Of a stretch of DNA of 64,000 nt, positions 1 to 64,000 are shown piece by piece (the first letter of the stretch is position 1; each line of letters opens with the position of its first letter). Source of the DNA: Streptomyces buecherae (lineage in GTDB: Bacteria; Actinomycetota; Actinomycetes; Streptomycetales; Streptomycetaceae); the NCBI RefSeq assembly GCF_014295035.1, contig NZ_CP060404.1, positions 1,282,001 through 1,346,000 of the forward strand, written 5' to 3'. Under the pieces are notes generated by a model. That model saw only the letters and a list, made by a program, of their open reading frames with translations. It did no database searches and had not been told where the DNA came from. The position numbers and the translations under genes are program-made.

Positions 1-755
1 ACCCAGCGACCGCCGGGACCCACCTCGACCACCACCTCCGGGTCCTCGGCCGCCGGCTGCACCAACCCCTCGGACAGGTCGCGCAGTTCTATCGGCGGCG
101 GGTCGGAGACCTCGTCCAACAGCTTGATCTCGGCCACCCGGTCGAGCCGGAAGGTGCGCCGGGCCTCGGAGAGCCGGCACCACGCCTCCACGTAGGTGTG
201 GCCGACGGCGAAGAGCCGGATCGGGTCGACCTCGCGCTCGGTGAGCTCGTCCCGGGCGGGCGAGTAGTAACGCAGCCACAGCCGCCGCCGCTCGGCGATG
301 GCCCGGTCCACGTCGGCGAAGACGCCGCCCTCGGACTCGAAGATGACCGAGAGCCGGGAGCTGGCGCCGGCCGCCTCGCCGGCCGCCGCCTCCAGCTTCG
401 CCGTCGCACGCAGCAGCGCCTGCCGGTCGCCCTCGCGCAGCCCCGGCAGGGTGGCCACCGCGCGGGCGGCCACCAGCAGCGCGGTGGCCTCGTCGGCGGC
501 CAGCCGCAGTGGCTCGGTGTCGGCGCTGTTGGGGTTGTGCCACCAGATGCGGTCGCCGTCGGTGTCTATGTCCAGCAGGTCGCCGCCCCGGAAGCTGGTG
601 CCGCACATCGGCAACACGTCCAGGTCGGCGATCAGCTCGTCCTCGGTGATGCCGAAGGCCCGGGCGACGTCGCTGACGCGCGCGCCGGGGCGCTCGCGCA
701 GGTAGGTCACCAGCGACAGCATGCGCCGGGTCTGGTCGATGGCGTTGGTAGCCAT
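1..755 (-). CDS. pafC: PafC, WYL-domain transcriptional regulator (3' end outside window)
   Basis: This is the second subunit of the PafBC regulator, which in mycobacteria activates the LexA-independent DNA-damage response. Translating the minus strand from the ATG at 755 gives an open frame to the window edge. It begins MATNAIDQTRRMLSLVTYL and is followed by a helix-turn-helix-like segment (RPGARVSDVARAFGITEDEL). A WYL-type region follows further on (RRRLWLRYYSPARDELTERE, then VGHTYVEAWCRLSEARRTF). The start lies 16 nt after the pafB stop, so the two are co-transcribed. Only about 250 codons are visible and the C-terminus is missing. The identity rests on the fold and on the pafB partner. 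Confidence 0.88.
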   Translation of the reverse strand, partial: MATNAIDQTRRMLSLVTYLRERPGARVSDVARAFGITEDELIADLDVLPMCGTSFRGGDLLDIDTDGDRIWWHNPNSADTEPLRLAADEATALLVAARAVATLPGLREGDRQALLRATAKLEAAAGEAAGASSRLSVIFESEGGVFADVDRAIAERRRLWLRYYSPARDELTEREVDPIRLFAVGHTYVEAWCRLSEARRTFRLDRVAEIKLLDEVSDPPPIELRDLSEGLVQPAAEDPEVVVEVGPGGRW

Positions 756-771
756 GGTCGGTCCGTCCCTC

Positions 772-1767
772 TCAGCCGTTGGCCACGGCGCGCAGCCGCT
801 CCACCACGTCGGCCCGCAACTCGGCCGGTTCCAGGACCACGACGTCTGGCCCGAACTCGACCAGCCAGGCGTCCAACCCGTGCCCGTACGGGATCTCCAG
901 CTCGTCCCAGCCGGCCGGCTCGCCGTCGGCCGCGCCCTCCTCGGACACCGGCCGGATGCTGATCGCCTTGGCCCGCAGCGGGTAGCCGTGGCCGGCGCGC
1001 AGCCTGATCCGGGCGGTGCTGGTGGCGGTCTCGCCCGCCCAGGTCTCCACCGTCTCCCGGACCGTCACGTGGTCGGGCACCTCGGCCGTGAAGGCGCCGG
1101 CCCGCGAGCGGACCCGGCCGGTGATGCGCGAGAGCCGGAAGACGCGCTCGGCCGCGCGGTCCCGGTCCCAGCCGGCCAGGTACCAGTGGCCGCGCCAGCA
1201 CTCGAGAATCCACGGCTCGACGGTGCGCCGCTCCGGGCGCGCGGCGTTGGACTTGCGATAGTCGAAGACCACCGGGCGGCGGTCGCGGCAGGCGAGCATC
1301 AGCGGTTCGAAGGCCGCCTCGTGGGTCGGGATGCGCGGTTCGAGGGCGCTGTGCGGCTCGCTCGCGTACGGCTCGTCGGCCAGCGGCATCCCCGCGGCCC
1401 GCAGCTTCTGCAACGCGCCGCTGGCCGCGCCCGCGAGCCTGGCCTGCTGCCAGACCTTGGCGGCCAGGCCGAGCGCGGCGGCCTCCTCCGGGTCGAGGGT
1501 GATGGGCGGCAGCCGGTTGCTGTCGCGGCGGGCCAGGTAGCCCAGCTCGCCGTCGATGCCGTCGACCGTCTCGATGACGAGCCCCAGCTCGCGGAGATCG
1601 TCCTTGTCCCGCTCGAACATCCGGTTGACGGCCTCGTCGCTACCGGTGGCGTCGGCCTCCAGGTACGCCTCGATGGACGACCTCAACTCCCGCTTGGTGA
1701 GCGGGCGCCGGGTTTCGAGCAGACACAAGGCCAGGTTCATCAACCGCTCGGCCTTGGCAATGGCCAT
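772..1767 (-). CDS. pafB: PafB, WYL-domain transcriptional regulator
   Basis: 331 residues, the first subunit of the PafB/PafC pair linked to the pupylation locus, which acts as a DNA-damage-responsive activator in mycobacteria. The N-terminal ~75 residues form a winged helix (AERLMNLALCLLETRRPLTK, then SDEAVNRMFERDKDDLRELG). The WYL domain follows, with the name-giving HWYLAG at residues 194-199 and the usual FRLSRI segment at ~210-215. The start MAIAKAERLMNL at 1767 was chosen over an upstream in-frame start at 1875 because the family begins there, a GAGG-like site precedes it, and the longer form would run into the terminator hairpin at 1839-1885. pafC follows at 16 nt. Confidence 0.92.
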   Translation of the reverse strand: MAIAKAERLMNLALCLLETRRPLTKRELRSSIEAYLEADATGSDEAVNRMFERDKDDLRELGLVIETVDGIDGELGYLARRDSNRLPPITLDPEEAAALGLAAKVWQQARLAGAASGALQKLRAAGMPLADEPYASEPHSALEPRIPTHEAAFEPLMLACRDRRPVVFDYRKSNAARPERRTVEPWILECWRGHWYLAGWDRDRAAERVFRLSRITGRVRSRAGAFTAEVPDHVTVRETVETWAGETATSTARIRLRAGHGYPLRAKAISIRPVSEEGAADGEPAGWDELEIPYGHGLDAWLVEFGPDVVVLEPAELRADVVERLRAVANG

Positions 1768-1838
1768 CGACGCCCTCTTCTCGAAGTGCAGCTCTCCTAC
1801 GACGGTGACCGTACCGCTCCCGCTCGCGCGGGTGAAAG

Positions 1839-1885
1839 CCGAGGGCCCGTGGCCCGAGCGAGGTGCTCGGGCCACGGGCCCTCGG
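1839..1885 (-). terminator. strong hairpin between the small FKBP gene and pafB
   Basis: A perfect 20-bp stem (1839-1858 with 1866-1885) around a 7-nt loop lies 74 nt after the FKBP stop and upstream of pafB. There is no T-run, as is common for Streptomyces terminators. It separates the isomerase from pafBC. Confidence 0.8.
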
Positions 1886-1958
1886 TGGCCGCGCGCGGCG
1901 GCCGTACGACTGGCTCAGCGGGCCGCGCGGGGGCGGTCGCGCCGTGCGCCGGGTCGGC

Positions 1959-2333
1959 TCAGACGGCGACCAGGTCGCACACGAAGATCAGCGTCTCGCC
2001 GGGGGCGATGCGACCGCCGCCGGCGCCGGTGTCGCCGTAGGCCAGGTGCGGCGGGATGGTGAGCTGACGCCGGCCACCCACCTTCATGCCCTGCACACCC
2101 TGGTCCCAGCCGGGGATGACCTGGCCGGCGCCGAGCTGGAAGGAGAGCGGGGTGCCGCGGTTCCAGCTCGCGTCGAACTCCTCACCGGTGCTGAAGGCCA
2201 CTCCGACGTAGTGGACCTTGACCGTGTTCCCGGCCTGTGCGACAGCGCCGTCGCCTTCCCAGATGTCCTTGATCTCAAGGTCGGCCGGCGGCTCGCCGCC
2301 CGGGAAGTCGATCTCAGGCTTGTCGATGCTCAC
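1959..2333 (-). CDS. FKBP-type peptidyl-prolyl cis-trans isomerase, cytoplasmic
   Basis: 124 residues, a single FKBP domain without signal peptide, so it acts in the cytoplasm on Xaa-Pro peptide bonds. Family signatures are VKVHYVGV, FDASWNRGTPLSF, VIPGWDQGVQGMKVGGRR, LTIPPHLAYG and the terminal LIFVCDLVAV strand. The GTG start at 2333 is preceded by a good GAGGAG site. It lies 39 nt downstream of the FKBP lipoprotein gene on the same strand, so the two are probably co-transcribed. A strong hairpin follows. Its physical link to pafA is common in actinobacteria, but no functional link to pupylation can be read from the sequence. Confidence 0.95.
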   Translation of the reverse strand: MSIDKPEIDFPGGEPPADLEIKDIWEGDGAVAQAGNTVKVHYVGVAFSTGEEFDASWNRGTPLSFQLGAGQVIPGWDQGVQGMKVGGRRQLTIPPHLAYGDTGAGGGRIAPGETLIFVCDLVAV

Positions 2334-2372
2334 GAAAAACTCCTCGCTTACGGGTGGGCAACCGGGACAGTC

Positions 2373-3371
2373 TTACAGAATGGCGAGGATGTCGACGGCG
2401 AAGACCAGCGTGGAGTTCGGCGGGATGCCGTCCTTCTTCTCCTTGCCGTAGCCCTTGTCCGGCGGCACCACGATCAGCACGCGGCTGCCCGTCTTCTTGC
2501 CCGCGAGCCCCTCGGTCCAGCCGGGGACGACCTGCTGGAGCGAGAACTGGGCGAGCTGCTTGCTGGCGTAGCTGGAGTCGAACTCCTTGCCGCCGTCCCA
2601 CAGGACGCCCTTGTACTGGACCATGACGGCGTCCGTCTTCTTGAGCTTGGGGCCGTCGCCTTCGAGGATGTAGTTCGATACGACCTTGGTGGGGGCCTTG
2701 CCCTTCGGCACCTCGATGGTGGGCGGCTCGCCGTCCGTCTTGACCCCCACGACGGGCAGGGCCTTGTCGGTCTGCTCGACCTCCTTGCCCTGCGCCGAGC
2801 TCTTGGTGTTGTAGGAGCCGACGATGTCGACGACGAACACCAGGGTGTCGTCGCCCTTGATGCCCGCCTGGGGGTTGCCCTCGGAGCCGTAGCCGAGGGC
2901 CGGCGGAATCGCGAGCTGGACCCGGCTGTTCACCTTCTTGCCGACCAGGCCCTGGTCCCAGCCGGGGATGACCTTGCCGACCCCGATCGGGAAGACGGCG
3001 AGCTTGTCCCGGTCGTACGAGTTGTCGAAGACCTTGCCGTCCTTCCACTTCTGGCCGAGGTAGTTCACCTGCAGGAAGTCGCCCGTCGCGACGGCCGCGC
3101 CCCGGCCGGGCACGAGGGTCTTCACGGCGAGGTCGGGTGAGGGCTCGCCGGGCCCCTTGGCCATGGCGGGTTTCTGACCGAACTCCTTGCCCTTGGTGAT
3201 GTCGGGCAGCGGCCCTGCCACGATCTTCCCGGTCGGCTCCGCCGTGGGGGACTTCGACGTATCGACCTTGTCGGCCTTATCGGCCTTGTCCTTGTTGTTC
3301 TCGTCGTCACCGCAGCCCGCGAGCGCGAGCAGGCCGGCGGGTACGGCGAGGAGTACGGAGCGTCGGCGCAC
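2373..3371 (-). CDS. tandem FKBP-domain prolyl isomerase lipoprotein
   Basis: 332 residues. Residues 1-20 are a lipoprotein signal ending in the lipobox LAGC (lipidated Cys20), followed by a lysine/aspartate-rich linker. Two FKBP domains follow, at ~90-190 (VNYLGQKWKDG, VIPGWDQGLVGKK, IPPALGYG) and ~235-332 (VQYKGVLWDGG, VVPGWTEGLAGKK, VPPDKGYG). It should therefore be an extracytoplasmic, membrane-anchored folding factor for secreted proteins. The start is GTG at 3371 with a GAGGAATT site. A hairpin at 3430-3464 separates it from pafA, so it may have its own promoter at ~3372-3430. The duplicated domain makes it nearly three times the size of its cytoplasmic neighbour. Confidence 0.93.
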   Translation of the reverse strand: MRRRSVLLAVPAGLLALAGCGDDENNKDKADKADKVDTSKSPTAEPTGKIVAGPLPDITKGKEFGQKPAMAKGPGEPSPDLAVKTLVPGRGAAVATGDFLQVNYLGQKWKDGKVFDNSYDRDKLAVFPIGVGKVIPGWDQGLVGKKVNSRVQLAIPPALGYGSEGNPQAGIKGDDTLVFVVDIVGSYNTKSSAQGKEVEQTDKALPVVGVKTDGEPPTIEVPKGKAPTKVVSNYILEGDGPKLKKTDAVMVQYKGVLWDGGKEFDSSYASKQLAQFSLQQVVPGWTEGLAGKKTGSRVLIVVPPDKGYGKEKKDGIPPNSTLVFAVDILAIL

Positions 3372-3429
3372 GGAATTCCTCGTTCAGTCGAAACTGGATG
3401 TGGGCAATGCGCGCCACTCTACGACGTGC

Positions 3430-3464
3430 ACGGGGCCTCGCACGAGGAACGCGCGAGGCCCTGT
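3430..3464 (-). terminator. hairpin downstream of pafA
   Basis: A 12-bp stem with one G-U pair (3430-3441 with 3453-3464) and an 11-nt loop lies 38 nt after the pafA stop on the minus strand. Confidence 0.65.
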
Positions 3465-3501
3465 GACGCGCCCGAAGGCGCCGTGCTGACGGTGCGGTGA
3501 C

Positions 3502-4863
3502 TTACATTCCGGCGATGAGCTTCTCCACTCGATCGTCCACCGACCGGAAGGGGTCCTTGCACAGCACGGTGCGCTGTGCCTGGTCATTGAGCTTGAGGTG
3601 CACCCAGTCGACGGTGAAGTCGCGGCGCTGTTCCTGAGCCCGTCGGATGAAGTCGCCACGCAGCCTGGCCCGCGTGGTCTGTGGCGGTACCGACTTGCCC
3701 TCGAAGATCTTCACGTCGTTGCAGACCCGGGCCGCCTGGCCCTTGCGCTCCAGGAGGTAGTACAGGCCCCGGCGACGGTGGATGTCGTGGTAGGCGAGGT
3801 CTATCTGGGCGACCCGCGGATGCGACATGGTGATGTTGTTCTTCGCCCGGTACCGCTCGATGAGCTTGTACTTCATCACCCAGTCGATCTCGGTGGCGAT
3901 GCGGTCGAGGTCCTCGGTGCGCACCGCCTCCAGCGTGCGGCCCCACAGTTCCAGCACGCGTTCGACGGTGCCGGTCCTGATGCCGCGCCGCTCGCAGAAG
4001 TCGACGGCCTTCTCGTAGTACTCCTGCTGGACCTCGAGCGCGGACGCCTCCCGCCCGCTGGCCAGCCGCACCTTGCGTTGACCCGTGATGTCGTGGCTGA
4101 CCTCGCGGATGGCCCGAATGGGGTTCTCCAGGGTCAGGTCGCGCATGACCGTGCCCGCCTCGATCATGCGCAGCACCAGATCGGTCGCGCCGACCTTGAG
4201 CAGCATGGTCGTCTCGGACATGTTGGAGTCACCGACGATGACGTGCAGCCTGCGGTAGCGCTCCGCGTCGGCGTGCGGCTCGTCTCTGGTGTTGATGATG
4301 GGGCGCGAGCGGGTGGTGGCGGAACTGACGCCCTCCCAGATGTGCTCGGCGCGCTGGCTGACGCAGTACACCGCCCCGCGCGGGGTTTGCAGCACCTTGC
4401 CGGCGCCGCACAGCAACTGTCGGGTGACGAGGAAGGGAATGAGAATGTCGGCGAGCCGGGAGAACTCGCCGTGCCGGGCCACGAGATAGTTCTCGTGACA
4501 ACCGTAGGAGTTTCCCGCTGAATCGGTGTTGTTCTTGAACAGATAGACGTCGCCCGCGATTCCCTCCTCGTGCAGGCGGCGTTCCGCGTCGACCAGCAGA
4601 CCTTCCAGGATGCGCTCGCCGGCCTTGTCATGGGTGACCAGCTCGGTCACGTTGTCGCACTCGGGAGTTGCGTATTCCGGGTGCGAGCCCACGTCAAGGT
4701 AGAGGCGGGCGCCGTTACGCAGGAAGACGTTGCTGCTGCGGCCCCAGGAAACGACTCGGCGGAAGAGGTAGCGCGCCACTTCGTCAGGCGACAGTCGGCG
4801 CTGTCCCCTGAACGTGCACGTGACGCCGTACTCGTTCTCCAGCCCGAAAATGCGGCGGTCCAT
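3502..4863 (-). CDS. pafA: PafA, Pup-protein ligase
   Basis: 453 residues. PafA uses ATP to phosphorylate the C-terminal glutamate of deamidated Pup and joins it to substrate lysines. It belongs to the glutamine-synthetase-like carboxylate-amine ligase family and is a paralogue of Dop, which is encoded 6 kb away. The N-terminus [10 protein letters not shown] carries the nucleotide/Mg glutamates, and [16 protein letters not shown] places the catalytic-base aspartate at residue 57, the position reported for PafA. It lacks the ~40-residue insertion seen in Dop. The start is the ATG at 4863, only 9 nt after the MFS stop, with no strong Shine-Dalgarno site, which suggests translational coupling to the transporter gene. 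Confidence 0.97.
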
Positions 4864-4872
4864 GACTGAACA

Positions 4873-6150
4873 TTACGCCTGATGACCCGCTCTGAAACCG
4901 GGTTCGACGGCACCGTTTCGATCATTTTCCGCCCCCGCGTCACCGCCCGTTGGGGCACTTGCCCGTACGGCGTCACCAGCGAGGAAGCGGCGGCAACCGA
5001 CCAGCACCAGCAGCGCGGCGATGCCCGCGGCGCCCGGCGCGACGAATCCGGCGACCACGCCGCCCAGTTCGACGGCCGGCCCCGCGGCGGCCGTGCCGAC
5101 GGCCGCGCCGACGCCGAAGGTGGTCACCAGCCAGGAGAACGCCTCGGTGACGGTGCCGCGCGGCGCGTGCCGGTCCACGACGACGAAGGCGCAGGCGAGG
5201 GCGGGTGCCAGGAAGACGCCGGCGATCCCGGCCAGCACGGTCATGGCCACGACACCGGGCACCAGCACCAGCGGCACGTACCCGACCGCGAGCGCCGCGA
5301 CCAACAGCAGCAGCCGCCGCTCCGGCTCTCCCGACCAGGTCCGCGCGCCGTAGCAGACGCCGCCGATCAGCGCGCCGACGCCGAGCGCCGAGAGCAGGTA
5401 GCTGGAGACCATGCCGCCGCCGTGCTCGTCGGCGTACGCCACCGCCGCCACGGCGATCGAGCCGAGCGCCAGGCCGACGAAGAGGAACGAGCCGATCAGG
5501 ACCAGGATTCCGGGGGACCGCAGGGCCCCGAGCCAGTGCGCCTCGCGCGGCGCGGAGCGCCAGGCGCGGGACGGCTCGGACGCGACCACCCAGAGCGCGC
5601 CGAGCACCCCCACCACGTTGATGACCAGCAGCGCCGCCGCCTCCGACCAGGCCGCGACCAGCAGCGTGACCAGCAGCGGGCCGACCGAGAACATCACCTC
5701 CTGCGCCACGGCGTCCAGCGCGTAGGCGGCGTGCACCTGCTCGTGACGCGGCAGCACGTGCGGCCACAGTGCCCGGAGCCCGCCCTCCAGGGGCGGCGTG
5801 CAGACCCCGGCGAGCACCATCGCCGCGTACGCGACGGGCAGCGGGTCGAGGCCGACGAGGGCGAAGAGCACCATGCCGAGGCCGGAGGCGACGGCGGCCG
5901 GGAGCATGACGCGGGGCTGCCCGTACAGGTCCACGGCCCGGCCGAGCAGCGGCTGTCCGACGGCGGTGCCGATGCCGTAGACCGCCGACAGGGCCCCGGC
6001 CAGCGCGTAGCTGCCGCCCTCCGAACGGGTGAAGAGCACGATGGCGAGCGCCGCCGTGGCGTTCGGCAACCGGCCGATGAGCGTGCCGGTGAGCAGTCGC
6101 GCCGCGTACCTGGTCCGCAGCAGCTCGCCGTAGCCGGTGGCCATGGCCAC
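4873..6150 (-). CDS. MFS transporter
   Basis: 425 residues with about twelve hydrophobic segments. It has an MFS-like N-terminus (GTLIGRLPNATAALAIVLFT) and a motif-A-like loop between helices 2 and 3 (GRAVDLYGQPRV). It is probably a drug or metabolite exporter in the plasma membrane; the substrate cannot be told. Two in-frame ATGs (6150 and 6144) are possible starts, with GGGAG upstream. It precedes pafA by 9 nt, so the ligase may be partly expressed from this transcript. It is divergent from a LacI-type regulator that may control it. Confidence 0.88.
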   Translation of the reverse strand: MAMATGYGELLRTRYAARLLTGTLIGRLPNATAALAIVLFTRSEGGSYALAGALSAVYGIGTAVGQPLLGRAVDLYGQPRVMLPAAVASGLGMVLFALVGLDPLPVAYAAMVLAGVCTPPLEGGLRALWPHVLPRHEQVHAAYALDAVAQEVMFSVGPLLVTLLVAAWSEAAALLVINVVGVLGALWVVASEPSRAWRSAPREAHWLGALRSPGILVLIGSFLFVGLALGSIAVAAVAYADEHGGGMVSSYLLSALGVGALIGGVCYGARTWSGEPERRLLLLVAALAVGYVPLVLVPGVVAMTVLAGIAGVFLAPALACAFVVVDRHAPRGTVTEAFSWLVTTFGVGAAVGTAAAGPAVELGGVVAGFVAPGAAGIAALLVLVGCRRFLAGDAVRASAPTGGDAGAENDRNGAVEPGFRAGHQA

Positions 6151-6379
6151 TCCCTCCGCCCCGCGCCGCGTGGCGTCCCGGAGCCGTCAAGTGTTACGTA
6201 TAACGGAGCGCCGTCATACGTACCATGGCCGCTGTCAGCGGGTCTACTCGGTTGCGCCGCCGGGCCGGCGCCGACCGGCGCGGCCGGGACGGCCGGCCGC
6301 CCCGCGCGGCCCGGCGACGGCGGCGGCCCCGGACGGGTTCGCCTCGGCAGGCACGGCACGGCAAAGAGACGGAACAGCG
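6151..6379. promoter_or_regulatory. divergent promoter region between MFS and LacI-type genes
   Basis: This 229-nt stretch separates two divergent genes. Around 6189-6223 it is unusually AT-rich for this genome, with a near-palindromic GTTACGTATAAC and, about 20 nt on, CATACGTAC. Both contain TACGTA and are candidate regulator sites. Nothing else is recognisable. The role is inferred from position only. Confidence 0.4.
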
Positions 6380-7687
6380 GTGACAGACACGGCGGGCCCC
6401 GGCCCCGAACGCGCCCCCGGGCACCCCGCACGACGGACCGGCGCGGGTGACGCGACACGCCCCGCGACACCCCCGCAGCGGCCCCAGGCGGCCGGCCCGG
6501 CGCACGCGACCGGGCTGGCCCACCCCTACGAGGCGGCCGGGGTCGCCGGGGCGGTCGCGGAACCCGCCGGTACCCCACGCGCGGTGGCGCCCCCGGCGGC
6601 CGGCATCGGCGAGGTGCGGGGCGGCGCGCGTGCGACAGGCGCCCGGCCGCCGGCCACGCAGGCCGTCTCGGGCCGCCCCACCAGCCGGGACGTGGCCCGC
6701 GTCGCGGGCGTCTCACAGGCCACGGTATCCCTGGTGCTCGGGGACAAGTGGCGGGGCCGGGTCTCGCCCCGGACGGCGGATGCCGTACGGCAGGCCGCGC
6801 GGGAACTGGGCTACCGGCCCAACCTGGCCGCCCGCCACCTGCGGCTCGGCCGTACCAGGACGGCCCTGCTGGTGGTGCCCGCGCTCAGCAACGAGTTCTT
6901 CGCCCGCGTCTACGCCGGCGCCGCCGAGGTCGCCGCCGCGCACGGCGTCGGCGTCGTGCTCTACCCCTCGCCCGAGGGCATCGGCCCCGCCCGGGACCCG
7001 TTCGGCTCGGCGCAGGCCACCCTCGACGGAGTGATCGCCTCCTCCATGGCGGCCGACGCGCTCGCCGCACTGCGCGGGGACGGGCTGCCGCTGGTGATGC
7101 TCGACAGCAACCCGGACCGGGACCGGGCCGCCGCGACCGTCAACGTCGACATCGAGGCGGGCATGGGGCGGCTGGTGGAGCATCTGCTCGCCCTCGGGCA
7201 CCGGCGGGTCGCGCACCTGGCCGCCGCCGTGGACTCCTGGACCTTCCACGTGCGCGCGGCGGCCCTGGCCACGGCCCTGCGCGCGATGCCGGGCACGTCC
7301 GTACACACCGAGTACGCGCCGCTCTCCGTCGCCGGCGGGCTGTCGGCCGCCGAACGGGCACTGGCCGCCCCCGGCGCCCGTCCCACCGCGCTGGTCTGCG
7401 ACGACGACGTCCTGGCCGCGGGTGCGTGCAAGGCGGTGCGGCGACTGGGGCTGCGCGTCCCGCAGGACGTGTCGGTGACCGGCTTCGACGACGTGTCGCT
7501 GGCGACCGCGGTCGAGCCGGAGCTGACGACGGTGCGGCTGCCGGCCGAGGAGGTGGGGGCCGCGGGCATGCGCGCCCTGCTGGCCGTCCTGGACGGCGGC
7601 GTACCCGACGTGACCAGGCTCCCGGTCGAACTCGTCCCCCGTGCCTCCACCGCCGCTCCCCCATCGGAGCCCGCCGCCCCGGCGTGA
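6380..7687 (+). CDS. LacI/GalR-family transcriptional regulator
   Basis: About 435 residues from the GTG at 6380. The first ~95 residues are a Pro/Ala/Arg-rich extension. The helix-turn-helix follows (TSRDVARVAGVSQATVSLVL) with a hinge helix (ELGYRPNLAARHLR). The periplasmic-binding-protein-like effector domain runs to the end (TALLVVPALSNEFFARVYAG; LALGHRRVAHLAA; VTGFDDVSLATAVEPELTTV). It should bind a palindromic operator and a small ligand, perhaps controlling the divergent MFS gene. The start is uncertain: the long extension is atypical, and GTG 6380 has only a weak purine-rich site, so translation could begin nearer the HTH at ~6670. Confidence 0.85.
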   Translation: MTDTAGPGPERAPGHPARRTGAGDATRPATPPQRPQAAGPAHATGLAHPYEAAGVAGAVAEPAGTPRAVAPPAAGIGEVRGGARATGARPPATQAVSGRPTSRDVARVAGVSQATVSLVLGDKWRGRVSPRTADAVRQAARELGYRPNLAARHLRLGRTRTALLVVPALSNEFFARVYAGAAEVAAAHGVGVVLYPSPEGIGPARDPFGSAQATLDGVIASSMAADALAALRGDGLPLVMLDSNPDRDRAAATVNVDIEAGMGRLVEHLLALGHRRVAHLAAAVDSWTFHVRAAALATALRAMPGTSVHTEYAPLSVAGGLSAAERALAAPGARPTALVCDDDVLAAGACKAVRRLGLRVPQDVSVTGFDDVSLATAVEPELTTVRLPAEEVGAAGMRALLAVLDGGVPDVTRLPVELVPRASTAAPPSEPAAPA

Positions 7688-7739
7688 GCGCCGGCTCGAC
7701 GGCTCAGCCGGCGGGCCCGTCGGCCGCTGGCGTCGCCGG

Positions 7740-8050
7740 GGAGGCCGTGCCCCGAGATCGGGCGGCCGGGCAGCGGGCTGGAGTAGACGACGCTGGCGGT
7801 GAGGGAGCCCAGGGTGGCGATGCGGCCCGTGCGGCGCTCCAGATGGCGCGTCGAGCGGGCGACCACTTGAGGACGAAGCACTCCTCGCCGGTCACTCCTC
7901 GCCGGTCACGTGGTGGGCTTCGACGGTCTCCGGTGTGGTGACGAGCAGGTCGTGGAAGGGCTCGTAGCTGCCCGTGGGGTAGCGGAGGCGGACGAAGGCC
8001 AGGCTGTCCAGGCCCAGCGCCCCGGGGCGTACCAGAGCACGGCCCCGTCC
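7740..8050 (-). pseudogene. broken Lrp/AsnC-family regulator (effector domain remnant)
   Basis: Reading the minus strand, a recognisable Lrp/AsnC ligand-binding domain is split over three frames. The first frame gives GLDSLAFVRLRYPTGSYEPF and then TTPETVEAHHVTGEE before a TGA. The second gives TGEECFVLKW. The third gives STRHLERRTGRIATLGSL and SVVYSSPLPGRPI. The first break is a 14-bp tandem duplication at 7881-7908. The second is an apparent loss of one G right after the Lys codon of FVLK. The N-terminal HTH is not recognisable upstream of ~8020 and no clean stop follows RPI. It lies between the LacI gene and prcA. Removing one 14-bp unit and restoring one base rebuilds a continuous domain. 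Confidence 0.85.
7881..7908. repeat. 14-bp perfect tandem duplication inside the Lrp/AsnC remnant
   Basis: Two adjacent identical copies of CTCCTCGCCGGTCA (7881-7894 and 7895-7908). In the minus-strand gene the insertion puts a stop right after HHVTGEE and shifts the frame, so it is an inactivating slippage event. Confidence 0.95.
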
Positions 8051-8167
8051 GGCGCGCGGCCGACCCGCTGACGGCGCCGGTCGGCTCGGCCCATCGCGCC
8101 TGTGAGGACGCCGCGGCCTCCGCGCCGGCACCCGTTCACCGCCCGCGAGCCCGTGCCACGCACCGCG

Positions 8168-8199
8168 CCCCGGCACGTGGGTCAGGCCACGTGCCGGGG
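8168..8199 (-). terminator. hairpin downstream of prcA
   Basis: A perfect 13-bp stem (8168-8180 with 8187-8199) with a 6-nt loop lies 37 nt beyond the prcA stop. It probably ends the proteasome core transcript. Confidence 0.8.
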
Positions 8200-8235
8200 C
8201 ACGGTGGTGCGCGGTGTGCGCTCGCCCGTGGCGGG

Positions 8236-9117
8236 CTACTTCTTCTCGTCGTCCGCTGACGCGTCCGGGTCGACCTTCGGCGCGCCCTTGGCCTTGCCGG
8301 CCGGCTTCGCCGGTGCCTCCTTGGCCTCCGGCGCGTCCTCGGACGCGCCCGCGCTGGTGTCCGTGGGAGCGTCGTCGGGCGCCTCGTCCCCGTCGGCGCC
8401 GGAACCGGTCGCCGCCGCGTCCTCCTCCAGCAGCCGGGAGAGCTGGCTGCCGAGGATGCGCTTGAACTTGCGCTGCTGGGGGCGGGTCCGGTCCAGGACC
8501 GCGACCTCCAACTGCTCGGCGGTCAGGCTGCGCTCGCCGCCGTTGTTGTCCCGGGACAGCGACTCCACGGCGAGCTTCAACGCCTCGCCCAGGGTCATGT
8601 CGTCGCGGTGGCGCTGATCGAGGTAGTTGCCGATCTGATCGGAGTTGCCGCCGACCGCGACCGAGCCGTGCTCGTCCACGATCGAACCGTCATGCGGCAG
8701 CCGGTAGATCTGGTCGTCCTCGGGGCCGGGCCCCACCTCGGCGACGATCAGCTCGACCTCGTACGGCTTCTCGGCGTTGCTGGAGAAGATCGTGCCCAGC
8801 GTCTGCGCGTAGACGTTGGCCAGGCCGCGGGCGGTCACGTCCTCGCGGTGGTAGGTGAAGCCGCGCAGGTCGGCGTAGCGCACGCCGCCGATGCGCAGGT
8901 TCTCGAACTCGTTGTACTTGCCGACCGCCGCGAAGGCGATCCGGTCGTAGATCTCGCTGACCTTGTGCAGTGCGCGGGACGGGTTCTCGGCGACGAAGAC
9001 GATGCCGTCGGTGTACTGGAGCACGACAACGCTGCGACCCCGCGCGATGCCCTTGCGGGCGTACTCGGCGCGGTCGGCCATGGCCTGCTGGGGTGAGACA
9101 TAGAACGGCGTCGACAC
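8236..9117 (-). CDS. prcA: 20S proteasome alpha subunit
   Basis: 293 residues. It forms the two outer heptameric rings of the proteasome core, which gate entry and dock the ATPase Arc. The N-terminal gating segment [20 protein letters not shown] is followed by the proteasome fold ([37 protein letters not shown]). No N-terminal catalytic Thr is present, as expected for alpha. The last ~65 residues are an Ala/Glu/Asp/Lys-rich, probably disordered tail typical of the Streptomyces protein. It lies 56 nt after prcB. A GGAC-type purine stretch precedes the ATG at 9117. Confidence 0.97.
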
Positions 9118-9173
9118 CGGCTATCCGTCCCTTTCTGTCAGTGGCGAGTGCATGGGCGAATCTTCCCTGTCCG

Positions 9174-10019
9174 TCAGAGAACGGCGGCCCGGGGGCCGTC
9201 CGGCTGCTGGAGCCGCCCGTCGTGCACGGCCCGCGCGATCTCGGACACCTCGGACTCGGCCAGCCGCCGGAAGCCCGCGTCGGTGATGACGGTGACGATC
9301 GGGTAGATCCGCCGGGCCAGGTCGGGCCCGCCGGTGGCGGAGTCGTCGTCCGCCGCGTCGTAGAGCGCCTGCACCACGGCAGTCGCCGCCTGATTTTCCG
9401 TCAGGTCCTCGCGGTAGAGCTTCTTCAGCGCTCCCCGGGCGAAGACCGAGCCCGAGCCGGTGGCCGCGAAGCCGTACTCCTCCGAGCGCCCGCCGGTGAT
9501 GTCGTACGAGAAGATGCGGCCCTTGCCGCGATCGACGTCCCAGCCGGTGAACAGCGGCACCACGGCCAGGCCCTGCATGGCCATGCCGAGGTTGCCGCGG
9601 ATCATGGTGGACAGCCGGTTCGCCTTGCCCTCGAGGGAGAGCTGAACGCCCTCGACCTTCTCGAAGTGCTCCAGCTCCAACTGGAAGAGCTTGACCATCT
9701 CCACCGCGAGGCCCGCCGTGCCGGCGATGCCGACCGCCGCGTACTCGTCGGCCGGGAAGACCTTCTCGATGTCGCGCTGCGCGATGACGTTGCCCATGGT
9801 GGCCCTGCGGTCACCGGCGAGCACCACGCCGCCCTCGAACGTCGCCGCCACGATCGTGGTGCCGTGCGGGGCCTCGACGGCGCCGCGCACCTCGGGCAGC
9901 GGCCGGTTGCCCGGGAGCAGCTCCGGCGCGTGGTCGCCCAGGAAGTCCATGAACGACGAGGAGCCAGGCGTCAGGAAGGCAGCAGGTAGACGCCCAGTGA
10001 TACGAGTGTTGGCTTCCAC
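9174..10019 (-). CDS. prcB: 20S proteasome beta subunit (catalytic), with 53-residue propeptide
   Basis: 281 residues from GTG 10019. This start was chosen because a GGAAGGAAA site sits just upstream and the length equals that reported for S. coelicolor. The motif APHG followed by [11 protein letters not shown] gives autocatalytic cleavage between Gly53 and Thr54. In mature numbering Thr1, Asp17 (GDRR) and Lys33 (DIEKV) form the expected N-terminal-nucleophile triad. The beta rings degrade unfolded substrate inside the chamber. The first 16 codons overlap, in another frame, the end of a decayed endonuclease gene (stop at 9971), which explains why an in-frame upstream extension to 10145 looks open. 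Confidence 0.96.
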
Positions 10020-10200
10020 AAGTTTCCTTCCAGATATGCGATGACCCGGCGGTACGCCCGGGCCGGTCGTCAACGTCCCCTTGGCCGCATCGCGGTTGAA
10101 GCTCCGTACGCCCGGGACCCTACCCGTCCCATGACGTTGATCCACATGCGCGGTGGAAACGGTCGGGCAGATCGTCGGAGCATCCGCCTGACCGCCACCA
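9971..10200 (-). pseudogene. decayed endonuclease VII (HNH/His-Me finger) gene overlapping prcB
   Basis: On the minus strand from ~10190 one frame reads ADAPTICPT, then [18 protein letters not shown] and RDAAKGTL. This lines up with the phage T4 endonuclease VII-type core HVDHDH..TGxVRGxLCFxCNxxxG. The second metal/catalytic His of HVDH is Gln, and both Cys of CFxC are lost (Ser and Arg). After a frame change the sequence ends [14 protein letters not shown] then LWKP, with a TGA at 9971-9973, 47 nt inside prcB. The upstream zinc-Cys part is mostly missing. From memory, an intact endonuclease VII-domain gene (SCO1645) sits between prcB and pup in S. coelicolor. Here only a remnant is left. Confidence 0.72.
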
Positions 10201-10261
10201 CCACGGCCCGCGCCGCGGGCCCGAACCCCCTCAGCGGGAGGGTCGATCAGGTGCGCCGGAC

Positions 10262-10480
10262 CTACTGGCCGCCCTTTTGCACGAACGAGCGGACGAAGTC
10301 CTCGGCGTTCTCCTCCAGGACGTCGTCGATCTCGTCCAGCACGGAGTCCACGTCGTCCGAGAGCTTCTCCTGCCGCTCCTTCAGGTCCTCAGCGGCCTGT
10401 GCGTCCTGGGCCTGCTCGTCGACCTCCTCCTTGGAACGCGTCGCTCGCTGCTGCCCACCGTCGGTGTCCTTGGTCGCCAT
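10262..10480 (-). CDS. pup: Pup, prokaryotic ubiquitin-like protein
   Basis: 72 residues, starting [11 protein letters not shown]. It is the small, mostly disordered tag attached to lysines of doomed proteins. The central acidic, helix-prone region (SKEEVDEQ to EEN) binds the Arc coiled coil. The C-terminus FVQKGGQ ends in Gln, so Dop must deamidate it to Glu before PafA can use it. The ATG at 10480 was chosen over an upstream in-frame start at 10510 because a GTGAGGGATAT site precedes it and the family begins MATKDT. It lies between dop (130 nt upstream) and prcB. Confidence 0.97.
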
Positions 10481-10610
10481 ATCCCTCACCCCGCTCGGTT
10501 CGACGTACAAGATCAGACCCTACAAGCCGGGCCCGACATCGGGCCCGTACTTGCTACAACGTTCGAGAACCACCTCGATGATTCCCTGATCCCTCGCCTC
10601 TCAGACGCGA

Positions 10611-12122
10611 TCAGCCGCTCGACAGCACGCGGACCAGGTCCTCGGCCGTGCGGCAGCGGTCAAGCAGCTCCTTGACGTGGTCGCGGGTGCCGCGCAGCGG
10701 TTCCAGGGTGGGCACCCGCTGGAGTGAGTCGCGACCGGGCAGGTCGAAGATCACCGAGTCCCAGGAGGCCGCCGCGACGTCGTCCGCGTACTGTTCCAGG
10801 CAGCGCCCGCGGAAGTAGGCCCTGGTGTCCTCCGGAGGCTTGCGCTCGGCCCGCTCGACCTCGTCCTCCGTGAGGATGCGGGACATCTTGCCGCGCGCCG
10901 CGAGACGGTTGTACAGGCCCTTGTCCGGGCGTACGTCCGCGTACTGCAGGTCCACCAGGTGCAGCCGGGCCGCGTCCCAGTCCAGGCCGTCGCGGCGCCG
11001 GTAGCCCTCCAGGAGCTCGCGCTTGGCGACCCAGTCCAGCTCGCCGGCCAGGCTCATCGGGTCGCGCTCCAGGCGGCCGAGCACGTCCTCCCAGCGGGTG
11101 AGGACGTCCTTGGTCTGCTCGTCCGCGTCGGCGCCGTAGCGATCCTCCACGTACTTGTGGGCCAGCTCGAAGTACTCCATCTGGAGCTGTACGGCGGTCA
11201 GCGTGCGACCACTACGCAGTGTGACGAGGCGTCGCAGCGTGGGGTCGTGGGAGACCTGGTGCAGGGTGCGCACCGGCTGGTCGACGGCGAGGTCGACGGC
11301 GATGAAGCCGTCCTCGATCATGGCCAGCACCAGCGAGGTGGTGCCCAGCTTGAGGTAGGTCGAGATCTCGGACAGGTTCGCGTCGCCGATGATCACGTGC
11401 AGCCTGCGGTACTTCTCGGCGTCCGAGTGCGGCTCGTCCCTGGTGTTGATGATGGGCCGCTTCAGCGTCGTCTCCAGGCCCACCTCGACCTCGAAGTAGT
11501 CCGCGCGCTGGCTGAGCTGGAAGCCGTGGTTGCGGCCGTCCTGCCCGATGCCGACCCGGCCGGCGCCCGTGATCACCTGCCGGGAGACGAAGAAGGGCGT
11601 GAGGTGGCGAACGATGTCCGAGAACGGCGTCGCCCGCTTCATCAGGTAGTTCTCGTGGGTGCCGTAGGAGGCGCCCTTGTTGTCCGTGTTGTTCTTGTAC
11701 AGCAGGATCGGCTGCCCGCCGGGCAACTGTGCGGCGCGCTCGGCGGCCTCGGCCATGATCCGCTCGCCTGCCTTGTCCCACAGCACGGCGTCCCTGGGAT
11801 TGGTCACCTCGGGCGAGCTGTACTCCGGGTGCGCGTGGTCCACGTACAGCCGCGCCCCGTTGGTGAGGATGACGTTGGCCAGCCCGATGTCCTCGTCCGT
11901 GAGCTGGCTGGCGTCCGCGGACTCGCGGGCGAGGTCGAAGCCGCGGGCGTCCCGCAGCGGGTTCTCCTCCTCGAAGTCCCAGCGGGCGCGGCGCGCCCGG
12001 TGCATCGCCGCCGCGTAGGCGTTGACGATCTGGGACGAGGTGAGCATGGCATTGGCGTTCGGGTGGCCGGGGACGGAGATCCCGTACTCCGTCTCGATTC
12101 CCATTACTCGCCGTACGGTCAT
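10611..12122 (-). CDS. dop: Dop, deamidase/depupylase of Pup
   Basis: 503 residues. Dop converts the C-terminal Gln of Pup to Glu and also removes Pup from conjugates, needing nucleotide as cofactor. It is a structural paralogue of Paf[14 protein letters not shown] carries the metal-binding glutamates, and [14 protein letters not shown] has the catalytic aspartate at residue 95. The Dop-specific insertion ('Dop loop', ~40-80, [20 protein letters not shown]) is present and distinguishes it from PafA. The ATG at 12122 follows AAGGAGGG, a strong ribosome-binding site. pup follows 130 nt downstream. A hairpin upstream separates it from arc. Confidence 0.97.
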
Positions 12123-12322
12123 GCGGCCCTCCTTGCCCGGCGGCGCCCACCGGTGAGGTCGGCGCTCAAGTACCGCTGCGCGTCCGATGCGTGTGCGGTC
12201 CCCGATCCCCCACCTCGCGGCGCTGCGGTACCGCAGAGCCTAGAACGGCTGAGCGGTGGTGGGGAGATCATTACAGTCATTGCTCCAGTCGTTGTCCACG
12301 CGCACTGGCCGGAGAAAAGCAT

Positions 12323-12383
12323 CCGGCTGCGGACGCCCCCAGGGTTCCCCGCCCGAAGCGGGGAGTAGGACATCCGCAGCCGG
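12323..12383 (-). terminator. nested hairpin directly after arc
   Basis: The outer stem is a perfect 11 bp (12323-12333 with 12373-12383), and an inner 7-bp hairpin (12346-12352 with 12358-12364) sits inside its loop. It begins 9 nt after the arc stop on the minus strand. The ~200 nt between it and dop presumably hold the dop-pup-prcBA promoter. Confidence 0.75.
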
Positions 12384-12392
12384 AGTGCGGTG

Positions 12393-14159
12393 CTACAGGT
12401 ACTGACCGGTGTTCGCCACCGTGTCGATGGAGCGGCCGGTGTCCGCCCCCTGCTTTCCGGTGACGAGCGTACGGATGAAGACGATCCGCTCGCCCTTCTT
12501 TCCAGAGATCCGGGCCCAGTCGTCCGGATTCGTGGTGTTCGGCAGGTCCTCGTTCTCCTTGAACTCGTCCACGCACGCGGCGAGCAGGTGGGAGACCCGA
12601 AGGCCCTTCTGGTCGTGGTCGAGGAATGCCTTGATGGCCATTTTCTTGGCCCGGTCGACGATGTTCTGGATCATCGCGCCCGAATTGAAGTCCTTGAAGT
12701 ACAGGACCTCCTTGTCACCATTGGCGTAGGTGACCTCGAGGAAGCGGTTCTCCTCGGATTCGGCGTACATCTGCTCGACGACCGACTGGATCATGCCGCT
12801 GACCGCCGCCTGCCGCGATCCGCCGTGTTCGGCCAGGTCGTCGGCGTGCACCGGCAGCGTGGGCGTGAGGTACTTCGAGAAGATGTCCTTGGCCGCCTCC
12901 GCGTCCGGACGCTCGATCTTGATCTTCACGTCGAGCCGGCCGGGGCGCAGGATCGCCGGGTCGATCATGTCCTCGCGGTTGGAGGCGCCGATGACGATGA
13001 CGTTCTCCAGGCCCTCCACACCGTCGATCTCCGACAGGAGCTGCGGGACGATGGTGTTCTCCACGTCCGAGCTCACGCCCGAGCCACGGGTGCGGAAGAG
13101 GGAGTCCATCTCGTCGAAGAAGACGATGACGGGCGTGCCCTCGCTCGCCTTCTCACGGGCCCGCTGGAAGACGAGCCTGATGTGCCGCTCGGTCTCACCG
13201 ACGTACTTGTTGAGCAGCTCCGGACCCTTGATGTTCAGGAAGAAGCTCTTGCCCGCCGGCTTGCCGGTCACCTCGGCGACCTTCTTGGCAAGGGAGTTGG
13301 CCACCGCCTTGGCGATCAGCGTCTTGCCACAGCCGGGCGGGCCGTACAGCAGGACGCCCTTGGGCGGCCGGAGTTCGTGCTCCTTGAAGAGGTCAGGGTG
13401 CAGGTACGGAAGCTCGACCGCGTCCCTGATCAGCTCGATCTGGTTGCCCAGGCCGCCGATCTTGGTGTAGTCGATGTCCGGAACCTCTTCGAGGACGAGC
13501 TCCTCGACCTCGCTCTTCGGGATGACCTCGTACACGTAGCCGGAGCGCGGGTCGAGCAGCAGGGCGTCACCGGGGCGGATGACCGCGTCGAGCAGCGGCT
13601 CGGCCAGCCGCACCACGCGCTCCTCGTCGGTGTGCCCGATCACCAGGGCGCGCTCGCCGTCCTCGAGGATCTCCTTGAGGGTGACGATGTCCCCGGCGCG
13701 CTCGAACTCCATGGCCTCGACCACGTTGAGCGCCTCGTTGAGCATGACCTCCTGGCCACGCCTGAGCTCGTCGAGCTCGACACTGGGGCTGACATTGACC
13801 CGGAGCTTTCGGCCACCGGTGAAGATGTCCGCCGTGCCGTCCTCGTTCGCCTGCAAATACACACCGAAGCCGGCCGGTGGCTGCGCCAGCCGGTCGACTT
13901 CCTCCTTGAGGGCCACGATCTGGTCACGTGCCTCACGGAGGGTATTGGCAAGCCGTTCGTTCTGTGCGGAAACGCCTGCGAGGTTGGTCTGCAGCTCGAC
14001 GATCCGCTCTTCGAGAATCCTCGTGTGCCGCGGAGAGTCGGCGAGCTTGCGGCGCAGGACGGCGATTTCCTGCTCTAGATAGGCAACCTGGCCGGCAGGG
14101 TCCTCAGACCCCCGCCCCGGCCGGATGCCGCGGTTGATGTCGTCGTCGTGGGCTGCCAC
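12393..14159 (-). CDS. arc: Arc/Mpa, AAA ATPase of the mycobacterial-type proteasome
   Basis: 588 residues. This hexameric unfoldase recognises Pup and threads substrates into PrcAB. It has an N-terminal coiled coil at ~24-92 (the Pup docking site), two OB folds at ~95-240, and the AAA module with Walker A GPPGCGKT (273-280) and Walker B VIVFFDE (344-350). The C-terminus is GQYL, the tail that opens the alpha-ring gate. GTG at 14159 was chosen because it follows GGAGGAGGTG and yields the family N-terminus ([16 protein letters not shown]). An upstream TTG at 14177 is part of that ribosome-binding region. It is divergent from a ferredoxin gene 240 nt away. Confidence 0.97.
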
Positions 14160-14399
14160 GGTCCTCACCTCCTCCAAGGGGAGCTGGACGCTTCCAGACC
14201 CTACCTGGGCCGGTGCGGGTTGAAACCCCTAGATCACAAACCGTTCGGGGTGTGTCCGATCTTCACCCTTGCGCACATCCTCACGCCAGGGGAATACCCA
14301 CCCAACAACATCGGAAAGCGGGCGGTTGTATCGTCGGGTTGGTCAACACCCGTCAGTGCTGGCTTCAATTGGTTCACCCGCGCAGGAACGGCAGGCGAA

Positions 14400-14738
14400 A
14401 TGACCGCACAGAACGAGGTCTCCGACACCGAAACGACGGCCGCCGCATCCGAGGCTCTTGAGGTGTGGATCGACCAGGACCTGTGTACCGGCGACGGCAT
14501 CTGTGCGCAGTACGCGCCCGAGGTCTTCGAGCTCGACATCGACGGCCTGGCCTACGTCAAACCGCCCGTGGCGGCCGGCGAGGAGGCCGAGCTGCTCTCC
14601 GCGCCCGGCGCGACGGCCCCGGTGCCGCTGCCCCTGCTCGCCGACGTCAGGGACTCCGCGAAGGAGTGCCCTGGCGACTGCATCCACGTGCGGCGGGTCG
14701 CCGACAAGGTCGAGGTCTACGGGCCGGACGCCGCCTGA
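14400..14738 (+). CDS. ferredoxin with CxxDxxC cluster motif
   Basis: 112 residues. It is a small electron carrier of the bacterial monocluster type. The motif CTGDGIC (Cys29, Asp32, Cys35) is followed by APEVFELDIDGLAYV and, after a ~35-residue Ala/Pro-rich insertion, by CPGDC (Cys90, Cys94). Only three cysteines are at standard ligand positions. The Asp in the middle of CxxDxxC could act as fourth ligand, as in Pyrococcus ferredoxin, or the cluster may be [3Fe-4S]. The ATG at 14400 was chosen because homologous sequence begins just after it. Redox partners are not encoded nearby. Confidence 0.88.
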   Translation: MTAQNEVSDTETTAAASEALEVWIDQDLCTGDGICAQYAPEVFELDIDGLAYVKPPVAAGEEAELLSAPGATAPVPLPLLADVRDSAKECPGDCIHVRRVADKVEVYGPDAA

Positions 14739-15062
14739 GCCGCCGCCCGGCCGGCCCGTCCCCCGGGCGCCGCGAGACCGCGGGCGAAGGCGCCGAGCGG
14801 CGGCTGTGGCGGGGTGGGCGGTCGTGGTGAGCGGTGGGACCAAGGGTCGCGGGTTCCCGGCTCGTGCAACTCGCGGCCCGGCGGCCGGCCGGCCGTGGCC
14901 TACCGGCTCAGCCAGCGGCCGGGCTGTCGCTGTGCGCCGTACGGCACGACGCCGCGGAGGTCGGCCCGGCCTGTGGCCGCGGGCTCAGGCGGGCGGGGCG
15001 GTCTGGGCCTGGTACGTGCCGTACGCGGCCGAAAACCGCCCGTGCCGATCGTGTCGCGGCCC
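14739..15062. other. intergenic region between convergent genes, no feature recognised
   Basis: GC-rich spacer of 324 nt between the ends of the ferredoxin gene and a minus-strand hypothetical gene. I see no convincing ORF, RNA or strong hairpin. Confidence 0.5.
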
Positions 15063-15758
15063 TCAGACGCTCCCCGGCAGCGGCATCGCCTTCAGGACGA
15101 ACTTGTCCTCCTGCCAACGCCAGTTGACGTTGCGCTCCAGGTCCGGACAGCAGCGGGGCACCTGCTGCGACGAGTAGCCGAGCAGCGTGGCCGAAACGGT
15201 GGCGTCGCGGAGCGTGAGGCGCTGCACGCTCATGCCCTCGGTGGGCTTGAGGAACGTGCTCACCACGCGCGGCTTCGCGCCGTGCTTGCCCGCGGAGTTG
15301 CTGGCGGGCGCTATCACGTAGATGCCGCTGGGCGGGGTACCCAGCTCCGAGTGGCAGCGCACCACGGCCACCGTCTCGGGCCGACCGTCGCCGTCGAGGT
15401 CGCCCGACGCGTGCTGGACGACGTCCACCGAGGCCCGTCCGCAGTCCACCGGGTAGGCCGCGGCGCGGGCGTCCGGGGCGGACGCGGTACGGGCGGGCGG
15501 GGGCGCGCCGCGGTCGGGGGTCGCCGTGGCGTCCGACGGTTGGAGCGCTACCGAACCCCCGACCACGGCGGTGAGGGCGAGCGCGGTGGCGATCCAGTGC
15601 GCCCACCGGGTGCGCGTGTGTGGGAGGCCCGCATCGGGGCCCGCACCGGGCGCGGCGCTGGACGAGGGGGCGGACGCAGAGCCTGCCGAGGGCTGCACGC
15701 GGATAACTCCTGTGAGCGTCGTGGCGTCGGGGGTGGCCAGCATGGTGCCACACGTCAC
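15063..15758 (-). CDS. conserved hypothetical membrane-anchored protein with a calcium-loop-like motif
   Basis: Up to 231 residues from a GTG at 15758; the true start is uncertain. A Ser/Ala/Gly/Pro-rich N-terminus precedes one membrane segment at ~54-72 (HWIATALALTAVVGGSVAL). An exported domain follows. It contains DLDGDGRPE, an FG-GAP/EF-hand-like DxDxDG loop, and several cysteines (CGRAS, VRCHSELG, RCCPDL) that could form disulfides outside the cell. No family is recognised. Position between arc/ferredoxin and trmI is consistent with a syntenic Streptomyces gene of unknown function. Confidence 0.72.
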   Translation of the reverse strand: MTCGTMLATPDATTLTGVIRVQPSAGSASAPSSSAAPGAGPDAGLPHTRTRWAHWIATALALTAVVGGSVALQPSDATATPDRGAPPPARTASAPDARAAAYPVDCGRASVDVVQHASGDLDGDGRPETVAVVRCHSELGTPPSGIYVIAPASNSAGKHGAKPRVVSTFLKPTEGMSVQRLTLRDATVSATLLGYSSQQVPRCCPDLERNVNWRWQEDKFVLKAMPLPGSV

Positions 15759-15807
15759 ACCCCGCGGGAACAGCGGGGTGGTGGCTGGCGCACTTCACCT
15801 AACGACG

Positions 15808-15853
15808 CGGCGCCGCCGACGGTTCCCCTGGCGGGAAGTCGTCGGCGGCGCCG
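15808..15853 (-). terminator. hairpin downstream of trmI
   Basis: A perfect 14-bp stem (15808-15821 with 15840-15853) with an 18-nt loop lies ~94 nt after the trmI stop, before the next minus-strand gene. Confidence 0.7.
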
Positions 15854-15946
15854 GGTGGTTCGCGCTGCGTACGGTGGCGCGTGGTGCGCGGGACGTACGG
15901 GTTGCGGGTGGTGCCGGAGCGAGACCGGGGTGCCGTGCGGTGGCGG

Positions 15947-16897
15947 TTACTCGCTCGTGGCGGGGGGCTCGGTGGCCGGGCTGTCCGACGCGCTCGTGAC
16001 GCCGCCGGACTGACCCCGGCCGGGGCCGGTGTAGTCCTCGCCGTAGGCGCCCTTGGCCGGGCGGCGGCGGCGCAGCGGCGGCTCGACGCCGTCGGCCAGG
16101 CGGCGCGCGGTGAGCAGGAAGCCGGTGTGCCCGATCATGCGGTGGTCGGGGCGCACGGCCAGGCCCTCCACGTGCCAGGTGCGGACCATGGTCTCCCAGG
16201 CGGAGGGCTCGTTGAAGGTCCCGTGCTCCCTGATCGCCTCGACGGTGCGGGCGAGCTGGGTCGTGGTGGCCACGTACGCGCACAGGATGCCGCCGGGCAC
16301 CAGGGCCTTGGAGACGGCCTCCAGACACTCCCACGGCGCGAGCATGTCGAGGATGACCCGGTCCACGTCGGTGTCCGACAGGTTGTCCTGCAGGTCACCG
16401 ACGGTCAGCTCCCACGCGGGGTGCGGGCCTCCGAAGTAGCGCTCGACGTTCTGGGTGGCGATCTCGGCGAAGTCGGCACGGCGCTCGTAGGAGTGCAGCA
16501 TGCCCTGGTCGCCGATGGCGCGCAGCAGGAAGCTGCTGAGCGAGCCGGAGCCGACGCCGGCCTCCACCACCCGGGCGCCGGGGAAGATGTCGGCCATCGC
16601 CAGGATCTGCCCCGCGTCCTTGGGGTAGACCACGGCGGCTCCGCGCGGCATGGACAGGACGTAGTCGGGGAGCAGGGGGCGCAGCGCGAGGTAGGCGACG
16701 TTCCCGGTGGTACGGACAACACTGCCCTCGGGAGCACCGATCAGCTCGTCGTGCGGGAAGGCACCCTTGTGGGTGTGGAAGCTCTTCCCGGCTTCGAGCG
16801 TGAAGGTGTAGTGGCGTCCCTTGGGGTCGGTGAGCTGGACCTGGTCCCCGACCTGGAAGGGCCCGCGACGGCGGGCGGCACCGGTCGGTTCGGACAT
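15947..16897 (-). CDS. trmI: TrmI, tRNA (adenine-58-N1)-methyltransferase
   Basis: 316 residues. It makes m1A58 in the T-loop of tRNA using S-adenosylmethionine; the bacterial enzyme is a homotetramer. The N-terminal beta domain (FQVGDQVQLTDPKGRHYTF) is followed by a Rossmann fold with the SAM motif VVEAGVGSGSLSSFLL, then VTVGDLQDN and DRVILDMLAPWE. The last ~45 residues are a low-complexity tail (GRGQSGGVTSASDSPATE). In M. tuberculosis the orthologue Rv2118c also lies beside the proteasome locus, so the synteny is old. The ATG at 16897 has a weak ribosome-binding site. Confidence 0.94.
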   Translation of the reverse strand: MSEPTGAARRRGPFQVGDQVQLTDPKGRHYTFTLEAGKSFHTHKGAFPHDELIGAPEGSVVRTTGNVAYLALRPLLPDYVLSMPRGAAVVYPKDAGQILAMADIFPGARVVEAGVGSGSLSSFLLRAIGDQGMLHSYERRADFAEIATQNVERYFGGPHPAWELTVGDLQDNLSDTDVDRVILDMLAPWECLEAVSKALVPGGILCAYVATTTQLARTVEAIREHGTFNEPSAWETMVRTWHVEGLAVRPDHRMIGHTGFLLTARRLADGVEPPLRRRRPAKGAYGEDYTGPGRGQSGGVTSASDSPATEPPATSE

Positions 16898-17075
16898 GTG
16901 ACCAGCCTACCGGTCTGTCGCCGGACCACCGACCGCGCCGCGGACCGGCGGCTTCCGCGCGCTGGCCGCAGCGGGTGCCGGGCCCCGCCCCCGGCCTGTG
17001 ACGCGCGGCTCGGGTGGGCCGGAACGCGGGCTCGAGCGGGCGGGCTCGCGGTCGGGCGCCGGGGCCCGGGGCCGG

Positions 17076-18308
17076 CTAGGAGGGGCGGGCTATCGCGGCG
17101 AGGAACGCGCGCTCCACGTCGACCGTGGAGAGCACGCCGTAGATCTCCCCGGTCTCCTCGACCACCAGGTACTCGGTGGCCGGGGTCGCGCGCAGGGTGT
17201 CGAGGAGCTGCTCGCCGGTGAGCTCGGCCGAGACGCGCATGCCCTCCTTGAGGTCCTGCGCGAGGCCGCTGACCGCGACCCAGGGGCGGCGGTGCTCGGG
17301 GATGCCGACGATGGCCGCCTCGCGGACGACGGCGGTCGGGTCGCCGTGGTTGTCGACGACGACCAGGGCGCGGGCGCCGGCGTCGTTGGCGCGCCGCAGC
17401 GCCTCGGAGAGCGGGGTGTCGGCGGCGACGGGGACGGCGCGCCGGGTGAGCGTACGGGCCCGCAGGTCGGGCAGGCGCTCGCGGAGCCGGGCCATCCGCA
17501 GGCTGTTGCCGGCGCCGGTCCAGATGATCGCGGCGAGGATGGCGGCCAGCAGCGCGTCGGTGAGCGAGTCCACGCTGCCGAAGCCGTCGGAGTCGCCGAA
17601 GCCTCCCGCGTGGGTGATCAGCGGCAGTCCGATGAGTACCGCGACGGCGAGCGCGCGCCCGGTCCAGGCGGCGGCGACGGTGCCGGTCATGGGCTTGCCG
17701 CTGAGCTTCCAGACCACGGCCCGCAGCATGCGCCCGCCGTCCAGCGGCAGGCCGGGCAGCAGGTTGAAGGCGGCGACGATCAGGTTGGAGATCATCAGGC
17801 CGGCGAGCAGTACGCCGGGCACGGTGCCGGGCTCCACGACCTGCATGCCGAGGTAGAAGACGCCGGCGAGCACGAGCGAGAGCAGCGGGCCGACGAAGGC
17901 CAGGACGAACTCCCGGCCCGGTGTCTCGGACTCCTTCTCGATCTCCGACACGCCGCCGAAGAACTGCAACTGGATGCGGCGCACCGGCAGTTTGAAGCGG
18001 AGCGCGGCCACCGTGTGCGCCAGCTCGTGCACGAGCACCGAGGCGTAGAAGGCGATGGCGAAGAAGAGCGAGACCAGGTAGCGCGCGGTGCCCAGCTCCG
18101 GCAGCACGCGGTCGAGCTGGCCGCCGAACACCCAGGTGATCAGGGCGGCCACCAGGAACCAGCTCGGCGCGACGTAGACCGGGACGCCGAAGGGCCGGCC
18201 CATCAGGAAGCCGCCGCCGACCTCCTTGGGCCGCTCAGGTTTGCGGTCCTCGGGCTCGGTCGGGCGGTCCGGCCCGTCGCCGGACCGCCGCTGCCCGCTG
18301 TTGTCCAC
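17076..18308 (-). CDS. site-2 protease-family membrane metalloprotease with CBS pair
   Basis: 410 residues, starting GTG at 18308. It is an intramembrane zinc protease of the S2P/SpoIVFB class that cleaves transmembrane segments. After a charged N-terminus (1-33) it has about six hydrophobic segments. The zinc motif HELAH is at 94-98, and the second active-site motif is NLLPGLPLDGGR. The C-terminal ~130 residues form two CBS domains (ARTLTRRAVPVAADTPLSEA; EGMRVSAELTGEQLLDTL), which usually sense adenine nucleotides. Its substrate is unknown. It is divergent from the RecB-type nuclease gene, with about 290 nt between the two starts. Confidence 0.92.
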   Translation of the reverse strand: MDNSGQRRSGDGPDRPTEPEDRKPERPKEVGGGFLMGRPFGVPVYVAPSWFLVAALITWVFGGQLDRVLPELGTARYLVSLFFAIAFYASVLVHELAHTVAALRFKLPVRRIQLQFFGGVSEIEKESETPGREFVLAFVGPLLSLVLAGVFYLGMQVVEPGTVPGVLLAGLMISNLIVAAFNLLPGLPLDGGRMLRAVVWKLSGKPMTGTVAAAWTGRALAVAVLIGLPLITHAGGFGDSDGFGSVDSLTDALLAAILAAIIWTGAGNSLRMARLRERLPDLRARTLTRRAVPVAADTPLSEALRRANDAGARALVVVDNHGDPTAVVREAAIVGIPEHRRPWVAVSGLAQDLKEGMRVSAELTGEQLLDTLRATPATEYLVVEETGEIYGVLSTVDVERAFLAAIARPS

Positions 18309-18599
18309 GGTGTCCTCTCGTCATGTACGTCCCTCGCGCCGCCCGCTCGGTTCCACGATCGTGCGGCGTGAGGCGTTCTGCCGTCGATGGTATGCGTCTG
18401 CCTGCGCTTCGCTCGGCCTCGGCTCCCCCTTTACCCTCTGGAGGGGTGGCCCCGGGCCTCGGCGTTCGCGGACGTCGGCGCGGGCGGGACGGTTCCCGTC
18501 CGTCGCCTGCGCTCCTGCCCCGTCGCGCCCCGGCGATGCCGCCCGTGGCGCGCGGCCGGCTGCCGCGACTGTCAGTGCCGGGCCGTACAGTCTTGCGGC

Positions 18600-19499
18600 A
18601 TGGGAACCACGGAGAAGGCGGGGCGGGCGGCGTCCCGGGCACCGCTGTCGTCGTCGCTGTCGCCGTCGCGGGCCGCCGACTTCATGCGGTGCCCGCTGCT
18701 GTACCGCTTCCGCGTGATCGACAAGCTCCCGGAGAAGCCCAGCGCGGCGGCGACCCGGGGCACGGTGGTGCACGCCGTCCTCGAGCGGCTCTTCGACTCC
18801 CCGGCGACGGACCGCACGGCGCCCCGAGCCCGGGCCATGGTCCCCGGCGAGTGGGAGCGGCTGCTGGCGGCCAAGCCGGAGTTGGCCGAGTTGTTCGCGA
18901 CGGAGGACGGCGGGCAGGACCCGGAGCGGCTCGCGGGCTGGTTGCGCGAGGCGGAGCAGTTGGTCGAGCGGTGGTTCACGCTGGAGGACCCGACGCGTTT
19001 GGAGCCCGCCGAGCGCGAGTTGTACGTGGAGACGGCCCTGGAGTCGGGCCTGACGCTGCGGGGCTACATCGACCGGGTGGACATCGCGCCGACGGGCGAG
19101 GTGCGGGTGGTCGACTACAAGACGGGCCGGGCGCCGGCGCCGCGGTATCGGGGCGACGCGCTGTTCCAGATGACGTTCTACGCGCTGGTGCTGTGGCGGC
19201 TGCGCGGCGTGGTGCCCAGGCGGCTCCAGCTCGTCTACCTGGGCAGCGGCGACGTGCTGACCTACGACCCGGTCGCGGCCGAGCTGGAGGCGGTCGAGCG
19301 CAAGCTGCTCGCGCTGTGGGCCGCGATCCGGGAGGCGACCGAGACGGGGAACTGGCAGCCGCGGCAGACCAAGCTCTGCGGCTGGTGCGACCACCAGGCG
19401 CTGTGCCCCGAGTTCGGCGGCACTCCCCCGCCCTACCCCCTCAAGGTCATCCCCGCGCAGTCGGAGCCGCCCGGTCAGGGCAGAATGGGGCAGGTCTAG
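18600..19499 (+). CDS. RecB-family PD-(D/E)XK nuclease with Fe-S cluster cysteines
   Basis: 299 residues. It resembles the nuclease domain of RecB/AddB/Cas4 enzymes. The catalytic core includes EVRVVDYKTG (Asp-x-Lys) preceded by GYIDRVDIAP. Four cysteines in the Fe-S arrangement frame the domain: Cys31 (MRCPLLYRF) and Cys260, Cys263, Cys269 (CGWCDHQALC). It probably acts on single-stranded DNA ends in repair. The ATG at 18600 is favoured because sequence similarity begins soon after it; an earlier in-frame start exists at 18387. The following response regulator begins 13 nt after its stop, so the two are co-transcribed. An equivalent gene (Rv2119) neighbours trmI in M. tuberculosis. Confidence 0.9.
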   Translation: MGTTEKAGRAASRAPLSSSLSPSRAADFMRCPLLYRFRVIDKLPEKPSAAATRGTVVHAVLERLFDSPATDRTAPRARAMVPGEWERLLAAKPELAELFATEDGGQDPERLAGWLREAEQLVERWFTLEDPTRLEPAERELYVETALESGLTLRGYIDRVDIAPTGEVRVVDYKTGRAPAPRYRGDALFQMTFYALVLWRLRGVVPRRLQLVYLGSGDVLTYDPVAAELEAVERKLLALWAAIREATETGNWQPRQTKLCGWCDHQALCPEFGGTPPPYPLKVIPAQSEPPGQGRMGQV

Positions 19500-19512
19500 C
19501 GAAGGAGACCCC

Positions 19513-20184
19513 GTGGCTATCCGCGTTCTGCTCGTCGATGACCAGCCGCTGCTGCGTACCGGCTTCCGCATGATCCTGGAGGCCGAGCAGGACCTCGCCG
19601 TCGTCGGGGAGGCCGGGGACGGGCTCCAGGCCCTCGACCAGGTCCGGGCCCTGCAGCCGGACGTGGTGCTGATGGACATCCGCATGCCGCGGATGGACGG
19701 CGTGGAGGCGACCCGGCAGATCACCGGCCCCGGACGGGACGGCCCGGCGAAGGTGTTGGTCCTGACCACGTTCGACCTCGACGAGTACGTGGTGGAGGCG
19801 CTGCGCGCCGGGGCCAGCGGCTTCCTGCTCAAGGACGCGCCCGCCAACGAGCTGGTGCAGGCGATCCGGGTGGTGGCCGCGGGCGAGGCGATGTTGGCGC
19901 CGAGCGTGACCCGGCGCCTGCTGGACAAGTACGCCGACCACCTGCCCTCGGGCGAGGAGTCGGTGCCCGACACGCTGCACACGCTCACCGACCGCGAGGT
20001 CGAGGTCCTCAAGCTGGTGGCCCGCGGCCTGTCGAACGCGGAGATCGCCGCCGACCTGTTCGTCAGCGAGACGACGGTCAAGACGCACGTGGGCCACGTG
20101 CTCACCAAGCTGGGCCTGCGGGACCGGGTGCAGGCCGCGGTCTACGCGTACGAGAGTGGCCTGGTCCGTCCCGGCGCCCAGTAG
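19513..20184 (+). CDS. NarL/LuxR-family response regulator, no adjacent kinase
   Basis: 223 residues, GTG start after GAAGGAGACCCC. The receiver domain has the acidic pair Asp9-Asp10, phosphoacceptor Asp55 (VVLMDIRMPRMDG), Thr (LVLTTFD) and Lys (FLLKDAPA), so it should be phosphorylatable. The C-terminal LuxR-type HTH is at ~155-215 (LTDREVEVLKLVARGLSNAE, then SETTVKTHVGHVLTKL). It should bind DNA as a dimer when phosphorylated. No histidine kinase is encoded nearby. Its tight coupling to a DNA-end-processing nuclease is unusual for this family. Confidence 0.94.
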   Translation: MAIRVLLVDDQPLLRTGFRMILEAEQDLAVVGEAGDGLQALDQVRALQPDVVLMDIRMPRMDGVEATRQITGPGRDGPAKVLVLTTFDLDEYVVEALRAGASGFLLKDAPANELVQAIRVVAAGEAMLAPSVTRRLLDKYADHLPSGEESVPDTLHTLTDREVEVLKLVARGLSNAEIAADLFVSETTVKTHVGHVLTKLGLRDRVQAAVYAYESGLVRPGAQ

Positions 20185-20221
20185 GTCACCGGCGGCACGG
20201 CGGCGGTGCGGCGCCGTCGGG

Positions 20222-20241
20222 CCCCGGCCGGTGGGCCGGGG
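20222..20241. terminator. hairpin between convergent genes
   Basis: An 8-bp stem CCCCGGCC (20222-20229) with GGCCGGGG (20234-20241) lies between the response regulator stop and the end of the substrate-binding protein gene. It could serve both strands. Confidence 0.55.
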
Positions 20242-20251
20242 CCGGTGGGGG

Positions 20252-21838
20252 TCAGCCCGTCTTGGCGATCTCCCAGAAGCGGAAGACCGTGGACGCGTCC
20301 AGGGTCCACTGGAGGCCGGTGATGGCGTCGCTGGCCACGGCGTACTGCTTGCCCTGCCACAGGGGTATCACCGGCAGGTCCTTCGCGACCTGGGTCTGGA
20401 TGCGCGCGAAGTCGCCGACCGTCTCGGCGCGGTTGACCTGGCTCGCGGTGCTCGGCAGCCACCGTGAGGTGATCTTGCCGGCGTCGTAGTGGTTGGCGAG
20501 CACGTTGTCGGGGCCGAAGAACGGCGCCGTGAAGTTGTCCGGGTCCGGGTAGTCGGGGACCCAGCCCTTGACGTAGACGCCGTAGTCGCCGCGGCTGATG
20601 CCCTTCTCGTACGTGGCGAAGTCGACGCTGCGCACCTCGGCCTCGAACAGGCCGCTGGCGTTGAGCTGCCCGGCGATCAGGCGCAGGCCCGCGTTGGTGC
20701 CGGGGCCGTAGCGGATCGGGGTTCCCCACAGGGTGAGTCTGACCTTGTCGGTGATGCCGTCGGCGCGCAGCGCCGCGCGGGCCTTGGCGCGCTGCGGGCG
20801 GTCGCCGTACAGGTCGAAGTACGGCGTCTTGTGGGCGGCGATGCCGGCCGGGACGGTGGAGTACAGCGGCTGCACGGTGCGCTGGTAGACGTCGCGGGCC
20901 AGCAGGCTGCGGTCGATGAGGTAGGCCACCGCCTGGCGTACGCCGCGCCGTCCCGCGACACGGTCGCGCAGGTTGAAGACCAGGTGTTGGATCTCGGCGC
21001 TGGTGCCCTCGACGACCTGGAGGTCCCTGGCGCCGCCGGGCTGGGTGGCGATCTTGGCGACGGCGGCGGACTCCAGGCCGCGGTAGGCGAGGTCGATGTC
21101 GCCGCCGCGCACCGCCGCGGCCAGGGCGGGCTGGTCACCGTTGTAGAACTTCATGGTCATGCCGGAGTTCTGTGGCTCGGCCGGGCCCCGGTAGCCGTCG
21201 TTGACCGAGAACCGGGCCTCCTCGCTGTCGAAGGAGTCCAGCCGGTAGACGCCGGAACCGACGGCCCGCGCGTCGGTGCGCAGCCTGTCCTTGGGGTAGA
21301 CGCGGTGGTCCACGATGGAGCCGGCGCCGGAGGCGATCTTCTGCGGGAACGTGGCGTCCGGGGACCTCAGGCGGAAGGTGACGGTCCGCTCGTCCGGCGT
21401 GTCGATCCGGTCGATCGAGGAGAGCATGACGGCGGGGCCGTCCTGGTGGGCGATGGCCAACGTGCGCTCGAAGGAGTGCTTGACGTCCTTCGAGGTGAGG
21501 TCGTTGCCGTTGGTGAAGGTCAGGCCGGCGCGCAGGGTGCAGCGGAAGACCTTGCTGGCGCGGTCGCGGAAGCCGCAGGACTCGGCCGCCTCCGGCTGGG
21601 GCGTGCTGCTCCCCTTGGGGAAGCTCAGCAATGACTGGAAGACGTTGTTGAACAGCAGCCAGGAGCCGGGGTCGTAGCCGGCGGCCGGGTCGGTGGATAA
21701 GACCCGGTCCGACATGCCCATGACCACGCGTTTGCCCGTACCCGCGGTCGCACCGCCGTCCGAGCCGCACCCCGCCAACAGGGAGCCGGCGAGCCCCACG
21801 ACGAGCGGGGCCGCCAGCCACTGGTTCCGTTTCCTCAC
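20252..21838 (-). CDS. ABC transporter substrate-binding lipoprotein (family 5, oligopeptide type)
   Basis: 528 residues. A lipoprotein signal ends in LAGC (lipidated Cys24), followed by the DppA/OppA fold (RCTLRAGLTFTNGNDLTSKD, VKHSFERTLAI, then QAVAYLIDRSLLARDVY). It should bind peptides or similar solutes at the outer membrane face. No permease or ATPase genes flank it, so it either serves a transporter elsewhere or acts as a sensor. It is a clear paralogue of the next upstream gene, with the same SCGF..FRCTLR cysteine pair, and the pair probably arose by tandem duplication. The genes are 67 nt apart on the same strand. Confidence 0.93.
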   Translation of the reverse strand: MRKRNQWLAAPLVVGLAGSLLAGCGSDGGATAGTGKRVVMGMSDRVLSTDPAAGYDPGSWLLFNNVFQSLLSFPKGSSTPQPEAAESCGFRDRASKVFRCTLRAGLTFTNGNDLTSKDVKHSFERTLAIAHQDGPAVMLSSIDRIDTPDERTVTFRLRSPDATFPQKIASGAGSIVDHRVYPKDRLRTDARAVGSGVYRLDSFDSEEARFSVNDGYRGPAEPQNSGMTMKFYNGDQPALAAAVRGGDIDLAYRGLESAAVAKIATQPGGARDLQVVEGTSAEIQHLVFNLRDRVAGRRGVRQAVAYLIDRSLLARDVYQRTVQPLYSTVPAGIAAHKTPYFDLYGDRPQRAKARAALRADGITDKVRLTLWGTPIRYGPGTNAGLRLIAGQLNASGLFEAEVRSVDFATYEKGISRGDYGVYVKGWVPDYPDPDNFTAPFFGPDNVLANHYDAGKITSRWLPSTASQVNRAETVGDFARIQTQVAKDLPVIPLWQGKQYAVASDAITGLQWTLDASTVFRFWEIAKTG

Positions 21839-21905
21839 GCGCGCCTACCTCACGGTTGCCTCGGATGATTCCTCGGAACCGGTGGCGTCGCTGACACCGG
21901 CCCGA

Positions 21906-23510
21906 TCAGCCCTTGACTCCGCGGCCCAGCTCCCACAGCCGGAGCTTGCCCGCGTCGTCGACCGCCCACTCCGCTCCGGTGATGCCGTCACGAGTGGCGA
22001 CGTACTGCTTCCCCTGCCACAGCGGCAACACGGGCACCTCGTCCGCGATGATGTCCTGCGCCTGCTGGAAGTCCCTGACGGCTACGGTGCGCTGCTCCTG
22101 CTGCCGGGTGCGCGGGATCAGGACATCTTCGATCGTGGTGTTTCGATAGGGAGAGCCCAGGAAGTTGTCGGGGCCGAAGAACGGTGCGACGTAGTTGTCC
22201 GGGTCGGGGAAGTCCGGGTACCAACCCATGCCGTAGGCGGCGTACTCGCCCTTGGCCGCGGCCGGGCGGAACTTCGTCCAGGGCACGTCCTGGATCTTCA
22301 CCGCGAAGAGCTTGCTGTCGTTCAGTTGCTGCCGGAGCGCCTGGAACTCCTTGGTGGACGCCGGCCCGTAGTGGTCCGAGGAGTAGCTGAGGGTCAGCTT
22401 CACCGGGGTGCTCACGTCGGCGTCGCGCAGGATCTTGCGGGCCTTGCTGACGCTGGGGTCGCCGTAGGTGTTGTGGAAGGAGTTGGTGTGCGCCGACGTG
22501 CCGGTCGGCACCAGGGAGTACAGCGGCACGGTGGTGCGCTGGTAGACGTCGCGCACCAGCGCCCGCCGGTCGACGAGCTGGGCCATCGCCTTGCGCACGG
22601 CCTTGTCGCGCACCCCGGGGGCGTCGGTGTTGAAGGCGAGGTAACGAATCTCCTGGCCCGAGGACTCGGTGAGCTTGACGTCGCCCTGGTACGTGTTCCG
22701 CAGGCGCACGATCTGCTCCGGGCTCAGGGTGCGGTTGAGCGCGCTGATGTCACCCGCGTTGAGCGCCTTCTCCATCGCCTTGGCGTTGGGGAAGAACCGC
22801 ATCTCGACCTTGCTGTTGCCCACCTCCACCGCGCCCTGGTACTTCGGGTTCTTGGTGAAGACGGCCTTGGTCAGCCGGTTCTCGCTGGTCTCGACGCTCA
22901 CCTCGTACGGGCCCGAGCCGCTCATCTCGAAGCCGGACCTGAGCTTGTTCTTGGCGTAGTCCTCGCTGTCGACCAGCGCGGTGGCCGGCGTGGCGAGCTT
23001 GTGCGGGAAGGTGGCGTCGGGTGACTTGAGGTGGAAGACCACCTCCAACTCGCCGGCGGCCTCGACCTTGTCGATGTTGCTGATCAGCGACTGGGGGCCG
23101 TTCGCGTAGTCGATGGCCAGCGTGCGCTCGAAGGAGAAGACGACGTCCCGCGCGGTGAGCTCGTGCCCGTTGGAGAAGGTCAGCCCCTCGCGCAGCGTGC
23201 AGCGGAACTGCTCGCTCTGCTTGTCCTGGAAGCCGCAGCTGCGGGCGGCGTCGGGCACCGGCGTGCTGCCGGACCTGGGCATGCGCATGAGGGTCTGGAA
23301 GACGTTGTGCATCACGCCCCACGACCCGACGTCGTATACCTGGGCGGGATCGAGCGGCGCCGGCGCCGCCTCCGTGGCCTCGATCAGATCCGTACTTCCG
23401 ACGACGATCGCGTCACCGTCCGAGCCGGCCCCGTCCGCACTCCCGCAGCCCGCGAGAACAGACGTCAACAGGCCCACCAACGCGGGCAACACCATCGTCT
23501 TACGGTTCAT
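21906..23510 (-). CDS. ABC transporter substrate-binding lipoprotein (family 5), paralogue of the downstream gene
   Basis: 534 residues from the ATG at 23510. The signal peptide MNRKTMVLPALVG.. ends in LAGC with lipidated Cys22, which selects this start over an upstream one at 23549. The family-5 fold is evident in FRCTLREGLTFSNGHELTAR, FSFERTLAIDYANGP, AMAQLVDRRALVRDVYQRT and PDFPDPDNYVAPFFGPDN. It shares order and many segments with the neighbouring binding protein (SPDATFP, PDPDN.APFFGPDN). It is probably anchored to the outer face of the membrane and binds oligopeptides. No transporter subunits are adjacent. Confidence 0.93.
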   Translation of the reverse strand: MNRKTMVLPALVGLLTSVLAGCGSADGAGSDGDAIVVGSTDLIEATEAAPAPLDPAQVYDVGSWGVMHNVFQTLMRMPRSGSTPVPDAARSCGFQDKQSEQFRCTLREGLTFSNGHELTARDVVFSFERTLAIDYANGPQSLISNIDKVEAAGELEVVFHLKSPDATFPHKLATPATALVDSEDYAKNKLRSGFEMSGSGPYEVSVETSENRLTKAVFTKNPKYQGAVEVGNSKVEMRFFPNAKAMEKALNAGDISALNRTLSPEQIVRLRNTYQGDVKLTESSGQEIRYLAFNTDAPGVRDKAVRKAMAQLVDRRALVRDVYQRTTVPLYSLVPTGTSAHTNSFHNTYGDPSVSKARKILRDADVSTPVKLTLSYSSDHYGPASTKEFQALRQQLNDSKLFAVKIQDVPWTKFRPAAAKGEYAAYGMGWYPDFPDPDNYVAPFFGPDNFLGSPYRNTTIEDVLIPRTRQQEQRTVAVRDFQQAQDIIADEVPVLPLWQGKQYVATRDGITGAEWAVDDAGKLRLWELGRGVKG

Positions 23511-24132
23511 TCTCGGGGGTCTCCCTACCATCGAAACCCGGGCCCCCACCGTTGTTTGGACAGCGGGCTACGCGGGGTCGTGCTGATGTTTCCCGGGAGA
23601 CATTAGTAGGCGTCACCAGCATTACTGGAGTGCGGCGTAGTGGGGGCGATATCTCGGCGTTATCGCGCCGGCTCGTCAGGGGATATGGGCAACGCAGAAC
23701 GATTCGTGCGAGAGACCGCCAAACGGGACACAAGACCTCAACCGAAAGCGGCCGAATCGGTCGGCCAGCACAGGGAGTGGCCACCTGTCGACGGGCCGTT
23801 CAGTGAGATAAATCACGCAACCGCCCCTGCCGTGATAACCATTTACCGCGCGGCGGGCGGAAGGCCGCGCTAAGCGGAATTCGATCAGCGATTCACCGAC
23901 GGACGGTGCGCACTCAGCGCATATGCGGGGGGCGGTTTCCGTAAGCACCACCGCGACCGTCGCGTTACGGTGCGCAGACGCCGCGTGAAGTACGGCGCCT
24001 GCGCGGCCAGTTGAGACAGCCGCATTGCGCGACCCGAGAAGATCATCTTTTTCTGATCCGGCATCACTTTGCGCTGTGCCAAGCGAATATGACGCTCAGT
24101 CGGCAATCGGAATACGAACCGCGACCGTCCGC
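23511..24132. other. 622-nt intergenic region with AT-richer stretches
   Basis: This spacer upstream of the binding-protein gene is less GC-rich than its surroundings. It holds a near-palindrome at 23587-23602. It also holds an imperfect 20-nt direct repeat at 23951-23970 and 24119-24138 (both begin CCGCGACCGT and end TTACGG). The second copy overlaps the end of the HAD gene. Short ORFs are present but lack coding character. The binding-protein promoter should lie here. Confidence 0.5.
23587..23602. promoter_or_regulatory. 16-bp near-palindrome, 13/16 match to the Streptomyces parS consensus
   Basis: TGTTTCCCGGGAGACA is palindromic except for one base pair. It differs from parS (TGTTTCACGTGAAACA) at three positions. 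It could be an operator for the binding-protein genes, a degenerate ParB site, or chance. Confidence 0.25.
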
Positions 24133-24861
24133 TTACGGAATGGCCGCTCTCTCCTGATCAATTGGCTTGACCAATGCGCGGAGAAAAGCGAGGTCCACGC
24201 CTTCGAGGGAGGGCACGACGGTGCGCCCCGGCGCCGGCTCGATGGGGACCACCGAGGGCACCGCGAGCACCGGGCAGCCGGCGGCCTCCGCCGCGCTCAC
24301 GCCGGTCACGGTGTCCTCGACGACGACGCAGCGCGCGGGGTCGGCCCCGAGGCCGGCCGCCGCGAGCAGGTAGGGGTCCGGGTGCGGCTTGGTGCGCTCG
24401 ACCTCGTCGCCGGCGACGGTGAGCCGGAAGTTCTCGGAGCCCAGCGACAGCAGGACCTGGTCGATGATGCGCCGGTGCGAGGCGGAGACCAGGGCGGTCG
24501 GCACGCCGTGTGCCGTCAGCTCCGTGAGCAGCCGCCGGGCGCCGGGCAGCAGTGGCACGCTGCTCCCGATCAGCTCCGCGAAGCGGGTGTTGAGCCGCGT
24601 GATCAGCTCGTCCAGCGCGATGTCGGCGCCGGTGACCTCGATGAGGTAGGAGGCGCTGCGGGTCATGGGGCCGCCGACGACGACCGCGCGGTGCGCCTCG
24701 TCGAGCACATGCCCGAGCTCGGCGAAGATCGATGCCTCGGCCGTCCACCACAGGCCCTCGGTGTCCACTAGGGTGCCGTCCATGTCGAGCAGGACGCCCT
24801 CCAGGACCGGAGCCCGCTCCTCGCCTGGCCGCGCGTCGACAGCGGGGACGCTGCTGGTCAT
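24133..24861 (-). CDS. HAD-superfamily phosphatase (beta-phosphoglucomutase-like)
   Basis: 242 residues. The nucleophile motif I is LLDMDGTLVDT (Asp26, general acid Asp28), with an alpha-helical cap following (LWWTAEASIFAELGHVLDEA). Motif II is ALVSASHRR, motif III is at ..DEVERTKPHPDPYLLAA and motif IV is CVVVEDTVTGVSAAEAAG. Such enzymes dephosphorylate sugar phosphates or similar metabolites; the substrate is not predictable. The start is the ATG at 24861 with GGAGGTG upstream. It lies downstream of metH with a 420-nt spacer, so it may have its own promoter. Confidence 0.92.
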   Translation of the reverse strand: MTSSVPAVDARPGEERAPVLEGVLLDMDGTLVDTEGLWWTAEASIFAELGHVLDEAHRAVVVGGPMTRSASYLIEVTGADIALDELITRLNTRFAELIGSSVPLLPGARRLLTELTAHGVPTALVSASHRRIIDQVLLSLGSENFRLTVAGDEVERTKPHPDPYLLAAAGLGADPARCVVVEDTVTGVSAAEAAGCPVLAVPSVVPIEPAPGRTVVPSLEGVDLAFLRALVKPIDQERAAIP

Positions 24862-25281
24862 CCATGCACCTCCGTAACGAAAGGCCCGGGCGGGCCACCC
24901 GCGACGCGGCGAGGGCGCCCACGAGGGCAAAGGAGCCGGTCACCCTCCGCCCAGGGGAAGGCAACCGGCTGCTACCGGACCGACCAGTGTACGTCGGGGC
25001 CCCCAACCGCGCCCTGGGATATCCCGCGCCGTGCCGGCCCGCTCGGCAGGCCCGGGCCCGGGGCGTGCCGGCGTGGCCGGCGGCGGTCCGGGGCCCGGCC
25101 CTGGGGCCAGCGGCCGGCTCCGGCGCGCCCGTACGCGCACCGCCCCGCGCCCACCGCGCGTAGGCCCGGCCGCCCCGCCCCCGCCCGTACGCGCACCGCC
25201 CGCCCCACGCCCATACGCCCGCCGCCCCGGCCGCGCGGGGCGCGGTCGGGGCGGCGGGGGTGAGTGGAGCGGCGACGGCGG
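24862..25281. other. intergenic region between metH and the HAD gene
   Basis: 420 nt. It contains a ~20-nt direct repeat GCCCGTACGCGCACCGCCC-like at about 25127 and 25190 in extremely GC-rich DNA, and a ribosome-binding site for the HAD gene at its left end. A TACACT hexamer near 24990 (minus strand) is a possible -10 element. No RNA or protein gene is recognised. Confidence 0.45.
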
Positions 25282-28791
<3,510 letters not shown>

Positions 28792-28995
28792 GGGTGTGCT
28801 CTCCCTGAGGTGCGACGGCTGTCGGCTTTGCGTCTTCCGGTGGAAGGCGCACCCGGCCAGCCTAGCCCTCGGGGGCGAAGTGGCGCCGGACGTCCCGCTG
28901 TGCGGGACGGCGCGAGGCGGCGTCGCGGGCCGGCACCCGAGCCCGCGCGCCCGGCCATCTGGTATCCCGAGGTCGGCATGGGCCGATAGTGTTCA

Positions 28996-29007
28996 GCATT
29001 GTCGAAC
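28996..29007. promoter_or_regulatory. candidate GylR operator upstream of gylR
   Basis: GCATTGTCGAAC lies 50 nt before the gylR start, flanked on the left so that GTTC..GAAC forms an inverted repeat (28991-29007). The identical 12-mer occurs before glpF at 30081-30092. Sharing between the regulator and its likely target suggests autoregulation. Confidence 0.6.
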
Positions 29008-29056
29008 CACAGATGGTTGAACCATCTAGTCCCCGAGTCTCCGAGGAGGTTGCGCG

Positions 29057-29821
29057 ATGGCACGGACCATCCAGTCGCTGGAGCGCGCGGCGGCGATGCT
29101 CCGGCTGTTGGCGGGCGGCGAGCGCAGGCTCGGCCTGTCCGACATCGCCTCCTCGCTCGACCTCGCCAAGGGCACCGCGCACGGCATCCTGCGCACCCTC
29201 CAGCAGGAGGGCTTCGTCGAGCAGGACCCGGCTTCGGGACGCTACCAGCTGGGCGCGGAGCTGCTCCGGCTCGGCAACAGCTACCTGGACGTACACGAGC
29301 TGCGCGCCCGCGCCCTGGTGTGGGCGGACGACCTCGCGCGCTCCAGCGGCGAGAGCGTCTACCTGGGGGTGCTGCACCAGCAGGGCGTGCTCATCGTGCA
29401 CCACGTCTTCCGGCCCGACGACAGCCGCCAGGTCCTTGAGGTGGGCGCGATGCAGCCGCTGCACAGCACGGCCCTCGGCAAGGTGCTCTCCGCGTACGAT
29501 CCGGTGGCCCACACCGAGGCGGTCGAGGGCGAGCGCACCGCCTTCACGCCGCGCACGGTGACCGGGGCCGCCGACTTCGAGGGCGTCCTCGACCTGATCC
29601 GCGCCCGCGGCTGGGCCGCCGATGTCGAGGAGACCTGGGACGGCGTGGCGTCGGTGGCGGCGCCGATCCACGACCGCCGCCGGATGCCGGTGGGCGCGGT
29701 GGGCGTCACCGGCGCGGTGGAGCGGGTGTGCCCGGAGGGCAGCCTGCGCCCGGAGCTGATCGCCGCCGTGCGGGACTGCGCCCGGGCGGTCTCCCGCGAC
29801 CTGGGCGCGGGCCGCTTCTGA
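29057..29821 (+). CDS. gylR: GylR, IclR-family repressor of the glycerol operon
   Basis: 254 residues. The N-terminal winged helix is at ~5-75 (ARTIQSLERAAAMLRLLAGG, LGLSDIASSLDLAKGTAHGI), and the IclR effector domain fills the rest (QPLHSTALGKVLSAY, VAAPIHDRRRMPVGAVGVTG). In S. coelicolor GylR represses the gyl operon and is relieved by glycerol 3-phosphate. The ATG at 29057 follows CCGAGGAGG. It lies 398 nt upstream of glpF on the same strand, the classic gylR-glpFKD arrangement. Confidence 0.95.
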   Translation: MARTIQSLERAAAMLRLLAGGERRLGLSDIASSLDLAKGTAHGILRTLQQEGFVEQDPASGRYQLGAELLRLGNSYLDVHELRARALVWADDLARSSGESVYLGVLHQQGVLIVHHVFRPDDSRQVLEVGAMQPLHSTALGKVLSAYDPVAHTEAVEGERTAFTPRTVTGAADFEGVLDLIRARGWAADVEETWDGVASVAAPIHDRRRMPVGAVGVTGAVERVCPEGSLRPELIAAVRDCARAVSRDLGAGRF

Positions 29822-30219
29822 CGCCGCCGGCCCGGCTTCCCGTACGCCCCGGGTCTACGCCCCCTTGCCCCTCTCCCTGCCCCTGGCCTCCCGGCCCCTC
29901 CTGGCTCCTCCGCCTCGGCGTCCGCATGCCCTCTTCTGGCGGGCGGGGCGGGCGGTCGTGGGGTGGGGCGTGGGCGCCGCGGGTAAGCACCCCGTACTTC
30001 CCGGTCAGTTACTGACGAGTTTTCGGTCACAGCACCTTGACGGTGTTGACGGTGTCGAGAAAACTGCCGTGCACCGGTCGGCATTGTCGAACACCTAACG
30101 ACAATATTCGCTATGGTGGACAGCGCCACGGGCCGGTAAAACGCGCTCACCGAGCGCGCGAACCTCCGGAAGGGACCCGGGGTTCGCCCTCCCCTGGACG
30201 AACGACAAAGGAGTCGCGG
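29822..30219 (+). promoter_or_regulatory. glpFKD promoter and leader region
   Basis: This 398-nt spacer holds a tandem 9-mer TTGACGGTG (30037-30045 and 30046-30054). An inverted repeat ATTGTCG-N9-CGACAAT (30083-30089 with 30099-30105) overlaps the 12-mer shared with the gylR promoter. A TATGGT hexamer at 30112-30117 is a possible -10. The inverted repeat would overlap the core promoter, as expected for repression. The leader ends in AAAGGAG before the glpF GTG. Confidence 0.6.
30083..30105. promoter_or_regulatory. candidate GylR operator upstream of glpF
   Basis: A perfect 7-bp inverted repeat ATTGTCG / CGACAAT with a 9-nt spacer lies 7 nt upstream of a TATGGT -10-like hexamer. Size and symmetry suit an IclR dimer site. 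Confidence 0.6.
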
Positions 30220-31017
30220 GTGTCCAGCTCCGACATCTTCATCGGCGAAACCATCGGCACGGCCGTACTCATCCTGCTCGGCGGTGGCGTGGTGGCCGCT
30301 GTCACGCTCAAGCGGTCCAAGGCGCTCAACGCCGGCTGGCTCGCCATCACCTTCGGGTGGGGTTTCGCCGTGCTGACCGGTGCGTACATCGCGGGAGGCG
30401 TCAGCGGCGCCCACCTGAACCCGGCGGTGACCGTCGGTCTGGCCATCAAGGGTGGCGAGGGCGGCACCCAGTGGAGTGACGTGCCGCTCTACTTCGCCTC
30501 GCAGCTCCTGGGCGCGATGATCGGCGCGCTCCTGGTGTGGGTCTCGTACTACGGCCACTTCCAGGCCCACCTCACCGACCCCGAGGTCATCGCCGAGACG
30601 GGCGGCCAGGAGGGTCTGGTGGACCAGTCGGCCGCCCCGAAGGCGGGTCCGGTGCTCGGCATCTTCTGCACCGGCCCGGAGATCCGCAACGTGGTGCAGA
30701 ACCTGGCCACCGAGATCATCGCCACCGTCGTGCTGGTGCTCGCCATCCTCACCCAGGGGCTGACCGAGGGACTGGCGGTCTCCGGTACCGGCGCGCTGAT
30801 GACGGCCCTGGTCGTGGTCGGCCTCGGCCTCTCGCTCGGCGGGCCCACCGGCTACGCCATCAACCCGGTGCGCGACCTCGGCCCGCGCATCGTGCACGCC
30901 CTGCTGCCGCTGCCCCACAAGGGCGGCTCGGACTGGGGCTACGCCTGGATTCCCGTCGTCGGCCCACTTGCTGGCGGCGCCATCGCGGGCGGACTCTACG
31001 AACTCGCCTTCGCCTAA
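30220..31017 (+). CDS. glpF: GlpF, glycerol uptake facilitator (aquaglyceroporin)
   Basis: 265 residues, six membrane segments plus two half-helices of the MIP family. It lets glycerol diffuse across the plasma membrane. The first pore motif is [12 protein letters not shown]. The second is NPVRDLGPR, where the usual NPA is NPV; the pore arginine and Asp remain as in glycerol channels. The GTG at 30220 with AAAGGAG spaced correctly fixes the start. It is the first gene of glpF-glpK-glpD, with glpK starting 36 nt after its stop. Confidence 0.95.
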
Positions 31018-31053
31018 AGCCCGACCGACGTCATCACGCAGGAGCCGCACATC

Positions 31054-32613
<1,560 letters not shown>

Positions 32614-32615
32614 TC

Positions 32616-34217
32616 ATGACCACCCTGCAGAGCGTCCCCGAGCCCGGGACGCGCCCGGCTGCCGGTCCCCGACAGGACCGCGCCGAAACCCGGGACCGAC
32701 TGTCCAGCGCGACGTACGACCTCCTGGTGATCGGCGGCGGCATCCTGGGCACCTCGGTGGCCTGGCACGCCGCGCAATCCGGACTGCGGGTCGCGATGGT
32801 GGACGCCGGCGACTTCGCCGGCGCCACCTCGTCCGCCTCCTCCAAGCTCGTCCACGGCGGTCTGCGCTACCTGCAGACCGGGGCGGTCAAGCTGGTCGCG
32901 GAGAACCACCACGAGCGGCGGGTGCTGGCCAAGGACGTGGCCCCGCACCTGGTCAACCCGCTCACCTTCTACCTGCCGGTGTACAAGGGCGGCCCGCACG
33001 GCGCCGCCAAGCTGGGCGCCGGCGTCTTCGCCTACTCGGCCCTTTCCGCGTTCGGCGACGGCGTCGGCCGGGTCATCTCGCCCGCCAGGGCCGCCGCCGA
33101 CAACCCGGCGCTGCGCACCGAGAACCTCAAGGCCGTCGCCGTCTTCGGCGACCACCAGATGAACGACTCGCGGGTCGCGGTCATGACCGTGCGCGCCGCG
33201 GTCGAGTCCGGCGCGGTCGTGCTCAACCACGCCGAGGTCACGGGCCTGCGCTTCACGCACGGCCGGGTCAGCGGCGCCGAGCTGCGCGACGGCCTGGACG
33301 GCACCGAGTTCGGCGTCGACGCGCGCATAGTCCTGAACGCCACCGGCCCCTGGGTGGACCACCTGCGCCGGATGGAGGACTCCGGCGCGGCGCCCAGCAT
33401 CCGGCTCTCCAAGGGCGCCCACGTGGTGCTCAAGCGCAAGGCGCCGTGGAAGGCCGCCATGTCCACGCCGGTCGACAAGTACCGGATCACCTTCGCCCTG
33501 CCGTGGGAGGACCAGCTCCTGCTGGGGACCACGGACGAGGCGTACGAGGGCGACCCGGGGCAGGTGCGGGCCACCGACGCCGACATCGACCAGATCCTGG
33601 AGGAGGCGGCGTTCTCGGTCCGCGACGAGCACCTGTCGCGCGACCTGATCACCTACGCGTACGCGGGCCTGCGGGTGCTGCCCGGCGGGCCGGGGAACAC
33701 CGAGTCCGCCAAGCGCGAGACGGTCGTCACCGAGGGTCGCGGCGGCATGCTGTCGGTGGCCGGCGGCAAGTGGACCACCTACCGGCACATCGGCCGCACC
33801 GTCATCAACAAGCTGGCCAAGCTGCCCGGCGGCGCGCTCGCCGACGACATGGAGCCGCTGTCCCGGTTGCCGCGCCGGGTGCCGCTGCCCGGCATCGCCA
33901 ACCCGAACGCCGTCGCGCACCGCCTCTTGGTGGACCGCGAGCCGGGCGTGCGGATGGACCCGCTCACGGCCCGTCAGCTCGCCACCCACTACGGCTCGCT
34001 GTCCTTCGAGATCGCCCGCCTGGTCGCCGAGGACCCGGCGCTCGGCGAGCGCATCCACCCGGACGGCCCGGAGATCTGGGCCCAGGCCGTCTACGCTCGC
34101 GACCACGAGTGGGCCGAGACCGTGGACGACGTGCTGCGCCGCCGCACCACGCTCACCATCCGCGGCTTGGACACCGACGAGGTGCGGGCCCGGGTCGAGG
34201 AGCTGCTGCGCCGCTGA
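32616..34217 (+). CDS. glpD: GlpD, FAD-dependent glycerol-3-phosphate dehydrogenase
   Basis: 533 residues. It oxidises glycerol 3-phosphate to dihydroxyacetone phosphate and passes electrons to the quinone pool at the membrane. The N-terminal dinucleotide fold is YDLLVIGGGILGTSVAWHAA, followed by SSASSKLVHGGLRYL and the substrate region LNATGPWVDHLRR. A C-terminal helical domain is typical of the family. A ~30-residue charged N-terminal extension precedes the fold. The ATG at 32616 lies 2 nt after the glpK stop and was chosen over in-frame upstream starts inside glpK. Confidence 0.97.
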   Translation: MTTLQSVPEPGTRPAAGPRQDRAETRDRLSSATYDLLVIGGGILGTSVAWHAAQSGLRVAMVDAGDFAGATSSASSKLVHGGLRYLQTGAVKLVAENHHERRVLAKDVAPHLVNPLTFYLPVYKGGPHGAAKLGAGVFAYSALSAFGDGVGRVISPARAAADNPALRTENLKAVAVFGDHQMNDSRVAVMTVRAAVESGAVVLNHAEVTGLRFTHGRVSGAELRDGLDGTEFGVDARIVLNATGPWVDHLRRMEDSGAAPSIRLSKGAHVVLKRKAPWKAAMSTPVDKYRITFALPWEDQLLLGTTDEAYEGDPGQVRATDADIDQILEEAAFSVRDEHLSRDLITYAYAGLRVLPGGPGNTESAKRETVVTEGRGGMLSVAGGKWTTYRHIGRTVINKLAKLPGGALADDMEPLSRLPRRVPLPGIANPNAVAHRLLVDREPGVRMDPLTARQLATHYGSLSFEIARLVAEDPALGERIHPDGPEIWAQAVYARDHEWAETVDDVLRRRTTLTIRGLDTDEVRARVEELLRR

Positions 34218-34243
34218 CGCCCGGCGCTCGTGGTGAGTCGTGA

Positions 34244-34277
34244 GAGGGGAGGGGCTCCGCCTGGGGCCCCTCCCCTC
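34244..34277 (+). terminator. hairpin ending the glpFKD operon
   Basis: A perfect 12-bp stem (34244-34255 with 34266-34277) with a 10-nt loop lies 26 nt after the glpD stop. Confidence 0.75.
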
Positions 34278-34312
34278 CGTGCTGCCCGCGGCGCCACGCG
34301 CCCGGTCGTACG

Positions 34313-35551
34313 ATGACGCGACGGCACGGGGGGGGTGGCTCGTTGCGAGGTTCGGCCGCGTGGGGCGCGTGGTGGGGACGGTTACGGGGACGGTGGGCCG
34401 CGCCGCGGCGCCGCCCGGCGGAGGGCCGGCGACGAGCGGCGGCGACGGCCTGCCGCGCCGCCTGGCACCGGCTGCGGCGCTGGCGGCCCAGCCGGCGGCT
34501 GCTGGCGCGCACGGCGGTGGCGCTCGCCCTGACGCTGCTCCTGCCCCCGCTGACCGCGGGCCTCGCGCTGCGCCTGGCGTACTCGGGCGACCCGGCGCCC
34601 GACGCGCGGACCCGGGGCCGGGACGCGATCTGGCTCGGGCACGCCTGGGTGGACGGGCGGCGGGACGACGCGGACCTGGCCGCGCTCGGCCGGCGGCTCG
34701 ACGGCACGGGCCTGCGCGACCTGTACGTCCACGCCGGGCCGCTGGAACACGACGGGACGCTGCCCACCAGCGCCTACCCGGAGGCCCGTTGGCTCATCGA
34801 CGCGGCGCGCCGGCGGCTGCCGGGCGTCCGGGTGCACGCCTGGTTGGGCGACGCGCTCAGCTACGGCGGCGAGGACGGCATGCGACTGGACCGGGCCGCC
34901 ACCCGCGCGCGCGTGGTGGCCAGCGCCCGGCAGGTGCTGGCCGCCGGGTTCGACGGCGTCCACCTGGACCTGGAGCCGACGCACTCGGGCAACGCGGACT
35001 TCCTGCGGCTGCTGGAGCGGGCCCGGCCGGCGGTGCGCGCGGGCGGCGGCGTGCTCTCGGTCGCCGCCCACCAGATCGACCCGCTGCCCGCCGCGCACAC
35101 CGTGCTCGGCGCCCTCACCGGCCGCCCCAAGTGGTGGTCCCAGCGGTACTTCGGGCAGGTGGCCCGGCGCGTCGACCAGATCGCGGTCATGTCGTACGAC
35201 ACGGCGATGCCGCTGGAGAGCCTGTACGGGGGCTATGTCGCACACCAGACGGAACTGGCCCTGGAGGTGACCCCGGAGGGGACCGACCTGCTGATGGGGC
35301 TGCCCTTCTTCCACACCGACGACCCGGGCCACCGCGCCGCCGCCGAGACCGTGGCCGCGGCCGTGCGCGGCGTCCGGCTGGGGCAGACCCGTGCGGACCG
35401 GCACCGCGAGCGGTTCGGGGTCGCGCTGTACGTCGACTTCGCGGCCACCGAGACCGACTGGGCCGCCTACCGACGCGGCTGGGGCGCCTGCCGCCCGGCC
35501 TCCGGGTGCGCGCCCGGCCGGCCCACGGCCCAGCCGCCGGGCCGGCCCTGA
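34313..35551 (+). CDS. membrane-anchored GH18-like TIM-barrel protein, putative glycosyl hydrolase
   Basis: 412 residues. An Arg-rich N-terminus (1-63) precedes one membrane segment at ~66-88, placing the rest outside the cell. The domain resembles GH18 barrels: AWVDGRRDDADLAALGRRL, VHAWLGDALSYGG, FDGVHLDLEP at 213-222, and IAVMSYDTAMPLE. In the GH18 signature DGxDxDxE the third position is His here, but the catalytic Asp-x-Glu pair (Asp219, Glu221) is kept. It could act on a chitin- or peptidoglycan-like polymer. The start is uncertain within the Arg-rich stretch. The last ~25 residues are Pro/Gly-rich. Confidence 0.72.
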   Translation: MTRRHGGGGSLRGSAAWGAWWGRLRGRWAAPRRRPAEGRRRAAATACRAAWHRLRRWRPSRRLLARTAVALALTLLLPPLTAGLALRLAYSGDPAPDARTRGRDAIWLGHAWVDGRRDDADLAALGRRLDGTGLRDLYVHAGPLEHDGTLPTSAYPEARWLIDAARRRLPGVRVHAWLGDALSYGGEDGMRLDRAATRARVVASARQVLAAGFDGVHLDLEPTHSGNADFLRLLERARPAVRAGGGVLSVAAHQIDPLPAAHTVLGALTGRPKWWSQRYFGQVARRVDQIAVMSYDTAMPLESLYGGYVAHQTELALEVTPEGTDLLMGLPFFHTDDPGHRAAAETVAAAVRGVRLGQTRADRHRERFGVALYVDFAATETDWAAYRRGWGACRPASGCAPGRPTAQPPGRP

Positions 35552-35804
35552 CGCTCCGGCAGTTCCCCGTCGCGGCCGGCTCGGTGGCCCGGGGCCGCCG
35601 GGGGCGATGCGGAAGCCGGGGCCGGCGCCCGGCGGTGGGCGGGGCGCGCGCCGAGCGGAGCGCGGGCGCCACGCCACGGGCTGAATGCCATGGGCGCCCG
35701 GGGGCTGCGGGTCAGGGCCGGAGAAGCCGTAGGCTTGGGGCCGCACGCAACGGAACTGGAACCGGCGGGGTCACCCGACCACCCCGGTCGGAAGGAGGCG
35801 CTGG

Positions 35805-37082
35805 GTGATCGAGCTTGAGGGGGTTCCCGAGCTGATCGACCCGGTCATGATCTGTGCCTTCGAGGGCTGGAACGACGCCGGAGACGCCGCCTCCACCGCG
35901 GTCGGGCACCTGGACCGGGAGTGGAAGGGCGAGGTCTTCGCGGCGCTCGACGCCGAGGACTACTACGACTTCCAGGTCAACCGGCCGACCGTGTGGCTGG
36001 ACGGCGGGGTGCGCAAGGTCACCTGGCCGACCACCCGGCTCTCGGTGGTGCGGACCGGCGGCGACAAGCCGCGCGACCTCGTGCTGGTGCGGGGCATCGA
36101 GCCGAGCATGCGCTGGCGCTCGTTCTGCAACGAGATCCTGGGCTTCGCGCACGAGTTGGGCGTGGAGATGGTCGTGGTCCTTGGGGCACTGCTCGGCGAC
36201 ACCCCGCACACTCGGCCGGTGCCGGTCAGCGGCGTGACCTCGGACCCGGATCTGGCCCGCAGCCTCGACCTGGAGGAGTCCCGTTACGAGGGGCCGACCG
36301 GCATCGTCGGCATCCTCCAGGAGTCGTGCACGCATGCCGGCGTCCCGGCCGTGAGCCTGTGGGCGGCCGTGCCGCACTACGTCTCGCAGCCGCCCAACCC
36401 GAAGGCCACGCTGGCGCTGCTCAACCGGCTGGAGGACCTGCTGGAGCTGCGCATTCCGCTCGGCGAGCTGCCGGAGGACGCGCGGGCCTGGCAACTGGGC
36501 GTGGACCAGCTCGCCGCCGAGGACAGCGAGGTGGCCGAGTACGTGCAGTCGCTGGAGGAGGCGCGGGACACGGCGGAGCTGCCGGAGGCGTCCGGCGAAG
36601 CCATCGCGCGCGAGTTCGAGCGCTACCTGCGGCGCCGGGACGGACAGCCGGGGCCCGGCGGGCACGCCAGCGACTCCGGCGTCGCCGACAGCCGCGACTC
36701 GTACCTGCGCGACCCCGGCAGCGGTCGGGCGCGCCCGACCAGGTCGACCGCGCGGGACGAGCCCCGGGACGAGCCCCGGGAGGAGTCCTCCGACGCGGCG
36801 AAGGCCGAGCCGGACGGGGCCGCCGCCACCGGCGACGGCCGACCGGCGGGCGGGGCGAAGCCCCGGGGCGAGGAAGCCGGGAAGGCCGGGCGAGCCGACG
36901 CGGAGGACGAGCGGGCCGAGGACCGCGCGGAGGGCGAGGCGGAGCGGGCCAGGCGGGGCGAGGCCGAGGAAGACAAGGCCGAGCAGGGGCCCGAACAGGA
37001 CGCGGGCCGCGAGCCCGGCGGGTCCGGCGGGTCCGGCGGGTCCGACGAGGACCCGGCCGACGAGGCCGACGGCAACGCCTGA
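35805..37082 (+). CDS. parJ: ParJ-like PAC2-family protein with long disordered tail
   Basis: 425 residues, GTG start after GGAAGGAGG. The first ~285 residues are a PAC2 domain (MICAFEGWNDAGDAASTAV, RGIEPSMRWRSFCNEIL, VVVLGALLGDTPHTRPVPV, AAVPHYVSQPPNPKATLALL). The same family includes proteasome assembly chaperones. In S. coelicolor the gene in this position, between glpD and mshC (SCO1662, ParJ), regulates ParA polymerisation and sporulation septation. The last ~135 residues are a Glu/Ala/Asp/Gly-rich, surely disordered extension with DEPRDEPREE and GGSGGSGGS repeats. Confidence 0.85.
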   Translation: MIELEGVPELIDPVMICAFEGWNDAGDAASTAVGHLDREWKGEVFAALDAEDYYDFQVNRPTVWLDGGVRKVTWPTTRLSVVRTGGDKPRDLVLVRGIEPSMRWRSFCNEILGFAHELGVEMVVVLGALLGDTPHTRPVPVSGVTSDPDLARSLDLEESRYEGPTGIVGILQESCTHAGVPAVSLWAAVPHYVSQPPNPKATLALLNRLEDLLELRIPLGELPEDARAWQLGVDQLAAEDSEVAEYVQSLEEARDTAELPEASGEAIAREFERYLRRRDGQPGPGGHASDSGVADSRDSYLRDPGSGRARPTRSTARDEPRDEPREESSDAAKAEPDGAAATGDGRPAGGAKPRGEEAGKAGRADAEDERAEDRAEGEAERARRGEAEEDKAEQGPEQDAGREPGGSGGSGGSDEDPADEADGNA

Positions 37083-37126
37083 GCCCGGGCCGCGCCCAGG
37101 CTCGGGCGAGCGCGCGGGGCTGACGT

Positions 37127-37170
37127 GAGGAGGGTGGGTGGTGGGCCGAGGCCCACCACCCACCCTCCTC
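37127..37170. terminator. very strong bidirectional hairpin between parJ and mshC
   Basis: A perfect 20-bp stem (37127-37146 with 37151-37170) is closed by a 4-nt loop and can be extended by GACGT/ACGTC (37122-37126 with 37173-37177) across a 2-nt bulge. It sits between two convergent genes. Confidence 0.9.
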
Positions 37171-37193
37171 GTACGTCGCCGTGGCGGCAGTCG

Positions 37194-38423
37194 CTACAGC
37201 GCCACGCCCAGGAGCGCGTCCACGGCGCGCGAGACCACGCCGGGCGCGCCCTCGTCCGTGCCGCCCGTGGTGGCCTGGCGTTCGGCCCAACGGTCCACCG
37301 CCGCGAGGGCGGTCGGCGCGTCGAGGTCGTTGGCCAGGGCAGCGCGCACCTCGTCGACCAGGTCGTCGGCCGGCGGGCCGTCCGGGCGGGAGACGGCGGC
37401 GCGCCAGCGGTCCAGCCGCTCCCGCGCCTCGGTCAGCACGCCGTCCGTCCACTCCCAGTCGGCGCGGTAGTGGTGCGCGAGCAGCGCCAGCCGGATCGCG
37501 GCGGGGTCCACGCCGTCGCGCCGGAGCTGCGAGACGAAGACCAGGTTGCCCTTGGACTTGGACATCTTCGCGCCGTTGAGGGCGACCATGCCGGCGTGTA
37601 CGTACGCCTTGGCGAAGGGGTGCTCGCCGGTCAGCACCTGGGCGTGCGAGGCGCCCATCTCGTGGTGCGGGAACGCCAGGTCGGACCCGCCGCCCTGCAC
37701 GTCGAAGCCCATGCCCAGGTGTTCGAGGGCGATGGCCACGCACTCGATGTGCCAGCCGGGGCGGCCGGGGCCGAGCGACGCCCCGTCCCAGCTCGGCTCG
37801 CCGGGGCGGGCGGCCATCCACAGCATCGGGTCGAGCGGGTTCTTCTTGCCGGGGCGGTCCGGGTCGCCGCCGCGCTCGGCGGAGAGCAGGCGCATGGCGT
37901 GCGCGTCGAGGCCCGAGACGCCGCCGAACGCGGGGTCGGACTCGACGGAGAAGTAGATGTCGCCCTCCACCTCGTAGGCGGCGCCCAGCTCACGCAGCCG
38001 CTCCACAAGCGGGACGATGCGCGGGATGGACTCGACCGCGCCGATGTACTGGCGCGGGGGCAGGATCCGCAGGGCGGTCATGTCCTCGCGGAAGAGGGCC
38101 GTCTCCCGCTCGGCGAGCGCGGTCCAGTCGTCGCCGTTGGCCACCGCGCGCTCCAGCAGGGGATCGTCGATGTCGGTGACGTTCTGGACGTAGTGCACCT
38201 GCCGCTTGGTGTCGAGCCACACGCGCTGAACGAGGTCGAACGCGTTGTAGGTCGCCGCGTGTCCCAGGTGGGTGGCGTCGTACGGCGTGATGCCGCAGAC
38301 GTAGATACGGGCGACGGGGCCGGGGTCGATGGCTATCGACGCTCCGGTCGCGGTGTCGTGAATCCGGAGGTCGCGGCCCTTGCCGGGCAGGGCGGGAACC
38401 TCAGAAGCGGGCCAGGCATACAT
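37194..38423 (-). CDS. mshC: MshC, L-cysteine:glucosaminyl-inositol ligase (mycothiol synthesis)
   Basis: 409 residues. It joins cysteine to GlcN-Ins, the penultimate step of mycothiol synthesis, and is a paralogue of cysteinyl-tRNA synthetase. It keeps the class I motifs: the HIGH-type ..[15 protein letters not shown] and KMSKSKGN. The zinc-site residues are in [24 protein letters not shown] and [11 protein letters not shown]. It is shorter than CysRS and lacks its C-terminal tRNA-binding extension. The ATG at 38423 has a weak ribosome-binding site. It lies 96 nt downstream of the SCO1664-family gene on the same strand and is probably co-transcribed. Confidence 0.96.
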
Positions 38424-38519
38424 GACATGAGCGTAACCGGACGCGGCATCCGGCTACGAACCGGTTCGGGTGTCTTGGCGCGATAGGCGGTCTTGCCCAC
38501 CCGCCCCGTGACGTGCTCG

Positions 38520-39404
38520 TCAGACCGGGGGCCAGGGGATCGCGGGCCACTGGCCGCTGGGTTCGGGGTGTCTGCCGCTCCGCAGCAGATCGGCTATTCG
38601 GCCGCGCAGCGCGTCCAACTCGGCCGTGGTGATCAGCTCCGCCATGCGGGCGGCCAGCGGCCGAGACTCGGCCAGGTCGGCTGAAAGTCGCCGTAGTACC
38701 TGGCGGGCCTCCTCGGGCAGCGGCTCCCCCGCCCAGCCCCACAACAGGGTGCGGAGCTTGTCCTGCGCGTGGAAGGTGACCCCGTGGTCGATGGCGTACA
38801 CCGCGCCGTCCGCGGTGGGCAGCAGGTGCCCGCCCTTGCGGTCGCCGTTGTTGATGACCGCGTCGAGCACCGCGAGCCGCCGCAGCCGCGGGTCGTCGGC
38901 GTGCACGAGCAGCGCGGTGCGCCCCTGCCCCACGTCCGCGTGGCCGACCGCCTTCCAGCCGGGCCCCGGCTCGCCGCCCTCCACGAGCGCGAGCAGTTGC
39001 GGGCCCGGGGTGTCGCTGTCGCCGTCCGCGGTCTCGATCCACAGCTGGCACATGCCCTCGCCGTACGGGCCCTCGCGCAGCACCGTCGGCGGGATCAGGC
39101 CCCACCCGGTGGCCTCGGAGATCTCGTACGCGGCGACCTCGCGCCGGGCGAGGTTGCCGTCGGGGAAGTCCCACAGCGGCTGCTCGCCCGCCACCGGCTT
39201 GTAGACGCACTCCAGGCTGTGCCCGCGGTGGGTGACCGTGCACCACAGCACGGCGTTGGACGCGTCGGTCACCTGGCCGCGCACCGTCAGCTCGCCGGCG
39301 GCCAGCACCTCGCGCGGCGACGGCGCGTCCGCCACCGAGGGGTCCGCGGACGCCGCCGGCCGGGGCGTCAGGCCCCCCTGCGGTAGCCGTTCTGGCGCGG
39401 GCAT
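38520..39404 (-). CDS. SCO1664-family protein, kinase-like (distant PI3/4-kinase fold)
   Basis: 294 residues. I recognise it as the actinobacterial family TIGR03843, whose members show distant similarity to phosphatidylinositol kinases. All expected phosphotransferase landmarks can be seen: a Lys in a beta strand (ECVYKP, Lys69), a Glu in a following helix (ARREVAAYEIS), a catalytic-loop-like INNGDRKGGHLL (183-194, Asp188) and a metal-loop-like YAIDHGVTFH (Asp206). The substrate is unknown; a small molecule or protein is possible. The ATG at 39404 follows GGAGGGAC and overlaps the preceding DUF3090 gene by 37 nt. The next gene down is mshC. Confidence 0.85.
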   Translation of the reverse strand: MPAPERLPQGGLTPRPAASADPSVADAPSPREVLAAGELTVRGQVTDASNAVLWCTVTHRGHSLECVYKPVAGEQPLWDFPDGNLARREVAAYEISEATGWGLIPPTVLREGPYGEGMCQLWIETADGDSDTPGPQLLALVEGGEPGPGWKAVGHADVGQGRTALLVHADDPRLRRLAVLDAVINNGDRKGGHLLPTADGAVYAIDHGVTFHAQDKLRTLLWGWAGEPLPEEARQVLRRLSADLAESRPLAARMAELITTAELDALRGRIADLLRSGRHPEPSGQWPAIPWPPV

Positions 39405-39958
39405 ACGTGTCCCTCCGGGTCGAGCGGCAGACTGCACAGCGGGCACGGCGGGCGGCCGGCGTTGACGACCTCCAGGGCGCGCTTGGCGAACGCCCGGGCC
39501 ATGGTGCCGGTGAGCCGCACCCGAAGCATCGGCGGCCCGTTCACATCGTCCTGCAGCAGCCGTTCCTCGGCCTCGGCCAGGTCCTCGTCGGTGTCGGCCT
39601 CCAGCTCGACGAGGGCCTGCGCCTCCACCACCATGCGCTGTTCCTCGCCGTCCCAGGCCAGCGCCATGGTCCCGACCCGGAACTCCTCCTCGACCGGGGC
39701 GTCCAGCGGCGCCGTGTCGGTCATCTCGGCGGGCGCGACGGCCGGCACCGGCGCATTGCCCCCGGTGCGCCGTACGACCTCGTCAAGCAGCTCGTCGATC
39801 CGCTCGGCCAACGCCTCGACCTGGGCCTTTTCCAGCGCGACGCTGGTGGTGCGACCGGCCGCCGTCGCCTGCAGGAAGAAGGTGCGGCGGCCAGGCAGCC
39901 CGACCGTACCGGCGACGAAGCGGTCCGGCGGGTCATAGAGGAACACCTGACGGGACAA
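39368..39958 (-). CDS. DUF3090 family protein with C-terminal zinc-ribbon-like tail
   Basis: 196 residues, beginning MSRQVFLYDPPDRFVAGTVG. It is a conserved actinobacterial family (DUF3090, TIGR03847) of unknown function. The body is beta-rich (TFFLQATAAGRTTSVALEK, FRVGTMALAWDGEEQRMVVE) with an acidic helical middle. The last 25 residues hold CPLC (Cys172, Cys175) and HVC (His184, Cys186), a likely zinc site. It overlaps the kinase-like gene downstream by 37 nt, implying coupled synthesis and perhaps a complex. The histidine-phosphatase gene lies 147 nt upstream. Confidence 0.88.
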   Translation of the reverse strand: MSRQVFLYDPPDRFVAGTVGLPGRRTFFLQATAAGRTTSVALEKAQVEALAERIDELLDEVVRRTGGNAPVPAVAPAEMTDTAPLDAPVEEEFRVGTMALAWDGEEQRMVVEAQALVELEADTDEDLAEAEERLLQDDVNGPPMLRVRLTGTMARAFAKRALEVVNAGRPPCPLCSLPLDPEGHVCPRQNGYRRGA

Positions 39959-40105
39959 CGTCCTGCTCCAGTTTTGTTCGACGGTTCGGCTTGCGGTGGT
40001 GCTGCGACGGCCGGTGCGGCCCGGCCTCGGTGGGCCGCTGGGTCCGCCGTCCTGGGTGTCAGGACCACGGTCTCATGCGCGGAACCACCCTACTGCGCGC
40101 GGAGA

Positions 40106-40807
40106 TCACGGTGCCCCCGCGCCACCCCCCACCGCGGCGTCCCCGCTCGCGCCCTGCTCCTCGTCCGGTCGCGGCGCGAGCCCCGCGAGGTCGCCGGTGT
40201 CGCCGAGCCGGAGCAGGAAGGGGCGCAGCCGGGTGTAGCGGATGGCGGTCACGGAGCAGGGCTCGACGGAGATCCGTTGGAAGAGGTCGAGGTGCATGCC
40301 GAGGGCGTCGGCGACGAGCGACTTGATGATGTCGCCGTGCGAGCACATGACGTAGAGGGCGTCCTCGCCGTGCTCGGCGGCGACCCGGGCGTTCCAGTCG
40401 CGCACCGCGTCCACGGCCCGGTTCTGCATGCCCCGCATCGTCTCGCCGTCGGGCCCCGGGAACTCGGCCGCCGACGGGTGCCGCTGCACGACCTCCATCA
40501 TCGGTTCGCCGGCCAGCTCCGCGAGCTTGCGGCCGGTCCAGTCGCCGTAGTGGCACTCGCCGATCCGCTCGTCGGTGTGCACGCGCAGGCCGGGGCGGGC
40601 GGCGACCAGCGGTGCCAGCGTCTCCTGGCAGCGCGGCAGTGGGCTGCACACGGCGGTGGCCAGCGGCAGTTCCGCCAGGCGTGCGGGCAGGCCGGCGGCC
40701 TGGGCCAGGCCCCGCCCGTCGAGCGTCACACCGGGCGCCCAGCCGGCGAGGACTCCCGAGGTGTTGGCGGTGGACCGGCCGTGCCGGATCAGGATCAGCG
40801 TGGGCAT
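40106..40807 (-). CDS. histidine phosphatase-family protein (MSMEG_4193 type)
   Basis: 233 residues. The N-terminus MPTLILIRHGRSTAN has the catalytic RHG (Arg8, His9). RIGECHYGDWTGRKL has the general acid Glu, and VMCSHGDIIKSLVADALG has the second active-site His. It should dephosphorylate a small phosphoester or phosphoprotein through a phosphohistidine intermediate. From memory this family (TIGR03848) co-occurs with the next two genes downstream in many actinobacteria. The ATG at 40807 was chosen because the fold starts there; a longer frame to 40900 would overlap the divergent corA start. The C-terminal ~20 residues are Ala/Gly-rich. Confidence 0.9.
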   Translation of the reverse strand: MPTLILIRHGRSTANTSGVLAGWAPGVTLDGRGLAQAAGLPARLAELPLATAVCSPLPRCQETLAPLVAARPGLRVHTDERIGECHYGDWTGRKLAELAGEPMMEVVQRHPSAAEFPGPDGETMRGMQNRAVDAVRDWNARVAAEHGEDALYVMCSHGDIIKSLVADALGMHLDLFQRISVEPCSVTAIRYTRLRPFLLRLGDTGDLAGLAPRPDEEQGASGDAAVGGGAGAP

Positions 40808-40880
40808 GCCTGAAAGCGTACGACCTGCCTCGTGGGCACTCACCATGCATACCTGACGCAGGGCGGGAAGTATTTCCGAC

Positions 40881-41864
40881 GTGATCGTGGACTGTGCCAT
40901 CTACCGTGACGGGCGCCGCACACCCGGGCCCGCCGACTTCTCCGACGCCATCGAGGAGGCGCGGGCGAGAGGTAACGCGTTCTTGTGGATCGGCCTGTAC
41001 GAGCCGACCGCCGCCGAGTTCGACCAGGTCACCAGCGAGTTCGGGCTGCACCCACTGGCCGTGGAGGACGCGCTGCGCGCCCACCAGCGGCCCAAGCTGG
41101 AGGTGTACGACGACTCGCTGTTCCTGGTGCTCAAGCCGATCCAGTACGACGAGGAGACCACGACGGTGATCACCGGGGAGGTGATGATCTTCATCGGCGA
41201 CTGCTTCGTGGTGACCGTACGGCACGGCGAGGCCAACCCGCTCGGCAGCGTGCGCAGCCGCCTTGAGCGCACCCCGGCGGTGCTGCAACACGGCCCGACG
41301 GCGGTGATGTACGCCGTCTCGGACGCGGTCGTCGACCACTACCTGGAGGTCGCCGACGCGCTCCACACCGACCTGGACGCGCTGGAGGCCGAGGTCTTCA
41401 CGCCCGACGGCGCGGGCAGGGGCGACTCGGCCGGCCGGATCTACGCCTTCAAGCGCAAGGTCCTGGAGTTCCGGCGGGCCACCGCTCCGCTCACCGAGCC
41501 GATGGCGCGGCTCGCGGGCGCCACCGTCCCCTTCGTGCACCGCCACTCGCAGCCGTTCTTCCGCGACGTCAGCGACCACCTGACGCGCACCAACGACCAC
41601 GTGGACAACCTCGACCGGCTGCTGTCCGACATCCTGGCGGCGCACCTGGCGCAGATGGGCGTGCGGCAGAACGACGACATGCGCAAGATCTCCGCGTGGG
41701 CCGCGATGGCCGCCGTGCCCACCATGGTCGCCGGGATCTACGGCATGAACTTCGAGCACATGCCGGAGTTGCGGCAGACGTGGGGTTACCCCGCCGTCCT
41801 CGTGCTGCTGGTGGTCTCGATGGTCGTACTGCACCGGCTGTTCAAGCGGCGCGGCTGGTTGTGA
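40881..41864 (+). CDS. corA: CorA-family magnesium/divalent-cation transporter
   Basis: 327 residues. A large cytoplasmic domain with long helices (ALHTDLDALEAEVFTPDG; SDHLTRTNDHVDNLDRLLSD) leads to two C-terminal membrane segments. The signature YGMNFEHMPEL sits at the end of the first, followed by WGYPAVLVLLVVSMVVLHRL. It forms a pentameric Mg2+ channel in the plasma membrane. GTG at 40881 is the likely start, with GGGCGGGAAG some distance upstream. It is divergent from the histidine-phosphatase gene, 73 nt apart. Confidence 0.93.
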   Translation: MIVDCAIYRDGRRTPGPADFSDAIEEARARGNAFLWIGLYEPTAAEFDQVTSEFGLHPLAVEDALRAHQRPKLEVYDDSLFLVLKPIQYDEETTTVITGEVMIFIGDCFVVTVRHGEANPLGSVRSRLERTPAVLQHGPTAVMYAVSDAVVDHYLEVADALHTDLDALEAEVFTPDGAGRGDSAGRIYAFKRKVLEFRRATAPLTEPMARLAGATVPFVHRHSQPFFRDVSDHLTRTNDHVDNLDRLLSDILAAHLAQMGVRQNDDMRKISAWAAMAAVPTMVAGIYGMNFEHMPELRQTWGYPAVLVLLVVSMVVLHRLFKRRGWL

Positions 41865-41917
41865 GGCCGGGGGGCGGCCGGCGGCCCGGTCAGGCGGGCG
41901 GGCGTCCGGGCGTAGGG

Positions 41918-42706
41918 TCAGGCGAACTCGGGCGCCGTCGCGGGCCCGCCCAGCGCGTCGCGCCGCTCGGGCATCCGCAGGCAGATCATGCGCCGCCAGC
42001 CGCCGGCCGCCTCGTACCCGTACATCCCGTGCACGCCCGCGGCCAGCAGCGCGCTCCTGGCCCTCGGCCAGCCCAGCAGGCGTCCCATGTGGCCCATCAC
42101 CGCGAGGCTCACCCCGCGGTGGACCCGGATCTCCGCGCGGGCGCTCTTCCGCAGCAGGGCCTGGATCATGCGGCCGTAACCGGCCGCGGCCAGTCGGAGC
42201 AACTCCTCGTGGCAGTAGGCGAGGTGGTTGTCCTCGTCGTCGGAGATCATGCTGACCGCGCGGCCGACGTCGGGGTGGTCGGCGAAGTGCCGGCGCAGCA
42301 GCCGCATCTGCTCGGAGGCGCGCTGCTCGGTGACCCGGCTGTGGGCGAGGTAGGCGACGATGTCGCGCTCGGTCAGCGGTTCGTCGCGGCGCAGCTTGTC
42401 GTGCGCGAGGCCGATGCCCTGGCGTTCGAGGAGCATCGTGTAGTCGGTCTCGGGTGGCACGGCCACCGGTTCCAGGCCGCGCTTGCGCAGCAGCGCCCGG
42501 AAGACGCGGCCGTGCTTGTCCTCGTCCGCGCCGTGCCGTGCGATCTTCGCCGCCATCGCGCGCTCCCGCTCGGGCACGAGCGCGGCGATGCGGGCGTTCT
42601 CCCAGCCGCCCTGGGACTCGCCGCTGGCCGCGATGGAGCAGAAGAGCCGGAAGGAGTCGTCGTTGTCGAGGATCTCCTGGAAGACACCGCGGGCCGAGAG
42701 CATCAT
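41918..42706 (-). CDS. ferritin-like diiron-type protein
   Basis: 262 residues. It is helical and has two ExxH-type motifs expected of a ferritin-like four-helix bundle: AKIARHGADEDKHGRVFRAL in the first half and ISDDEDNHLAYCHEELLRL in the second. This fits a diiron-binding protein of unknown substrate. The C-terminal ~70 residues (RMIQALLRKSARAEIRVHRG onward) are basic and could touch the membrane. The double ATG at 42706/42703 follows GACGGAGGTGGCG. It lies downstream of the LLM oxidoreductase on the same strand, with a hairpin between. Confidence 0.78.
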   Translation of the reverse strand: MMLSARGVFQEILDNDDSFRLFCSIAASGESQGGWENARIAALVPERERAMAAKIARHGADEDKHGRVFRALLRKRGLEPVAVPPETDYTMLLERQGIGLAHDKLRRDEPLTERDIVAYLAHSRVTEQRASEQMRLLRRHFADHPDVGRAVSMISDDEDNHLAYCHEELLRLAAAGYGRMIQALLRKSARAEIRVHRGVSLAVMGHMGRLLGWPRARSALLAAGVHGMYGYEAAGGWRRMICLRMPERRDALGGPATAPEFA

Positions 42707-42869
42707 CGCCACCTCCGTCGAGCGACACGCGCCACATGCGTGGAGAACCAGTCGAATGCCGCGTGCCACGGGGAGCAACAGGTGCCGTGGGCATCTGGGC
42801 CACTCGGGTGACGGGACGGCCCCCCGGTGCCCGTAACCGCGTCGCCGGGTGGGGCGTTGTCCTCCGTGA

Positions 42870-42910
42870 CGGCCGTGGCGGGGAAGACCCCCGAGCCCCC
42901 ACCACGGCCG
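42870..42910 (-). terminator. hairpin downstream of the LLM oxidoreductase gene
   Basis: The outer stem is CGGCCGTGG (42870-42878) with CCACGGCCG (42902-42910), and the loop contains a GGGG..CCCC pairing. It lies 41 nt after the stop of the minus-strand gene. Confidence 0.6.
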
Positions 42911-42950
42911 CGACCCTTTTCCGGTTCTCCTGCCCTCGCCGCCGCGGGGC

Positions 42951-44000
42951 TCAGGCCAGGCCGGCGCGCTCCAGCGCCTCGACGCCCGCCCGCAGGCCGG
43001 CGACCCGCTCCTCCAGCGTGAAGCCCGCGGGCGCCAGCGACAGCGTGGTCACCCCGGCCTCGGCGTAGGCCCGCATCCGGTCGGCGATCCGCTCGACGGG
43101 TCCGACCAGCGCGGTGGCGTCGATCAGCTCGTGCGGCACGGCGGCGGCGGCGCCGTCCTTATCGCCGGCGAGGTACTTCTCCTGGATCTCGGCCGCGGCC
43201 TGCTCGTACCCCATGCGCTGGGCGAGCTTGTTGTAGAAGTTCTGCTTGGCGCTGCCCATGCCGCCCACGTACAGCGCGGTGTACGGGCGGAACTGGTCGG
43301 CCAGCGCCCGCACGTCGTCGCCGACGGCCAGCGGAACGGTGGGCACCAGGTCGAACCCGGTCAGGTCCTTGCCCACCTTGGCGCGGCCCGCCCGCAGCGC
43401 GCCGAGCGTGGTCTCCTCGGCGTGCTCGGGGGCGAAGAAGACCAGCAGCGCGCCGTCGGCGATCTCGCCGGTCTGCTCCAGGTTCTTCGGGCCGATGGCG
43501 GCGATGTAGAGCGGGATGCGCTCGCGCACCGGGTGCACGGTCAGCTTGAGGGCCTTGCCGGGGCCGTCCGGCAGCGGCAGCGTCCAGTGCTGGCCCTCGT
43601 GGCGCAGCGGCGTACGCTCCATCGCCTTGCGGATGATCTCCACGTACTCCCGGGTGCGGGCCAGCGGCTTGTCGAACCTCACGCCGTACCAGCCCTCGGA
43701 GACCTGCGGGCCCGAGACGCCGAGGCCGAGCCGGAACCGGCCGCCGGAGAGCGAGTCCAGGGTGGCGGCGGTCATGGCGGTCATCGCGGGGGTGCGCGCC
43801 GGGATCTGGAAGATGGCCGAGCCGACGTCGATCCGCTCGGTCTGCGCGGCGACCCAGGAGAGCACGGTGGCCACGTCGGACCCGTACGCCTCGGCCGCCC
43901 AGCACACGGAGTACCCGAGCCGATCCGCCTCCTGCGCGACGGCGAGGTTGTCCGCGTCCATTCCCGCACCCCAGTAGCCGAGGTTGATGCCGAGCCGCAT
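42951..44000 (-). CDS. LLM-class F420-dependent oxidoreductase
   Basis: 349 residues of the luciferase-like TIM-barrel family; in actinobacteria such proteins mostly use coenzyme F420. The N-terminus is MRLGINLGYWGAGMDADNLA, with ATERIDVGSAIFQIPARTPA, SGGRFRLGLGVSGPQVSEGW and IPLYIAAIGPKNLEQTGEIA following. The substrate is unknown. The ATG at 44000 with GGGGAG upstream marks the family start; an earlier frame to 44366 overlaps the divergent aldo/keto reductase promoter region. Its start is 127 nt from the divergent AKR start. Confidence 0.92.
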   Translation of the reverse strand: MRLGINLGYWGAGMDADNLAVAQEADRLGYSVCWAAEAYGSDVATVLSWVAAQTERIDVGSAIFQIPARTPAMTAMTAATLDSLSGGRFRLGLGVSGPQVSEGWYGVRFDKPLARTREYVEIIRKAMERTPLRHEGQHWTLPLPDGPGKALKLTVHPVRERIPLYIAAIGPKNLEQTGEIADGALLVFFAPEHAEETTLGALRAGRAKVGKDLTGFDLVPTVPLAVGDDVRALADQFRPYTALYVGGMGSAKQNFYNKLAQRMGYEQAAAEIQEKYLAGDKDGAAAAVPHELIDATALVGPVERIADRMRAYAEAGVTTLSLAPAGFTLEERVAGLRAGVEALERAGLA

Positions 44001-44127
44001 GCCACTCCCCTTACCCATCAGTAACGTCCCTACGGCGGGGACTCTAGCGCGCATATGTCCACCGCGGCAGTGTTGGCTTATCCACAGGCCACCACGGGCC
44101 GTGGCCAGGCCAGTAATGTCAGCGCTC

Positions 44128-45111
44128 ATGGAGCAGAGGCACCTCGGCCGTACGGGCCTGCGCGTATCCCGGATCGGGCTCGGCACGCTCACCTGGGGCC
44201 GGGACACCGACGAGCACGATGCGGCGGACCAGCTCAAGACGTTCTGGGACGCGGGCGGCACGCTCGTGGACACCGCCGACGTGTACGCCGACGGCAGCGC
44301 CGAGTACCTGCTGGGCCAGTTGCTCGACGGCCTGGTGCCGCGCCGCGACCTGCTCATCGCGACCAAGGCGGGCAGCGTGCCCGATCCGGACCGCCGCTTC
44401 GACGGCTCCCGTGGCCACCTGCTGGCGGCCCTCGACGCCTCGCTCGAACGCCTGGGGACCGACTACGTGGACCTGTGGCAGATCCACGCGTACGACGCGA
44501 CGACCCCCCTCGAGGAGACCCTGCAGGCCCTGGACATCGCGGTCAGCAGCGGCCGGGCGCGCTACGCCGGGGTGTCCAACTTCTGCGGCTGGCAGCTCGC
44601 CAAGGCGGCCACCTGGCAACTCGCGTCGGCGGGTCCGCGGACCCGGCTGGCCAGCACGCAGATGGAGTACTCGCTGCTCCAGCGCGGCATCGAGCGCGAG
44701 GTGCTGCCCGCCGCCCTGGACCTCGGCATCGGGCTGCTGCCGTCCTCGCCGCTGGGCCGGGGTGTGCTGACGGGCAAGTACCGGCACGCGACGCCGGCGG
44801 ACTCGCGGGGCGCGTCGGAGCACATGGCGCCGTTCGTCGCCCCGTATCTGGACGACGCGGCCAGCCGGATCGTCGACGCGGTCTCGATCGCCGCCGACGG
44901 GCTGGCCGCCACCGCGCTCCAGGTGGCCCTCGCCTGGGTGCGGGACCGCCCGGGAGTGGCCGCCCCGATCGTCGGCGCGCGCACCGCGCAGCAGCTCAGG
45001 GCGGCTTTGTCAGTGGAGGCGCTTACGCTTCCAGACGAGATTCGCCAGGCGCTGGACGACGTGTCAGCGCCCGTGCACCGCTATCCCGATCACGACTGGA
45101 GCACGCTGTGA
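44128..45111 (+). CDS. aldo/keto reductase
   Basis: 327 residues, an NADPH-dependent TIM-barrel oxidoreductase. The catalytic tetrad is visible: Asp and Tyr in LVDTADVYADG, Lys in IATKAGSVPD and His in DLWQIHAYD. The coenzyme site is near APIVGARTAQQL. ATG 44128 is the likely start (MEQRHLGRTGLRVSRIGLG); the ribosome-binding site is weak. Its stop overlaps the start of the next gene as GTGA, so the two are translationally coupled. The physiological substrate is unknown. Confidence 0.94.
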   Translation: MEQRHLGRTGLRVSRIGLGTLTWGRDTDEHDAADQLKTFWDAGGTLVDTADVYADGSAEYLLGQLLDGLVPRRDLLIATKAGSVPDPDRRFDGSRGHLLAALDASLERLGTDYVDLWQIHAYDATTPLEETLQALDIAVSSGRARYAGVSNFCGWQLAKAATWQLASAGPRTRLASTQMEYSLLQRGIEREVLPAALDLGIGLLPSSPLGRGVLTGKYRHATPADSRGASEHMAPFVAPYLDDAASRIVDAVSIAADGLAATALQVALAWVRDRPGVAAPIVGARTAQQLRAALSVEALTLPDEIRQALDDVSAPVHRYPDHDWSTL

Positions 45112-47765
45112 GTTCCGACCGCCCCGCGGGCGAGGCCGCTTCCCCCACCACGGGAGACCCCGCACCGCGCGAGGACGCCACCGCTCCGGCCCCCTCGCCG
45201 GACCACCCCGAGGCCCCCGCGGACCCGGCCCCCGCGACGGCTCCGCGAGGTCAGGCCGAGCGCCCCGGCGAGCCCGAGGCGGGCGAGGCCACGGCCGACC
45301 CGGACACCACGGCGGACCAGCACCCGGCACCGCCGGCCGAGGCGGCGCGCGAGGCGGAGCCCACGAGCGAGACCGGCGCGCCGCCACGTGAGGCGGAGCC
45401 GACGAGCGAGACCGACGCGCAACCGCGCGAGGCGGGCGAGGCGGGCCCGGAGGCGGAATCCGCCGCCGAGACCGCGGGCAGCGCGCGGGTCGCGGCGCCG
45501 AGCGCGGGCGAGGCCGGCGCCGGTGGGTCCACCGGCGGCGGGAAGCGGTCGGCCGCGGCCGAGGCGCTGGCCGCCGCGGTGCGCGCCGTCGAGCGGGGCG
45601 AGGCCGACGCCGCCTCGTTCTTCACCAGCGCGCGAGGCAGGTCGACGGCGGCCCGACCCGGCGGCGCGCGACCGGCCTCCCCCGGGCACGCCACGCCGAC
45701 CCCGGGCGACCCGCAGGCGGCCACCCCGCACGCCGCCGGTCCCGCGGGTCCGGCCGGCGGCGCCCCGACGGCCCCGTTGGGTGGTGCCGGTTCGGGCGGA
45801 GCGCCTGCTCCCGGGCCGGCCCCGACCGCCACGGCGGGGGCGCCGGCCGCTGCCGGACCCGGAGCCGGCCCGTCCGGTGTCGGCTCACCGGCCGGTGGAG
45901 CCGGTGGTGCGCGGGTGCCGTCGGCGGGCGGGCCGGCGGAGCTGGACGAGATTCGCCAGGTGCTGGCCGCCGGCGGCGCGCCACCGCACCTCGCCGAACA
46001 GGTCGTACGCGCCCTGGGCGAGGGGGCCGGCCCCGTCCTGCGGGACGATCCGTGGCAGTTGCTCGCCGTCCCCGGGGTGCGCCCCGAGCAGGCGGACGGC
46101 TTCGCGCGGGCCCTGCTCGGCCCGGACTGCGGCCCGGGCGACGAGCGCCGCTCCCGGGCGCTGGTGACCTGGCTGTTGGAGCGCGCGGCGCTCGAAGGCC
46201 ACACGGCCCGCGAGTCGGCCACGCTGCGCGACGCGCTCGCCCAGCACGCCGTGCCGGACCCGGACGAGGCCCTGCGCGACGCCGTGGCGGAGGGCGTGGT
46301 GCTGGTCTTCCAGGACGCCCTGGAGACCCCGGGGGCGGCCCCGGCCGCCGAGGACAATGAGGCCGAACAGCCTGTCCGCGTGCTGCTGGGCCTCGACCGG
46401 TACGCACTGGCCGAGGAGAGCCTGGCCGACGGCCTGGCCCGAGTGGTCAACACCTTCGAACCGGACGCCGCCGCCGACTCCGCGCCCGGCGCGCGGCCCG
46501 AGACCGACGCGGCCCCCGAGAGCGACGCGGCTCGCGAGAGCGGTGCGGAGCCCGAGGCGGAGGCGGCCGGCCCGGTTGCCGACTGGGAGGCGCTGGCCGA
46601 CGCCGCCCCCTCGCCGTCGGCCGCCGAGCTGGTCAGGGCCGCCGCGGGGCACGGGCTCGTGACGCACAGCGGGGGTGAGAGCGCCCGGGCCGAGGCCGTG
46701 GCCCTGGTCGCCGCCGCGCACGCGCGCGGCCTGCGCGCCTACGCCGCCGCGCACACGGACGACGGCCGCCGGCGGCTCGGCGCGGCGCTGGCGGACAGCG
46801 GCCTGCCCGCCGCGCTGGCGGTCACGGTCGCCGGGCTGCTCACCGGGGCCGAGGGGCCCGGGCGGGACGCGGACGGCGCCTTCCGGCTCGACCTGCTCGC
46901 CGTCCTCGACGCTCCCCAGCTCGACGTGGAGGCCGCCGCGGCGCTGGTCGAGTCACTGCCGGACGGCGTGCGGCTGGTGTTCAGCGGCGATCCGGGGGTC
47001 CTGTGGTCGGCGGGCGCCGGCCGGGTCTTCGCCGACGTGGTGGCCGCCCGCTCCTGCCCGCAGGTGGTCTCCCGCACGCCCGACCCCGGCCCGATCGGCG
47101 AGCTGGTCTCCGGCATCGGGATCGGCGAGCTCTCGCAGGTGGAGGCGCCGGGCAAGGAGGTGGTGATCGTGCCCGTGCGGGACGCGGGCGACGCCGTGCA
47201 CCGCACCGTGCAGTTGGTCGCGGACTCGGTGCCACGGGCGATCGGCGTGCCCGTACCCGACATCCAGGTCATCACCGTCGGGCACGGCGGCGCGGTCGGT
47301 ACCCGGGCGCTCAACGCCGCCCTCAAGGAGCGCCTCAACCCCGGCCCCGGCCGGTTCGGCGGCTTCGACCCGGGCGACCGGGTCGCGTACGCGGTGGCCC
47401 CGGGGCGCACCGTGACGGGCACGGTGACCGCGGCCGAGCCCGACGGGCTGCGCCTCGACTGCGGGGGCGAGGACGTGCTCGTGCCCCGGGCCCGGGTCGC
47501 CGACGCCCTGCGGCCCGGTTGGGCGGTCACGGCCCACCAGGCGGCCGGCCGGCGCTGGCCCGCGACCGTCGTCGTCCTCCCCGGGGACGCGGGCCCGCTG
47601 CTCACCCGGGCCTGGGTCTACACGGCGTTCAGCCGTGGCGAGCGGCACCTGTCCGTGGTCCACGGCGCCGGCCCTGCCCTGCCGCACGCGGTGGCCGAGG
47701 TCCCGGCCGCCGAGCGTACGACGCGCCTGCGGGCCCTGCTGCGGGCCCAGAACGCGACGGCCTGA
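45108..47765 (+). CDS. RecD2-like helix-hairpin-helix protein with degenerate helicase motifs
   Basis: 885 residues from the GTG at 45108, which overlaps the aldo/keto reductase stop. Residues 1-~275 are a Pro/Ala/Glu/Gly-rich disordered region. A helix-hairpin-helix region follows at ~280-360 (ELDEIRQVLAAGGAPPHLAE, DDPWQLLAVPGVRPEQADGF), as in RecD2. The C-terminal half is collinear with RecD2 superfamily 1 helicases. Where Walker A should be it reads THSGGESARAEA (~518-529), without the GKT. Walker B reads LLAVLDAPQLD without the Asp-Glu pair. Motif III-like SGDPGVLWSAGAGRVFADV (~624), motif V-like VTAHQAAGRRWPATVVVLP (~806) and motif VI-like VYTAFSRGERHLSVVH (~837) remain. It therefore probably cannot hydrolyse ATP. 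Confidence 0.82.
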   Translation: MSSDRPAGEAASPTTGDPAPREDATAPAPSPDHPEAPADPAPATAPRGQAERPGEPEAGEATADPDTTADQHPAPPAEAAREAEPTSETGAPPREAEPTSETDAQPREAGEAGPEAESAAETAGSARVAAPSAGEAGAGGSTGGGKRSAAAEALAAAVRAVERGEADAASFFTSARGRSTAARPGGARPASPGHATPTPGDPQAATPHAAGPAGPAGGAPTAPLGGAGSGGAPAPGPAPTATAGAPAAAGPGAGPSGVGSPAGGAGGARVPSAGGPAELDEIRQVLAAGGAPPHLAEQVVRALGEGAGPVLRDDPWQLLAVPGVRPEQADGFARALLGPDCGPGDERRSRALVTWLLERAALEGHTARESATLRDALAQHAVPDPDEALRDAVAEGVVLVFQDALETPGAAPAAEDNEAEQPVRVLLGLDRYALAEESLADGLARVVNTFEPDAAADSAPGARPETDAAPESDAARESGAEPEAEAAGPVADWEALADAAPSPSAAELVRAAAGHGLVTHSGGESARAEAVALVAAAHARGLRAYAAAHTDDGRRRLGAALADSGLPAALAVTVAGLLTGAEGPGRDADGAFRLDLLAVLDAPQLDVEAAAALVESLPDGVRLVFSGDPGVLWSAGAGRVFADVVAARSCPQVVSRTPDPGPIGELVSGIGIGELSQVEAPGKEVVIVPVRDAGDAVHRTVQLVADSVPRAIGVPVPDIQVITVGHGGAVGTRALNAALKERLNPGPGRFGGFDPGDRVAYAVAPGRTVTGTVTAAEPDGLRLDCGGEDVLVPRARVADALRPGWAVTAHQAAGRRWPATVVVLPGDAGPLLTRAWVYTAFSRGERHLSVVHGAGPALPHAVAEVPAAERTTRLRALLRAQNATA

Positions 47766-47935
47766 CCCGCGCGACGCACCGCCGGACGCCGCGCCGCCGG
47801 GCGGCGCGCAGCGCCTGGGGCCGCCCCGGCCGACCGCCGCGAAAGCCCGCCCCGGCCTCCTGGCTGGGCCCCCGGTTCGCCGGGGGCCCGATGCGGCTGG
47901 GCCGGCCCGTGCGGGGCCGGCTCGTGCGGGGCGGG

Positions 47936-48613
47936 TCAGGGCTCGGGGTCGATGAGCTCCAGGTCGTCGTCGGCGTCGTCGGGCTCCTCGTCGAAGACCG
48001 CGCTCACGTCGAAGCGGCACACGATCCGCTGCGGGTCCGCGTGGTCGAACGGCGCCGCCAGCCACTCCCCCGGGTCGGCGGGCTCGTCCGCGGCGGCCAC
48101 CCACAGCGTCGAATCGCCCTCCTCAAGGCCGAACTCCTTGTGCCGGGAGGCGATTTCATCGGGTTCGTACTCGCCGAAGAGAACGCCGAGCGCGGCGTGC
48201 ACGCTGCTGCCGGCGGCCGCCGCCGCGCCCTTGCCGGGCAGGCCGTTGACGGACGCCCCGTCCGGGTCGAGGTCGGCGATCCGCTGGGCCTGCGAGAGCA
48301 GCCGCTGCGGCTCCGCCACCGCGTAGTCCCGGCGGATCAGCACGCTGAGGGCGCTCGGTTCCTCCGGCCCGTCGTACGCGGGCAGGGAGTCGTCGCCGGG
48401 GATCTCGAAGGGCGTGACTTCGTCGTACGCGTCGTAGAGGAGTTCGTCATAGGTCTCGGCAGCCGCGGCCAGTTCGTTGAACGCGGCGTAGACGGCCGGG
48501 TCGTCCCCGCCGACCCGCCGCTCGACGGCATCGAGGTGCCGGTCCAGTGCGGCTTTGACCGCTTCGGCGGCGGCGCGTACCTCGGCAGCGGATGGCTGCG
48601 CAGCATCAGACAT
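47936..48613 (-). CDS. conserved hypothetical acidic protein
   Basis: 225 residues, strongly acidic. The N-terminal half is helical (AAEVRAAAEAVKAALDRHLD, AFNELAAAAETYDELLYDAY). The middle repeats short helical segments around SALSVLIRRDYAVAEPQRLL. The C-terminus is beta-rich and ends in a run of Asp/Glu (FDEEPDDADDDLELIDPEP). No signal or membrane segment is present, so it is cytoplasmic. I recognise no function. The ATG at 48613 is preferred over an upstream start at 48652 because family-like sequence begins at MSDAAQPSAAEV. It is divergent from the DUF5703 gene by 47 nt. Confidence 0.75.
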   Translation of the reverse strand: MSDAAQPSAAEVRAAAEAVKAALDRHLDAVERRVGGDDPAVYAAFNELAAAAETYDELLYDAYDEVTPFEIPGDDSLPAYDGPEEPSALSVLIRRDYAVAEPQRLLSQAQRIADLDPDGASVNGLPGKGAAAAAGSSVHAALGVLFGEYEPDEIASRHKEFGLEEGDSTLWVAAADEPADPGEWLAAPFDHADPQRIVCRFDVSAVFDEEPDDADDDLELIDPEP

Positions 48614-48660
48614 AGTGCAGACGCTATCCGTACCAGGCCAGTTCCCGCACAATAGATGCG

Positions 48661-48849
48661 ATGCCGGAATACGAATTCTGCGATGTGTATGTGCCTCGGG
48701 GGGTATCCCGCAAGGCCACGACCCGCTTGCTGACCGATCACGCCGAGTACGGACACTGGGAGTTGGACCGCCTACGGCTCAACCCCGACGGCAGCCGCAG
48801 AGTGCGGCTGCGCCGCCGGATCATCCGGCAACTCCGCGCTACCTGGTAG
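48661..48849 (+). CDS. DUF5703 family small basic protein
   Basis: 62 residues, MPEYEFCDVYVPRGVSRKAT.., a short protein conserved in actinobacteria. It has two beta-strand-like halves (EYEFCDVYVP and GHWELDRLRLNPDGSRRVRL) and ends in a basic RRRIIRQLRATW. It may bind nucleic acid or a partner protein, but no function is known to me. It starts 47 nt from the divergent acidic hypothetical gene, so the two could share a promoter region. A strong hairpin follows immediately. Confidence 0.85.
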   Translation: MPEYEFCDVYVPRGVSRKATTRLLTDHAEYGHWELDRLRLNPDGSRRVRLRRRIIRQLRATW

Positions 48850-48887
48850 AGCGGCGCGGGCCCCGTACGGACGGGGCCCGCGCCGCT
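48850..48887. terminator. strong hairpin between DUF5703 and the long chaplin gene
   Basis: A perfect 17-bp stem (48850-48866 with 48871-48887) with a 4-nt loop begins right after the DUF5703 stop and lies 88 nt after the convergent chaplin stop. It probably works for both strands. Confidence 0.85.
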
Positions 48888-48974
48888 CACGAGCCGTGCC
48901 TGCCGGCGGGCGGCGCCCGCCCGGGGCGCCGGCGCGCTCGGTCGACCAGCACCGGACGCCGTGCGCCTCGGCCG

Positions 48975-49895
48975 CTAGGCGGTGCGGGTGGTGCGGGCCC
49001 TGCGGTAGAGCACCGTGCCGGCGAGCAGCAGACCGGCGCTGGCGGGCAGGGCGATGGCCAGGGTCCCGGCGCCCGTCTCGGCGAGTTGCTCGGCGGTCTC
49101 GGCGACCACCCGCTCGACGGGTCCGGCGGAGCGCTCGGAGCGGGACGCGGGCAGTTCCTCGCCACGCTCCATGTGCGTCTCAGTCCCCGACGGCGTCTCG
49201 ACCCGGGGTGCCGGCGGTTGCTCGGCGCGCGGCTTCTCCGTGGGCCCCGGCTTGTCCCCGGGCTCGGGCCGCGGTTCGGGCTTCGGCTGCGGCTTCGGCG
49301 ACGTCACCTCCTCGCGCTCACGCTCGCGCGTGGGCGGCTGGTGCGGCTCCTCGTGGGAGGCGGGGCCGGTCACGTTGCCGCACTTGTTGCGGACGGCCGG
49401 GTTCAGCAGTCCGACGACGTTGACGGTGTTGCCGCACACGTTCGCCGGCACGTGCACCGGCACCTGGACGTTGTTGCCCGAGCCGACGCCGGGCGAGCCG
49501 TGCGCCCCGCCGACCGCCTGGGCTCCCCCGCCGGAGCGGGTGGTCTCGCGGCGCTCACCCGAGGTGCCCTTCCCCGCGGGCTTGGGCTGCCGAGCTCCGG
49601 TGGCCTTGCCGGCGTCGCCCGCCCGGCCCGCGTTGCTCTTGGCGGCGTGGCCGTCCACGTTGGCGCACCTGTTGCCGACGGCCGGGTTGAGCGCACCCAC
49701 GACGTCGACGGTGTTGCCGCACGCGTTGATCGGGACGTGCACTGGTACCTGCACGTTGTTGCCCGACAGGACGCCCGGTGAGTTCGAACTGGAGCCGTGG
49801 GCGGCCGAGTCCGCGTGTGCGTAGCCGCTTGCCACGGCGAGCACGCCGCCGGCTGCGGCCATGGTGATCAGGCCCTTCTTCGCGACCTGTCGCAT
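48975..49895 (-). CDS. chpC: long chaplin with two chaplin domains and sortase signal
   Basis: 306 residues. A signal peptide (1-~28, ending AHADS) is followed by chaplin domain 1 at ~38-79 (Cys59, Cys77) and domain 2 at ~133-178, each containing GNNVQVPVHVP..CGNTV.V..LNPAV..C. A Pro/Lys/Glu-rich wall-spanning region follows. The sorting signal is LAETG (271-275) with a membrane helix and RRAR tail, the LAXTG form used by class E sortases. It should be attached to peptidoglycan and help coat aerial hyphae with the short chaplins. The ATG at 49895 was chosen because it gives the signal peptide directly. The short chaplin gene lies just upstream. Confidence 0.93.
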   Translation of the reverse strand: MRQVAKKGLITMAAAGGVLAVASGYAHADSAAHGSSSNSPGVLSGNNVQVPVHVPINACGNTVDVVGALNPAVGNRCANVDGHAAKSNAGRAGDAGKATGARQPKPAGKGTSGERRETTRSGGGAQAVGGAHGSPGVGSGNNVQVPVHVPANVCGNTVNVVGLLNPAVRNKCGNVTGPASHEEPHQPPTREREREEVTSPKPQPKPEPRPEPGDKPGPTEKPRAEQPPAPRVETPSGTETHMERGEELPASRSERSAGPVERVVAETAEQLAETGAGTLAIALPASAGLLLAGTVLYRRARTTRTA

Positions 49896-50036
49896 AGGTT
49901 TGGTTCCCCTGATTCTTGCCGTCCGGAATACGCGAGTGCGCGACCGCGCCCGCGCCAATGCCCAGCGGCCCCGGAGTGCATGGCGCGCACTCCGGGGCCG
50001 CCCGGGTCTCACCCCCTACGGGAGTGAGTCATCACG

Positions 50037-50270
50037 TCACTTGTTGATGCAGGTGTTGCCCACGGCGGGGTTCAGCAGCCCGATCACGTTGACCGTGTTA
50101 CCGCACACGTTCACCGGCACGTGGACAGGCACCTGGACGTTGTTGCCCGACAACACGCCGGGAGAGCCGACAGCGGCACCCTGGGCGCCCGAGTCGGCGG
50201 CGGCAACGCCCGCGCCAGCGAGCAGCAGACCACCAGTGGCAGCCGCAGCGGCGACGACCTTCTTGATCAT
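50037..50270 (-). CDS. chpH: short chaplin (hydrophobic aerial-hypha coat peptide)
   Basis: 77 residues. The signal peptide MIKKVVAAAAATGGLLLAGA.. is cleaved near AAADSG, leaving one chaplin domain (GNNVQVPVHVPVN; CGNTVNVIGLLNPAVGNTC) with a Cys56-Cys74 pair. Secreted short chaplins self-assemble into amyloid-like fibrils that lower surface tension and make the hyphae hydrophobic. AGGAGGAAAA just before the ATG at 50270 is an ideal ribosome-binding site. In S. coelicolor chpC and chpH are also neighbours. Its 5' flank (50271-50400) is AT-richer than average and should hold a developmental promoter. Confidence 0.95.
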   Translation of the reverse strand: MIKKVVAAAAATGGLLLAGAGVAAADSGAQGAAVGSPGVLSGNNVQVPVHVPVNVCGNTVNVIGLLNPAVGNTCINK

Positions 50271-50473
50271 TTTTCCTCCTTGTTGGCAATGCGGCCCCAG
50301 CCGCGGACCGCACACCCTGTAACGAAGAGGAGGTAATCGAGCAACGCGTCAAACAGGGCGTTCACTCTTCTCAGTTAACGCCCCGAGCGTCACTTGCGGA
50401 ACGCGCCGATGCCGGACCCACCGGTGCCGTCCCGTCAGCGGTGGCCGCCCACGCCGTGGGCGGCCACCCACGT

Positions 50474-51811
50474 TCAGCAGGCGTCGATGAACCGGTCGAG
50501 CACCCGGACGCCGAACTGGAGCCCGTCCACCGGAACCCGCTCGTCCACGCCGTGGAACATGCCGGCGAAGTCCAGCTCCGGCGGGAGCTTGAGCGGCGCG
50601 AAGCCGAAGCCGCGGATGCCCAGGTCGTCGAAGGACTTGGCGTCCGTGCCGGCCGACAGGCAGTAGGGCACGGCCCGCGCGATGGGGTCCTCGGCGCGCA
50701 GCGCGGTCTGCATGGCCTCGACCAGCGCCCCGTCGAAGGTGGTCTCCAGGGCCTTGTCCGCGTGCACGTCCTCGCGCTTGACCCGCGGCCCCAGGATGCG
50801 GTCGAGGTCGGCGAGGAACTCCTCCTCGAACCCCGGCAGGAAGCGGCCGTCCACGTGGGCGGTGGCCTGCCCGGGGATCACGTTGACCTTGTAACCGGAG
50901 CCGAGCATGGTCGGGTTGGCGGTGTTCCGCAGCGTCGCCCCGATGATCTTCGCGAGGCTGCCGAGCTTCTCCAGCGTGGCGTCCATGTCCTCGGGGTCGA
51001 GCGGGACGCCCAGGGCGTCGGAGAGCTCGTCCAGGAAGGAGCGGACGGTCTTGGTGACCCGTACCGGGAACTCGTGCCGGCCCAGCCGGGCCACCGCCTC
51101 GCTCAGCTCGGTGATCGCGTTGTCCTTGTGGATCATCGAACCGTGGCCCGCCGTGCCGTCCACGGTGAGCTTCATCCAGTGCATGCCCTTCTGGGCCGTC
51201 TCCACCAGGTAGAGCCGCAGGTTCTCGTTGACGGTCAGCGAGAAGCCGCCCACCTCGCTGATCGCCTCGTTGACGCCCTCGAAGAGGCCGGGGTGCTTGT
51301 CCACCAGGTAGCGCGCCCCGTACGTGCCGCCCGCCTCCTCGTCCGCCAGGAAGGCGAGAACGATGTCGCGCGGGGGCTTGCGCCCAGTACGCAGCCGGTC
51401 GCGCACGACCGCGAGGGTCATCGCGTCCATGTCCTTCATGTCCACGGCGCCGCGGCCCCAGACGCAGCCGTCGGCGATCTCCCCGGAGAAGGGGTCGTGC
51501 GTCCAGTCGGCGGCGTTGGCCGGGACGACGTCGGTGTGCCCGTGGATCAGCAGTGCGGGGCGCGAGGGGTCCTCGCCCTCGATGCGCGCGACGGTGGAGG
51601 CCCGCCCCGGATGCGACTCGAAGATCTGTGGTTCCAGGCCGACCTCGGCGAGCTTCTCGGCGACGTACTCGGCGGCGGCGCGCTCACCGGGTCCGGAGTG
51701 GTCGCCGTAGTTGCTGGTATCGATGCGGATCAGGTCCCGGCACAGGTCGACGACCTCGTTCTCACCGGTGACGGTGGTGGAACCGGTCCCTGCCGGGTTC
51801 GACTCGCTCAC
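50474..51811 (-). CDS. M20-family metallopeptidase / deacylase
   Basis: 445 residues, GTG start after GAGGAGGCAGC. It is a di-zinc hydrolase of the M20/ArgE/DapE/CPG2 type. Metal and catalytic residues are visible in LLIHGHTDVVPA, WGRGAVDMKDMDAMT, FLADEEAGGTYGARYLV, EVGGF and GTDAKSFDDLG. The central lid domain includes KLTVDGTAGHGSMIHKDN. It has no signal peptide, so it acts on peptides or acyl-amino acids in the cytoplasm. The C-terminal metal-binding His lies in MFHGVDERVPV. Confidence 0.93.
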   Translation of the reverse strand: MSESNPAGTGSTTVTGENEVVDLCRDLIRIDTSNYGDHSGPGERAAAEYVAEKLAEVGLEPQIFESHPGRASTVARIEGEDPSRPALLIHGHTDVVPANAADWTHDPFSGEIADGCVWGRGAVDMKDMDAMTLAVVRDRLRTGRKPPRDIVLAFLADEEAGGTYGARYLVDKHPGLFEGVNEAISEVGGFSLTVNENLRLYLVETAQKGMHWMKLTVDGTAGHGSMIHKDNAITELSEAVARLGRHEFPVRVTKTVRSFLDELSDALGVPLDPEDMDATLEKLGSLAKIIGATLRNTANPTMLGSGYKVNVIPGQATAHVDGRFLPGFEEEFLADLDRILGPRVKREDVHADKALETTFDGALVEAMQTALRAEDPIARAVPYCLSAGTDAKSFDDLGIRGFGFAPLKLPPELDFAGMFHGVDERVPVDGLQFGVRVLDRFIDAC

Positions 51812-51997
51812 GCTGCCTCCTCGTCGTTCGTGACGCCGCGCGCTGCCCGCCCCGGGCGGGAGCCACCCGTGGCGTGGTCCGCCGTCCATACTCCCGCGCC
51901 GGCCCGCCCAGCCCAAGGCGGTAATGCCGCTGACACGTCCTCGTCACACCCCTCCGGGGGCGACCGGCCGTGTGATCGAGCACGCCTGGATGTTTGC

Positions 51998-52003
51998 TAT
52001 GGT
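51998..52003 (+). promoter_or_regulatory. candidate -10 element of the tRNA-Leu gene
   Basis: TATGGT lies 42 nt before the tRNA in an AT-richer patch (51990-52008). No clear -35 hexamer is seen at standard spacing. Confidence 0.35.
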
Positions 52004-52045
52004 TTTCCACGTCGGAACGGGCACCGCCCAGCCGACAGACACCTG

Positions 52046-52130
52046 GTCCGGGTGGCGGAATGGCAGACGCGCTAGCTTGAGGTGCTAGTGCCCTTTATCG
52101 GGCGTGGGGGTTCAAGTCCCCCCTCGGACA
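52046..52130 (+). tRNA. tRNA-Leu (anticodon GAG)
   Basis: An 85-nt cloverleaf with long variable arm, as in class II tRNAs. The acceptor GTCCGGG (52046-52052) pairs with CTCGGAC (52123-52129) with one G-U, and A52130 is the discriminator. The anticodon stem CTAGC/GCTAG encloses loop TTGAGGT, giving anticodon GAG for CUC/CUU codons. The T-arm is GGGGG-TTCAAGT-CCCCC. The CCA end is not encoded. Confidence 0.95.
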
Positions 52131-52138
52131 CTCGCGAG

Positions 52139-52163
52139 AACCCCAGTTGAACTGGGGTTTTTC
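52139..52163 (+). terminator. rho-independent terminator after tRNA-Leu
   Basis: A 9-bp stem (AACCCCAGT with ACTGGGGTT) with a 3-nt loop is followed by a T-run at 52158-52162. This is a rare canonical T-tailed terminator for this genome. Confidence 0.9.
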
Positions 52164-52531
52164 TGCTTTTCGGGCGCCAGCGCGCCCCGCCGTGTGACCA
52201 GCGGCCGGACGGAGCGAACGGCCGGGCCTGGTCGCCCGGGATTTCGGCCACGGCGGTGTGGAGATCTCCTGTGCCCGTGGCTCGGCCCGCGGCGACGGGG
52301 GGCGTCCTTCAAGGTGGCCGTCGTGCCAGGTGGGCCGGTGCGGGGCGGTGCCCGGCGGTGGACCGGCGGGCCTGTCGGGGGTAACCGGGGCGCTTGTTCG
52401 GCGAGTTGTCGCCGGGCGGCGCTGTGCTAGCGTCGAAGGCCGCCTTGAAGCCGGAATCGGTGCGGCGGGTCCCGGGGGGACCGGGTCGATGACAAGGGAA
52501 GACCTCGGGGAAGACTGGGGAGAGAACCGCA
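52164..52531. other. intergenic region upstream of the polytopic membrane protein gene
   Basis: 368 nt of GC-rich DNA between the tRNA terminator and the next gene. It presumably holds that gene's promoter; I see no RNA, ORF or strong structure in it. Confidence 0.45.
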
Positions 52532-54418
52532 GTGACCACCGACGGCCCGGCCCGGGCCGACGCCAGCGACGGCGATGCCGCCGCCGATATGACCACGACG
52601 GGTAATCAACCGATCAGGCAGCGCGACGCCGCGGGCGCCCACGGAACGGGGGCGCGGATGAGAGCCGGTGTGATGCGCCTCATGTCGCACCCGGTGGGCG
52701 CCTCACTGGCGCTGGCCGCGGTGCTGCACCTGCTGTGGGTGCTGTTGATCGCCAACAGCGGTGGCGACCTCGCCGCGCAGGACGCGTGGGCGACGTTCGC
52801 GACGGAGCACCCGGGGTACGCCTACAACTTCGCCTGGTTCGGCGGCATGCACCCGGTCTCGTACAGCGTCATCTCGCCCTACCTGATGGCGGGGATCGGC
52901 GTGCGGACCACGATGGTGATCGCCGGCACGCTGTCCGCCGGGCTCATCGCGCTGCTGCTGGTGCGCAGCCGTGCCGTGCGGCGGCCGATGCTGCCCGCGT
53001 TGTACGGGGCGGTGGCGTTGACCTTCAACGCGGCCTCGGGGCGGGTGACGTTCGGGCTTGGCCTGATGTTCGGGCTCGCCGCGGTCGCGGTGGTCTTCGC
53101 CTGGCCGCGCCGGTGGCGCGGCGCGCGCTGGTCGCACCGGCTGGCGCGGGGCGGGGCGGCGGCGCTGCTGTCCGCGCTCGCGACCATGGCCAGCCCGGTG
53201 GCCGGGCTGTACGTGGGCATCGTGGCCGCCGCGCTGTGGCTGACCAAGCGGCGGATGGCCGCCTACGCGCTCGGCGTGACGCCGTCGGTGGTGGTGGCGC
53301 TGTCGGCCTGGTTGTTCCCGTTCTCGGGGACGATGCCGATGAACTTCTCCTCGACGTTCGTGCCGTTCCTGAGCGCCGCCGCGGCGTACTTCTTCGCGCC
53401 GAAGCAGTGGCGCACGGTGCGGGTGGCCGCGCTGCTGTACGGGCTCGCGGTGGTGTTGGTCTGGGCGATCCCCTCCCAGATCGGGTCCAACATCACCCGG
53501 TTCGGCATGATCTTCGGCGGTGTGGTGCTGCTCGCGATGGTGCCGCCGTTCGCGATGCCGCGGCTGAGCCTGTCGCGGGCGCTGAGCCGCAAGTGGGCGG
53601 CGCTGACGGTGGCCATCGCGGTGGTCACCATCGGGCAGGCTTCCCAGTCGACCGCCGACGTCATCAAGACCACGCCGTCGCAGTCCTGGTCGCGCGAGTT
53701 GGAGCCGCTGCTCGACCAGTTGGACCGGGCGGGCGCGGAGCGCGGTCGGGTCGAGGTGATCCCCGCCCGCAGCCACGTCGAGTCCTCCACCATCGCCCCG
53801 CACTACAACCTGGCCCGTGGCTGGAACCGGCAGGCGGACAAGGGGCGCAACCCGATCTTCTACGAGGAGGGGCGGCTCACGCCGGACAGCTACCGCGCCT
53901 GGCTCGGGCGGTGGGCGGTGCACTTCGTCGTGCTGCCGACCAGGGACCGGCTCGACGGGGCGGGCGAGGCGGAGGCCGAACTCGTGGCTGCCGGCCAGCC
54001 GTACCTGGACGAGGTGTGGTCCGACGCGAACTGGAAGCTGTACCGGGTCAAGGACCCCACGCCGCTGGCCGACGGCGCGGCCACCGTGCGGCGGGCGGCG
54101 GCCGAGGAGCTGACCATCGAGGTGGCCAAGCCGGGCCCGGTCCTGCTGCGCGTCCCGTACTCGCCCTGGCTCGGCCTGATAGACGGCGAGGGCAAGAACG
54201 TGGAGCCGCCGCGCGCCGGCGCGGACGGATCGCCTCCGGTGAACGTCGAGGGCTGCCTGACCAAGGAGGTCCAGGAGACGCCGGAGGGCGAGCCGGAGGA
54301 CGAGTGGACGGTGCTGCACGCGCCGGCGCCCGGCACGTACCACATCGGCGGGCGCTACAAGTTCCCGCGTGGGACGGCCTGCCCGGACGGGCTGCTGGAG
54401 GCCCGGTCGAACCGGTAG
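52532..54418 (+). CDS. polytopic membrane protein with extracytoplasmic C-terminal domain
   Basis: 628 residues, GTG start with GGGAGAGAA upstream; an ATG at 52589 is a possible alternative. A hydrophilic N-terminus (~45) precedes about ten hydrophobic segments up to ~370 (ASLALAAVLHLLWVLLIA; ALLSALATMASPVAGLYVGI; FGGVVLLAMVPPFAMP). The last ~250 residues are soluble (HYNLARGWNRQADKGRNPIF; WAVHFVVLPTRDRLDG). The layout, a many-helix part followed by an external soluble domain, resembles GT-C glycosyltransferases or related polymer-modifying membrane proteins, but no catalytic signature is certain. It is followed by a hairpin. Confidence 0.75.
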   Translation: MTTDGPARADASDGDAAADMTTTGNQPIRQRDAAGAHGTGARMRAGVMRLMSHPVGASLALAAVLHLLWVLLIANSGGDLAAQDAWATFATEHPGYAYNFAWFGGMHPVSYSVISPYLMAGIGVRTTMVIAGTLSAGLIALLLVRSRAVRRPMLPALYGAVALTFNAASGRVTFGLGLMFGLAAVAVVFAWPRRWRGARWSHRLARGGAAALLSALATMASPVAGLYVGIVAAALWLTKRRMAAYALGVTPSVVVALSAWLFPFSGTMPMNFSSTFVPFLSAAAAYFFAPKQWRTVRVAALLYGLAVVLVWAIPSQIGSNITRFGMIFGGVVLLAMVPPFAMPRLSLSRALSRKWAALTVAIAVVTIGQASQSTADVIKTTPSQSWSRELEPLLDQLDRAGAERGRVEVIPARSHVESSTIAPHYNLARGWNRQADKGRNPIFYEEGRLTPDSYRAWLGRWAVHFVVLPTRDRLDGAGEAEAELVAAGQPYLDEVWSDANWKLYRVKDPTPLADGAATVRRAAAEELTIEVAKPGPVLLRVPYSPWLGLIDGEGKNVEPPRAGADGSPPVNVEGCLTKEVQETPEGEPEDEWTVLHAPAPGTYHIGGRYKFPRGTACPDGLLEARSNR

Positions 54419-54461
54419 CGGCGGTCGGCGCGGCCAGGCGGAGCAGGAGTGGGAAGTGAGC

Positions 54462-54483
54462 GGGGCCCCGTGCGCGGGGCCCC
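54462..54483 (+). terminator. hairpin after the membrane protein gene
   Basis: GGGGCCCC (54462-54469) pairs with GGGGCCCC (54476-54483) and is followed by TTT, 44 nt after the stop. Confidence 0.6.
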
Positions 54484-54598
54484 TTTCGCGTTGCCGGGGG
54501 TGGGGCCGGGGCGTAAATGGGATGCCCGACGGGGTGGGGCGGTGTCAGAATGCGCCGGCGTCCCCGTCCGGCGGACGCGGCACTTCCAAGGAGCGCAG

Positions 54599-54703
54599 AT
54601 GCGGCGAGTTTTCGGAATCTCCCAGGTCCCCTATCTGACGAGTGTTTCCGAGGACTTCGCCACCCATGACCACCCTGAACATCGGCATCCTGGCCCACGT
54701 TGA
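54599..54703 (+). CDS. 34-codon leader ORF overlapping the ribosomal-protection gene start
   Basis: ATG at 54599 directly follows a strong AAGGAGCGCAG site. It opens a short frame (MRRVFGISQVPYLTSVSEDF..HRHPGPR) that stops at 54703, 38 nt inside the next gene in another frame. Its ribosome-binding site is much better than that of the main gene at 54666. It could be a leader peptide that couples or attenuates expression of the GTPase gene, in the way leader ORFs control tet(M)-type and other ribosome-targeting resistance genes. Its expression is not shown by sequence alone. Confidence 0.55.
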   Translation: MRRVFGISQVPYLTSVSEDFATHDHPEHRHPGPR

Positions 54704-56726
54704 CGCGGGCAAGACCAGTCTGACCGAGCGGCTGCTGTTCGACGCCGGCAGCATCGACCGGCTCGGCAGCGTGGACGCCGGGGACACCCAGACCGACACC
54801 GGCGCCATCGAGCGCCAGCGCGGCATCACCGTACGGACGGCCGTCGCGCCCTTCCTGGTGGGCGACCGCCAGGTGAACGTGATCGACACTCCGGGGCACC
54901 CGGACTTCATCGCCGAGGTGGAGCGGGCGCTCGCGGTGCTCGACGGGGCGGTGCTCGTGCTCTCCGCGGTGGAGGGCGTACAGCCGCAGACCCGTGTCCT
55001 GATGCGGACGCTGCGCGCGCTCCGTCTGCCCACCCTGGTGTTCGTCAACAAGATCGACCGCACCGGCGCGCGCGAGGGCCAGTTGCTCGCGGGCATCCGT
55101 CGCAAGCTGTCGCCGCGGGTCGTGGCGTTGAGCGAGGTGCGGGTCGCCGGGAGCCGGCGGGCCCGTGCCGAGCCGCGTGCGCTGGAGTCGGCCGCCGTCG
55201 TGGCGGAGCTGGCCGAGGTGCTGGCCGAGCACGACGAGGGGTTGCTGGCGCGGCTCGTGGACGGCGGGGAGCCGCCGTCGCCCGACGAGGTGCGCGCGGC
55301 GCTGGTCGCGCAGACGGCCGCAGGTCTGGCGCACCCGCTCTACTTCGGCTCGGCGCTGACCGGGCAGGGCGTGGCCGCGCTGGTCGAGGGCATCGTGGGG
55401 CTGTTGCCGGCGGCGCCCGAGCCGCGGGCCGGGGAGGCGGTGCGGGGCACGGTCTTCGCCGTCGAGCGCGGCGCGGGCGGCGCGAAGGTGTGTTACGTAC
55501 GGATGCGCGCCGGGTCCCTGCGGCGCGGTCAGCGGGTGAGCCTGCACCGCGCCGGGCCGGGCGGTGGGGCCGTCGAACGGCCGGGCCGTGTCACCGCGTT
55601 GGAGGTCGTCAGGGCGGGGCCCACGCGGCCCGGGGCGGCCGGGCGGGGCCGGGGCGACGGGGCGTACGCCATGGACGGCGGTGACATCGCGCGGGTGTGG
55701 GGGTTGGCCGAGGCGCGGGTGGGCGACCAGCTCGGGCACCCCGCCGCGACGGGCGCGGGCACGCCGCCGGTGACCGCCTTCCGGTTTCCGCCGCCGGCCC
55801 TGGAGGCGGTGGCCGTGCCGCGCGAGCCGGGGCAGGGCCCCCGGCTGCACGCCGCGCTGACGGCGCTCGCCGACCAGGACCCGCTGATCGGCGCGCGCAC
55901 GGTGCCGGGTCGGGGCACGGCGGTACTGCTCTACGGGGAGGTGCAGAAGGAGGTCATCGCGGCGACGCTCAGCCGCGACTTCGGCGTCGAGGCGGAGTTC
56001 GAGCCGAGCCGGGTGCGCTACCTGGAGCGGCCGGTGGGCCGGGCGGAGGCGTACGAGGGGATGGGCGACCGCGAGGAGACGCTGTTCTGGGCGTCCGTCG
56101 GGCTGCGCGTGGAGCCCGGGGAGCCGGGGTCGGGCGTGAGCTACCGGCTCGGGGTCGAGCTGGGCTCGCTGCCGCTGGCCTTCCACCGCGCGGTGGAGTC
56201 GGCCGTGCGGGACACCCTGGAGCAGGGGGTGCACGGGTGGCCGGTGACCGACTGCGTGGTCACGTTGTACCGGTGCGGCTTCGACAGCGTGCTGAGCACG
56301 GCCGCCGACTTCCGCAAGCTGACGCCGCTGGTGCTGATGCGGGCCGTCGCCGGGGCGGGCTGCCGGGTCTACGAGCCGTACCACGCCTTCGAGTTGGAGC
56401 TTCCGCAGGCGGATCTGCCGGCGGCGTTGGCGCTGCTCGCGGCGCGGGGGGCCGAGGTCGTGGAGTCGGGGCCCGCCGCCACGGGCGACGCGGGGCCGGG
56501 CGGGGCGGGGGCCGGGGCGTGGCGCGTGCGCGGGGCGCTTCCCGCGCGGGCGGTGGACGCGGTCCAGCGGCGGCTGCCGGGGCTGACGAGTGGCGAGGGC
56601 GTCTGGTGGTCGCGCCCGTCGGGCGACCGGGCGGTGACCGGGGCGGCGCCGCGCCGCGCGCGTACGGACGGCGATCCGCTGGACCGCGCCGCCTACCTGC
56701 GGCACCTGGCGCTGCGTGAGCGGTAG
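54666..56726 (+). CDS. TetM/OtrA-type ribosomal protection GTPase
   Basis: 686 residues, an EF-G-like translational GTPase of the tetracycline ribosomal-protection class. It has G1 AHVDAGKT (10-17), RGITVRTA, G3 VIDTPGHPDF and G4 VNKIDRTG. Domain II follows, then domains III-V. The family marker STAADFRKLTPLVLM near residue 550 is present (STPADFR in TetM). The loop before it (GFDSVL) is where these proteins contact the tetracycline site. In Streptomyces such genes may protect against self-made antibiotic or work as housekeeping factors. No tetracycline biosynthesis genes are nearby. The ATG at 54666 has only a distant GAGG. Confidence 0.9.
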   Translation: MTTLNIGILAHVDAGKTSLTERLLFDAGSIDRLGSVDAGDTQTDTGAIERQRGITVRTAVAPFLVGDRQVNVIDTPGHPDFIAEVERALAVLDGAVLVLSAVEGVQPQTRVLMRTLRALRLPTLVFVNKIDRTGAREGQLLAGIRRKLSPRVVALSEVRVAGSRRARAEPRALESAAVVAELAEVLAEHDEGLLARLVDGGEPPSPDEVRAALVAQTAAGLAHPLYFGSALTGQGVAALVEGIVGLLPAAPEPRAGEAVRGTVFAVERGAGGAKVCYVRMRAGSLRRGQRVSLHRAGPGGGAVERPGRVTALEVVRAGPTRPGAAGRGRGDGAYAMDGGDIARVWGLAEARVGDQLGHPAATGAGTPPVTAFRFPPPALEAVAVPREPGQGPRLHAALTALADQDPLIGARTVPGRGTAVLLYGEVQKEVIAATLSRDFGVEAEFEPSRVRYLERPVGRAEAYEGMGDREETLFWASVGLRVEPGEPGSGVSYRLGVELGSLPLAFHRAVESAVRDTLEQGVHGWPVTDCVVTLYRCGFDSVLSTAADFRKLTPLVLMRAVAGAGCRVYEPYHAFELELPQADLPAALALLAARGAEVVESGPAATGDAGPGGAGAGAWRVRGALPARAVDAVQRRLPGLTSGEGVWWSRPSGDRAVTGAAPRRARTDGDPLDRAAYLRHLALRER

Positions 56727-56740
56727 GCGTACGGGGGCGG

Positions 56741-56773
56741 CCCGGGCTCCGGGCCGCCGGCGCGGAGCCCGGG
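56741..56773. terminator. hairpin between convergent GTPase and MFS genes
   Basis: A perfect 11-bp stem (56741-56751 with 56763-56773) with an 11-nt loop lies 15 nt after the GTPase stop and 68 nt from the convergent MFS stop. Confidence 0.7.
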
Positions 56774-56841
56774 TATGCGGGGGGCCGGTGTGCGGAGCCG
56801 GGCCGGCGTGCGGGTCGGGGGCGGTGTGCGGGGGCCGGTGG

Positions 56842-58086
56842 TCAGGCGTCGGTGCGGGCCGGTGTCGGCTCCGGTCGTGGCGGGTGGGGGGTGCGGGGCA
56901 GCAGGAGGGGGGTGGCCAGGGCGAGCAGGCCCGTGACGGTGAGGGCGGTGCGCGGGTCGGTGTGGCTCGCGAGCAGGCCGCCGAGGGCGGTGCACAGGGC
57001 GATGGCCGCCTGCTGGCCGATGGACCAGGCCGACAGGGTGCGAGCGACGAGGTGCCCGGGCGTGTGGGCGAGCCGGTAGGTGGCGAGGACCGGGGTGTAC
57101 AGGCTCATGTTGACGATGATCGCCAGCTCGACGGCGATCACGGTGACCAGGCCGACGACGCCGGGGCCGACGAAGGCCAGGCCGATCAGCCAGACGACGC
57201 GCAGGGTGCCGACGGTCCGGAAGACGGCGTGCTGGCCGTGGCGGGCCACGACCCGGTGGGCCAGCCGGGAGCCGACGAGGCCGCCGAGGCAGGGGGCGGC
57301 GAAGGAGAGGGCGTACTGCCAGGGGGCGAACCCGAGGTCGCGCAGGAGGAGCACGGCCAGCAGCGGTTCGGTGGCCATGACGAGGCCGGCGACGAACAGG
57401 TTGTTGAGGTAGAGCGCCCGCAGGACGGGGTCGGCCGCGATGTGGCGCCAGCCGTCCAGGACGGTGCCGGCGCGCGGTGGGCTCGCGGTGGTGGGGCGCG
57501 GCGGCTGTTCCCGGCCGCCCGTCGCGGTGACGCACAGCGCGGACAGGAGGTAGCTGACCGCGTCGGCGACCACGGTGGCGACCGGCCCGAACAGGCCGAT
57601 CGCGGCCCCGCCCAGCGGTGGCCCGACCGCGATGGAGCTCCAGTTCGTGGACTCGAACCGGGCGTTGGCCACCAGCAGGTCGGCCGGCCGGAGCAGCGCC
57701 TTGAGGTAGGCGCCGCTGGCCGCGTTGAAGGCGATCCTGGTGGCGGCGACCACCGCCGAGACCACCAGGAGCTGGGCCAGGCTCAGCCAGCCGACGGCGT
57801 AGCCGACCGGGATCGTGGCCAAGGCCGCGCACCGGACCAGGTCCATCGCGATCATGACCGGGCGCTTGCGCCGGAACTCCACCCACGGTGCGAGCGGCAC
57901 CGCGAGCAGGGCGCCCACCGCCGGCCCGACCGCGGACAGCGCGGACACCTCGGCGGGGCTGGCCTCCAACACCAACACGGCGATCAGCGGGAGGGCCCCG
58001 AAACCCAGCCCCGACCCGTAGGCGCTCATCGCGTACGCCGCCCACAGCCAGCCGAACCGCCGGCCCAGCCGTCCTGCGCCCACCAT
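56842..58086 (-). CDS. MFS transporter of the enterobactin-exporter/antibiotic-efflux type
   Basis: 414 residues with about twelve membrane segments. It starts MVGAGRLGRRFGWLWAAYAM and has FGALPLIAVLVLEASPAEVS, APWVEFRRKRPVMIAMD (motif A-like loop), SAVVAATRIAFNAASGAYLK and an inner repeat at PWQYALSFAAPCLGG. It probably exports a drug or metabolite. The ATG at 58086 was preferred over an upstream in-frame start because the segment before it has no family character. It is divergent from a LysR-type gene, which probably regulates it. Confidence 0.88.
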   Translation of the reverse strand: MVGAGRLGRRFGWLWAAYAMSAYGSGLGFGALPLIAVLVLEASPAEVSALSAVGPAVGALLAVPLAPWVEFRRKRPVMIAMDLVRCAALATIPVGYAVGWLSLAQLLVVSAVVAATRIAFNAASGAYLKALLRPADLLVANARFESTNWSSIAVGPPLGGAAIGLFGPVATVVADAVSYLLSALCVTATGGREQPPRPTTASPPRAGTVLDGWRHIAADPVLRALYLNNLFVAGLVMATEPLLAVLLLRDLGFAPWQYALSFAAPCLGGLVGSRLAHRVVARHGQHAVFRTVGTLRVVWLIGLAFVGPGVVGLVTVIAVELAIIVNMSLYTPVLATYRLAHTPGHLVARTLSAWSIGQQAAIALCTALGGLLASHTDPRTALTVTGLLALATPLLLPRTPHPPRPEPTPARTDA

Positions 58087-58191
58087 GGTCCGCGCGCCCC
58101 TTGAGGTCTCGACCCAACAAACCGACGTTGCCGCGCAGGAGCTAAGCGAGACACTCCACAGCAGGTCAAACAACTGCCCTGGGGGCGGCTC

Positions 58192-58206
58192 ACAACCGTT
58201 CGTTGT
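58192..58206. promoter_or_regulatory. candidate LysR-type operator
   Basis: ACAAC-N5-GTTGT, a perfect inverted repeat in the MFS-lysR divergent region, lies 18 nt before the lysR start and so could mediate autoregulation. It is not a textbook T-N11-A site. Confidence 0.4.
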
Positions 58207-58224
58207 TCATTAGGGTGGGCCGGC

Positions 58225-59172
58225 GTGGACCTCGAAGCCGTACGTACCTTCGTCGCCGTCGCGGCGGCGGGCCAGTTCCAGGAAGCCGCCGCCGAGCTGT
58301 CGGTCACCCAGCAGGCCGTCTCCAAGCGCGTCGCCACGCTGGAGAAGGGGCTCGGCGTGCGCCTGTTCACCCGCACCGCGCGCGGGGCCCGGCTCACCGT
58401 CGACGGCCAGGCGTTCCTGCCGCACGCCCGGGAACTGCTCCGGGTGGCGGAGCGGGCCGACGCGTCCGTACGGCCGGGGCGGCGGGCGCTGCGGATCGAC
58501 GTGGTCAACCGGCGGATCGTGACCGCCGGGCTGCTCCAGGACTTCTACCGCACGCGGCCGGCGATCGCCCTGGACGTGGTGACCCTGGACGCCGACGTGG
58601 ACGGCGCGATCGCCGCCGTCGAAGCGGGAACGGTCGACGCCACGTTCCACGCCGTCCCGCCCCGGCAGCACCTGCCGGAGGGCATCAGGTCGGCCCAACT
58701 GATCCACGAGCCGCACCAGTTGCTCGTCGGGCCGCGGCACCCGCTGGCCGGCGCACGGGCCCTGACGCCCGGGCAACTCGTCGGGCGGCGCATCTGGATG
58801 CCGGGCCTCGACGCCCGTGGCGAGGTGGCCGCCTACTACGACGAGCTGTCCGCCGCCTTCGGCCTCACGATCGACGTGGTGGGGCCGGTCTTCGGGAACG
58901 AGACGCTGCTCGCGGAGATCGCCGACTCGGCGGACCTGTCGACCCTGGTCGGCGAGGGCTCGCGGTACCTGTGGCCGGACAGCTACGACCTGCGGCGGAT
59001 TCCGATACGCGACCCGGCGCCGCTCTACCCGCTGTCCCTGATCTGGCGCGCCGACAACCCGCACCCCGGGCTCGGCGAGTTGCGCGGCTACCTCCACTCC
59101 AGGCGAACGCACGCGCCCGACGCCCATGTCTGGCTCCCGACCTGGGACGCGCCGGCGGCCCGGAGGCCGTAG
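58225..59172 (+). CDS. LysR-family transcriptional regulator
   Basis: 315 residues, GTG start at 58225. The N-terminal winged HTH is at ~1-60 (DLEAVRTFVAVAAAGQFQEA, LSVTQQAVSKRVATLEKGLG), and the two-lobed effector domain follows (LRIDVVNRRIVTAGLLQDF; LVGPRHPLAGARALTPGQLV). It should activate or repress the divergent MFS exporter in response to a small ligand. The 138-nt intergenic region is typical for such pairs. Confidence 0.93.
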   Translation: MDLEAVRTFVAVAAAGQFQEAAAELSVTQQAVSKRVATLEKGLGVRLFTRTARGARLTVDGQAFLPHARELLRVAERADASVRPGRRALRIDVVNRRIVTAGLLQDFYRTRPAIALDVVTLDADVDGAIAAVEAGTVDATFHAVPPRQHLPEGIRSAQLIHEPHQLLVGPRHPLAGARALTPGQLVGRRIWMPGLDARGEVAAYYDELSAAFGLTIDVVGPVFGNETLLAEIADSADLSTLVGEGSRYLWPDSYDLRRIPIRDPAPLYPLSLIWRADNPHPGLGELRGYLHSRRTHAPDAHVWLPTWDAPAARRP

Positions 59173-59216
59173 CCGAGCGGCGCACGGCGGGCACCGGCCC
59201 GCGCCCGGCGGGTGAC

Positions 59217-59270
59217 GTGCGGGCGCCGGGTGCGGGCGCCCCGGGTGCGGGCGACCCGGGTGCGGGCCGG
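59217..59270. repeat. short GC-rich tandem repeat
   Basis: Four imperfect units beginning GTGCGGGC (13, 15, 15 and 11 nt) lie just after the LysR gene, in non-coding DNA. It is probably a slippage-prone microsatellite-like tract. Confidence 0.85.
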
Positions 59271-59386
59271 CGCGGCGTGGTGGTGGGGCGCGGGCGAGGT
59301 TTCGGGGCCCGCGTGGGCGTGGAATACCTGAGCCTCATCGCAGGTCGGTTGGGCGTCCCCGGGTCGCGGGGCGCGGAGGGAGCGCC

Positions 59387-60631
59387 ATGGTCATCCGACG
59401 TCGGAGGACGGCGAGCGCCATCGGGGCCACCGCCGTCGGCGCCGCGGTACTGCTCGCCGGCCTGGCCACGGGGGTCAACGGCGGTGACGAAACGGCGAGT
59501 TCGCCCCCCTCCCCCGCCACCGCGGCGCACCGGCAGGCGGCGAGCGAGCCGCCCGCGCCGGCGCCCGCCACCCCCTCGGAGTCGGCCGCCCCAACGGCGC
59601 CCCCCGGCGCCTCGGACGCCGTGGCTCCCATGGGCGCGTTCCTCGGCTCCGGGCCCGAGGCGCTACGGCGGATGACTGAATTCCAGCAGTGGCTGGGCGG
59701 GCCGACCCTGCGCGTCGGGCACACGTACCTCCCCGGCGACCTGTGGTCCAACATCGAGGGGCGGCCGGAGTTCCTGCGGCCCTGGACCGAGTGGCGGCGG
59801 GCCGATCCCGCGCGCCTCCTCGTGCTCAACGTGCCGATGCTGGAGCGCAACGAGGCGGGCGTTCCCGACCACGAGGTGCGGGCGCTGTTGCGGCGGGGCG
59901 CCGACGGCGCGTTCGACCGGCACTTCCGCACGCTGGCGCGGCGCCTGGTGCGGCTGGGGGCGCCCGACACGGTCATCGTGCTCGGCTGGGAGATGAACGG
60001 CGTGACGTACACCGGCCGGTGCGCGCCCGACCCACCGGCGTGGCGGGCGTACTGGCGGCGCGTCGTCACCGCGATGCGGGCGGTGCCGGGGCAGCGGCTG
60101 CGCTTCGACTTCGCGCCCAGTCGCGGGGAGGACGCCATCGGGTGGACCGCCTGCTACCCGGGCGACGACGTGGTGGACATCCTCGGCATGGACTCCTACG
60201 ACCAGCCCCCGGGCGAGGACTTCGCGGACTACGTGAACCAGCCGTACGGGCTGCGCCACCAGGTCGAGTTCGCCGCGGCGCACGGGAAGCCGATCTCGTA
60301 CCCGGAGTGGGGGCTCTTCCGCAACGGTGACAACCCGGCGTTCGTGCGGGGGATGTTGGAGTGGATGGCGGCGCATCCGCCCGTCTACCAGACGATCACG
60401 GACTACTGCCCGCACGGGGTCTGGGAGTGCGGCCGGAGCCCGAGGTCGACCGAGGCGTTCCGGAGGGAGCTGGCCACTGCGGCGGCGGCCCCGGGCACGG
60501 CCCGGCCCGCCACGCCCACCGTCACGCCCTCCGCCTGGTCCACCGACCGGCCCACGGCTGCGCCAGGCCAGGACCGTGGCCCGGAGCCGGACCCGGAACC
60601 AGACCGGGACCCGGGCCCGGACGGGCGGTAG
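59387..60631 (+). CDS. secreted or membrane-anchored GH26-like glycoside hydrolase
   Basis: 414 residues. An N-terminal signal/anchor (RRRR then ~10-30 AIGATAVGAAVLLAGLATGV) is followed by a Pro/Ala/Ser-rich linker. A GH26-type barrel follows, with the acid/base Glu in GWEMNG (Glu202) and the nucleophile in SYPEWGLF (Glu307); RVGHTYLPGDLWSNIEG and ILGMDSYDQP are further landmarks. Family members cleave beta-mannans and related glucans. The C-terminal ~60 residues are a Pro/Thr/Asp-rich tail. The ATG at 59387 follows GGAGGGAGCGCC. It is convergent with the polysaccharide-type operon on the other strand and may trim that polymer. Confidence 0.82.
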   Translation: MVIRRRRTASAIGATAVGAAVLLAGLATGVNGGDETASSPPSPATAAHRQAASEPPAPAPATPSESAAPTAPPGASDAVAPMGAFLGSGPEALRRMTEFQQWLGGPTLRVGHTYLPGDLWSNIEGRPEFLRPWTEWRRADPARLLVLNVPMLERNEAGVPDHEVRALLRRGADGAFDRHFRTLARRLVRLGAPDTVIVLGWEMNGVTYTGRCAPDPPAWRAYWRRVVTAMRAVPGQRLRFDFAPSRGEDAIGWTACYPGDDVVDILGMDSYDQPPGEDFADYVNQPYGLRHQVEFAAAHGKPISYPEWGLFRNGDNPAFVRGMLEWMAAHPPVYQTITDYCPHGVWECGRSPRSTEAFRRELATAAAAPGTARPATPTVTPSAWSTDRPTAAPGQDRGPEPDPEPDRDPGPDGR

Positions 60632-60656
60632 GGCGAGCCGTCGGGGCGGGCGTGGG

Positions 60657-62117
60657 TCAGCGCGGCGGGCCGCCGGCGCGCCGGCCGCGCAGGCGCGTCC
60701 GCCAGGCGAGCAGGATCGGCAGCCTGGTGCGGGCGAGGTCCGCGAGCGCGGCGCGCCCCGCGAGGTGGCCGGCGCGCAGCCACAGCGCCGGGGCGAGGTG
60801 GCGGCGGGCCAGCAGCAGGCGCTGGTTGACGACGGTCTCCGGCCGCCAGTGCCGCTTGTACGGCTCGTCGCCGCGCAGCAGGCTCAGCACGCGGCGGCCG
60901 GTGGCGGTGGCGCGGGCGGCGTCCTGGCGCAGCAGCATGGTGGCGATGTCCACCTTGGCGCGGGCCTCGGGGTGCGCGCCGTAGAGGTAGCCGCCCGCCA
61001 GGTGGCGGGAGAACAGCGTGACCTCGCTGACCAGCACCAGGTCGCCGAGCCGGTACTCGGTCAGGGCGGCGTCGCCGGTGCGCGCCAACTGGCGGGTGGC
61101 GCGGGCCAGGTGTTCCGCGAAGCGGGGGCGCAGGTGCTCGGGGGTGACGCCACGGCCCTGCCACTGCTGGCCGTGCAGGGCGAGCATGGTGGCCACGGCG
61201 CCGGGCACCTCGTGTTCGGCCACGGCGCGGTGGCTGATGCCGAGTTCGTCGATCCGGCGCAGCTTGCGGCGCGCGTTGCGCGCGCTCGCGCCGGAGAGCC
61301 TGCGCAGCAGGTCGTCCATGGGCACGCCGGGCAGTTCCAGGCACACGGAGTCGGCGCGCCGACGCACCGGGCCGCGCCAGCGCTCGACCACGCGCTCCGC
61401 AGCCGCCCCGGGGCGCACCTCGCGAAGCTCGACCAGCGCGGTGCGGGCCAGGCGGCGCAGCCCGGCGGCGAGCGCGTCGGCGGCCTGCGGGCAGCGGTCG
61501 TCGAGGAGGACGTCGCAGAAGTCGGAGATGTCGAGGCCGAGCGGGAGCAGCGTGGGCAACGGACGGTAGCGGAGCATCAGCGGCGCCACGGCCACGAGTT
61601 CCCGGGCCGGCGCGGCGGCCGTACCACCGGACGTGCCGCCGGACGTAGCGGCCGGCGCGGTGACGGGTGCGCCGGACGCGCGGACCGACTCGGGCGGCTG
61701 TGACGGCTCGGGCGATGCCAGCGGCTCCGGCGGCTCGGGCGGCTGTGACGGCTCGGGCGACGCCGGCAGCCCCGGCGGCTCGCGGTGGACCAGCACCAGG
61801 CGCAGCCGGCCGCGTCGGCCGTACGAGAGCCACCAGGAGTGGAGCCAGGCGTGGCTCTGGAACGGGGTGGCGGCGGCGCACCGCCGGTACAGGTCGTCCC
61901 ACGCGTCGGCCAACGCCCCGAACCGCTCCGCGTCGCGGCAGACGGTGACGACGAGGCGTCCGGGCGGCACGGGGGGCGTGAGTGTGGGGGGTGCGGTGGA
62001 AGTGGGGAGCGCGGTGGCCGCGTCGGGTGGGGTGGTTTCCGTCGTGGCCGGTGCCGGGGGTGCGGGTGGCTGGGTGGCGGAGGGTGGCGGCTGGTGGAGC
62101 GGGGGGTGGGCGGTCAT
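60657..62117 (-). CDS. GNAT-fold acetyltransferase (BioF2/CelD-like), polysaccharide locus
   Basis: 486 residues. A Pro/Thr-rich N-terminus (1-~55) precedes a CelD/BcsL-like double GNAT fold (CRDAERFGALADAWDDLYRR, TPFQSHAWLHSWWLSYG; NARRKLRRIDELGI; GGYLYGAHPEARAKVDIATM; GDEPYKRHWRPETVVN). A low-complexity insert with a duplicated ASPEPSQPPE (~125-150) splits the first GNAT. Such proteins usually acylate exopolysaccharides. It starts by ATGA overlap with the Wzz-like gene, so translation is coupled. Confidence 0.82.
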   Translation of the reverse strand: MTAHPPLHQPPPSATQPPAPPAPATTETTPPDAATALPTSTAPPTLTPPVPPGRLVVTVCRDAERFGALADAWDDLYRRCAAATPFQSHAWLHSWWLSYGRRGRLRLVLVHREPPGLPASPEPSQPPEPPEPLASPEPSQPPESVRASGAPVTAPAATSGGTSGGTAAAPARELVAVAPLMLRYRPLPTLLPLGLDISDFCDVLLDDRCPQAADALAAGLRRLARTALVELREVRPGAAAERVVERWRGPVRRRADSVCLELPGVPMDDLLRRLSGASARNARRKLRRIDELGISHRAVAEHEVPGAVATMLALHGQQWQGRGVTPEHLRPRFAEHLARATRQLARTGDAALTEYRLGDLVLVSEVTLFSRHLAGGYLYGAHPEARAKVDIATMLLRQDAARATATGRRVLSLLRGDEPYKRHWRPETVVNQRLLLARRHLAPALWLRAGHLAGRAALADLARTRLPILLAWRTRLRGRRAGGPPR

Positions 62118-63442
62118 CGCGGCTCCGATCCCGGTGCGGGGAGCGGGTCGAGGGTGCCGGCCTGGTGGGGCTCGGGGGCGGGGCGTGGGCGTACGAGGAG
62201 GGCGAGGGCGCCGAGCAGGCCGCCGGCACAGCCGCCGACGGCGAGGGAGATGGGGAGCGAGGGCGAGGTGGGCGCGGTGGGCGGCACGGCCTGGGCGAAG
62301 ACGGTGAGCCGTACCCCCGTGCTGCGCGCGGACCGGTTGGCGTGCTCGGCCAGGGCGCGGGCCACGGCGTTGGCGGTGGCCGCGGCGCGTCCGGCGCGGG
62401 CGTCGGCCCCCGTGACCTCGATCATCGGGGCGTCGGGCGAGGTGGCGGTGCGCACACTGGCCCGGAGGTCGTCCACGGGGGTCCCGGTGGTGCGCTGGGC
62501 CGCGCCCAACACGGCGCCGCCGGTGGTGATGCGGCCGTACGCCTGGGCGAAGCCCAGTGCGGTCGCCGGGTCCGTGCCGTCCTTGGCGACGGCGACGACG
62601 TAGCTGGTGGCGGTGTACTCGGGCGTGGCGAGCGCTCCGTACGTGCCACCGCCGGCGAGCCCCAACGCGGCGCCGAGCGCCACCGGCCACCACCCCGGCA
62701 GCCGCGACCGCACCGCCCGCCACCGCGCCACGACGGGCCGGCGACCGCCGGGTGGGCGATCGGCACTCGGCGGCCCGGCGGACGGCGCGGCCGGGGCCGC
62801 GTCGGCGGCGGCAGCCGCGCCCGGGGCCTGCCGCGCCGCCTGACGGTCGGCATCCGGCCCCCGGGCCGGGCCGTCCGCCACCTCGCTGGCGGCCGGTGCC
62901 TCCGGCGAGGCGACGGCCGCGGCCTCGCCGGCAGGGCCGCTGGCGTCCGAGGCGTCTTCGGGGGTGGCGGTACGCGGGGCCTCGGGAGCGTTCGGGTGCG
63001 CGGCGTCGGTGGTGGGGGTTGTCGGGCGCGGGGCGGTGTCGCCCCGGGCTTCGGAACCGTCGTGCGCGTCGGCGGGCTGCCGCCCCTCGGCCGCCGCCGC
63101 ACAGGTGCCGCGCTTGGGGCGCGGGGCGGCGGGGGTGGCCTTGTTCGCGGCCCAGGCGGGGGCGGCCTTCGGCCGTCGCCTGGCGGCCGGCTTGGCGGCC
63201 TCCCTGGCGGGCGGGTTCGCGGGCGACGGGGCGGAGGTGTCGGCGCGCGTGGGCGGGGCGCTCGGGGAGGGCGCGGCCTCCAAACCCGGGGGCGGGGCCG
63301 TCGCGTCGTCCGCCGGCGGGTGGTCGGTCGGGCCGGCTGGGGCGCGGGGCGCGTCCTCGGTGGCGGCGTCGCGGGGCGGGCCGCCGGGGGTGCCTACGCG
63401 AGCCGCCGTCCGCTTGGCCGGGGCGGTGGGGGTCTTGGGCAT
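62114..63442 (-). CDS. Wzz/CapA-like chain-length determinant protein with long disordered N-terminus
   Basis: 442 residues. The first ~240 residues are Ala/Pro/Thr-rich and disordered, inside the cell. A first membrane segment (WWPVALGAALGLAGGGTYGA) leads to an extracellular domain (EYTATSYVVAVAKDGTDPAT; MIEVTGADARAGRAAATANA), and a second membrane helix follows near the end (LPISLAVGGCAGGLLGALAL). This topology matches chain-length regulators of capsule or exopolysaccharide export, but the tyrosine-kinase domain seen in some relatives is absent. The ATG at 63442 is 8 nt after the glycosyltransferase stop. Confidence 0.8.
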   Translation of the reverse strand: MPKTPTAPAKRTAARVGTPGGPPRDAATEDAPRAPAGPTDHPPADDATAPPPGLEAAPSPSAPPTRADTSAPSPANPPAREAAKPAARRRPKAAPAWAANKATPAAPRPKRGTCAAAAEGRQPADAHDGSEARGDTAPRPTTPTTDAAHPNAPEAPRTATPEDASDASGPAGEAAAVASPEAPAASEVADGPARGPDADRQAARQAPGAAAAADAAPAAPSAGPPSADRPPGGRRPVVARWRAVRSRLPGWWPVALGAALGLAGGGTYGALATPEYTATSYVVAVAKDGTDPATALGFAQAYGRITTGGAVLGAAQRTTGTPVDDLRASVRTATSPDAPMIEVTGADARAGRAAATANAVARALAEHANRSARSTGVRLTVFAQAVPPTAPTSPSLPISLAVGGCAGGLLGALALLVRPRPAPEPHQAGTLDPLPAPGSEPR

Positions 63443-63450
63443 GGGGCTGC

Positions 63451-64000
63451 TCACCTCGTGGCGTCCTTGAGGTCGTGGTGGTCCGTCGTGCGTGGGGGTC
63501 CGCCCGGGGTGGCGTCGCACGCGGGCCACGGTTGCTGCCGCGGGCCGCGCGCCGGGGCCGGGGCCGGGTACGGAGGGTGGGTTAGGGCGGCGGGCGGCGC
63601 GTGGGGGGCGGTCGCGGCGGCGTGCAGGCGGGCGTAGAGGGACAGGAGTTGGTCGGCGGTGCGCTCGATGGCGTAGCGGCGCACGGCGGGTGGGACGGGG
63701 AGTCGGCGCGCTCCCCTGGCGGCGTGCGCCCGTAGGGCCGCGGTGAGTTCGGGGGTGCTGGGGCCGACGCGCTGGGCGCCGGGCGCGTCGGCGAGCGGGA
63801 GTTCGTCGATGGCCGGGCAGGTGACGTGGATGACGGGCAACCCGGCGGCCAGCGCCTCAAGGACCGCGAGGCCGAACGCCTCCTCCGTGGAGGGTGAGAC
63901 GCACACGTCCATCGCGGCCAGCAGCGCCGGGATCTCCGTCGCCCGGCCGCCCTCCGGGTCATCCGCCGTGGCCCCGTGGGTGTCCCCGTGCGGGGCCCCG
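63451..64000 (-). CDS. GT4-family glycosyltransferase, 5' part outside window
   Basis: The C-terminal part of a retaining GT-B glycosyltransferase, visible for ~180 codons and running off the window. EIPALLAAMDVCVSPSTEEA then FGLAVLEALAAGLPVIHVTC is the nucleotide-sugar donor motif (E-x7-E). A Pro/Ala-rich tail follows. It should add a sugar to a lipid-linked or polymer acceptor. It is the first visible gene of the minus-strand polysaccharide operon (GT4 - Wzz-like - GNAT). Confidence 0.9.
   Translation of the reverse strand, partial: GAPHGDTHGATADDPEGGRATEIPALLAAMDVCVSPSTEEAFGLAVLEALAAGLPVIHVTCPAIDELPLADAPGAQRVGPSTPELTAALRAHAARGARRLPVPPAVRRYAIERTADQLLSLYARLHAAATAPHAPPAALTHPPYPAPAPARGPRQQPWPACDATPGGPPRTTDHHDLKDATR

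Follow-up and report, generated by a model that had tools for sequence, protein, structure and literature searches.

Known SF1-type pseudohelicases are mostly domains within larger machines. The conjugative relaxase TraI contains a vestigial RecD2-like SF1B helicase domain that is inactive and binds ssDNA (PMC5422253). In AddB and RecC, inactivated helicase domains are re-used for Chi reading in helicase-nuclease complexes (PMC4824097). The PriA of D. radiodurans is itself a pseudohelicase, its Walker motifs having been lost (PMC4504706). The window analysed here, a stretch of 64,000 nucleotides from Streptomyces buecherae (contig NZ_CP060404.1, positions 1,282,001 to 1,346,000), encodes a further protein of this kind, pseudo-RecD2. 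It is like RecD2 (TIGR01448; PDB 3E1S, 3GP8, and 3GPL) in its HHH_RecD2 domain, its SF1B core with the 2A/2B arrangement, its order of motifs, and its motif VI arginine. In contrast, it lacks Walker A, Walker B, and the Q-motif glutamine, and its score of 99 bits against TIGR01448 is far under the curated cut-off of 500 bits.

Pseudo-RecD2 shares with the vestigial domain of TraI a RecD2-like SF1B fold that, to judge from its sequence and predicted structure, is no longer active. However, the TraI domain lies in one chain with a relaxase and an active helicase, whereas pseudo-RecD2 is a separate protein. Like AddB and RecC, it has an SF1 helicase fold without the motifs, which would be retained for a non-motor task; those proteins are UvrD-like SF1A members of helicase-nuclease complexes, whereas pseudo-RecD2 is SF1B and RecD2-like. 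Only HHH and helicase-type domains were detected in it, and no relaxase, active helicase, or nuclease domain was found. D. radiodurans PriA offers a parallel in the family-wide loss of Walker motifs within one bacterial lineage that retained the protein, but it belongs to another helicase superfamily and is the ordinary PriA, while pseudo-RecD2 is a paralogue beside a working RecD2. A set of intact actinomycete RecD2 paralogues (L127-L132, L139, L144, L145, L150-L157, L161) falls in the same clade and is similar in size. Their neighbours are in common with pseudo-RecD2 in varying combinations of aldo/keto reductase, F420-dependent LLM oxidoreductase, phosphomutase, SCO1664-like, and mshC genes. 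Unlike pseudo-RecD2, they have every ATPase motif intact.

The pseudo-RecD2 gene (45108-47765, + strand) is a single intact ORF of 885 aa with a GTG start. Its HHH_RecD2 domain (residues 278-366; 45939-46205, + strand) matches Pfam with E 2.1e-10 and 40.8 bits (cut-off 27), so that the HHH domain of the original prediction is indeed retained, while UvrD_C_2 is slightly below its Pfam cut-off. Since the same genome has a normal RecD2 of 859 aa that scores about 845 bits against TIGR01448 (G000:C1:5943323-5945491), the window protein is a paralogue. It lacks the N-terminal OB fold of that true RecD2 and has instead a long tail with a motif of its own. By domain content it passes for an ordinary HHH or RecD2-like protein. 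A literature search on the gene found no paper, and it appears that nobody has studied it.

Of 249 Streptomycetaceae genomes, 247 were matched by a profile search (E<=0.001), with all 17 genera represented. On closer look about four of the 249 have no real copy, their matches being of canonical RecD2 level or weaker and the assemblies mostly highly fragmented; in a few genomes of the family the copy is split or missing. Relatives that score above canonical RecD2 were found only in families of the Actinomycetes. Those with intact motifs (GGPGTGKS, DEAS, QLPS, HRAQGSE) occur in f7, f12, f14, f48, and f18, the last of which we take to be Frankiaceae. Those with degenerate motifs occur in f8, in f111 and f112 (the other two families of the window's order), and in f17, which is probably Streptosporangiaceae in the wide sense. 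About 15 of the 40 sampled f17 genomes are without the gene, which indicates that some lineages can do without its function.

The former Walker A (residues 520-530, HSGGESARAEA; 46665-46697, + strand) has lost the Gly-Lys-Ser/Thr and reads GG--ESAR, against GGPGTGKS in the intact form. The HSGGESAR of the original prediction was read correctly. By the alignment and the AlphaFold models the loss is real and the loop has become shorter: two residues (GG) lie between the first core strand and the helix, compared with five in the model of an intact paralogue, which was of medium quality (pLDDT 76). The former Walker B (residues 597-605, LAVLDAPQL; 46896-46922, + strand) has lost the catalytic Asp whichever way it is read. 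Its register is one residue away from the proposed Asp-Ala, for the gap-free alignment (VVVDEASMLDVE / LAVLDAPQLDVE) sets Leu-Asp in the place of Asp-Glu, and this new form is very conserved. The 81 Streptomyces sequences compared have an H[ST]GG[ED]-type Walker A segment without GK[ST] and read VLDAPQLD at Walker B. The pattern G4GK[ST] is present in 0 of 148 cores of the degenerate clade (Streptomycetaceae and f17) versus 18 of 18 intact paralogues, the collections overlapping and some species perhaps being counted twice. No replacement P-loop was found elsewhere in the cores scanned.

Motifs III, V, and VI, all described earlier as kept, are so only in part. Motif VI (residues 836-849; 47613-47654, + strand) has its arginine, R843. 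The remnant of motif III (residues 625-640; 46980-47027, + strand) has kept GDP and lost Gln, and that of motif V (residues 805-817; 47520-47558, + strand) has kept T808, H810, G814, and W817 and lost R, Q, S, and E. The Q-motif Gln, the GR and K of motif Ia, the domain 1A His, and the motif IV Gln of the intact paralogues are also lost. All three elements of the active site (Q motif, Walker A, and Walker B) are thereby gone, together with the residues in motifs Ia, IV, and V that couple the motor. The HHH residues, the motif III signature GDP...S..G, and many residues of domain 2A/2B remain. Of the 242 columns that are invariant among intact paralogues, 80 are still above 80% in each of the two degenerate groups. 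Within Streptomycetaceae T808 and H810 are kept, while the motif V His is missing from all f17 copies. The motif VI Arg is found in all sampled Streptomycetaceae and in 63% of f17, having been lost in f112 and the rest of f17. From this sequence pattern, pseudo-RecD2 presumably lacks ATPase activity.

An AlphaFold model built with 89 homologues has a pLDDT of 93.4 and a pTM of 0.91. Its closest PDB matches are the D. radiodurans RecD2 structures 3GP8, 3GPL, and 3E1S, with Z of 34-36 over 490-528 residues; the RecD2-type SF1B fold is matched with a Foldseek E of 2.7e-29 and a VIA-align Z of 36. RecD of RecBCD follows, and TraI comes lower. The predicted fold is that of RecD2.

Trees were built after removal of five motif regions, with 71 rows and then, with sister families, 74. 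All degenerate rows form one clade (100/100) that is nested in the intact paralogue family, and this family is separated from canonical RecD2, again with 100/100. Several independent losses are rejected by the tree and by the AU test (p 2.6e-6), although the long branches call for caution; the rejected trees are those that join either degenerate group to intact copies. In f17 and in early Streptomycetaceae a D or E comes after GPG, and these chemically similar intermediates are also compatible with a single loss. Every homologue of the clade that was examined shows the loss, which rules out a recent local loss. Homologues with an intact GKT, which the original prediction would have taken as a sign of such a loss, were found outside the clade only, in the Frankia-type and other actinomycete families. 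By the tree, the loss is a single ancient one. This single loss produced a conserved pseudohelicase family, which is broader than the one-gene view taken at first.

The median NG86 dN/dS over 104 close pairs with dS <0.8 is 0.21, an exact figure that is rough at this high G+C and that denotes purifying selection. The most conserved surface candidate is in domain 2A/2B (residues 684-760; 47157-47387, + strand) and is almost invariant. Its residues R699, Q702, D706, S707, R710, N736, K740, N744, D754, and D757 are kept in both degenerate groups, and residues 720-760 are among the top 0.5% most conserved stretches of equal length. The former Walker B is in the top 5%, and the former Walker A is about average. 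These ranks, set against each other for residues 720-760 and the former Walker A, suggest that constraint has shifted from the phosphate site to domain 2A/2B. Judged by its sequence, pseudo-RecD2 is a pseudohelicase, being derived from a helicase, having lost the catalytic motifs, and being retained under selection. The retained non-catalytic pseudohelicase of the original prediction is well supported by the clade-wide loss, the RecD2 fold, the near-universality, and the dN/dS.

The N-terminal tail (residues 1-276; 45108-45935, + strand) is rich in Ala, Pro, and Gly (77, 46, and 44 of its 276 residues), is variable, and differs widely in length among species. Disorder is predicted from its composition. 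The 275-residue disordered N-terminus described earlier is therefore right as to a long low-complexity tail but is not merely disordered, since it holds a motif conserved throughout the genus. This motif of about 25 residues (residues 146-172, KRSAAAEALAAAVRAVERGEADAASFF; 45543-45623, + strand) has an invariant A..L..AVRAVE.G. The AVRAVE.G core, usually with a Phe some 8-10 residues on, is present in 106 of the 109 Streptomyces copies whose tail is of sufficient length. When 104 Streptomyces genomes were searched with a profile of the motif, 102 had a single site each, which, where compared, lies upstream of the pseudo-RecD2 core as in the window. No site was found by profile search in 15 sampled sister-family genomes, and none was seen in f17 copies. 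The motif is not a known domain by any significant Pfam or PDB match. It is not common to other proteins either, the next match in its own genome having an E of 0.02 and being unconvincing on inspection. It would resemble a docking helix.

The catalytic site was lost long ago but the fold is under selection, so pseudo-RecD2 is probably a non-enzymatic docking protein. We consider it an ancient non-catalytic RecD2 paralogue kept as an ATP-independent adaptor, with a probability of roughly 55%. An actinomycete duplicate of RecD2, of which Frankia-type and certain other families have intact copies to this day, would have lost the ability to bind ATP a single time, before Streptomycetales and f17 diverged, and the protein would then have been retained as an adaptor that works independently of ATP. 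With its conserved 2A/2B face and its HHH domain, the RecD2-shaped core may hold one target, either a nucleic-acid structure or a repair or replication protein. A second partner may be recruited in Streptomyces by the conserved amphipathic motif that the flexible tail presents. The adaptor role, the partners proposed for it, and a connection with DNA metabolism are inferred.

The old tracking groove may alternatively bind ssDNA without ATP, so that the protein would be a holder or scanner of ssDNA comparable to the TraI vestigial domain or to those domains of AddB and RecC that read Chi. The RecD2 fold and these precedents (PMC5422253, PMC4824097) are in line with such a role, as is the retention in Streptomycetaceae of T808 and H810, the equivalents of the Thr and His that contact ssDNA in TraI (PMC5422253). 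However, the core is very acidic, with a net charge of about -30 (-29 to -31) versus +3 to -11 in canonical RecD2; motif Ia has lost its GR/K and domain 1A its His, and the motif V His is absent from every f17 copy. An ssDNA-holding role is rather unlikely. The acidic core, with two Lys in the window protein, also makes the general DNA-binding scaffold put forward at first less likely than protein docking, although the local basic residues R347, R348, R699, R710, and K740 are invariant or nearly so. On these sequence grounds we do not favour such a scaffold.

A canonical RecD2 is present in most genomes that have the degenerate copy, as would be expected if pseudo-RecD2 were a partner that regulates the active RecD2 of its genome, or a decoy for it. 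On the other hand, one genome (G570, a single contig rated 100% complete) has the degenerate copy and no canonical RecD2, which shows that canonical RecD2 is not a universal partner and that dependence on it is not general. Two further genomes (G261 and G601) have the intact paralogue but likewise no canonical RecD2. A partner or decoy role is improbable.

The genomic link of pseudo-RecD2 is to an aldo/keto reductase and not to a repair gene. The GTG start overlaps the stop of the reductase gene (44116-45111, + strand; Pfam E 1e-63) by 4 nt, the shared bases being GTGA. Of 80 Streptomyces loci, 61 have an identical overlap. The position of the start is thereby fixed, and the earlier description of an intact gene coupled to the reductase holds. 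Among the 74 Streptomyces loci at which the reductase was detected, it is upstream on the same strand at 73, and most other families show this order too. The reductase adjoins intact copies in f14, f48, f7, and f12 and degenerate copies in f17. Frankia-type genomes have phosphomutase, SCO1664-like, and mshC genes in common around the intact paralogue. The common neighbourhood supports positional orthology of the intact and degenerate copies and suggests that the reductase is an operon partner older than the motif loss. A joint function of the two proteins outside DNA metabolism could be read from the overlap and from a pairing that is conserved in most families, intact or degenerate. However, the Frankia-type intact paralogue is without the reductase, 2.4-3.5 kb separate the two genes in some f17 genomes, and a common operon is often without a common function. 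Such a partnership is hardly to be expected.

An unconventional nucleotide-dependent enzyme, in which ATP or some other nucleotide is bound in the absence of a P-loop, would agree with the invariance of the motif VI Arg in Streptomycetaceae and with the former Walker B re-fixed as VLDAPQLD, but it is highly improbable given the shortened Walker A loop, the loss of the Q-motif Gln and the catalytic Asp, and the loss of the motif VI Arg in f112 and part of f17. Decay of a gene without function, which the variation of motifs between deep lineages and the few split or missing copies might recall, is largely refuted by the dN/dS, the near-universal retention, the almost invariant stretch of 40 residues, and the intact frames.

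Beyond the preferred adaptor reading, pseudo-RecD2 may, though less probably than not, be a near-universal genome-maintenance factor of Streptomycetales. It would be a stand-alone RecD2-derived adaptor that predates the split from f17, with a dead SF1B core and a tail motif that recruits a partner without ATP. If this is true, the factor would be previously undescribed. The protein is free-standing and present in nearly every Streptomyces, and it has catalytically intact orthologues in sister families, often with a common neighbourhood. The family is thus a clean natural experiment on a RecD2 operating without ATP, and pseudo-RecD2 is a strong candidate for an unknown core gene of the main antibiotic-producing genus.

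The Ala/Pro/Gly-rich N-terminal tail of pseudo-RecD2, the dead copy, contains a conserved motif of 25-27 residues (window 45543-45623), which is restricted to Streptomyces copies; the surrounding tail is otherwise variable. A convergent gene on the minus strand lies downstream (47936-48652). It was found in 80 of 80 Streptomyces loci and gave no significant match in Pfam or NCBIfam. Just past it, also on the minus strand (48975-50012), lies a gene for a cell-surface protein of Chaplin-like type, which has a pair of similar repeats and, at the C-terminal end, an LAETG-type sorting signal.

The coding sequence is broken into two frames in copies L178 (genome G186) and L158 (G462). These breaks may stem from sequencing errors, or the copies may be genuine pseudogenes. 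In family f17, probably Streptosporangiaceae, only canonical RecD2 was detected in about 15 of 40 sampled genomes (e.g., G398, G264, and G447), and these seem to have lost the paralogue. Canonical RecD2, the ordinary helicase, was not found in G570, G470, G261, and G601 (gene copies L124, L125, L127, and L130); for G470 the absence is less certain, being based on weak matches only. The complete, single-contig genome G570 keeps the dead copy as its sole RecD2-type gene, and G261 and G601 have the intact paralogue only.

Several Frankia-type genomes hold the intact paralogue close to canonical RecD2, at a distance of only some 22-29 kb. The pairs lie at 4590339 and 4619049 on contig C1 (G353), 48861 and 77810 on C5 (G571), 70680 and 99620 on C102 (G508), and 54532 and 32017 on C153 (G432). 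Such proximity may be a remnant of the duplication that gave rise to the paralogue.
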